From positions 1 through 29,313 of IMG/VR virus record IMGVR_UViG_3300023184_000405: a stretch of DNA of 29,313 nucleotides; one strand, 5' to 3'. This DNA comes from a virus. Shown here piece by piece: positions 1 to 29,313 of this stretch (positions within the stretch are counted from its first letter, which is position 1; each line of letters starts with the position of its first letter). The translations under genes were made by a program, and so were the position numbers. The notes beneath the pieces were generated by a model. It ran no database searches and was not told the DNA's origin. It saw only the letters and a list, made by a program, of their open reading frames with translations.

Positions 1-1
1 T

Positions 2-637
2 GGCTTCTTGGAGCATATCCGAAGGGACTCTGCTGCTGGTGGTGGTTTGCCTTATGAGTTCATTCACGATGCAGGTGGGCTTGGTGGTCCTGCTGTTCGT
101 CTAGTTGTCGCAAAGGCAGAGCGTCGTTTCAATCAACGCCAAGCAATTCTCATTAACCGATTCCTTCTACCCACTTGGGGTTTCGTTATTGGCAATGCCA
201 TCAAGAATGGAGACCTGCCAGACAACCCACAATGGCAGAAGGTTTCTTGGCACACACCCAAGAAGGTCACCATTGATGCTGGTCGTGAGGCTCAACAGAA
301 TCGAGAGGACATTGAACTTGGCCTCAAGTCTGCCTCTGAGGACTATGCAGAGCGTGGTGCTGACTTTAAGGAGCAACTTATCCGCAGGGCTAATGATTTC
401 CGTCTAATCAAGGAGATTGCCGCCAAGTATGATGTGCCAGAAGGCTGGCTATGGCGTCCTACTAGGGCTGACCCAGATAAGGTCGCTGAAGCCGAAGCAG
501 AGGCATCTAATGAACCAGATGGCGATGAAGTTGACGGCAAAGAGCCTAATGACAATGTCCCCGAAAAGGAAATGAAGCCCAAGAAGGGAAAACAGGAAAA
601 ACCTGCCACAAAACCTAAACCTATCAAAAAGAAATGA
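2..637 (+). CDS. Phage portal protein, C-terminal part (5' end outside window)
   Basis: The reading frame is open to the left edge, so this is the last ~211 residues of a longer protein; the TTG at 8 is not a real start. The segment with RRDSAAGGGLPYEF, followed by an ERRFNQRQAILINRFLLP-type helix, matches the conserved C-terminal core of lambda-type portal proteins (IR.IAAGLGLPYE...R.F...Q). Portals form the dodecameric ring at the capsid vertex through which DNA enters and exits. The last ~50 residues are low complexity, first acidic and then very Lys/Pro-rich, ending in KKK. The stop overlaps the ATG of the protease (ATGA), so the two are translationally coupled. Family recognition is from memory of the motif, not a search. 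Confidence 0.85.
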   Translation, partial: GFLEHIRRDSAAGGGLPYEFIHDAGGLGGPAVRLVVAKAERRFNQRQAILINRFLLPTWGFVIGNAIKNGDLPDNPQWQKVSWHTPKKVTIDAGREAQQNREDIELGLKSASEDYAERGADFKEQLIRRANDFRLIKEIAAKYDVPEGWLWRPTRADPDKVAEAEAEASNEPDGDEVDGKEPNDNVPEKEMKPKKGKQEKPATKPKPIKKK

Positions 638-1617
638 ACGACCTAAAGAACGCTCTAAATGGCTATCAACCTATGTTGATTAGCCCCACCAAGGCACTTT
701 CCTATGCCGACAAGGTTGACAAGTTCCAAGCAAGTGGAATGGACATTTTGACTGCTTTGTTTGGCGAAATGCCCAAGCCTCATATGCAGGGGTCTGTTGG
801 TATCGTTCCGATTGTTGGTGTTATCGGAAAGGGTATGTCTCCTATCGAAAAGGCACTTGGTGGTTGTGATGTTGATGATGTAGCACAAGCCATCCACACC
901 TTTGCCAAGAATAAGCACTGCAAGACCATCATGCTTGATGTGTCTAGTCCCGGAGGCTCTGTGGCTGGCGTTCCAGAACTTGCCTCTTTGGTTAAAGCCG
1001 TTTCCAAGCACAAGAAGGTTGTGGCATTTACCGATACCGAGTGTGCTTCTGCCGCCTATTGGGTTGCTTCACAGGCCACCAGTTTCCTTGCCACTCCTTC
1101 AGCCATTGTAGGCTCTGTTGGCGTTTATCGGGTAGTCCCAGACACCTCAAAGGCATATGAGACCCAAGGCATCAAGATGAAGGTGATTAAGGCGGGCAAG
1201 TACAAGGCCGCTGGTGTCGCTGGAACCCCTCTTACCAAGGAGCAGGAAGATATGATGCAGGATGAGGTGGATGACATTCATGGCTCCTTCAAATCGGATG
1301 TTAAAGCGGTTCGCATCTATGCTCAAGATAAAGACATGGAGGGTCAGGTCTTTTCTGGAAAACACGCCGCTACCCGTGGCCTCATTACTGGGCTTGCCGA
1401 TAATAAGTCTGATGCCGTGGAAAAGTTGGATAAAGAGGATTCCGAAAAGGGTGACGAGGATGACGAATACACCAACAAGGAGGTCGAGGAGGAGAACTTG
1501 GAAGAAACCAAGCATCTCGCCAAAAACAAGGCCCAGCAAGACTCCGAAGATGAGGATGACTCAGATGAGGAAGAAGAAGATGATGACTCGGAAGATGACT
1601 CTCCGAAAAAGAAGTAA
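634..1617 (+). CDS. S49 (SppA/lambda gpC-like) prohead protease
   Basis: 327 aa. Residues ~55-255 form an S49 serine peptidase domain: GIVPIVGVI, the LDVSSPGGSV oxyanion-strand motif (~101-110), the nucleophile Ser139 in CASAAYWVAS, and the general base Lys191 in IKAGKYK. The Ser-Lys spacing of 52 matches my recollection of bacterial SppA. In phages this family cleaves scaffold and head proteins during procapsid maturation. The C-terminal ~65 residues are extremely Asp/Glu-rich and end in KKK, recalling the scaffold extension of lambda gpC, but here a separate coiled-coil ORF follows. The start overlaps the portal stop (ATGA); no Shine-Dalgarno is present. Location between portal and coat genes supports the role. 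Confidence 0.9.
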   Translation: MNDLKNALNGYQPMLISPTKALSYADKVDKFQASGMDILTALFGEMPKPHMQGSVGIVPIVGVIGKGMSPIEKALGGCDVDDVAQAIHTFAKNKHCKTIMLDVSSPGGSVAGVPELASLVKAVSKHKKVVAFTDTECASAAYWVASQATSFLATPSAIVGSVGVYRVVPDTSKAYETQGIKMKVIKAGKYKAAGVAGTPLTKEQEDMMQDEVDDIHGSFKSDVKAVRIYAQDKDMEGQVFSGKHAATRGLITGLADNKSDAVEKLDKEDSEKGDEDDEYTNKEVEEENLEETKHLAKNKAQQDSEDEDDSDEEEEDDDSEDDSPKKK

Positions 1618-1620
1618 GTA

Positions 1621-1658
1621 TTGACACCACTTGACAAACCAGCGTATTCAAACGACCT
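1621..1658 (+). promoter_or_regulatory. TTGACAA start-site element, copy 1
   Basis: This is the gap before the scaffold-like gene. It has two TTGACA words, the second beginning 28 nt before the ATG, then CCAGC, TATTCAAA and CGACCT. The same order (TTGACAA, GC, T.AAA, CC-ATG) recurs at 4815 and 9091. No TATAAT lies 16-19 nt after the TTGACA, so a sigma70 promoter is not supported. It could be a non-canonical late promoter or a translation-start element. Confidence 0.4.
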
Positions 1659-2060
1659 ATGACCATCGAAGAAAAGAACAAGGCTCTTGCCGAGTCTCTG
1701 AAGCAGGCTAACGCCAGCATCGAGGACTTGAACCTTAAGGTTACCGACCTCTCTGCCGACTCCGAATCGGCTAAGGGCATCATCGCCAAAATCACCAAGG
1801 AAAACGACTCGCTTCGTGCTGAGGTCGCTGTCCTTAACGAAAAACTTGCTGGCATGACTGCCAAGGAAGAAACGGCCTCCAAGAAGGCCGCCCGCATCGC
1901 TGCTGAAGTCGGTGTTGAACCGATTGAAGTGAAGCCCGAGGCTGGTGCCAAGGACCGACAGGCTCTTCGCAATGAGTTCCTTGAACTCCATGCCAAGGAC
2001 CCCAAGCAAGCCTCCGCTTTCTTCCTCAAGAATCGAAACATCATTCTCGGACTCTCCTAA
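1659..2060 (+). CDS. Scaffold-like coiled-coil protein
   Basis: 133 aa. Residues ~5-75 show heptad-like spacing of Leu/Ile/Val in a charged background (ALAESLKQANASIEDLNLKV), predicting a long coiled coil. The C-terminal half is mixed charge, with a short basic/hydrophobic end (FFLKNRNIILGLS). Small, helical and highly charged, it sits between the prohead protease and the coat gene, where scaffolding proteins lie, and would be expected to bind coat subunits during procapsid assembly. I do not recognise a family by sequence; the function rests on position and composition. The start is the first ATG after the TTGACAA element; no SD is visible. Confidence 0.6.
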   Translation: MTIEEKNKALAESLKQANASIEDLNLKVTDLSADSESAKGIIAKITKENDSLRAEVAVLNEKLAGMTAKEETASKKAARIAAEVGVEPIEVKPEAGAKDRQALRNEFLELHAKDPKQASAFFLKNRNIILGLS

Positions 2061-2087
2061 CAAATAAACCCTAACAAATACTAAGAT

Positions 2088-3002
2088 ATGGCTACTTCGA
2101 ATACCATTGGTGGTTACCACCTGCTGGAGGTCGCTCAGGAAACCCTGCAGACCCTCCTCCCCAAGATGCCCCCTGCGGACATCTTCACCACGGACTTCTC
2201 CAATGAAGTCGCTCGGCAGGGCCAGACGGTTCTGACCCGACTTGCCGCTCCGACTGTGGCTGACGACTTCGTCGCCTCCACTGGCTATGCTAGCAAGAAC
2301 GCTGTTTCGACCACGAAGCAGGTCTCCATCAGCAAGCACAAGCACATCACCTACGAGTTCAAGGAAGAAGAAGTGGCCTTCTATGGCCTCCAGAAGATTC
2401 GTGAACTGTTCATGGAGCCTATGTCCAACGCGGTCATCAAGTCGCTGTATGACGAGGCTTTCTCCAATGTGACTACCGCTAATTTTGCGAAGCACGTTGA
2501 TTATGGTGCCTCTGCTGTTAACTTTGACCGTATTGCCGTTGCTGGCCTTGCTGGTCAACTTACGCAGGACTTCTTCCCCGAGAACCGAACCCTTCTGCTT
2601 GCCCCTACTCCTTATGTGAACCTCACTAAGGACCCCGCTGTGGCACAGGCGTTCTCTATCGGTGATGCCATGACGATTCGTGAGAACAAGGTTGGCCGTA
2701 TCCACGGCTTCAACACTTACGAATACAATGCCTTCCCGAATGTTGCTGGGCAGGAAAGCGGTAAGAACCTCTCTGGTATCGCTTGCTCCAAGCAAGCCCT
2801 GCTTGTCGTGGCCCGAGTTCCCGAAGTTCCGACCTCTGGTGGTGGTATTGCCACCAATGTCACCGACCCCAAGACTGGCTTCACCTTCCAACTCCGCTAC
2901 TGGTTCGACTGGAACTTCGGTCTCCACAAGTTGACTGGTACTTGGCTCATCGGTTCTGGCGTGGGCAACCCCGACGCTCTGTACCGTTTGACCTCCTCCT
3001 AA
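2088..3002 (+). CDS. Major capsid (coat) protein
   Basis: 304 aa, typical length for an HK97-fold coat protein. It follows protease and scaffold and is followed by a strong terminator, as expected for the most abundant product. Visible features: an N-terminal helix (LLEVAQETLQTLLPKMPPADIF), a central MRELF/NAVIKSLYDEAFSNV-like helical segment, then the late motif KVGRIHGFNTYEYNAFP, reminiscent of the P-domain/A-domain 'G..IdGf.vy.sn.lP' pattern of P22-like coat proteins, and a closing strand-rich segment with FQLRYWFDWNFG. The codon choice is more C-ending than the neighbouring tail genes, which suits high expression. The start is preceded by an A/C-rich leader with two CTAACAAATA-like words and no SD. 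Assignment is by context and general fold motifs. Confidence 0.85.
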   Translation: MATSNTIGGYHLLEVAQETLQTLLPKMPPADIFTTDFSNEVARQGQTVLTRLAAPTVADDFVASTGYASKNAVSTTKQVSISKHKHITYEFKEEEVAFYGLQKIRELFMEPMSNAVIKSLYDEAFSNVTTANFAKHVDYGASAVNFDRIAVAGLAGQLTQDFFPENRTLLLAPTPYVNLTKDPAVAQAFSIGDAMTIRENKVGRIHGFNTYEYNAFPNVAGQESGKNLSGIACSKQALLVVARVPEVPTSGGGIATNVTDPKTGFTFQLRYWFDWNFGLHKLTGTWLIGSGVGNPDALYRLTSS

Positions 3003-3031
3003 GTTTTGGGTGTTGTGTGTCGTGGTTGGGT

Positions 3032-3068
3032 GGGGTGGTCATCGAAAGGTGGCCACCCCTTTTGTTTT
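3032..3068 (+). terminator. Intrinsic terminator after the coat gene
   Basis: GGGGTGGTCA (3032-3041) pairs with TGGCCACCCC (3050-3059): 10 bp with one T-G wobble and an 8-nt loop, directly followed by TTTTGTTTT. This is a textbook rho-independent terminator in the 71-nt gap after the coat gene. Partial termination here would give high coat mRNA relative to the connector and tail genes downstream. Confidence 0.9.
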
Positions 3069-3073
3069 AACCT

Positions 3074-3508
3074 ATGAGCCTAAGAGACGAATTCATTAAA
3101 GACGCTAGGGAGATTATGGCCGACCTAGGGAGGACGGTCATTTTCTATGCACCTAAGTACTTCCCCAAGACTGCCGATGGCAATGTCATCCAGTCAAATG
3201 TTGATGATGCATCTAATGGCAGAGGTCAGTATAAAGACCATGCCTTTAAGTGTATCTGCCAAGTAGGTGAGCCTACCATTATCGAGGAACTCACCACTGG
3301 TGGCATTAAACGCAAGATTGGCTTTGATGTTAAGATTCCGTATGAGAAGGTTAACTCAAAGATGCGGTCAATCTTGGTTGAAGGCACAGCCGCAAAACTG
3401 GACTTCCTTATCGGTGGTTTCCCTGTAGTTGATTGGCTTCGTGTTCAACAGGTGACTGAGCGTGGCCATTCTGCTTGGATTACCGTTAGGGTGGAGAGCA
3501 TCCGATAA
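3074..3508 (+). CDS. Putative head-tail connector/head-closure protein
   Basis: 144 aa. Begins MSLRDEFIKDAREIMADLGRTV, a helix followed by a strand-rich protein with alternating Val/Ile segments (KRKIGFDVKIPYEKV, AWITVRVESIR). Position directly after the coat gene and before a tail-completion-like gene is where siphophages encode head-closure (stopper/adaptor) proteins. No family is recognised with confidence. It is the first gene after the coat terminator and so may be made at a lower level. The stop overlaps the next ATG (TAATG), implying coupled translation. Confidence 0.5.
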   Translation: MSLRDEFIKDAREIMADLGRTVIFYAPKYFPKTADGNVIQSNVDDASNGRGQYKDHAFKCICQVGEPTIIEELTTGGIKRKIGFDVKIPYEKVNSKMRSILVEGTAAKLDFLIGGFPVVDWLRVQQVTERGHSAWITVRVESIR

Positions 3509-4395
3509 TGTCAACCCAAGCGGGAGGCTCAAACAACCAACCAGCGACTGTCGACTTTTCCAAGTTCGATAAGGCATTGGCCAAGTATTGGGTGGTTATG
3601 AAGAAAGACCTTCGTTGGTGTGTTCTTCAACAAGCCAGACTAGTCACTGACAAGATTATGGACTACACTCCTCCACTAAACACTGGTGGAGGTGGTGGTC
3701 TTGCAGCGGCTTCTAAGAAATGGGGTGAAAATGCCGTGGATAGGGATGTTAGGGAGGTGTTTGAACCTCTAGGCAAACTTCCTCCTGCTTGGGTGGCAAA
3801 GAACAATGATGCCGCCCTTTTCAGACGTTGGGCTGGTCAGCATAAGTCTACTTCACCTAGGTTGATGCAGATGCTCCAGAACCCCACCAACAAGGTTTTC
3901 AAGCAGTTCCAGACAATGGTATCTGGATGGGGAACTCCCAAGTACAATGTCACCATTGTGGACTCTCCAAATACCAGCCTTCACAACGCACGCCGCCCTA
4001 CTGGTGGTTATGCTAATCGTAATCCCCAAGAGCGAATCTTCGTCAATAAAGTGTCCTCCATCAAGGCATTTGCCAATATGAAGAAGAAGTCGGTAGGTAA
4101 GTTGAAGTCTGGTTGGGCTTATGGAGTTAATCTTCTTCCCAGCCCTCCCGGCACCCCTAGGTCTAAAGCACCAGCATATGTCACCAGACACTCTGGACTT
4201 GGTTCATCCAATGAACAGGACCAGCCATTCAGTTACCAGATTAGGCTAACCAACTTCATTGCAGACAATGCTGGCATTTCATCCCAAAAGCGGGTTGTAC
4301 AGCGTGCTGTAGATGAACAGGCCCGCAATATGGAGTTGGTGGTTAAACGAATCATTGACCGCCATATGAAGGCGGCTACAAGAGTTAATCCATGA
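3508..4395 (+). CDS. Putative tail-completion / minor head-tail protein
   Basis: 295 aa. N-terminal helix ~18-55 (FDKALAKYWVVMKKDLRW, then QQARLVTDKIMDYTPP) resembles HK97-gp10-type tail-completion proteins, which begin with a helix followed by '..A..v...ak..aP..tG.L'. The GGGGGL linker after TPPLNT fits the same pattern. The middle is Lys/Asn-rich, and a C-terminal amphipathic helix follows (RAVDEQARNMELVVKRIIDRH). It is longer than typical gp10 (~130-150 aa), so an insertion of unknown function is likely. Context: between the connector and tail-terminator-like genes. It overlaps the next gene by ATGA. Function inferred mainly from position. Confidence 0.45.
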   Translation: MSTQAGGSNNQPATVDFSKFDKALAKYWVVMKKDLRWCVLQQARLVTDKIMDYTPPLNTGGGGGLAAASKKWGENAVDRDVREVFEPLGKLPPAWVAKNNDAALFRRWAGQHKSTSPRLMQMLQNPTNKVFKQFQTMVSGWGTPKYNVTIVDSPNTSLHNARRPTGGYANRNPQERIFVNKVSSIKAFANMKKKSVGKLKSGWAYGVNLLPSPPGTPRSKAPAYVTRHSGLGSSNEQDQPFSYQIRLTNFIADNAGISSQKRVVQRAVDEQARNMELVVKRIIDRHMKAATRVNP

Positions 4396-4817
4396 GCATC
4401 CTATCATTGCGAGGCGTTCTTGAAACCCGCCTAGCCGATTACATCAAGACGCTAACCTCATACTCTGTCCATACTGGTCAATCCACCCAAGTTAATGAGG
4501 TAAACAATCTGGTGTTCGTCAACTGTGAGCGAATCCAGATTCACCCCGAAATGATGTATCACGATGGCAACTGGCAAGCATCCATCAGAATCACTGTTCT
4601 CAATGAGTATAACACAGAGATGGTGACTGAGGACACCCATAGACAGGCTGTTAAGGCTATTGTGGATGGATTCACCCAACATCAACCTGTTCAAGATGCA
4701 CTTAGTCCAATCCTAGTGTATCGTTATGTCATAGAGGCCATTGATGAGCAGTTGGAGAACAATAGCCTAGGCACTGGCATGATTATCAGCATTGAGTTCT
4801 GCGATGTGCAAACTTGA
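4392..4817 (+). CDS. Putative tail terminator protein
   Basis: 141 aa. Compact alpha/beta protein: an N-terminal helix (MSILSLRGVLETRLADYIKTL), strands around NLVFVNCERIQIHPE and WQASIRITVLNEYN, and a helix after EDTHRQAVKAIVDGF, ending in a strand (GMIISIEFCD). The helix-strand-strand-helix order, ~140-aa size and location just before the tail tube gene match siphophage tail terminators (lambda gpU-like), which cap the tail tube and join it to the head. No diagnostic motif. The start is ATGA-coupled to the preceding gene. Confidence 0.5.
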   Translation: MSILSLRGVLETRLADYIKTLTSYSVHTGQSTQVNEVNNLVFVNCERIQIHPEMMYHDGNWQASIRITVLNEYNTEMVTEDTHRQAVKAIVDGFTQHQPVQDALSPILVYRYVIEAIDEQLENNSLGTGMIISIEFCDVQT

Positions 4818-4839
4818 CAACCTAGCATAATCAAAAGCC
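4815..4839 (+). promoter_or_regulatory. TTGACAA start-site element, copy 2
   Basis: This overlaps the stop of the terminator-like gene. TTGACAA begins 26 nt before the ATG, followed by CCTAGC, ATAATCAAAA and GCC-ATG. The order and spacing match copy 1 (1633) and copy 3 (9091). The gene that follows is the putative tail tube, normally made in high copy number. Function is unproven. Confidence 0.4.
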
Positions 4840-5232
4840 ATGGCTGACGCTAACTCTGGAACTGTCACTTACGGAACCGCATACATTTACGGCATTGGGG
4901 ATACCAGCCCTACTGACATGACGGTTACCAGCGAGTCTATCCCTCGCAAGCCTCTCATCAATGAAACAGTCCACGATGAGTATGGCCGAACTGTCCATAT
5001 CCGTATGGATGACTTTACGCAGGAACTTACTCTTGAAGGTTTCGTTAAAGGCACTGCCACCCTAATCCCGACTACTCTTCTTATCTCTGGTGGTACTGTT
5101 GTTTGGCGTAGTATCCGATACATTATCACTGAGTCTGAGTATAAGGGTGAAGCCAAGGGCTTTGCCAAGTATACCCTCAAGTGCATCCGTTACCTGTCCA
5201 CCTCGCTTCCTGCCGCTCCTACTGGCGGTTAA
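4840..5232 (+). CDS. Putative tail tube protein
   Basis: 130 aa. Strand-rich with many Thr/Ile/Val: GTVTYGTAYIYGIG, TVHIRMDDFTQELTLEGFV, VVWRSIRYIITESEY, FAKYTLKCIRYL. Ends in a flexible LPAAPTGG tail. Tail tube subunits are beta-barrel proteins that stack in hexameric rings around the tape measure. Size is at the small end for the family. Placement between tail terminator and chaperone/tape-measure genes supports the call; no sequence motif proves it. It has its own TTGACAA element, unlike neighbours with overlapping starts, which fits higher expression. Confidence 0.5.
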   Translation: MADANSGTVTYGTAYIYGIGDTSPTDMTVTSESIPRKPLINETVHDEYGRTVHIRMDDFTQELTLEGFVKGTATLIPTTLLISGGTVVWRSIRYIITESEYKGEAKGFAKYTLKCIRYLSTSLPAAPTGG

Positions 5233-5249
5233 GCGTAAGTATAGGTTGA

Positions 5250-5287
5250 CCACTTCATCCATACTGCCTTAAGTGGTGGTATGGATG
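5250..5287 (+). promoter_or_regulatory. Predicted H-type pseudoknot covering the next start codon
   Basis: Two perfect stems interleave. CCACTT (5250-5255) pairs with AAGTGG (5271-5276), and CATCCATAC (5256-5264) pairs with GTATGGATG (5279-5287). The order a-b-a'-b' is that of an H-type pseudoknot. The ATG at 5281 lies inside the second stem. It could hold initiation of the chaperone-like gene low relative to the tail tube. Inferred by eye; no folding was run. Confidence 0.5.
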
Positions 5288-5847
5288 AACGCTTTTTGAC
5301 GGCCTTCCTTAGCAGGGAAGATACGCAGATAATGGGTTATACACTAAAACCCTTCTGTTTGCGTCATAGACTTGTTTTGACTGCGATGAACAGTCCACTC
5401 CTAGGAGATGCTAAAAAGGTACAAGTGCATGACTTAATCATCTTCCTTCGTGTATGCCAAACCTACTCCATAAAGGATATGCTTAAAGAACCATCCCAAT
5501 GGGATGCATTTTGGTATGCCTTTCAGATGCGAACCTATGTAAAACGCCCAAAACTACAAGACCATGTGGTTCGGCAACTGGTCGAGTATCTTGGAGAGAA
5601 TACCTCATACCCATCTGTAATAGCAAACAAGGAGGAGTCTGGTGATGACAAGGGGCTTAACTGGATTCTGGCTGTTGTAGCCGCATTGGTCAAAAATGGA
5701 TGGTCTGAGGAGGAGGCTTGGACAATGTCCGAGGCTAGGGCCGTATGGTATTCTACCTGTATTGCTATTGGCAATGGGTCCAAGATAGAGGTACTAACCA
5801 CGCAGATGGAACAACTGCTGGACAAACTGGCTAAAGAAAAGAACTAA
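5281..5847 (+). CDS. Putative tail assembly chaperone
   Basis: 188 aa, largely helical: MDERFLTAFLSREDTQIMGYTLKPF, HDLIIFLRVCQTYSIKDML, then an Ala/Trp-rich C-terminal segment (LNWILAVVAALVKNGWSEEEAWTMSEARAVWYSTCIA) and a final coiled-coil-like helix. The 'G.s..ea..m.....' element resembles tail-assembly-chaperone or tape-measure-preceding proteins. It is immediately upstream of the tape measure gene (2-nt gap), the canonical chaperone position. No second, frameshift-extended chaperone ORF was found, which is unusual for siphophages. The start codon lies in a predicted pseudoknot stem. Alternatively the first ATG could be replaced by an internal Met, but the frame is otherwise open. Confidence 0.5.
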   Translation: MDERFLTAFLSREDTQIMGYTLKPFCLRHRLVLTAMNSPLLGDAKKVQVHDLIIFLRVCQTYSIKDMLKEPSQWDAFWYAFQMRTYVKRPKLQDHVVRQLVEYLGENTSYPSVIANKEESGDDKGLNWILAVVAALVKNGWSEEEAWTMSEARAVWYSTCIAIGNGSKIEVLTTQMEQLLDKLAKEKN

Positions 5848-5848
5848 T

Positions 5849-7033
5849 ATGGGAGCCGCTATTTCAGTATTTCTGAGACTAAGTGCCACTCAATTCGGCA
5901 ATGGATTGAAAGCGGCACAGGGGTATGGACAAGCGTTCGGACAGAGCGTTGGTTCATACTTCAAGAACCTGTTGAGTCCGATGAACGCGGCTCTGTTCGT
6001 AATCAAGTCCATCATCGCCGCCTTTGAGCAGATGGTGAAGTTGTCCCGCCTACAGGCTGTTACCAACATCCCTGCTGGTCAACTTCGTGCCCTTGGTATG
6101 GCCGCTCAAAAGGCGGGTATTGAGGTCGATGAGGGCATTGGAATCATCAAGGAACTGCATCAAGCACTCCTTGAGGCCAACTCACAAGGTGCTAGGGCTG
6201 TATTGTTCGACAACCTTGGAATCAATGTAGAGGGTCTTAAGAATGGTTCGGAAACGGCAATCACCGCCATGGCCAAGATTATTGCCTATACCGAGAAGAT
6301 GGGTGATAGCACTCAAACTGCTTATGACCTAATGCGTGCACTTGGTCCAGAGTTGGCTCAAAAGATGATGCCGTTCATCCAGATGGGGTCTGCCAAGTTT
6401 AACTCCTTCGTCAACGATAAGGACATTGCCAAACTCAATGAAGCGGCTGAAAACGCTTGGAGAATCCAACAGCGTTTTGATGCCATCAAGCAAGGCATTG
6501 AGAAGGTGGCTATGCGTGCTGTTGTGTATGTCGTATTCATTGTGGATATCCTAATCGGTGTTGTAGGCAAAATCCTAATGGTGTTCCAAGGCATCATTAC
6601 AGCGGTTGTTAGTCTGCTTACTGCCCTTGGTTATCTTGCAGTTGGAGATACCGAGACTGCAGGTGTGCTTGCTAAGAACGCATTTTCAAAAGAAACTTGG
6701 ACGGCAAAGGGGACACCTATGGGCGATTTTGATGACTGGGCTCAATCAAACCTAGTAGATGACTTGGAGGCTATGGGTATGGGGAGGGGTCAGCAAAAGA
6801 ACATCCCAAAGCGTAACATCGGACTTGAGTCTCAGTTGTTCATCCCTCAAATCGTTCAAGGTGCCGCAGACAAACTTCAAGGGGTTGGTGGTGGCGGCAA
6901 CTTCTTCAGCCCCGGTGTTAATGCACTTGATGTGGCCAAGCAGACCCTCAGCGTCAATCAACAGCAACTCGACTCACTTCGAAACATTGAGGCATCTGTG
7001 ACTGGAAATAACCAAGAAATTGTAACCCGATGA
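5849..7033 (+). CDS. Tail tape measure protein (short)
   Basis: 394 aa. Ala/Gly-rich N-terminus (FLRLSATQFGNGLKAAQGYG), long amphipathic helices (AGQLRALGMAAQKAG, GIIKELHQALLEANSQ), a hydrophobic region at ~221-266 containing likely membrane-spanning helices (VVYVVFIVDILIGVVG), and a C-terminal Gly-rich then Gln-rich helix. This is the usual architecture of tape measures, which fix tail length and are ejected with the DNA. Using the family rule of ~0.15 nm per residue, the tail would be about 60 nm. It is the longest helical ORF of the tail block and follows the chaperone-like gene. Its stop overlaps the next start (ATGA). Confidence 0.8.
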   Translation: MGAAISVFLRLSATQFGNGLKAAQGYGQAFGQSVGSYFKNLLSPMNAALFVIKSIIAAFEQMVKLSRLQAVTNIPAGQLRALGMAAQKAGIEVDEGIGIIKELHQALLEANSQGARAVLFDNLGINVEGLKNGSETAITAMAKIIAYTEKMGDSTQTAYDLMRALGPELAQKMMPFIQMGSAKFNSFVNDKDIAKLNEAAENAWRIQQRFDAIKQGIEKVAMRAVVYVVFIVDILIGVVGKILMVFQGIITAVVSLLTALGYLAVGDTETAGVLAKNAFSKETWTAKGTPMGDFDDWAQSNLVDDLEAMGMGRGQQKNIPKRNIGLESQLFIPQIVQGAADKLQGVGGGGNFFSPGVNALDVAKQTLSVNQQQLDSLRNIEASVTGNNQEIVTR

Positions 7034-7956
7034 GTGGAATCCCCCCTATTGGCTCTAAGCCAGCCGCCGCTTCAACGACCTACAAGAGTTTTGGAGATGA
7101 CACTTTGCTTGCTGCTGGCATCCGACAGATTGACTGTACCTTCAAACACGATACCTTTGGTCTAACCAATGCAGAACTGAAGATTATCACCGATAAGGCT
7201 CATTGGTATGAACTGATGCCTAAGAGGGTTACACAAGGTGATGTGACTGGCAACGGTGGTGGTGGTGTTGCTCCATTCCCTTCTTGGATTGGGACTGAAG
7301 CACCAATCAAGTTTCTTGGACTAACTGAGGCCAATGTGACATTTAAAGGGTCCGACTATGTTGAGATTAAAGCCAACTACATTGGCACTATGGATGGTGT
7401 TAAGACTACTGTTAAGTACTCCACCAAGAACAAGGTCAGCAACTCTCCTATTGAGACCCACCCAGACTTCAGAAACAAAATCGGTGGCACTCCACACAAG
7501 GGTGTTGTTACTGAGGGTGGTGCAAAGCGTAGTGGGCCGATTAATGGTGCTAGGTTTGACCCCAAGACTGGTGAGTTCCTTGGATTTGATGCCCAGAGCG
7601 TCCAAGCAATAACTAAGTCATTTGTAGGCATCAAGAACTACTACCAGCCTTTCCCAATCATTGAAGGTGAGTTCTATGTGGATAGTCAGAACATTCAACT
7701 AGACCCACACAGCCTACTCACATCTGTTGGCAAGGCATCTACAAGTGGCACTTTCAATGGGTTCAAACTAGCCACATCTACATTGGCTACTCAGTTTGCT
7801 GGTTCTCAAGTAATCGATGGCAAGTCATTCAAACGCTCTTGGATGTTGCTCAATGTTGACTATGATTTGATTGGCAACCTGTACCATATCAAGTTTGAGT
7901 TGGAGTTGTCTGGTCCAAGAGGCTGGAACCCCGAAATCTATACTGTCCTAGACTAA
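7030..7956 (+). CDS. Putative distal tail / baseplate protein
   Basis: 308 aa, mostly predicted beta with several aromatic-rich strands (SWMLLNVDYDLIGNLYHIKFELELSG near the C-terminus). First gene after the tape measure, where siphophages encode the distal tail (Dit) protein. I do not recognise a Dit signature. A Gly/Val-rich loop (~75-80) and repeated Lys-Thr-rich turns are visible. The C-terminal 'W.P.IY.vLD' suggests a structural tail-tip module. Start is ATGA-coupled to the tape measure, stop is TAATG-coupled to the next gene, so the three are likely stoichiometrically linked. Confidence 0.5.
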   Translation: MSGIPPIGSKPAAASTTYKSFGDDTLLAAGIRQIDCTFKHDTFGLTNAELKIITDKAHWYELMPKRVTQGDVTGNGGGGVAPFPSWIGTEAPIKFLGLTEANVTFKGSDYVEIKANYIGTMDGVKTTVKYSTKNKVSNSPIETHPDFRNKIGGTPHKGVVTEGGAKRSGPINGARFDPKTGEFLGFDAQSVQAITKSFVGIKNYYQPFPIIEGEFYVDSQNIQLDPHSLLTSVGKASTSGTFNGFKLATSTLATQFAGSQVIDGKSFKRSWMLLNVDYDLIGNLYHIKFELELSGPRGWNPEIYTVLD

Positions 7957-9068
7957 TGAAAACGCCTAAGCAGGGTGACAGCAGACTATCTGCTTCCTAT
8001 CTGAAGGAAGTAACAGAACTAGCACGCCAGACTAAGTACACCTCCATTAACGCACCATATGAGCGTAATGGGAATACTGGCATGAGCATTACTCTGGATA
8101 AACAACAGAGGCAGTTCATTAGTCACCCTTGGCAGGTAAACTTCTTCGACTACAAGTTTGCTGATACTGGAGACCCTCCCGAGATTGAGAATGTCAAACT
8201 AACGATGTCAGAGGGTCAGTTCTTCGGTGGTGACATTAAGACATATATGCAATTTGGTCAGTTCACTGACTTTGTTGCTGGGGCTGGGGCTGGGAAACAG
8301 ACACCAGTTGAATGGCATAAGCCTTCTTTCGATGCGGCAGGAGTTGGACTTGAGTTGATTGCCATGCCCGGCTCCCGCATAATGGGTCATACTGAATCCA
8401 ACATCTATGGCCAGTATGGTTTTGCTGAGGATTCCACAAACGCTGATGATGCTGAGAATGTAAATACTGGGTTGGTTGCTGGAGTGAATGTTGATGATGT
8501 TGACCAGCCTAGGGCTATGATTTTCCCTAAGAGCAAGTTTGGTAAGACATACTACCTACTGTGTACCTACCATAATGATGAACTGGTAACCACTATCCCA
8601 AAGGACAAACCCATCATTAGGCTGGAGGAGACTGTAAACGAGGAGAACCTTACTCAGTATGCCAGAGTCGAGGTTCAAGGATATCCATTGGGATTTCAGA
8701 CTGCTCTTAACAACTGGTACACAGCCACCAACCACCAGTTTGGTGTAGTAGATGGTGGCGAGGGGCTTTTGAAGGTCGTCATTATGCAACCAGACCTAGA
8801 GTCTGGTATGTCATACCCTGTTGAGTATCCTATCCCAACCCATGTATCTGTTGGAGGTGGGTTCGCAATGAACATAATCACCTTCAAACTGGTTGGCCAA
8901 TGGAACTACCTAATCGCCAAAATCCACATTGACGCAAATGGCCGTCCATTCATTAGACAGCGTCTGAGGTCTGACATTTTCCATTATCCGCAGACCCTGT
9001 ATCCAGCCACTATGCCAACTGGTAATGTGTCTATTAGGGTGGAAAAGCCCACCCCTCCTACTGAGTAG
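7956..9068 (+). CDS. Putative tail tip / tail-associated protein
   Basis: 370 aa, no family recognised. Strand-rich with Gly/Asp turns; contains DFVAGAGAGKQTPVEW and a long acidic central region (EDSTNADDAENVNTGLVAGVNVDDVDQPR). The C-terminal half has alternating polar/hydrophobic strands and ends in a Pro/Glu tail (VEKPTPPTE). Located between the putative distal tail gene and the fibre, so a tail-tip (Tal-like or upper baseplate) role is inferred. It is much shorter than typical Tal proteins. Followed by a gap with a doubled TTGACA element. Confidence 0.4.
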   Translation: MKTPKQGDSRLSASYLKEVTELARQTKYTSINAPYERNGNTGMSITLDKQQRQFISHPWQVNFFDYKFADTGDPPEIENVKLTMSEGQFFGGDIKTYMQFGQFTDFVAGAGAGKQTPVEWHKPSFDAAGVGLELIAMPGSRIMGHTESNIYGQYGFAEDSTNADDAENVNTGLVAGVNVDDVDQPRAMIFPKSKFGKTYYLLCTYHNDELVTTIPKDKPIIRLEETVNEENLTQYARVEVQGYPLGFQTALNNWYTATNHQFGVVDGGEGLLKVVIMQPDLESGMSYPVEYPIPTHVSVGGGFAMNIITFKLVGQWNYLIAKIHIDANGRPFIRQRLRSDIFHYPQTLYPATMPTGNVSIRVEKPTPPTE

Positions 9069-9117
9069 ATTTGACAAGTAGGCTGGTAGGCTTGACAATA
9101 GGGCAAATCTAAAGCCC
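9069..9117 (+). promoter_or_regulatory. TTGACAA start-site element, copy 3 (doubled)
   Basis: The 49-nt gap before the fibre gene has TTGACAAGTAGG and, about 20 nt later, TTGACAATAGGGC followed by AAATCTAAAGCCC-ATG. The second copy starts 26 nt before the ATG, as at 4815. A related TTGACC word also occurs after the genes ending at 5232 and 12446. No TATAAT is at a suitable distance. Confidence 0.4.
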
Positions 9118-10851
9118 ATGGCCAATAAGAAGGTATCCCTATTGCTAGACACCAGCCGTGGTGTCTTTATCTATTCCCTAGTTGCCCCTAACAACATCGT
9201 CACGCCGCCAGCCATGGTTACTGGTGATGTGTATGACATTGAGTTGTCTCTGGTTAAGAAAAAGAGCAACTCAGAGGCAAATACTGAGCCACTACCTGCT
9301 GGTACTTATACTGGTGCTAGGTTCGCTATCGTTGCCAAAGACTTCACGCCAGTATCTGGTTATTACAAGTTGAAGTTTGGTCTGCAGGAGTCTGGGAATC
9401 TCGACTACAATGTTAGTTTGACCGACTTCACGACTGCCCTCAACAACATCGTAAAGGCACATTACTCAAGCACCAGCACTTGTGTCACAGTCCAAGAGTC
9501 TCCCAATAAGGATGCTTTTATTATCAAGTTCGTTGGTGATGCCACTTCTCCAGATGGTCTTTTGAACATCTCTGGAGAGTCTCTATTGCCTAAGTGTGTC
9601 CCTCTGGTTGCTAAGATTGCTGATGCGAACACCGAACACAATGGCGTTTTCGCACTTCAACTTAAGCGTGTCCCCGCTGCTTATGTTGAACTAACCGAGG
9701 CAACCTACTGGCTAGACAACACTACTGAGTATGCCAGAAAGCCGTTCATTGGCACTCTGTCGCTTAATACCGAGGAGATGGCCAGTCACATCTTTGGTAG
9801 CGACACTTATGAGTTTCTGGTTGAGGTTGAACTAATCTCGTCTGGCTCTGGTCGTGAAACAGTTGTCCAGCAGAGCATGACCATTGGGCGAGACTATATC
9901 GTTGATGGTGCATACTACACCAGTCCTATTGAAATCCAGACTTTGGGTCTTGGAATCTATGACGCTCTAAATGCCACTGTTGGTGCAAGTGCAAGTAACC
10001 GATTCATTACCGCAAATGAGGTAATCCTTGAGGCTCCGATTGATGGCACTGAGTATCTCCGAAAAGATGGGGCTTGGGTCCACCCATCTGGCGGTGGTTC
10101 TGGTTCGTTCCTATCCACTACTGGTGGACTGATGACTGGTGCCATTTCTTTTGATGCTACTGGTGGCCAAAACATCAACAAGGGTACATTCGACAATGGT
10201 TCTGGTGGATACAATGGCATCTCCCTAAACTGTGCAGTTGGTTATGAACTCAATTGGCAGGGTGGCCGTCTTTCCAGTTACTATTCTGGCTCAATCCAAC
10301 CCATCCAGATTGACAGTGCAATTACTCAACTGGCTCCAATCACCTTCCCTACAAATGGAACAAGTGACAGCCAAGTAGGTGCTTGGGGATTTGGTGTGGA
10401 AAATAGTTCAGACTCATCGCAGGAGGCTTTCATCGAATACAATCAAGTTCGTGTACAAAACTCTTCTGGTGGGACTACCATTACTCCTAGTGGCATTACC
10501 TTCCCAGATTCAACTACGCTATCTACTGCACCTGTCGCAAGCACTGGTCTGAGTTACAAACAGACCATTGCCCAGATTTTCTCTACAGTTAACGGACAAG
10601 GGTATTGGACTGGCAGTTACTACTTCACTCAATTTAGTTGGAGTGGCGGTGTTTCTGCTTCCGACTGGGCTTCTGGAAAGTTCAAGGTAAGAATCAATGG
10701 GAATCTATTTAGTTTCGGTTACACCTCCTCTGGTGCTCAATATCTGAACTACTATGATGACACCAGTTCATTCACTTGTGCTGGTTATGGTGAGTCTCTG
10801 TATCTACATTTTGATGGAGAAACTGCTCCTTACCCATTCCTAATCACCTAA
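9118..10851 (+). CDS. Tail fibre / receptor-binding protein
   Basis: 577 aa. The N-terminal ~270 residues form a strand-rich module (GVFIYSLVAPNNIVTPP, TYTGARFAIVAKDF) that probably attaches to the tail tip. Around residues 320-345 an FLRKDGAWV/‘STTGGLMTGAISF’ motif matches the GG.MTG.I.. repeats common in phage tail fibres. The remainder is Gly/Ser/Thr-rich (DNGSGGYNGISL, VQNSSGGTTITPSG), as in trimeric fibre shafts and receptor-binding heads. The C-terminal ~90 aa is aromatic-rich (GQGYWTGSYYFTQFSW) and probably globular. It is the largest gene in the tail block and preceded by a doubled TTGACAA element. No enzymatic motif seen. Confidence 0.75.
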   Translation: MANKKVSLLLDTSRGVFIYSLVAPNNIVTPPAMVTGDVYDIELSLVKKKSNSEANTEPLPAGTYTGARFAIVAKDFTPVSGYYKLKFGLQESGNLDYNVSLTDFTTALNNIVKAHYSSTSTCVTVQESPNKDAFIIKFVGDATSPDGLLNISGESLLPKCVPLVAKIADANTEHNGVFALQLKRVPAAYVELTEATYWLDNTTEYARKPFIGTLSLNTEEMASHIFGSDTYEFLVEVELISSGSGRETVVQQSMTIGRDYIVDGAYYTSPIEIQTLGLGIYDALNATVGASASNRFITANEVILEAPIDGTEYLRKDGAWVHPSGGGSGSFLSTTGGLMTGAISFDATGGQNINKGTFDNGSGGYNGISLNCAVGYELNWQGGRLSSYYSGSIQPIQIDSAITQLAPITFPTNGTSDSQVGAWGFGVENSSDSSQEAFIEYNQVRVQNSSGGTTITPSGITFPDSTTLSTAPVASTGLSYKQTIAQIFSTVNGQGYWTGSYYFTQFSWSGGVSASDWASGKFKVRINGNLFSFGYTSSGAQYLNYYDDTSSFTCAGYGESLYLHFDGETAPYPFLIT

Positions 10852-10854
10852 CTT

Positions 10855-11043
10855 ATGGCTGTATCAACTTACCAGCAGAATGGCTTTGCGGCCTTTGTTC
10901 TAAACGGAAAGGCTCACATCATTGGGCGTGTTTCCGTTGGCTCATCCTATTCAATCAACAGTCCAGCATTGGTAGTGTTCAATGAGACTATTGATGGACT
11001 TAGGGCAGACCTAATCTCAAAGGGCTATACCATCTTGAACTAA
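10855..11043 (+). CDS. Small protein of unknown function after the tail fibre
   Basis: 62 aa: MAVSTYQQNGFAAFVLNGKA, then strands rich in Ser/Val/Ile. No signal peptide or membrane segment. It lies 3 nt after the tail fibre stop and 6 nt before the next gene, so it belongs to the late operon. A fibre-associated cap, chaperone or small tail protein is possible from position alone. Confidence 0.55.
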   Translation: MAVSTYQQNGFAAFVLNGKAHIIGRVSVGSSYSINSPALVVFNETIDGLRADLISKGYTILN

Positions 11044-11049
11044 AGATGA

Positions 11050-11835
11050 ATGAGCGTGAATACCTACACTACTTGCACCTTCGCAGGACTGCTGGCCTTT
11101 ACGCTCTGTATTCTAGGGTGTGCAAAGGACTGCACAACGCTACCTCAACCAGCGACAACGGACGGACTAAGTGCCGCAGAAACCAAACTGGACAACCTAA
11201 CGGACAACAGGATTTCGAAGGTGGCTGCCAGCGTGGGTGTCGCAAGAGAGGTTGCCAAGACTGTCGAGACGAGTGAGGGTAGGGCTATAGTTGCCGAACT
11301 AGGGGTTGCGAAGTCCATGCTTGGGATGGCAACCGAATCAGACTATAAGAAGGCTCAAGAGCGTATTCGTATGGCCTTAAAGGATGACCCGAAGGCTCTT
11401 ACTGTGTATGAAGATGAAAAGGCAAAGGCACTTGAATTGCTTAAGCAACTTCAGTCTGCCAATGCTAACTATGAACAGGAGAAGGCTAAGAAAACCGCTG
11501 AGTTTCAAGCCGCTCTTACCGCAAAGAACCTAGAACTGGAAAGGGAAAAGGAACTTCGCAGGATTGATGCTGATGAAGCCAGAAAGGACAAGTTCTCCTA
11601 CCTTGGAGGTCTAATCCTAGTTGGTGGAATCGCTATGTTCGTGTTTGGTAACAAGGGGCATGGATTGATGCTTATGTTGTGTGGCGTTGGAACCGCCTCT
11701 CTTGGATACCTTTGGGGTTCACCCTACTTCGGCTGGTTCTTGGGCCTAGTGCTTCTAGTAGCCATAGTCCGCTTGGTGTTCTATGTGTTCTCAAGAAAGG
11801 GAAACAATGTCACCACCCCCTCCTCCGGCACCTAG
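11050..11835 (+). CDS. Lipoprotein-like coiled-coil protein with three membrane segments
   Basis: 261 aa. N-terminus FAGLLAFTLCILGC (residues 11-24) looks like a lipoprotein signal peptide with Cys24 as the lipidated residue. Residues ~95-180 are a highly charged helix with heptad character (KKAQERIRMALKDDPKALTVY...ELEREKELRRIDADEARKD). Three hydrophobic segments follow at ~183-200, 204-222 and 227-247, and the C-terminus is polar. Immediately upstream of a holin (28-nt overlap), so it may belong to the lysis module; a spanin-like role is conceivable (periplasmic coiled coil plus outer-membrane lipid anchor), but three C-terminal TM segments are not standard. The ATG at 11050 is used rather than 11046, which opens a different frame. 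Confidence 0.6.
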   Translation: MSVNTYTTCTFAGLLAFTLCILGCAKDCTTLPQPATTDGLSAAETKLDNLTDNRISKVAASVGVAREVAKTVETSEGRAIVAELGVAKSMLGMATESDYKKAQERIRMALKDDPKALTVYEDEKAKALELLKQLQSANANYEQEKAKKTAEFQAALTAKNLELEREKELRRIDADEARKDKFSYLGGLILVGGIAMFVFGNKGHGLMLMLCGVGTASLGYLWGSPYFGWFLGLVLLVAIVRLVFYVFSRKGNNVTTPSSGT

Positions 11836-12169
11836 TCCAGACAACCCAGAGTCCTACCGAGAGGCCATTGAGGACTTCAAGCGTGGTGGTTGGGTTGTAT
11901 CACTGCTTGGTGGTGCTGGTATGCTGGCTAGGATGCTTCTTACCGATGAGAGCCATCCTGCAATCTATTGGTTCAGAAGGGTATTGGCTGGTTCAATCGT
12001 AGGTGTGCTTGCATACTTCGCCTTGTACAAGACCGAGATGAATGGCGTGTACAAAAGCATCATACTTTCCACCTCTGGGGCACTTTCCCCAGAATTGCTG
12101 GAGTACCTAATCAACAAACTCAAACCGAACAATGGCAAGAAAGCCAAAAAGCGGAGGCGTAGCAGGTGA
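11807..12169 (+). CDS. LydA-type holin (holin superfamily III)
   Basis: 120 aa. Pro-rich start (MSPPPPPAPSPDNPESY), then REAIEDFKRGGWVVSLLGGAGMLARML, a second hydrophobic segment (VLAGSIVGVLAYFAL), and SGALSPELLEYLINKL before a very basic tail ending KKAKKRRRSR. This order, with the central Arg-Arg turn and the 'G..s.ell.yl' ending, is what I know as the LydA holin family. Holins form membrane lesions that time lysis. The start chosen is the internal ATG at 11807; the ORF opens at 11783 but the preceding gene covers it. Overlaps the preceding gene by 29 nt and the next by 38 nt. Confidence 0.7.
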   Translation: MSPPPPPAPSPDNPESYREAIEDFKRGGWVVSLLGGAGMLARMLLTDESHPAIYWFRRVLAGSIVGVLAYFALYKTEMNGVYKSIILSTSGALSPELLEYLINKLKPNNGKKAKKRRRSR

Positions 12170-12446
12170 GGTAATCATCTGCATCTTGAGTGCCTTTCTC
12201 GTGGCTTTTGGTGTCGCTGGGTTCTTGGCTACCGACACCGTAAAGTCTGGATTCAATGCTTTGCAGGATGCCAATAGTGGTGCCGCAATCATTACCGATT
12301 CTGGCATAGTCACGGAGAATGGCGTGGTGTCAGTTTCTAGGGTCAAGGGTATCGTTAACAACTTCCTGCTGGTTTCAATGTGTGCCAGCGTGTTTGGCAT
12401 AGTGGTGGTGCTGGCCACAATCGTGCGTTTGAAAAAGAAGCGTTGA
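12132..12446 (+). CDS. Small membrane protein, second holin/antiholin candidate
   Basis: 104 aa. Two hydrophobic segments, ~12-34 (GEVIICILSAFLVAFGVAGF) and ~75-98 (NFLLVSMCASVFGIVVVLATIV), with a basic N-terminus (MARKPKSGG) and basic C-terminus (RLKKKR). The central ~40 aa is polar and could lie in the periplasm. It overlaps the holin gene by 38 nt. Size, topology and position suggest an additional holin or antiholin. No family recognised. Confidence 0.55.
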   Translation: MARKPKSGGVAGEVIICILSAFLVAFGVAGFLATDTVKSGFNALQDANSGAAIITDSGIVTENGVVSVSRVKGIVNNFLLVSMCASVFGIVVVLATIVRLKKKR

Positions 12447-12477
12447 CCACGCAACTAATGAAGCACATAGTGAACAT

Positions 12478-12618
12478 ATGCTCACCATTTGCTTCATCTT
12501 GTTCGCCTTTATCGTAGGTGCTGTCGGCGGTTTCCTTATCGGTTACAAGAACGCCAAGTCCCAGACTCTGGAAAAGGTTAAGGATGTAATCCAGCAGGTC
12601 AAAGACCTCAAGAAGTAG
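12478..12618 (+). CDS. Very small single-pass membrane protein
   Basis: 46 aa. N-terminal hydrophobic segment (~3-22: TICFILFAFIVGAVGGFLIG) followed by a charged helix (KSQTLEKVKDVIQQVKDLKK). Starts ATG at 12478, 31 nt after the previous gene, and ends TAG at 12616-12618, overlapping the opposite-strand gene end by 11 nt. Topology (one TM, short coiled-coil tail) resembles small phage lysis accessory or inner-membrane spanin fragments. It is the last gene of the late operon. Identified from the sequence directly; function unknown. Confidence 0.55.
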   Translation: MLTICFILFAFIVGAVGGFLIGYKNAKSQTLEKVKDVIQQVKDLKK

Positions 12619-13099
12619 GCTTCTTCTTGTGCAGAGAAGAATACACCCTGCACACATCCTCCGACCTCATGTAGATGGAGGGCTTGGTACCAAGCAGGGA
12701 TTGGATTTTCTTAACTCGCCAAGAGATTCCAGCCCTAGTGAGGCCATACTTCTTTGCCAGTTTTACTTGGCTCATAGGATTGCCTATACCAGTTACAATC
12801 TTGATGCACTCCGCTTGAAGTTGGCACTCTTTGCTCTCAAACATACAAAAGGCATCAATCAACTTGTGGATAAGCACTGTGACCGAATGGTCATCGGTGT
12901 TCTGCTCCTCAGATGCTACATTAGGGTCTATCCATTGTTCTTCCTGTACTGGGATGCAGGACTGACCATTAACCTTTAGGAATGGCAGTTCATACTTATC
13001 TGGAGACAGCCCTTTGGAATCCAGTTCAGCCCTTTTAGCGGGTGACTGACTCATATACCAAGCACGATAGACTTGTTGTGAGTCTCCCTCCATAACCAT
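12608..13099 (-). CDS. HTH protein, putative sigma-like or terminase-small-like regulator
   Basis: 163 aa. The C-terminal third holds a helix-turn-helix: PMSQVKLAKKYGLTRAGISW then RVKKIQSLLG, with the AKK.GLTR..I..R pattern of sigma-70 region 4 or phage small terminase/regulator HTHs. The N-terminal half is charged and lacks recognised motifs. It is the last gene of the leftward operon, opposite the late operon end, a place often taken by late-gene regulators. First ATG at 13099 is 2 nt after the preceding stop; a second in-frame ATG lies at 13093. Tail-to-tail overlap with the small membrane gene. Confidence 0.55.
   Translation of the reverse strand: MVMEGDSQQVYRAWYMSQSPAKRAELDSKGLSPDKYELPFLKVNGQSCIPVQEEQWIDPNVASEEQNTDDHSVTVLIHKLIDAFCMFESKECQLQAECIKIVTGIGNPMSQVKLAKKYGLTRAGISWRVKKIQSLLGTKPSIYMRSEDVCRVYSSLHKKKPTS
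12610..12625. terminator. Weak convergent hairpin between the two operons
   Basis: AAGAAG (12610-12615) and CTTCTT (12620-12625) form a 6-bp stem with a TAGG loop, spanning the tail-to-tail junction where the two operons overlap. It reads as a hairpin on both strands and could act as a bidirectional terminator, but no clear T-tract follows. Confidence is low. Confidence 0.35.
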
Positions 13100-13101
13100 A
13101 C

Positions 13102-13533
13102 TTAATACTTCACTATACGCATCTGGTCAACAGGGATATGCACCACTGGTTCTACATCCTGCCAGTCTTGGCGGTCAATACGGCCACCTAGTTTGACCAA
13201 GAAACCCTTTTGATGACTGGGCCTTATGTACCTTATGGACTTGTCCGCAAAGCGGACACAGAACAGGGCTGGGACACCCAATGCTCGGTCAATGTTGATT
13301 AGGTATGTCCACTTGTCTGCCGACAGTATCACTGTATCATACTGGTCTGGCATTATGTCCCTGCACTTAATCTCAAGGAGTGCCTTGATGTTAGTCTTGA
13401 TAACAAGAGCCCAGTCACATTTGTAGAACTTGGGCAACTTGGATGGTGTGGCAGACCATACCTCTGCCAATAGGTAGGCTACCTTAGCCTCCTCAGTTAG
13501 ATGCTCCTCACTCTCATAGTCTGGGCGGGGCAT
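13102..13533 (-). CDS. PD-(D/E)XK nuclease-like protein
   Basis: 143 aa from ATG 13533 (an upstream in-frame ATG at 13566 would overlap the preceding gene by more). Contains an acidic N-terminal helix (YESEEHLTEEAK), then Asp40 in KFYKCDWALV and Glu54-X-Lys56 in ALLEIKCRD. The spacing D-x13-E-x-K in a beta-hairpin is the signature of the PD-(D/E)XK nuclease fold. A single-domain protein of this size could be a Holliday-junction or VRR-type nuclease. No recognised family beyond the fold motif. It is adjacent to the HTH gene at the end of the early operon. Confidence 0.55.
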   Translation of the reverse strand: MPRPDYESEEHLTEEAKVAYLLAEVWSATPSKLPKFYKCDWALVIKTNIKALLEIKCRDIMPDQYDTVILSADKWTYLINIDRALGVPALFCVRFADKSIRYIRPSHQKGFLVKLGGRIDRQDWQDVEPVVHIPVDQMRIVKY

Positions 13534-13762
13534 TTTTGTCTGTGAGGTTTCTCTTGAAAACCTCATAGTGGCCTTTGCTTCTATTGTTAAGGCTTAGACG
13601 ATACTCTCCTCCTATGTATAGTGCCAGACCCTTTGCGTGCCTAAGGCTATCAAGGGTGACGCAGAAAACATCTGGCATATCTGTTAGGAAATAGCAGTCA
13701 TCTGGGTCTAGTTCACAAGACTGAGCAGCATTGTGAATGAACATCTCCTGTTCTGAGGTCAT
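13514..13762 (-). CDS. Hypothetical early protein
   Basis: 82 aa. Begins MTSEQEMFIHNAAQSCELDPDDCYF, and a Val/Leu-rich centre is followed by RLSLNNRSKGHYEVFKRNLTDK. No signal peptide or membrane segment. Its start overlaps the stop of the coiled-coil gene upstream (ATGA), and its end overlaps the nuclease-like gene by 20 nt. Function unknown. Confidence 0.6.
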   Translation of the reverse strand: MTSEQEMFIHNAAQSCELDPDDCYFLTDMPDVFCVTLDSLRHAKGLALYIGGEYRLSLNNRSKGHYEVFKRNLTDKNAPPRL

Positions 13763-14289
13763 AGAATTGTACGCCCCCTTTTGCGTCTCTTCAGTTTGCT
13801 ATCCTTAAGTCTCTTTACCTCTGCTTTAAGTTTCTCGTTAGGGATGATGGTGCGGGTGGTAAAGGCCGTCAGCCGCTCGACCTCGTCCTTGAGGCGGGTG
13901 TTCTCGGCTTCCAGCCGGGCAATAGCGTCCTTCCTGTCCTTGTGCAGACCACCAGAGTCCACATTGTCTTGATACATTTTGAAGCCAACTTGTGCGAGTG
14001 CGTTCTGTTCAATCTGAAGTCGAAGGCTTTGCTTGAGGCGGGCGTTCTCGTTCTTGTACTTGTGCATATTGGCGTTGGCACAGGAACAGGTGAACAGTTC
14101 TGAATTAAGGCGTTCAATTTCAGCCAACTGCGTGTCGATGATGCCGTTGTATTGGTCACGGCTACGCTCTACCTCGGCCTTGAGGCGGGCGTAATCCTCA
14201 TAACGGACCCACTCGCCGTTGGAATGTTCGATAAGGTCGAAGTCGTTTTCTTCATTAACCTTAAAGGCGTATCGCTTCGGCTCGCTCAC
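13759..14289 (-). CDS. Coiled-coil protein A (GTG start with SD)
   Basis: 176 aa. Starts GTG at 14289, six bases after a GGAGG sequence. Residues ~35-160 are a long coiled coil (YARLKAEVERSRDQYNGIID, LEAENTRLKDEVERLTAF, EKLKAEVKRLKDSK) interrupted by a Cys pair (CSCAN). The last ~15 residues are strongly basic. It shares an 18-nt identical stretch (13868-13885) with coiled-coil protein B (14684-14701), so the two are partial duplicates. Start overlaps the preceding stop as GTGA. Function unknown; might act as a structural or adaptor protein in replication. Confidence 0.65.
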   Translation of the reverse strand: MSEPKRYAFKVNEENDFDLIEHSNGEWVRYEDYARLKAEVERSRDQYNGIIDTQLAEIERLNSELFTCSCANANMHKYKNENARLKQSLRLQIEQNALAQVGFKMYQDNVDSGGLHKDRKDAIARLEAENTRLKDEVERLTAFTTRTIIPNEKLKAEVKRLKDSKLKRRKRGRTIL

Positions 14290-14429
14290 GGCTGGCCTCC
14301 CTTCTTGGATTTACCAAAAGCACCCTTTGTGTTCTTCCTGCGTTTGGCTTCCGCTTGTCGGACAGGCTTTAGCAAAGCCCAAGTGGTCGCTTTGATTGTT
14401 CCTGCTTCGTAAGGGTTCTTGCGGCTCAC
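14286..14429 (-). CDS. Small basic protein with GTG start
   Basis: 47 aa from GTG at 14429: VSRKNPYEAGTIKATTWALL, then KPVRQAEAKRRKNTKGAFGK and a SKKGGQP end. Strongly basic, presumably nucleic-acid-binding. The start overlaps the stop of the membrane gene (GTGA); its own stop overlaps the next GTG start. The ending GGQP is encoded by the same 17-nt junction sequence as at 14582-14598. Too short to classify. Confidence 0.5.
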   Translation of the reverse strand: MSRKNPYEAGTIKATTWALLKPVRQAEAKRRKNTKGAFGKSKKGGQP

Positions 14430-14587
14430 GACTGCACCCCCTTGGCGGCAGACAAGATGCCCAAGATAAAGACCACAAAAAGCAGACAGGCAAAAGCAAA
14501 GCCTGACCAAAAAGCCTTCCAGAAGTTTTCCTTCATAATCTCATCGTAGGCTTCCTGTGGCAGTTCAACCCATTCGTTGTCGCTCAC
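14426..14587 (-). CDS. Small single-pass membrane protein with GTG start
   Basis: 53 aa from GTG at 14587. Acidic N-terminal helix (SDNEWVELPQEAYDEIMKEN), then a strong hydrophobic span (FWSGFAFACLLFVVFILGIL) and a short tail SAAKGVQS. A GGAGG six bases upstream is a real SD, rare in this genome. GTGA overlap with the preceding gene. The position inside an otherwise cytosolic early operon is odd; a superinfection or membrane-anchoring role is possible but unsupported. Confidence 0.6.
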   Translation of the reverse strand: MSDNEWVELPQEAYDEIMKENFWKAFWSGFAFACLLFVVFILGILSAAKGVQS

Positions 14588-14955
14588 GGCTGGCCTCCTT
14601 CCTTGGCTTTGCACCAGAGATAAACCGATGCGTGAGGATGGTTAAATTTTAGCATTTCGTCAGCCATCGCATCCCCGGCCTTGGTCAGCCGCTCGACCTC
14701 GGCCTCGAGGCGGGTCTGGTTATCAATCAAGGCGGCGACCTGTCTCTGCAATCCATAAACCTCGTTGTTGGCTTTCTGCCATTCACGCACAAGCCTGTCC
14801 TCGTTCTCCTTTTCCATCTGGAGTTCGGACTTTAGGTGGTCTATTTCATCCTTAAGTTGAACCCGCTCAGTCTCCGACTCAATAGCGTGGTTCTGCCATT
14901 TACGCAGAAGTTCGTTGAGACGCTCTATCTCATCCCACATCTGTTCTTTATCCAT
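14584..14955 (-). CDS. Coiled-coil protein B
   Basis: 123 aa from ATG at 14955 (a longer ORF from 14985 would overlap the preceding gene by more). Almost wholly helical with heptads: MWDEIERLNELLRKWQNHAI, VQLKDEIDHLKSELQMEKEN, RLEAEVERLTKAGDAMADEM. Ends KAKEGGQP. Shares an exact 18-nt block (14684-14701) with protein A (13868-13885) and the same GTGA junction sequence. Start overlaps the preceding stop by 8 nt. Function unknown. Confidence 0.65.
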   Translation of the reverse strand: MDKEQMWDEIERLNELLRKWQNHAIESETERVQLKDEIDHLKSELQMEKENEDRLVREWQKANNEVYGLQRQVAALIDNQTRLEAEVERLTKAGDAMADEMLKFNHPHASVYLWCKAKEGGQP

Positions 14956-15136
14956 GGCAAGACTGCTTCGCTTCCTGCCATTCATCTACTGCTTCTGCGA
15001 TGTCGCATTTGTGCCTGTAGGCATACCACAGGTCATCTCCTGCTTCACGGAGTGTTGATACTTGGTGGCGAAGGTCGGAAACCCTTGCCTCTAGTTCCCT
15101 AATCTTGATTAGGAGCGTTTCGGTGTCTTGGTGCAT
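14948..15136 (-). CDS. Coiled-coil protein C, small
   Basis: 62 aa. One long coiled coil (ETLLIKIRELEARVSDLRHQ, then VSTLREAGDDLWYAYRHK), followed by EAVDEWQEAKQSCHG. The leader upstream is C-rich with CCACCCACA just before ATG, as in other leftward genes. Overlaps the preceding gene by 28 nt and the following one by 8 nt. Third of three adjacent coiled-coil genes. Function unknown. Confidence 0.6.
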   Translation of the reverse strand: MHQDTETLLIKIRELEARVSDLRHQVSTLREAGDDLWYAYRHKCDIAEAVDEWQEAKQSCHG

Positions 15137-15330
15137 TGTGGGTGGAGGGAGAAGATTCTGTCTCGTACTTGTCGGGCTTCCTCGACATTGGAAGTCTTGG
15201 TCGAGACACGGACACGCACAGGCTTTAGTGCGGGGTCTTTTACTAGCGTGTAGTTAACCCACCAAACATTCTTGTTCAGCCACAGGTTATGGTTAGGGTT
15301 AGACTTGCACTTGGGTCGGGTAATAATCAT
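15109..15330 (-). CDS. Orphan Arm-type DNA-binding-domain-like protein
   Basis: 73 aa from ATG 15330. The central VWWVNYTLVKDPALKPVRVR followed by VSTKTSNVEEARQVRDRIF resembles the N-terminal Arm-binding domain of tyrosine integrases (strand 'ywvry...g.r.r.Sl.T.d..eAr..r'), but no catalytic domain follows and nothing else in the window looks like an integrase. Cys/His residues (CKSNPNH, HPQC) are also present. Could be a truncated integrase remnant, an excisionase-like protein or a stand-alone DNA binder. It is preceded by the three-way-junction RNA element. Start follows a leader with TTTCCACAA before ATG. Confidence 0.5.
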   Translation of the reverse strand: MIITRPKCKSNPNHNLWLNKNVWWVNYTLVKDPALKPVRVRVSTKTSNVEEARQVRDRIFSLHPQCTKTPKRS

Positions 15331-15345
15331 TTGTGGAAAGATGGA

Positions 15346-15429
15346 GGGCAGGAGTTCACTCGGGTAATGACATGCCAGAAACAACCCGCCTACGCCTTAC
15401 GGAAGTAGGACTCCTGCCCAAATGTCATT
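15346..15429 (-). ncRNA. Predicted structured RNA: three-way junction with possible pseudoknot
   Basis: Given in + coordinates: outer stem GGGCAGGAGT (15346-15355) with ACTCCTGCCC (15410-15419), 10 bp perfect. Hairpin 1: CGGGT (15361-15365) with ACCCG (15384-15388). Hairpin 2: CCTAC (15389-15393) with GTAGG (15405-15409). The three helices abut with no unpaired bases except 5 nt. The hairpin 1 loop AATGACAT (15366-15373) is perfectly complementary to ATGTCATT (15422-15429), so a long-range pairing is possible. It fills the gap between the ERF gene stop and the Arm-like gene. A 12-codon ORF (TAA-ATG junction, 15428 leftward) overlaps it. Could be an mRNA regulatory element, a small RNA or a DNA site. 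Not a known class that I recognise. Confidence 0.5.
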
Positions 15430-16157
15430 TAGAACGGAACATCGTCGGACGACTCCGACTGGCTGTTGTTTTCGGTGCTACCGCCCAGAGCGGACTTGGC
15501 AGCAGACTTTAGGGCAACATCGTTAGCGGAGATGCGGCCATTGTAGGGCTTAGGGGTCCAACCCTTTTCGCCATCGTTGGCAAGCCACTCAACATAACCC
15601 CTGTCCTCTTGGGCTACCTGCGAGATGGACTTGCCCTTATGCTTGCCGAAAGGCACGATTGGGCTCGGACCGCCAGAGGTAGGCTGAGGTGCGGCAGGGC
15701 CGGGAATCCACTTCGTGGTGGACACCTGCGACTGCTGGGGTTGATTGACTGCTACTGAGCGGTGGGAGCGGTCAGTCTCGGCATCGTCATCATCGGTGGC
15801 CACTCCAGCCACAGCCGCCAGTGCGTAGCGACGAAGGTAGGAGAACAGAGAGCCAGCCTGTTGACCATTAAGGTCCTTGGCGTGTAGCAGACATACAGAC
15901 TCAATGCTTTCACCACTTGTGTGAAGGACCGTAGTCTTGATGCCAACTTCATCGCCAGTTCCAATGGGCAACTGGATGATGGCGAGGCCATGCTTGGCGA
16001 AGATAGGCTTCAACGCCTTGAGGTGTGCGGACAGCGAAGCATACCTGCTCTTGTGGAACGGATTGTCGCTATCAGCGTGAACATCCTGCGTCTCGGCAAT
16101 AGCCGCTACGAGTGCTTTGGACAGTAGGGGTTTGAGCCCTTCGGTTTCTTGGTTCAT
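15429..16157 (-). CDS. erf: ERF-family single-strand annealing protein with ExoX-like C-terminal domain
   Basis: 242 aa. Residues ~10-127 match ERF annealing proteins: DVHADSDNPFHKSRYASLSA, an ALKPIFAKHGLAIIQ segment, and the GSLFSYLRRYALAAVAGVAT-DDDDA signature (~102-127). These proteins anneal single strands during phage recombination and genome circularisation. A Pro/Gln/Ser linker is followed by a PFGKHKGKSISQV domain (~169-200), similar to the small ExoX-type C-terminal module found on some ERF proteins. The last residues SSDDVPF copy the SSB C-terminal tip, suggesting a partner-binding tail. CCCCCCACACAC leader precedes the ATG. Exonuclease, RusA and ligase lie in the same operon. Confidence 0.85.
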   Translation of the reverse strand: MNQETEGLKPLLSKALVAAIAETQDVHADSDNPFHKSRYASLSAHLKALKPIFAKHGLAIIQLPIGTGDEVGIKTTVLHTSGESIESVCLLHAKDLNGQQAGSLFSYLRRYALAAVAGVATDDDDAETDRSHRSVAVNQPQQSQVSTTKWIPGPAAPQPTSGGPSPIVPFGKHKGKSISQVAQEDRGYVEWLANDGEKGWTPKPYNGRISANDVALKSAAKSALGGSTENNSQSESSDDVPF

Positions 16158-16174
16158 GTGTGTGGGGGGAAAGG

Positions 16175-16390
16175 TTACTCGACAGTCTCTGTGAGTTTCG
16201 TCTTACCAAACTGGGCTCCTTGCAGGTAGGTCAGACATTCACGCTTAGTACCCTTGAATAGGGTCTTGCCGTGACACTGGACCTGCCATTCGGCTTCGCC
16301 TGTGGAGTTGGTGGAGATGACGGTGCATCCGATAATCGAGGCAATAGCCTCAAGTTCGCTACGCTTGGTTCGTTGATTTGGTTGGTTCAT
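16175..16390 (-). CDS. Hypothetical early protein upstream of ERF
   Basis: 71 aa. MNQPNQRTKRSELEAIASII then GCTVISTNSTGEAEWQVQ, ending KTKLTETVE. A mixed alpha/beta small protein with a central strand and CHGKTLFKG. It starts 7 nt after the transglycosylase stop. No recognised family. Function unknown. Confidence 0.6.
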   Translation of the reverse strand: MNQPNQRTKRSELEAIASIIGCTVISTNSTGEAEWQVQCHGKTLFKGTKRECLTYLQGAQFGKTKLTETVE

Positions 16391-16397
16391 AGGGAGA

Positions 16398-16850
16398 TTA
16401 TTTGGACAGGGCTATTACCCTGTTGGTAGAAGATTGCTTAACAGCGGGTGCAGAGTCAACTAAGAACTGTATTTTTCTAGCAGCATTGTAACCCATTGTG
16501 TAGCATAGATAAACAGAGCCATTATTTACCACCACGCCATCTTTTTCTAGCCTCTTGGCAATGGTTAGGCAGTAGCAAACAACATACTGTCGTGAGATGG
16601 CCTCATTGTGAGCCCCAACAGACCAAGACACAACAGGTCCACCAGACTGCTTCATTAGCACCCTGCAATCGTCCCAAGCGGCCTTTTGAAACTGGTATGG
16701 GCCTCTCGCTTTACCCTTATCTCCAATGGCCTTTAAATCGCCACCAGACTCTACTTGGGCGATAGCCTCGACGAACTTGGGAGTGGGCTCCCAGCCACCA
16801 AGCAGTTTACTTGTTGCCAGAGCCAATGCTATGTAGGGCGTGTAGTGCAT
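16398..16850 (-). CDS. Lytic transglycosylase (SLT-like muramidase) in the early operon
   Basis: 150 aa. Begins with a short hydrophobic segment (MHYTPYIALALATSKLLGG) and then a lysozyme-like fold: FVEAIAQVESGGDLKAIG with catalytic Glu34 in the QVESGG motif, then GKARGPYQFQKAAWDDCRVL (the 'G..Q....aw' motif of SLT domains). Such enzymes cleave peptidoglycan for lysis or entry. It is encoded on the leftward strand, away from the holins at 11.8-12.5 kb, and overlaps the preceding gene by 44 nt. The N-terminal hydrophobic stretch may be a weak signal or anchor. Other members of the fold in phages are virion-associated, but the position here is unusual. Confidence 0.7.
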   Translation of the reverse strand: MHYTPYIALALATSKLLGGWEPTPKFVEAIAQVESGGDLKAIGDKGKARGPYQFQKAAWDDCRVLMKQSGGPVVSWSVGAHNEAISRQYVVCYCLTIAKRLEKDGVVVNNGSVYLCYTMGYNAARKIQFLVDSAPAVKQSSTNRVIALSK

Positions 16851-17073
16851 AAATGATGTGACGGCATCGCATCCTTGGTTGGTAGGGGTGGCCTACTTTC
16901 TCAAGTTTAGGGCGAAGTATGATTTGGAAGTGTTCGCAGAAGCACTCTCCATTGCCATTATAGTGAGATAGGTCCACCATATGGTGCTGACCACCCCTAG
17001 ACCTGCTAGGCACAAGCCAAGTGAATGGCAGGTCGTGTGGGATGGGTCTGTCATTCTCAAACTTATGTGCCAT
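16807..17073 (-). CDS. SWIM-type zinc-finger-like protein
   Basis: 88 aa. NGECFCEHF (Cys44, Cys46, His48) and RCRHII (Cys70, His72) fit the C-x-C-x(n)-C-x-H SWIM zinc motif, with an additional His. The N-terminal region is basic (PSRSRGGQHH). SWIM modules occur in DNA-binding and recombination-associated proteins. Overlaps the DnaC-like gene by 11 nt and the transglycosylase by 44 nt, so it is read in a compact chain. A recombination-linked DNA-binding role is inferred, not shown. Confidence 0.6.
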   Translation of the reverse strand: MAHKFENDRPIPHDLPFTWLVPSRSRGGQHHMVDLSHYNGNGECFCEHFQIILRPKLEKVGHPYQPRMRCRHIIYALHALHSIGSGNK

Positions 17074-17773
17074 TGGAGCCGAAGGCGGTGAAGAACTCCT
17101 TTAGTCTGGCTACAAGTGCAGATGCCAGTTGTCGGTCAACATCTGCAAACCTACGCTCCAGACCAGCGGAATCGAAGTTGGTGGTGATTACCGTGGGCAA
17201 CTTGTGGCTGGTGCGAAAGTCTATGACTTGGAAAAGGTCGGTAGCCATACGAGGCGTAGGCCGCTCCTTGCCCATATCGTCAATCATTAGGAACTCTATG
17301 TCACAGACCCGCTTCAACCTCTTTGCATGGTCACCAGCCTCATAGCCCTGTTCGATGATTAACTCAAAGTCACGCATCGTCATTGATATGCACTTGTGGC
17401 CAGAGTCCTGAACCTTGATTAGTATGAGCCAAGCCGCCCTAGTCTTTTGATACCTAGTCTGGCCGTGGATGATTAGGCTACCACGCTCGTAATTCCAAGA
17501 CTCTACCAATGCCCTAAGGCGTGGTGCGAACTGATTTATGTCAGTATCGGCAAATGCAGGTGGTGGATAGATGAAGTCCTTGTTGCGAGCCATAGCCTTT
17601 CTGCGTGCCTCGGCTTGTTCCTCCCTTTCGGTAAGTAGCCTAAGTTGCTCCTTACACTTATCAGAGGAACAGATACGCTGGTAGATGAAGTACCCTCCAA
17701 ACTCAAATGGAGGAACTAGTGTGTCACAGAACTCACACTTGACTGCCTCCTTCTTGCTAAAAGGTTTTTCCAT
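17063..17773 (-). CDS. DnaC-like helicase loader (AAA+ ATPase) with degenerate P-loop
   Basis: 236 aa. N-terminal zinc finger (Cys13-x2-Cys16 ... Cys35 ... Cys40) in KCEFCDTLV and RICSSDKC. The ATPase core has GQTRYQKT (104-111) in the Walker A position, where the usual Gly before Lys is Gln, then Walker B FLMIDDMGKE (161-170) and sensor ITTNF (196-200). The DnaC/IstB-type 'LmIDDmGke' is clear. Such loaders put the replicative helicase on origin DNA. Starts 17 nt inside the HTH replication gene, as in initiator/loader pairs. The changed P-loop means ATP hydrolysis may be altered. Confidence 0.75.
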   Translation of the reverse strand: MEKPFSKKEAVKCEFCDTLVPPFEFGGYFIYQRICSSDKCKEQLRLLTEREEQAEARRKAMARNKDFIYPPPAFADTDINQFAPRLRALVESWNYERGSLIIHGQTRYQKTRAAWLILIKVQDSGHKCISMTMRDFELIIEQGYEAGDHAKRLKRVCDIEFLMIDDMGKERPTPRMATDLFQVIDFRTSHKLPTVITTNFDSAGLERRFADVDRQLASALVARLKEFFTAFGSNGT

Positions 17774-18167
17774 CGGAGCCTCCCTTAAGTATAGATTTGT
17801 TATTACTTGTACTATTGGAGGAGGTTTTATGCTCTGGCTTAGGCAGGATATGTCCTCCAGCGGAGGCTGAAATAGCCTGCTGGTGGACTCTTAAAACCCT
17901 GCTGGTCTGGTTATTTCCAGTGGTGGTCATGGTGCGTGTTATGTACTTGTTTTTGACAAGTTCGGTGATTGTTACTCGCACGTAGCGAGGGTGGATGCCT
18001 AGGCACTTGGCTATGTATTCGTTGGAAGCCCAACAGCCATCTTGGTTATCCAATGCATCGACCATGGCAAAGACTAGTTTTGCAGTCTTGCTGAGTGATG
18101 CATCTTCCAAAACGACACGAGGAATCCATAGCCCTGTATAGGGCTTTTTGTCATCTGGCTGTGCCAT
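17757..18167 (-). CDS. HTH replication-initiation-type protein
   Basis: 136 aa from ATG 18167. SLSKTAKLVFAMVDALDNQDG then WASNEYIAKCLGIHPRYVRV and TITELVKNKYITR form a winged-HTH of the HTH_36 type common at the N-terminus of phage replication organisers. The C-terminal part (KPEHKTSSNSTSNNKSILKGG) is Ser/Asn-rich and disordered. Directly upstream of, and overlapping, the DnaC-like loader, so it probably recruits the loader to an origin. Begins 5 nt after the exonuclease gene. The exact origin site was not identified in this gene. Confidence 0.7.
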   Translation of the reverse strand: MAQPDDKKPYTGLWIPRVVLEDASLSKTAKLVFAMVDALDNQDGCWASNEYIAKCLGIHPRYVRVTITELVKNKYITRTMTTTGNNQTSRVLRVHQQAISASAGGHILPKPEHKTSSNSTSNNKSILKGGSDGKTF

Positions 18168-18171
18168 AAAG

Positions 18172-19005
18172 TTATCGGAGCGATAGAATCTGTTTGCCGT
18201 ATCCACCGATGCCCGGCCAAACATCATCTCGCTTGCACTCTCCATATGTCTTGAGAGCACGAAATGCATTGTTGGACTCTGCAATTAGGTCATCCTTTGA
18301 CAACTGGAACACCACCACATCAATTGGGTCCTCCTTGGAAACCACAGTGAACAGAAACTCTGGGATGCCAAGTCCAGCGGCTTGATATACTAGGCAGTAG
18401 AATCCCGCTTGGAAGCCATAGTCGTAATCCCAACAGGTGCGTTTGAAGTTCTTAAGCGTGGGAGTCTTGTTGGTGGTCTTGAGGTCGTTGATGAACCCAT
18501 CTCCACAGAAGTCCAAACGGCACTTGAATGGGAACTTGAACCCAGACACCTCAAATTCAGCGAAGATGCTTACCTCCGCTGCATCTTCCGAAGATGAGAA
18601 CGCATTGTGGTGAGCGGACAGAAGTGACATTGCACATTCGTCATTGTGGAGGGTGTCGGTCATCCGTTTGCAAAGGTCCAAGTTGGACTGTGAGATGACA
18701 TTTGAACCAGCAGGTTGAGCCTCAACGAACTCCTTGTGAGCCTTACGCTCGATGGAGGACTTGGCGTTGTATTCTGGGCATACGATGATGCGTGAATACG
18801 CTGTGGTGGGCTTGTAAAACAAGTCGTGGGTAACCCTGCCAATGGCGGCGGCGGTTTCATCAATGTCATCGCCATGCTCCAAGTTCCACTTGAAGTGCTT
18901 TGGAGAGTCCATGATGTAGCATAGTTCTGAACGAGATACCGCCTCTACAGAGCGATATTCGTGGTCGGGCATATTGATGGCGACCGAGGTGTTGGGTGTA
19001 ATCAT
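18172..19005 (-). CDS. RecB-like PD-(D/E)XK exonuclease (DUF3799/exodeoxyribonuclease VIII type)
   Basis: 277 aa from ATG 19005; a TTG overlapping the previous stop at 19020 would add five residues but the CCCACACACTA leader favours the ATG. Signature residues: AVSRSELCYIMDSPKHFKW, AAAIGRVTHDLFYKP (His60), then RLDFCGDGFINDLKTT (Asp165, Asp174-x-Lys176) and the Q-x3-Y motif QAGFY (Gln199-Tyr203) of RecB-family nucleases. This is the family of phage double-strand-end exonucleases that pair with ERF/Bet-type annealing proteins; here ERF is 2.8 kb downstream in the same operon. Digestion of ends would give single strands for annealing. Confidence 0.8.
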   Translation of the reverse strand: MITPNTSVAINMPDHEYRSVEAVSRSELCYIMDSPKHFKWNLEHGDDIDETAAAIGRVTHDLFYKPTTAYSRIIVCPEYNAKSSIERKAHKEFVEAQPAGSNVISQSNLDLCKRMTDTLHNDECAMSLLSAHHNAFSSSEDAAEVSIFAEFEVSGFKFPFKCRLDFCGDGFINDLKTTNKTPTLKNFKRTCWDYDYGFQAGFYCLVYQAAGLGIPEFLFTVVSKEDPIDVVVFQLSKDDLIAESNNAFRALKTYGECKRDDVWPGIGGYGKQILSLR

Positions 19006-19016
19006 TAGTGTGTGGG

Positions 19017-19208
19017 TCAAGAGTGGGTGTATCCGTCTGGTTCAATTACGAACCACATTTCAGAGCCAAGTTGGGCTCGGCACAGTACTGAGACTGCTTG
19101 CTCTCCCAGCAGGAAGCCGAGCGTGCTGTTGTCTGGCTCCCACCCCTTGCTGGGGAGCAAAAGCAGGGCTTCGTGCTGGGCAGCGGTGAGTTGCTTGATG
19201 TTAAACAT
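19017..19208 (-). CDS. Small protein, paralogue of the 25350-25640 product
   Basis: 63 aa. MFNIKQLTAAQHEALLLLPS, then GWEPDNSTLGFLLGEQA and GSEMWFVIEPDGYTHS. The C-terminus closely matches AHETGSKCWFIIEKDGTIHS of the protein at 25350-25640, including the aromatic/acidic ending. ATG overlaps the RusA stop (leader CAACCACCCA-ATG). Two paralogues in separate leftward blocks suggests a conserved small-protein family; role unknown. Confidence 0.65.
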   Translation of the reverse strand: MFNIKQLTAAQHEALLLLPSKGWEPDNSTLGFLLGEQAVSVLCRAQLGSEMWFVIEPDGYTHS

Positions 19209-19662
19209 TGGGTGGTTGGGTTAGGGTTGAAAGTGACTCCACATAAATGGAGATGTGTGGGTGATGTGGCGTGTGCCACTTTGACAAAGTGAGTTCGGAA
19301 ATCTTGCCGTCGTCGACTAGGACTCCTGCTTCAGTCATGCAGTCCAGAATCATCTTGGCCATGTTGTCCAAGTCTGGCTTGGTGCTTTTGGGAATGACCA
19401 ATCGTGAAAGCCTTGTGCCAGTGCATTTGTTGTGGGCAAAGAAGAAGCCTAGCCGAACACGAACAGGGCCATCTTGACAAACCCAGTCCCCCTTTGCCGT
19501 CTTTAGCATGGCAGTAAAGGACTGGGCCCACTTGTACTGGTCGGACTTATGGTACTTACCAATGAACTGCCGTCCGTCCTTGGTCTTGATAATACGCAGT
19601 CCAGATTGATGAGTGGCAGTCTGGGGCGTAATAGGGAGGTCTAATTCAAGTATCGTTCTCAT
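19201..19662 (-). CDS. rusA: RusA-family Holliday junction resolvase
   Basis: 153 aa from ATG 19662 (an alternate ATG at 19680 is in-frame). Begins MRTILELDLPITPQ, then the signature STKPDLDNMAKMILDCM with Asp97 and Asp99, Lys103, and GVLVDDGKIS with Asp118. Relative spacings D-x-D, +6 Lys and +21 Asp agree with E. coli RusA D70/D72/K76/D91 as I know them. RusA cleaves four-way junctions produced by recombination. The C-terminus (TLTQPPNV) runs through a C/A-rich leader into the next start. Overlaps the preceding gene by 17 nt. Confidence 0.9.
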   Translation of the reverse strand: MRTILELDLPITPQTATHQSGLRIIKTKDGRQFIGKYHKSDQYKWAQSFTAMLKTAKGDWVCQDGPVRVRLGFFFAHNKCTGTRLSRLVIPKSTKPDLDNMAKMILDCMTEAGVLVDDGKISELTLSKWHTPHHPHISIYVESLSTLTQPPNV

Positions 19663-19870
19663 CCATGCACTGTATGGCATTAGATGAGAGTTGGGAAGTC
19701 ATAAGTGCCAGAGCCCTCATTTCCATCTTCATAATGGCTACCTGTAAATAGAACTCCCCAGCCCTAGGCAGGGTGCCAATACTCTCGCTAAGGTCGCTCT
19801 GGAGGGAGCGAATCTTATACATAGAGTGCTTTATGTCACTTAATGTCTTGGGCTTGGGGTCGTGTCTCAT
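19646..19870 (-). CDS. Small helical protein of unknown function
   Basis: 74 aa. MRHDPKPKTLSDIKHSMYKI then QSDLSESIGTLPRAGEFYLQ and MKMEMRALALMTSQL; predicted mostly helical, with a Met-rich helix. Start overlaps the previous stop (ATGA); end overlaps RusA. A coiled-coil or small dimer fits. No family recognised. Confidence 0.6.
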   Translation of the reverse strand: MRHDPKPKTLSDIKHSMYKIRSLQSDLSESIGTLPRAGEFYLQVAIMKMEMRALALMTSQLSSNAIQCMDENDT

Positions 19871-20202
19871 TTCATCTTGGTTATGACAAGAGCCACATTT
19901 TCGTCAACAGACTTAGCATACTTGCCAAGTCCAGATGACATATTGATGAATGTGGCATCTGCCATCTCCTTTAATACCACAGGGCTGGATTCAAGCCAAG
20001 CGGAGCGGTAGCCAGTATCATCAGAGACATGGCTGACCTTTGTTAACAGGAACTCATGCTCCATGCGAATGGACTTGGAGCCAGTAATGGTCACAGCCAT
20101 AGTAAGAGTCATAGAGGAGGGACTAAACATAAAGTGGACTCCAACCTTGTCGGCTGGCTTCTGCTCAATGGTAGTATTGGTGGTGGGTATGATTTCGCTC
20201 AT
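19867..20202 (-). CDS. Hypothetical protein, strand-rich
   Basis: 111 aa from ATG 20202. Contains a beta-rich stretch (VGVHFMFSPSSMTLTMAVTI) and VALVITKMK at the end. The N-terminus (MSEIIPTTNTTIEQKPADK) is preceded by CAACCCACACAA, a C/A-rich leader. Coupled by ATGA on both sides. Might be a nucleic-acid or protein-binding small domain; no motif recognised. Confidence 0.6.
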   Translation of the reverse strand: MSEIIPTTNTTIEQKPADKVGVHFMFSPSSMTLTMAVTITGSKSIRMEHEFLLTKVSHVSDDTGYRSAWLESSPVVLKEMADATFINMSSGLGKYAKSVDENVALVITKMK

Positions 20203-20462
20203 TTGTGTGGGTTGAAGGATTTGTATGCCAGAGACATGATGGTCTGCAACTGCCCCTTGGAACATTTCAGTTCAGTTGCTCTGGATACGATTGTTAGGAA
20301 GTGGTTTCGGTATGCTAGGGCTTTCATACCTGCTGGTACTGGTCCATAGTATTGGCCTAGGCTTACGCAGTGCCAGTAACGAAACATCTTGTATGTCTCT
20401 CTGGCGTGCTTGGTAAGCCCTCTGGTGGTGGTTATCGAATATACATCGAATGGGTCTAGCAT
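20199..20462 (-). CDS. Hypothetical early protein
   Basis: 87 aa from ATG 20462, or 95 aa from ATG 20486, which would overlap the preceding gene by 17 nt. TRGLTKHARETYKMFRYWHC, then YYGPVPAGMKALAYRNHFLT and VSRATELKCSKGQLQTIM. Helical and basic. Coupled to the next gene by ATGA. No family recognised; the choice of start is uncertain. Confidence 0.55.
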   Translation of the reverse strand: MLDPFDVYSITTTRGLTKHARETYKMFRYWHCVSLGQYYGPVPAGMKALAYRNHFLTIVSRATELKCSKGQLQTIMSLAYKSFNPHK

Positions 20463-20469
20463 GGTCGTA

Positions 20470-20754
20470 TTAGCGTTTGCGGTCATCGAGCCATTCAATG
20501 AACATCTGTTCGACCTCCTCACGCTGAACAAGTCCATGTCGCTTGCAGATGGTCTTGAAGGCAACAAGCACAGTCTTGTTGATTGGGCAGGAGAACTGAT
20601 GCATACCTCTTTCGGCTAGGTACTTGTGATGGTTGATGGTTGTCTGGCGTTTGCCAGTGCCTAGGGCTACATCATAGCCCCTCGCAAGGCCACGCTGGTA
20701 TGCCTTGGTATAGACATTCTGGCGTTCTAGTTTTGTCAGTGGTTTCTTTTTCAT
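20470..20754 (-). CDS. Ribbon-helix-helix-like small protein
   Basis: 94 aa. The C-terminal half (HQFSCPINKTVLVAFKTICK, then HGLVQREEVEQMFIEWLDDR) has a strand followed by two helices, the arrangement of ribbon-helix-helix DNA-binding domains. The N-terminal part is basic (MKKKPLTKLERQNVYTKAYQ). It might be a transcriptional regulator of the early operon. ATGA-coupled to the preceding gene. The RHH assignment is from pattern only. Confidence 0.5.
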   Translation of the reverse strand: MKKKPLTKLERQNVYTKAYQRGLARGYDVALGTGKRQTTINHHKYLAERGMHQFSCPINKTVLVAFKTICKRHGLVQREEVEQMFIEWLDDRKR

Positions 20755-21137
20755 TGGTGGTCGTGGTGGGAGAGAAACTGGACTGGCTCTTGGCCTCTTG
20801 TCATCTTAATGATGTAGTGTCCAAGTGAACCAGATGATGCATAGTGCCGTCCATATGTGTATGGAAGGTTGAGTGTGCCTTCAATTGCGTTGAAGATGCC
20901 GATGTACTGGTTGGCAGTAACCTCGGTTTCGTGCTTGGTTGGGAACACGACACGCAGTCGTTCCATAGTTACAAGGCTGGCTAGTTCCATTTGATAGACC
21001 AGACAGCCTAGTTCCAGAGGTTCTAGAAGGCAGATGTGGTCATAATAGTATCCAGTCTTGTATTGGACTCTGGCTCGCCAATAAATGGCAGTCCAGATGC
21101 ACTGGGTGTTGTTGTTGGTTTGTGTTGGTGGGGACAT
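20751..21137 (-). CDS. Hypothetical early protein
   Basis: 128 aa from ATG 21137, which keeps the 21156-21183 hairpin outside the gene; a longer start at 21167 would place ten more codons over it. The N-terminus is Thr/Gln/Asn-rich (SPPTQTNNNTQ), followed by a strand-rich region (IWTAIYWRARVQYKTGYYYD) and SGSLGHYIIKMTRG. No family recognised. ATGA-coupled to the RHH-like gene. Confidence 0.5.
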   Translation of the reverse strand: MSPPTQTNNNTQCIWTAIYWRARVQYKTGYYYDHICLLEPLELGCLVYQMELASLVTMERLRVVFPTKHETEVTANQYIGIFNAIEGTLNLPYTYGRHYASSGSLGHYIIKMTRGQEPVQFLSHHDHQ

Positions 21138-21155
21138 GAGCAATGGGAAAGTGGG

Positions 21156-21183
21156 CAAGGCCACCATATTTCAGATGGCCTTG
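21156..21183 (-). terminator. Hairpin after the DUF932 gene
   Basis: CAAGGCCA (21156-21163) pairs perfectly with TGGCCTTG (21176-21183) over a 12-nt loop, beginning 4 nt after the DUF932 stop. No T-tract follows, so termination is uncertain. It may instead be an mRNA end or processing hairpin. Confidence 0.4.
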
Positions 21184-21187
21184 GTTC

Positions 21188-22087
21188 TCAGTTGTTGACG
21201 AGAACAGGGGTGCTCAGATGCTCCAGATAGTCCTGTTGCAGAGTAGCCTTGCGGAGTTTGCGATACAGGTCCTTGCTGGTTTCGTAAGCGAGTTCAGCCT
21301 TAACTGCACCTACTTCGTGGGTGAGATGCTGGGTGGCGGCATTGTACAGGTTGTACAGAGTGCGGTCAGCGTCCGCTCCATAGGTAGGGCGTTCCCAGAT
21401 GGTGTTAATCTTGTCGGCAGTCCTGCGGGAGAACACATCCGCAACTGCCAGCCTTGCCAAGATGTTAGTGCCTTGAGTCTGGGAGATACCGATTTCTGAC
21501 ATAACACGCAGTTCACTTACAGTCTGCTGGTAACCAGAGAACACCTCATCCATACTGGATGCGATGAACTTTGGGTTCAGAGAAGTAGTGTGCTTCTGGG
21601 ACATTGCCAGACCATTGAAGGTGCTGGTCATGCCATTCGTGCATACGAGACGGAGCAGACCAACATCGATTGTTGCACGCATAGTGCAGTCAAAGGAGTT
21701 GGTGACAGTCAGTCGCATACCCACGATGTCTCCTTTCTTGACCTCGGTCATGCCAGTCTCACGGAAGTCGTAGGACGCATAGACGCGAGCCCCGCCATCC
21801 TCAAGGCTGATGGACCTAGTCCACTTGCCAAGACCACGCTCTTGGAAAGCCGACTCAGCGGCATCGAGCAGGTCCGAGTTCTGGAGGACTTGGTATTGAT
21901 TGGAGCAGGTACTGAAGAACCGATTGTTGTCCATACGGCGGGTGCCGTAAAGACCAGTGGGGCGGCCTTCGGGGTCGTGCATTTCGCAAACCTCAACCTT
22001 GTAGTCGTAGGCTCGGTTGTCCGTATGAGGTTCGGACTCTACCTCGACAATCGTGTTGTCGGTGATGCTGTCGTCTGGGTTTATCAT
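21188..22087 (-). CDS. DUF932 / phage-plasmid-like protein
   Basis: 299 aa. CSNQYQVLQNSDLLDAAESAF, then GARVYASYDFR, GMRLTVTNSFDCTMRATIDV and RLVCTNGMTST match the DUF932 (phage/plasmid-like, TIGR03299) family as I know it: a core domain with the LRLVCTNGM motif. The family's molecular function is not established. Starts after a CCCCCCACACACACC leader that also forms the end of the DNA ligase reading frame (ATGA). Central in the early operon between ligase and hypothetical genes. Confidence 0.8.
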   Translation of the reverse strand: MINPDDSITDNTIVEVESEPHTDNRAYDYKVEVCEMHDPEGRPTGLYGTRRMDNNRFFSTCSNQYQVLQNSDLLDAAESAFQERGLGKWTRSISLEDGGARVYASYDFRETGMTEVKKGDIVGMRLTVTNSFDCTMRATIDVGLLRLVCTNGMTSTFNGLAMSQKHTTSLNPKFIASSMDEVFSGYQQTVSELRVMSEIGISQTQGTNILARLAVADVFSRRTADKINTIWERPTYGADADRTLYNLYNAATQHLTHEVGAVKAELAYETSKDLYRKLRKATLQQDYLEHLSTPVLVNN

Positions 22088-22992
22088 GGTGTGTGTGGGG
22101 GGGAAATGAATCGGTGGAACGCAGGGAAGCGTAGGTTGCCGTCGTTTGTGACGCTCTGGAAGGTGACCTCGATGGTGCGACCCAAATACAGATGTGGGCT
22201 GTCCCAGATGGCCTTTCGGGTCTCCCTGTCCAGACCAGTGCCTACCATATGGACGGTGTTGGTGATGGAATACTGTTTGGTGGGCTCTGGCACGATGCCT
22301 AGTGCCCCTACCATACCTTGCATTTCGCCAGTGCCTTCCTTGAAGGAGACAATCTTGAACTCCGTAGAGTGTAGTGGCTTGTACTTGAGCATGGAGCGAG
22401 CCCGACCAAACTTGTAGTGGGCTGTGGTATCCTTGATGACCACACCCTCATAACCATTAAGGACAGCCCAGTGCAGGTAATCGTCTGCACAGTTCAACTT
22501 GTGAATCTGGGGCACAGTCTTGATGCAACTGTCGTCGTTGCTGTTTTCGATGAACGAGTGCAACGAGCGGCGGCGATTGTGCAGGGAGATGCCTTTTAGC
22601 CAAAACAGGTTATCGTCACGCCACACCATATCGAAGGCGTGGAACTGTATTTTGGTAGACTGCACATCCTTACGCCTTACAAGCCCGCTAATCTCATCGA
22701 ATGACAAGGTGGGGTGCCATAGTTCGCCATCGATTGCCATAGAGTGCAGGTCGAATATGACACGACCATTGTGAAGCAGGTCGGTGATGGCATCGCAGAT
22801 GTGGTTGCAGGACAGGATTTGGTGCCCCTGTCTGGTTACTAGCGTTACCTTGCCTCCACCCTTAATGTCAACGAAGGCAGTACACCGCACACCATCGAGT
22901 TTTGGCTCGATGATGTGGTTGGTGCCAATCGTGTCGTTGTCGTAGGAGTCGCAAAGCATCGGCTCAAAGCCGAAGTGCTCGTGTAGGTTCAT
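22084..22992 (-). CDS. ATP-dependent DNA ligase
   Basis: 302 aa. Motif I EPKLDGVRC with adenylated Lys31, motif III AIDGELW (~86-92), motif IV YEGVVIKD (181-188), motif V LKYKP (202-206) with catalytic Lys203/205, followed by an OB-fold-like C-terminal domain ending with a C/A-leader-encoded SPPHTP tail. This is a small minimal ligase, the size of phage T7-like enzymes. It seals nicks in replication and recombination intermediates. ATG overlaps the previous stop. No N-terminal extension seen. Confidence 0.9.
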   Translation of the reverse strand: MNLHEHFGFEPMLCDSYDNDTIGTNHIIEPKLDGVRCTAFVDIKGGGKVTLVTRQGHQILSCNHICDAITDLLHNGRVIFDLHSMAIDGELWHPTLSFDEISGLVRRKDVQSTKIQFHAFDMVWRDDNLFWLKGISLHNRRRSLHSFIENSNDDSCIKTVPQIHKLNCADDYLHWAVLNGYEGVVIKDTTAHYKFGRARSMLKYKPLHSTEFKIVSFKEGTGEMQGMVGALGIVPEPTKQYSITNTVHMVGTGLDRETRKAIWDSPHLYLGRTIEVTFQSVTNDGNLRFPAFHRFISPPHTP

Positions 22993-23273
22993 CAGTAGAC
23001 TTCAGCGATGGTCATGCAGAACTGGAGCAGGTCCTCATAAGACTCAAGTTCGGGGTTGGACATATTGGTGGCTTGCTTCCACTTTTCCTCGACCTTAGCC
23101 AAGGTTGAGAGGTTGCGGTTTTCGGTCCGAATGGCCTTCCAGACGCTACCAAGGATGATGAAGGCATTGCCATCTCGTCCTGTGAGTTGCACCTCGGGCT
23201 TGATGTATTCGGGACCAGCGATTGCGAGCAGTTCGTTGCCGACCTGCACGCCAGTTTTGTTTTTGGTACTCAT
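22992..23273 (-). CDS. Conserved phage small protein
   Basis: 93 aa. VQLTGRDGNAFIILGSVWKA then LAKVEEKWKQATNMSNPELE and YEDLLQFCMTIAEVY. The 'v.ltG.dGNAF.ilG.v..al' opening with the helical C-terminal part is a widespread phage hypothetical family, as I recall it; molecular function unknown. Leader CCCCCACACACAC precedes ATG. One-nt overlap (TGATG) with the ligase gene. Confidence 0.7.
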   Translation of the reverse strand: MSTKNKTGVQVGNELLAIAGPEYIKPEVQLTGRDGNAFIILGSVWKAIRTENRNLSTLAKVEEKWKQATNMSNPELESYEDLLQFCMTIAEVY

Positions 23274-23290
23274 GTGTGTGTGGGGGAGAG

Positions 23291-23482
23291 TTAGTTGGAT
23301 TGATGTGGTGGCTTGGTAGCCAGAAAGTCTGCGTGTGCCTTGGCCTTTTCAGCAATCAAGGTCCATAGAGCCAGCATGGTGGCGTTGTCATAGGGTGCTT
23401 GGCAGTATGTGCCTTGGCCCCAAGAGCCACGACCCCATGCTAGGAACTCCTCGGCCTTTTTGTTGAGTGTCTCGTTGTTCAT
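23291..23482 (-). CDS. Small helical hypothetical protein
   Basis: 63 aa. MNNETLNKKAEEFLAWGRGS then TYCQAPYDNATMLALWTLIA. Mostly helical. Overlaps the preceding stop (ATGA). The last residues KPPHQSN are followed by a CCCCCACACACAC leader of the next gene. No recognised family. Confidence 0.55.
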   Translation of the reverse strand: MNNETLNKKAEEFLAWGRGSWGQGTYCQAPYDNATMLALWTLIAEKAKAHADFLATKPPHQSN

Positions 23483-23766
23483 TTCGTGAGCAGGTCGTGA
23501 AGTTTGCCTTCCTCCGTGTAGGTGCAGGCCCATTCAGAGTCCCTATCTAGGTAGAACAGCCTCTTGGCGGCATAGTCCCATACAGCCCAGCGTTGGTCTT
23601 GAAGCATATGGTCGGTTTTCTGGTCCCAGTGGATGGGACATTCCTCCCATAAGTCGAATAGTGCAGAGTAGTATGCCTGTAAGACTTGAAATCGCTGGTT
23701 CTTGAAATCCAGAGATGCGAAGAACCTTACATCCTGCTCGGTCTTGATTGAGCGTATGCTTTTCAT
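23479..23766 (-). CDS. Hypothetical protein
   Basis: 95 aa. MKSIRSIKTEQDVRFFASLD, then FQVLQAYYSALFDLWEECPI and RWAVWDYAAKRLFYLDRDSE. Rich in Trp/Tyr, predicted alpha/beta. ATGA-coupled at both ends. No family recognised. Confidence 0.6.
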   Translation of the reverse strand: MKSIRSIKTEQDVRFFASLDFKNQRFQVLQAYYSALFDLWEECPIHWDQKTDHMLQDQRWAVWDYAAKRLFYLDRDSEWACTYTEEGKLHDLLTK

Positions 23767-23978
23767 GCTAGTTGGAGTTTGGATTGTAGTTGGACTCGCT
23801 TGTTTGTGGCCAAGCGGAGTTGTTCGGTGTAGTGCTGGACAAGAGCCAGTCTGGTCTCATAGCCAGCAGTGGCTAGGTCGAGCCGAGCCAGTTGCCGCTT
23901 CTGCCAGTCCAGATGCTCCTTTAGGAAGATTTCCTTGTCTCTGGCCTTATTGTAAGCCTCCTTTTGTTCAGTTTCCAT
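23763..23978 (-). CDS. Small coiled-coil protein
   Basis: 71 aa. One helix for nearly the whole length, with heptads: QKEAYNKARDKEIFLKEHLD, KRQLARLDLATAGYETRLAL, TEQLRLATNKRVQLQSKLQL. Its leader contains AAGCCCCGATTTC and CAGCACCACA before ATG. ATGA-coupled to the next gene. Function unknown. Confidence 0.6.
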   Translation of the reverse strand: METEQKEAYNKARDKEIFLKEHLDWQKRQLARLDLATAGYETRLALVQHYTEQLRLATNKRVQLQSKLQLA

Positions 23979-24014
23979 TGTGGTGCTGGGTTGTGAAATC
24001 GGGGCTTGAGAGCG
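23979..24014 (-). promoter_or_regulatory. GCCCCG + C/A-rich leader, copy
   Basis: Coding-strand order: the upstream stop TGA, then CTCTCAAGCCCCGATTTC, then ACAACCCAGCACCACA and ATG. Same arrangement as at 25317, 26432, 27668, 28318 and others. No SD. Candidate translation leader or regulatory RNA element. Confidence 0.5.
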
Positions 24015-24239
24015 TCACGGCATTTTGGTCGCCTGTGTGTTTTCGGACTCCACATCCATACGAACAATGCCAAGCCGCTTGGAGCATTGCTTGAACAGCA
24101 TGTCCCTGTGGTGGTAGTTGAGCATAGTGCCGACATATTCGATGCCTTGCTCCTCAGCCGCATCGGCAGAGTCTGCCACGACCACTATTTTGACCGTGAG
24201 CGTCTCCGTGTAGATGTAATGTGCCTTGGGCGAGTCCAT
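24015..24239 (-). CDS. Hypothetical protein
   Basis: 74 aa from ATG 24239. MDSPKAHYIYTETLTVKIVV then VADSADAAEEQGIEYVGTML and CSKRLGIVRMDVESENTQ. Starts 1 nt after the previous stop (TAAC-ATG). An alpha/beta small domain; no family recognised. Confidence 0.55.
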   Translation of the reverse strand: MDSPKAHYIYTETLTVKIVVVADSADAAEEQGIEYVGTMLNYHHRDMLFKQCSKRLGIVRMDVESENTQATKMP

Positions 24240-24240
24240 G

Positions 24241-24618
24241 TTAGTTGGTGACTGCGTAGAGTTTGGTGCCGGCCTTGATGCCCTGCCTAATGAGCGAGTC
24301 ATCGGGTCGGGCTCGGTCGAGATGCTGTTGGGTGACGACATAGTCGAAGGAGGTGTCCCGATTGCAGGGCATGCCGTGGAACCAGCCTCCATTGTAGGAG
24401 TTGCCTTGGATGCGGGTGATGAGAGCGGCATACCCAGCCTTCTCCTCCGAATCGTAGAAGTGGATGCCGAAGCAGATGCGGGAGTCGATGTCTGCTGGAG
24501 GGCCAGACAGTTTGCCTAGACGCTGGATGAGTGCGTCCTTCTGCTTTTTGGTGAGGTCCAACTTGCCATCGATGTAGTCGTTGGCCATCTGGACAGTGTC
24601 TGTGACGGTGTGGGGCAT
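24241..24618 (-). CDS. First gene of the leftward early operon, hypothetical
   Basis: 125 aa. VQMANDYIDGKLDLTKKQKD then RICFGIHFYDSEEKAGYAAL and SLIRQGIKAGTKLYAVTN. It is the first gene downstream of the promoter at 24695-24724, with an ATG 70 nt after the expected transcript start. Leader CACACTAACACACAAACACA before ATG. Mixed alpha/beta; the first gene of a phage early operon may act in host takeover, which is only inference. Confidence 0.6.
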   Translation of the reverse strand: MPHTVTDTVQMANDYIDGKLDLTKKQKDALIQRLGKLSGPPADIDSRICFGIHFYDSEEKAGYAALITRIQGNSYNGGWFHGMPCNRDTSFDYVVTQQHLDRARPDDSLIRQGIKAGTKLYAVTN

Positions 24619-24673
24619 TGTGTTTGTGTGTTAGTGTGCAGGGTTGAGGGCGAAGGCAGAGTGCCTTCACATA

Positions 24674-24730
24674 TACCTTAACCTTACAAAGACCATTATA
24701 CCTTGTAACCAGTGCTTATGTAAATACCTT
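24674..24730. repeat. Short iteron-like ACCTT repeats
   Basis: TACCTT occurs at 24674, 24699 and 24725 and AACCTT at 24680, within an AT-rich stretch that also contains the leftward promoter. Short and few, so the call is weak; they could be operator or replication-initiator binding sites. Confidence 0.3.
24695..24724 (-). promoter_or_regulatory. Sigma70-like promoter for the leftward early operon
   Basis: On the - strand TTTACA (24724-24719), an 18-bp spacer, then TATAAT (24700-24695), a perfect -10 and 5/6 -35. The first gene begins ~70 nt downstream at 24618. It is the best promoter seen in the window and sits in an AT-rich gap between two leftward blocks. Confidence 0.7.
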
Positions 24731-24772
24731 ATTTAAGGAAGTTATTAACAGATTACTTTGGGCACGGGTAGA

Positions 24773-24801
24773 GTTTTACAAGTGTTTTACAAATGTAAAA
24801 C
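24773..24801. promoter_or_regulatory. GTTTTACA operator-like palindrome
   Basis: GTTTTACA occurs at 24773-24780 and 24784-24791, and the second copy pairs with TGTAAAAC to give an 18-bp palindrome 24784-24801 (2-bp centre AA). It lies 50-75 bp upstream of the leftward promoter. A repressor or activator binding site is likely; no binding protein is identified. Confidence 0.5.
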
Positions 24802-24825
24802 ATCACGATGATTGCGAGAAAGGGG

Positions 24826-24890
24826 CAAGAAGGCCAAATCGAAGTCGGGTATGGTATCCTATGGACCGAACCCCGAAAGTGGCCTTCTTG
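24826..24890. other. 65-nt imperfect hairpin in the control region
   Basis: In + coordinates: CAAGAAGGCCA (24826-24836) with TGGCCTTCTTG (24880-24890), 11 bp perfect; inside, TCGGGT (24845-24850) with ACCCCGA (24870-24876) plus one bulge; inner GG-TCC / GGA-CC around TAT. It starts 6 nt after the stop of the gene that precedes it. Candidate terminator for the right-hand leftward block, a regulatory RNA, or an origin-type structure. Confidence 0.5.
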
Positions 24891-24896
24891 AAGGTT

Positions 24897-25316
24897 CTAG
24901 GCCACCGAATTATTCGGGGGAGAGTCCTTCAACTTATGGCAGAGCGTTCTGCTGAAGAAGGTGAGCCTAGTGATTGCAGATGTGCAGATGGCGAGGCCAA
25001 TCGTTTTGAAGAACTGCTCATCCTTAAGTCCACGAGCCATTTCCATTACATCCATGGTGGTGGTAGTAATGGCGTTCTGGGGCCAGTGATGCTTAACTGA
25101 ATCCAACTGTATCTGAGCCTGTTCTAAATTGTGGATAGTGTTGGTGCGTGCTATTTCCATTTCTCGTCTGAATTGGGCTCTCTCCTTATGGTTTGTCGAT
25201 GGAGTGGATAGCATCCCATATTTGTTGTTAGCCAAGTCCATCCAACCCAACAATGCTAGTTGGAGATGGTCGTGGCACTTGGCTAAGCAGTAACGGTATT
25301 GAGGGTGTTCGTTCAT
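24897..25316 (-). CDS. Hypothetical protein, last gene of the right-hand leftward block
   Basis: 139 aa from ATG 25316. Helical N-terminus (MNEHPQYRYCLAKCHDHLQL), a Lys/Arg-rich middle, TTTTMDVMEMARGLKDEQFF, and a hydrophobic segment TIGLAICTSAITRLTFF. Leader GCCCAGCACCAACACAACCACA precedes ATG. Ends just before the control-region hairpin. Single membrane-span possible. No family recognised. Confidence 0.5.
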   Translation of the reverse strand: MNEHPQYRYCLAKCHDHLQLALLGWMDLANNKYGMLSTPSTNHKERAQFRREMEIARTNTIHNLEQAQIQLDSVKHHWPQNAITTTTMDVMEMARGLKDEQFFKTIGLAICTSAITRLTFFSRTLCHKLKDSPPNNSVA

Positions 25317-25349
25317 TGTGGTTGTGTTGGTGCTGGGCAAAAGCGGGGC
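25317..25349 (-). promoter_or_regulatory. GCCCCG + C/A-rich leader, copy
   Basis: Coding-strand order: stop TAA, GCCCCGCTTTTGCCCAGC, then a C/A-rich run ending CAACCACA and ATG. Here the TAA stop of the upstream gene runs directly into GCCCCGCTTTT. Confidence 0.5.
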
Positions 25350-25640
25350 TTAGGAGTGGATGGTGCCGTCCTTTTCAATTATGAACCAGCACTTGCTCCC
25401 AGTTTCGTGGGCTCTGGCCAAAATCTGCACGCTCTGTTGGAGCAGGACGTGCGAGAGCGTGTTGAATTGGGGGAACCATCCACGCATCATAAGTTCGTGG
25501 ATGCTGTCCCTTTGTTCAAGGGAGAGATGAATCCAATGCCCATCATCTGCAGGAGCAACCCAAGAGTTGCGGGGGTGTTCCCATTGTTTTTCGATTTGAG
25601 CCTCCAAGGGCGGGGTAGGGTTGGGTTTCTTTTTGGTCAT
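25350..25640 (-). CDS. Hypothetical protein, paralogue of the 19017-19208 product
   Basis: 96 aa. Basic N-terminus (MTKKKPNPTPPLEAQIEKQW), then LSLEQRDSIHELMMRGWFPQ, and GSKCWFIIEKDGTIHS at the C-terminus, closely matching GSEMWFVIEPDGYTHS of the other paralogue. It is ~33 aa longer at the N-terminus. Its own leader lacks the CA repeat and instead carries a TATAGGGT repeat 40-55 nt upstream. Confidence 0.6.
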   Translation of the reverse strand: MTKKKPNPTPPLEAQIEKQWEHPRNSWVAPADDGHWIHLSLEQRDSIHELMMRGWFPQFNTLSHVLLQQSVQILARAHETGSKCWFIIEKDGTIHS

Positions 25641-25678
25641 AGAAATGGCGGTTCTAGGTGGATATGTGGAGTCTGGTC

Positions 25679-25696
25679 TATAGGGTCATATAGGGT
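25679..25696. repeat. TATAGGGT direct repeat, 10-bp period
   Basis: TATAGGGT occurs at 25679-25686 and 25689-25696, one helical turn apart, in the 88-nt gap upstream of 25350-25640. Operator-like; no partner protein identified. Nothing else is evident in the gap. Confidence 0.35.
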
Positions 25697-25728
25697 GAAA
25701 GAAGGTGGCCTTAGAACTGATTTGGGGT

Positions 25729-26121
25729 TTAGTACCAGCAGTAGTAGTAAACCTCCTTACCGCTCTTAAGAGCCTTGCGGGCCTTGCTAATGAACTCCAA
25801 GTCCAGCAGTTTGTCCTCAAGAGTGGACTTGCCCCAGAAGAATCCTTCTCCGTGGGGAAGGGCCCCCTCGCAGACGACCTTTTCGAGAGCGTCGATATCC
25901 TCAGCGTCCAAGAACAACTTGACGCAGTTGAATTCGGACACTCCACCATCCTTCTGGAAGTAGAGGTCTGTCATCCACTGGTTGAGGTTGGCGTGCTTAC
26001 GCCAATAGTGCAACTGTTCACAGCCTTCTTCAAAGGCTTCCAGTTGCTCCTCATTGGCTCCAGTTTCATGAGCCACACGATGAGCGTGGCTGGTGGTGTA
26101 TGCGTATTGGTCTAGTCCCAT
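25729..26121 (-). CDS. Conserved phage hypothetical protein (MGLDQY family)
   Basis: 130 aa. MGLDQYAYTT start, LHYWRKHANLNQWMTDLYFQ, FNCVKLFLDAEDIDALEKVV and YYYCWY end. I recognise this as a common phage/plasmid protein family of unknown function, with the MGLDQYAY, YWRKH.NL, FN.V.l..eDl..Le and final aromatic motifs. ATG is 4 nt after the previous stop. Cytosolic, acidic; molecular role unknown. Confidence 0.65.
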   Translation of the reverse strand: MGLDQYAYTTSHAHRVAHETGANEEQLEAFEEGCEQLHYWRKHANLNQWMTDLYFQKDGGVSEFNCVKLFLDAEDIDALEKVVCEGALPHGEGFFWGKSTLEDKLLDLEFISKARKALKSGKEVYYYCWY

Positions 26122-26125
26122 GGTG

Positions 26126-26431
26126 TTATTTGGTTGTGGTGGTGTGGTGGGGAAGTTGGCTGATGAGTTTGATGATGTGCAAGGCTCGCTCCTCGGTGCA
26201 GTAACCGAACACATCGGTGTTGCCTTCAATGCCGTGGTCGTAGTTGACCACTCCATTTAACAGCACCGCTACCTCATAAGGCTCAGTGGCGGTGTGATAA
26301 CTCATCCCTCCAGTAAGGACACTTGCAGTGTAGCCATTCTCAAAAGAGATGATGGCCCTGTGTCCTCCGAAGATTTCGGATGCTGATGGATTCCATTTTA
26401 GTTCACTGATGCTGGTGGGTATTTTACTCAT
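26126..26431 (-). CDS. Conserved phage small protein with C/A-leader-encoded tail
   Basis: 101 aa. GGHRAIISFENGYTASVLTG then YEVAVLLNGVVNYDHGIEGN and TEERALHIIKLISQL; the 'isFeNGy.aSvl.G...YEvAvl' core occurs in many phage hypothetical proteins. The final HHTTTTK is encoded by the CAC/CCAC leader of the next gene, so the end may carry no function. ATGA-coupled to the preceding gene. Confidence 0.6.
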   Translation of the reverse strand: MSKIPTSISELKWNPSASEIFGGHRAIISFENGYTASVLTGGMSYHTATEPYEVAVLLNGVVNYDHGIEGNTDVFGYCTEERALHIIKLISQLPHHTTTTK

Positions 26432-26931
26432 TTGGTGGTGGTGGTGGTGGGAAAAGCGGGGCTTGAGACGGCTACTCTGGATAAATACCAGTCTGGGGCA
26501 GGACGGCCATTGTCCCAGCGAGCAAAGTAGGCCTTTTCGCCAGCATAGTAGTTCCTGTAAGCCTCTACTGTGTCTGGTCCATGGTACTGCTCTGGCATAC
26601 ATTGAGGAGGGTCCTCCCATGCTGGTCGTTGCCAAACAGGACGCTGTTGAATCATCAACTGCTGAAACAAATCAGCGTGCTCCAAGCATTTATGCACCCT
26701 TCCATAGCGGAACTGGTACTCGGCACATAGAGCAAGGTAGTGGTCGTAAGCCCAGATGGTATGCTTGCCAGCCCAGATGGTGCTTGGGTGATTGGCGTGC
26801 GTGGGCTTATATGGGCCTCCCAGCACAGTGGAGAGCATCTGGGCAGTCTCCACCGCCATCTTGACCACGTGCTTGTCGCATTGCATACGAGCGGCCTCAA
26901 ATGGGCACTCGGAGAGGTAAAAGATGTTCAT
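26428..26931 (-). CDS. Conserved phage protein with CDKHVVKM motif
   Basis: 167 aa from ATG 26931. MNIFYLSECPFEAARMQCDK-HVVKMAVETAQMLSTV, then YKPTHANHPSTIWA, LCAEYQFRYGRVHK, and QAYRNYYAGEKAYFARW-type C-terminus. I recognise the family (often annotated only as hypothetical phage protein) but not a proven function. Conserved Cys/His/Trp residues could form a catalytic or metal site. The C-terminal TTTTTK tail is coded by the leader repeat. ATGA with the next gene and with the previous one. Confidence 0.65.
   Translation of the reverse strand: MNIFYLSECPFEAARMQCDKHVVKMAVETAQMLSTVLGGPYKPTHANHPSTIWAGKHTIWAYDHYLALCAEYQFRYGRVHKCLEHADLFQQLMIQQRPVWQRPAWEDPPQCMPEQYHGPDTVEAYRNYYAGEKAYFARWDNGRPAPDWYLSRVAVSSPAFPTTTTTK
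26432..26467 (-). promoter_or_regulatory. GCCCCG + C/A-rich leader, copy (translated in frame)
   Basis: Coding-strand order: AAGCCCCGCTTTTCC, then five CAC/ACC units, CAA and ATG. Here the preceding gene is still in frame and reads the leader as SPAFPTTTTTK before a TGA overlapping ATG. This shows the leader is not simply intergenic filler. Confidence 0.55.
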
Positions 26932-27191
26932 TTGTCGAAGCGGTCTAGTGACTCCAGCAGATGCATCGCCTTCGTCCAACTAACCTCCAACTGCTCCTGC
27001 TTGGACTCACCAACAGTAGGCAGAGAGTTGATGAACGAGTGTATTGCATCGGCAATCCTGTTGGCCTCACGCATCTGGTACTGGTTAAGAGTGCCATAGG
27101 GAGTGTCCTCCCCATCTGCCGCCCTATACAGCGACTCGGATGATACAGCCAACAGAGTCACCAGCATATGGTATCGTTTGTCGTGAGCCAT
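26928..27191 (-). CDS. Hypothetical helical protein
   Basis: 87 aa from ATG 27191. Predicted helices: MLVTLLAVSSESLYRAADGE, NQYQMREANRIADAIHSFIN and EQLEVSWTKAMHLLESLDRF. Leader AAATAACCAC precedes ATG. Overlaps the next start (ATGA). Function unknown. Confidence 0.55.
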   Translation of the reverse strand: MAHDKRYHMLVTLLAVSSESLYRAADGEDTPYGTLNQYQMREANRIADAIHSFINSLPTVGESKQEQLEVSWTKAMHLLESLDRFDK

Positions 27192-27195
27192 GTGG

Positions 27196-27384
27196 TTATT
27201 TGGTGAGGTAGCGGTAGCGGTCAGCCATGTACTGCTGAAGGCATGGCTTGCAATAGGAGTGGCGTTGGATTTTGGTATGGGCATCCCACTTAGTGATGTG
27301 GAAGTGGTGCAGATGCTTGTTTTTCTGACAGATGGCACAGACCTTTTTGGTAGTGCTTTTCTTTCGAGGGTACAGCGAGGGCAT
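27196..27384 (-). CDS. Small zinc-ribbon-like protein
   Basis: 62 aa from ATG 27384. KKVCAICQKNKHLHHFHIT followed by HSYCKPCLQQYMADRYRYL: two CxxC pairs ~20+ residues apart around a His-rich loop. This matches a zinc ribbon, with resemblance to HNH/endonuclease VII-like modules, but no HNH catalytic set is evident. Basic N-terminus (LYPRKKSTTK). Probably nucleic-acid-binding. ATG follows a CAC-repeat leader. Confidence 0.6.
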   Translation of the reverse strand: MPSLYPRKKSTTKKVCAICQKNKHLHHFHITKWDAHTKIQRHSYCKPCLQQYMADRYRYLTK

Positions 27385-27424
27385 GGTGGTTAGTTGTGGT
27401 GGTGGTGGTGGTGGTGGGAAAAGA
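27385..27424 (-). promoter_or_regulatory. CAC-repeat leader, diverged copy
   Basis: Coding-strand: CTTTTCCC, then about six CAC/ACC units, AACTAACCACC and ATG. The GCCCCG word is missing here, replaced by CTACTACTCTTTT. A purer microsatellite-like copy of the leader. Confidence 0.5.
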
Positions 27425-27460
27425 GTAGTAGCGGCTAGATTTGGCTCCCCGGTCTGGGGC

Positions 27461-27667
27461 CTAGTATTCGGGCTCGATGGGCTCCTCCGAAATGTAGGGA
27501 GTGAAGATGTCGGGGCGGTAACGCATAACGACAGTCTGCTTGCAGTGATTGCAGACCTTAGCCAGCGGGATGCCGTGACCATCGTGGAGCCAGTATGATT
27601 GGCCAATGTGTTGGCCGTGTTGGCAGATAGTAGGCTTGGGTTTGTTGTCGGAGTCTTGGTTGTTCAT
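27461..27667 (-). CDS. Small zinc-binding-motif protein
   Basis: 68 aa. TICQHGQHIGQSYWLHDGHG (Cys15, His17, His20) and KVCNHCKQT (Cys39, Cys42), then YRPDIFTPYISEEPIE. The C.HG..IG...W.HD..GIPL..VC..C pattern is a recurring phage hypothetical family as I remember it. A zinc-binding site is likely; function unknown. Leader CACCCACCCACACC precedes ATG. Confidence 0.6.
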   Translation of the reverse strand: MNNQDSDNKPKPTICQHGQHIGQSYWLHDGHGIPLAKVCNHCKQTVVMRYRPDIFTPYISEEPIEPEY

Positions 27668-27851
27668 TGTTTGGTGTGGGTGGGTGAAAGCGGGGCTTGA
27701 GTCGGGGTGGTGCGGGGTGAAAGCGGGGCTTGAGCGGGGCAGCGGACGGCAGGGCCCAGCGAGCGGGGCAGAGCCCAGCCCAGCGAGCGGGCGGCGGGCA
27801 GAGCCCAGCGAGCCAGCCAGCCAGCGGGCAGAGCGTGTCTAAAAGCGGGGC
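27668..27851. repeat. GC-rich repeat-filled gap with GCCCCG motifs
   Basis: No gene seen in 184 nt. Two GAAAGCGGGGCTTGAG copies (27686 and 27719) are followed by GC-rich repeats: CCCAGCGAGC at 27755, 27779 and 27804 and GGGCAGAGCCCAGC at 27766 and 27796 (30-bp apart), then (CCAG)n. Probably a run of expanded leader/spacer sequence. Confidence 0.6.
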
Positions 27852-27986
27852 TTAGCGGGGCCAGTCCTGTTCGTCGCCAAAGGCGTAGCAGAGCACGATG
27901 AACAGCACCAGTCCAGCGGCCGCACCGCCAAAGGCGAACAGTGCCGTGTCGTTGGTGAACTCGAAGAAGCAGAGGGTGGGGCTCAT
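27852..27986 (-). CDS. Very small single-pass membrane protein
   Basis: 44 aa from ATG 27986; a longer upstream frame exists but overlaps the preceding gene. MSPTLCFFEFTNDTALFAFG then AAAGLVLFIVLCYAFG is one strong membrane span, with an acidic C-terminus GDEQDWPR. Starts 1 nt after the preceding stop (TAA-C-ATG). The stop TAA is followed by GCCCCGCTTTT. Function unknown. Confidence 0.5.
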   Translation of the reverse strand: MSPTLCFFEFTNDTALFAFGGAAAGLVLFIVLCYAFGDEQDWPR

Positions 27987-27987
27987 G

Positions 27988-28317
27988 TTAGATAGCCCTC
28001 CCGATTTTGAGGCCGTACAAGATGGCCTCAGCCATCTGCCAGAGAGCAGTGAGGTCATGCTGGCTGGTCACATCCCTGACCACTGGACCCCACAGTTGCA
28101 GGGGGACAGGAACAGGGATGGGCAAGTCCTTGCCAGTCACCCAGATATGGGCGAGCCTGTAGTCGTTCTCAGCGTGGTAGGTGTCGCCAGTGAGAGGGGC
28201 GAAGAACAGTTCGATGCTGGCCAGAGACTCCGTGACCGTAGTTTTTTGTGGGGTGATGAACAGCGAGCGGGGGGACTCCGATACGCTGGACCAAATCAAG
28301 GCGGCGTGAAGGTGCAT
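27988..28317 (-). CDS. Hypothetical protein
   Basis: 109 aa. MHLHAALIWSSVSESPRSLF, TESLASIELFFAPLTGDTYH, and a Val-Pro run (IPVPVPLQLWGPV) near the middle, then a helical end (LTALWQMAEAILYGLKIGRAI). Leader ATTTCACACCGCACC precedes ATG. High-GC coding relative to the late operon. No family recognised. Confidence 0.5.
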   Translation of the reverse strand: MHLHAALIWSSVSESPRSLFITPQKTTVTESLASIELFFAPLTGDTYHAENDYRLAHIWVTGKDLPIPVPVPLQLWGPVVRDVTSQHDLTALWQMAEAILYGLKIGRAI

Positions 28318-28338
28318 GGTGCGGTGTGAAATCGGGGC
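28318..28338 (-). promoter_or_regulatory. GCCCCG + C/A-rich leader, copy
   Basis: The stop TAA at 28339 is followed on the coding strand by GCCCCGATTTCACACCGCACC and ATG. Together with the CCCCGC just before the stop, it makes two GCCCCG words. Short version of the leader. Confidence 0.5.
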
Positions 28339-28560
28339 TTAGCGGGGCTCCTGCTTGCCCTCGTAGGTGTCACGCTGGAGCGTGTAGTCGATGCCAGACA
28401 TGGCCTCGCACACCGCCTCCACCTGCTCTTGCAGGATGGGCTGCTGGTGCTTGAGTTTGTACTGGATGGACAGCAGGGTGGAGACTGCCACGCTGATGTC
28501 GCGGAGCAGGAGGTCTTGGTCGTCGTGGGAGATGACCACTGGCTGGCTGGGTTGTTTCAT
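28339..28560 (-). CDS. Small helical protein
   Basis: 73 aa from ATG 28560; the larger frame extending to 28917 overlaps another gene and is rejected. MKQPSQPVVISHDDQDLLLR, SVAVSTLLSIQYKLKHQQPI and EAVCEAMSGIDYTLQRDTYE. Predicted helical. Leader CACCCCACCACC precedes ATG. Function unknown. Confidence 0.55.
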   Translation of the reverse strand: MKQPSQPVVISHDDQDLLLRDISVAVSTLLSIQYKLKHQQPILQEQVEAVCEAMSGIDYTLQRDTYEGKQEPR

Positions 28561-28583
28561 GGTGGTGGGGTGGAGAGTGGTGC

Positions 28584-28826
28584 TCAGTAGTCGAGGCGGT
28601 CTCGGGTGCAGACCAGCAGGGTGCCAGTCATAGCGGAGAGCATGATGGCCGCGTCCTCCAGACGCTGGGTCGGGGACTTGCCGCTGTCCGCCAGCATCAG
28701 CGGCTGCTTGTTGTAGGAGTCGAGGGCTCGCTCGTACTCGCACAGCATACGCTGGATGGTCTGCACGCTGGCGTGGCAGCGGTAGTGGGCTTCGGCTTCG
28801 GACTCGGGCTTGTTGGGTGTGGGCAT
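28584..28826 (-). CDS. Hypothetical protein
   Basis: 80 aa. MPTPNKPESEAEAHYRCHAS, VQTIQRMLCEYERALDSYNK, RLEDAAIMLSAMTGTLLVC. Helical with a heptad-like centre. Leader CTCTCCCCCACACACACC precedes ATG. No family recognised. Confidence 0.5.
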   Translation of the reverse strand: MPTPNKPESEAEAHYRCHASVQTIQRMLCEYERALDSYNKQPLMLADSGKSPTQRLEDAAIMLSAMTGTLLVCTRDRLDY

Positions 28827-28962
28827 GGTGTGTGTGGGGGAGAGGGGAGTGGCTCAGAGTCGGGGCTTGAGTCGGGGACTCAGCGGGGGGACTCGTCAGT
28901 GGCGGCTTGACCGCCATACAGCCCAGCGTTGGCTGGGGCTGTTTCGTCCTTGGGCTGGGGGC
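28827..28962. other. Gap with two adjacent hairpins and GAGTCGGGG repeats
   Basis: TGGCGG (28900-28905) pairs with CCGCCA (28911-28916), and ACAGCCC with AGC (28918-28927) pairs with GCT and GGGCTGT (28932-28942), one base apart. Upstream on the + strand are GAGTCGGGG repeats and the CCCCCACACACACC leader of the 28584-28826 gene. No gene is visible. Possible transcription end or RNA processing region. Confidence 0.5.
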
Positions 28963-29307
28963 TTAGAGCTCGGTGGTGGAGCCGTCAGCGATTTCGACGA
29001 CCAGCGGGGTCTTGGGCTTCGGGCCACGCTTGGCGGCGGGGGGCTTGGGCAGGGCGAGGACGTAGGGCTTGAGCGCGCGGAGGGCGGCTTGGGCTTGCGT
29101 CCACTGGGTGCCCCAGATGGCCCCGCCGTGGTTGCCGAGCAGGGAGCGGAGGCCGTCGTCGAACGCCTTGACGCTGTCAGCGGGGGCGGTGGTCGGCTCC
29201 GTCTCCGACACCAGCATGGAGATGGCCTCGATGATGCAGGCGACCTCGGGGATGCTGGAGCCGGTGGGCTTGGCGGTGGCGGTGGTGGTGGTGGTGGTGG
29301 TGCTCAT
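28963..29307 (-). CDS. Hypothetical protein with poly-Thr start and AT-hook-like basic segment
   Basis: 114 aa. Starts MSTTTTTTTATAKPTG, encoded by ACC repeats like those in the leaders, then a helical region (PEVACIIEAISMLVSETEP) and KAFDDGLRSLLGNHGGAIWG; near the end PPAAKRGPKPKTPL resembles an AT-hook. May bind DNA; function otherwise unknown. ATG follows CACACC. Highest GC coding in the window. It ends 21 nt right of the tandem hairpins. Confidence 0.55.
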   Translation of the reverse strand: MSTTTTTTTATAKPTGSSIPEVACIIEAISMLVSETEPTTAPADSVKAFDDGLRSLLGNHGGAIWGTQWTQAQAALRALKPYVLALPKPPAAKRGPKPKTPLVVEIADGSTTEL

Positions 29308-29313
29308 GGTGTG

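Follow-up and report, generated by a model that had tools for sequence, protein, structure and literature searches.

The sequence analyzed here is IMG/VR record IMGVR_UViG_3300023184_000405, from an uncultured phage, and the whole stretch of 29,313 bases is referred to as the window. The first 12.4 kb or so has its genes on the plus strand, and from there to the right end they are on the minus strand. The minus-strand run is mostly tightly packed, with most neighbours overlapping or at most 20 nt apart. Within it, the gene for an ERF single-strand annealing protein and a downstream 73-aa ORF, both on the minus strand, are separated by a gap of 98 nt, and an element at 15346-15429 takes up 84 of these roughly 98 nt (Table 1). 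By a rough gene list, the largest apparent minus-strand gaps are at 27668-27987 (320 nt) and 24619-24896 (278 nt).

The preliminary description of this DNA called the downstream protein Arm-like, a label that finds no backing in Pfam or PHROG, where no family was matched up to E = 10. Its structural model is of low confidence (pLDDT 58), has a beta-beta-beta-alpha order and finds no counterpart among solved structures at E <= 0.001. The start of this ORF (15316-15324) shares a 9-nt direct repeat, TCGGGTAAT, with the element (15360-15368).

Table 1. Features of the ERF locus in the window, with the related loci that carry a tRNA gene after ERF
Feature	Positions	Strand	Evidence or remark
Upstream cistron, encoding the ERF single-strand annealing protein (242 aa)	15429..16157	(-)	Pfam PF04404, E 5e-22; PHROG 2324
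Pseudoknot 5' strand AAUGACAU; opens with the final base of the ERF stop	15422..15429	(-)	Exact complement of 15366-15373; putative pairing
P1 5' arm GGGCAGGAGU	15410..15419	(-)	10/10 pairs with 15346-15355
P2 hairpin CCUAC-UU-CC-GUAA-GG-C-GUAGG, GUAA (GNRA) tetraloop	15389..15409	(-)	Sequence, fold
P3 hairpin CGGGU-(18 nt)-ACCCG	15361..15388	(-)	Sequence, fold
Pseudoknot 3' strand AUGUCAUU; 3' end of P3 loop, abuts P3 3' arm	15366..15373	(-)	Complementarity; loop shuffles
Junction AGUGA, sole unpaired junction segment	15356..15360	(-)	Sequence
P1 3' arm ACUCCUGCCC	15346..15355	(-)	10/10 pairs with 15410-15419
Downstream 73-aa orphan ORF (P0001), start 15 nt past P1	15109..15330	(-)	No family, no homologue
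tRNA gene after ERF in relatives			L006, L007, L013-L019, L066, L067, L076, L081, L082, L084, L100, L106, L107, L111, L113, L114, L118, L120, L121, L125, L126

Read in gene sense, the gap has the order AAUGACAU-UU-P1 (GGGCAGGAGU)-P2-P3-AGUGA-P1' (ACUCCUGCCC), all of it exact in the sequence. The outer stem had been described as perfect over 10 bp and as enclosing two gapless 5-bp hairpins, and this is what we find: all ten P1 pairs are Watson-Crick, and the two hairpin stems (15361-15365/15384-15388 and 15389-15393/15405-15409) abut each other, the second, P2, abutting P1 as well with zero-nt gaps. Written out, P3 consists of CGGGU, a loop formed by UGUUUCUGGC and AUGUCAUU, and ACCCG. The description had further matched an 8-nt hairpin loop to the 8 nt at the ERF stop. 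The complementarity is indeed exact, but the loop is 18 nt long with 8 of them pairing, and the flank starts at the stop while taking only the last base of the stop codon. On the minus strand, which is the gene strand, this flank is located 5' of the fold. Because the 3' strand of the pseudoknot directly adjoins the P3 3' arm and is complementary to the ERF-stop flank, the pseudoknot helix could stack on P3. A 12-codon minus-strand ORF, MTFGQESYFRKA (15428-15390), begins directly past the ERF stop (TAAATG) and crosses P1 and P2.

The GNRA tetraloop in P2 is present only on the minus (coding) strand. When the pseudoknot is left out, an unknotted alternative at -35.3 kcal/mol is about 4 kcal/mol better than the three-way junction at -31.2 kcal/mol. 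With the pseudoknot strands held single, the three-way junction is the minimum free energy structure (-31.2 kcal/mol). The 8-bp pseudoknot duplex contributes -6.8 kcal/mol, and the sum of junction and duplex, which takes the pseudoknot as additive and leaves out loop entropy, beats the unknotted fold.

To gauge how often such a fold arises by chance, we scanned for three-way junctions of any kind in which a loop matches a flank and gave each a total score; the site scores 28. Dinucleotide shuffles of the whole window reached at least 28 in 4 of 1000 cases (0.4 %), and none of the 1000 matched all components. When only the gap was shuffled, not even a score of 26 was reached in 20,000 trials, and an 8-nt match of the loop to either flank occurred in 0.3 % of loop shuffles. 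For comparison, about 600 kb of shuffled phage DNA, read on one strand, contained one score-28 motif. Folding z-scores are -3.6 (minus) and -4.0 (plus) for the bare element, and -3.1 (minus) and -2.6 (plus) with flanks. Since the descriptor was built post hoc and many windows were scanned, the true significance is weaker than these shuffle figures. Taken together, the shuffles and the way in which the fold fills a 98-nt gap among mostly packed genes bear out the earlier view of a non-coding, non-random fold, and the element is probably a real structure rather than chance, though this is not certain.

Further copies of the element were sought widely. Rfam 15 gives no match in the window, the best E values in the region (6.3 and 6.7) being far below the gathering thresholds, and searches of the phage and plasmid records of INPHARED and PLSDB turned up nothing related. 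ERF relatives were collected from IMG/VR, 29 first and 92 loci in total, 38-51 % identical in ERF. The element is absent from all 92 by motif scan, and a single-sequence covariance model run across them gave a best E of 6.9. Even in the nearest relatives found, about 50 % identical in ERF, something else occupies the place after the gene. A genome scan with the ERF alignment yielded three distant loci only, searches via the head protein, the DUF3799 nuclease and the downstream ORF yielded no relatives, and no second site was found in the window.

Scans of IMG/VR by P1-arm pattern and by pseudoknot pattern likewise revealed no similar fold. Seven contigs have the pseudoknot pattern, none with a similar fold. 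Only one contig (L129) shares the P1 arms at a spacing of 40-70 nt, where about one hit is expected by a rough estimate, and it has no pseudoknot, P2 or P3. On its minus strand at 102-198, directly past the stop of a terminase-like gene, that contig carries a 14-15 bp perfect stem with a complex interior and has the arms GGGCAGGAGT/ACTCCTGCCC in common with the element.

The place after ERF is nevertheless far from empty in the relatives. A tRNA gene lies 5-30 nt past the ERF stop in 26 of 74 distinct relatives and is nearly always tRNA-Arg (about 24 of the 26), with tRNA-Thr followed by tRNA-Arg in two or three (L066, L067, L111). The anticodon of the tRNA-Arg is mostly UCU, with CCU in L114. 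The window itself has no tRNA. Two related pairs of loci (L068, L117, L089 and L097) have instead a GC-rich, terminator-like hairpin of 10-12 bp followed by T6-7, and in L006/L012 a hairpin with a T-rich tail (TTTT) stands 3' of the tRNA. In most other relatives the next gene begins within 25 nt of ERF. With these tRNAs and terminator-like hairpins, structured RNA recurs at the place after ERF, which in some phages resembles a transcript end. The place is conserved as a location, not as homologous sequence. We considered homology between P1 and the L089/L097 hairpin (GGGGCAGGA...TCCTGCTCCC) and rejected it, the local alignment score being matched by 88 of 500 shuffles.

One explanation for these observations, and the one that we tentatively prefer, is that the element is an intercistronic RNA structure that forms a boundary for the ERF message, whether for its 3' end, its processing or its stability. 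A stable stem between co-directional genes, which marks intercistronic mRNA-stabilising structures, is found here as the perfect 10-bp P1 in the 98-nt gap. Stem-loops at bacterial mRNA 3' ends and between cistrons protect the RNA upstream of them (PMC8577784 and references therein). We infer that the element is transcribed and folds as drawn with the pseudoknot formed, and, from its position and anatomy, that it acts as such a boundary. The minus-strand transcript would carry a structured RNA between ERF and the next gene, its GC-rich P1 stacking on P2 and being anchored at the ERF stop by the P3-loop pseudoknot. This fold may block 3'-to-5' decay of the ERF message, or set a processing, pause or termination point, and may insulate the small downstream gene. 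The gap-filling fold that exceeds its shuffles, the GNRA loop on the coding strand, the energy sum with the pseudoknot and the relatives' tRNAs and hairpins at the same spot all argue for the boundary; against it stand the single example, the lack of sequence homology at that spot and the unknotted alternative, which is better if the pseudoknot fails to form. The element does not qualify as a standard intrinsic terminator, since P1 is followed by TCCATCTTTCC with no T-run and the minus strand yielded no terminator call.

The strongest competing explanation is a chance or functionless fold in a short GC-rich spacer, picked up by scanning many windows with a motif defined post hoc. The lack of any homologue in Rfam, the phage and plasmid records, the ERF relatives and the IMG/VR patterns favors it, as do the shuffled windows that reach the observed score and its single occurrence in the shuffled phage DNA. 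The complete set of components, seen in no shuffle, the precise placement in the gap and the gap shuffles speak against it, and we regard a chance fold as rather unlikely while taking it seriously.

Two further readings are less likely than the boundary or a chance fold: an RNA that regulates the downstream gene or is bound by ERF, and a DNA site. The element could be a cis-regulatory RNA of the 73-aa gene, ending as it does 15 nt ahead of the downstream ATG; the 12-codon ORF, if translated, would unfold P1 and P2. Alternatively it could be an autoregulatory site bound by ERF, an ssDNA-annealing protein, after the precedent of T4 gene 32, whose product gp32 binds a pseudoknot in its own mRNA (PMC3014915). 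The element is however located 3' of ERF and not in its leader, no competing pairing with the downstream start turned up and conservation is lacking, so that regulation of this kind seems improbable. We are more doubtful still of a cruciform or folded single strand recognized as DNA by a protein such as the downstream protein or ERF. Such a site would be consistent with the strand symmetry of the inverted repeat and with the 9-nt direct repeat (at 15316 and 15360), but the GNRA loop exists on one strand only, the DNA-binding character of the downstream protein is unsupported and the window has no second site.

It is conceivable, as a long shot, that the element represents a new class of phage pseudoknotted three-way-junction RNA that replaces the tRNA or terminator after ERF, for example an ERF-bound RNA or a tRNA-sized decoy. 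A new self-cleaving ribozyme or metabolite-binding RNA is very improbable: the compact pseudoknotted three-way junction would suit one, but it matches none of the known ribozyme or riboswitch models and a conserved core is not derivable from a single case. A decayed or unusual tRNA, brought to mind by the relatives' tRNA-Arg, the similar length (74 nt) and the TCCA past P1, is ruled out by the negative ARAGORN and Rfam tRNA-model results and by global alignments to 14 of the relatives' tRNAs that are no better than shuffles and mostly worse; the T-loop is also missing and P1 has 10 bp. An integron attC site was considered as well, but no GTTRRRY box was seen by eye.

The element may be compared with known systems. 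REP hairpins and the puf stem-loop share with it a strong intercistronic stem just past a stop codon, but they are simple hairpins, whereas this putative stabiliser combines a three-way junction with what may be a pseudoknot. The relatives' tRNA-Arg genes are structured RNAs of similar length at 5-30 nt past the ERF stop, and the element has neither tRNA features nor sequence similarity to them. The T4 gene 32 mRNA also places a phage pseudoknot beside the gene of an ssDNA-acting recombination protein, but there the pseudoknot is simple, sits in the 5' leader and is accompanied by an A+U-rich stretch (PMC3014915), while the element is 3' of its gene. The STAXI motif, a pseudoknot reported near genes for DNA-binding or DNA-handling proteins (PMC2864571), has a similar neighbourhood; it consists mainly of a pseudoknot in two or three repeats, whereas the element is a single copy and has no Rfam match.

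As a single case, with no homologue in which to look for covariation, the element is only a lead, one to follow in deeper metagenomes. If it is real, it extends the known repertoire of simple hairpins between phage genes by a knotted fold, and it does so at the place after ERF that in many related phages is occupied by structured RNA in the form of tRNA-Arg or terminator-like hairpins.
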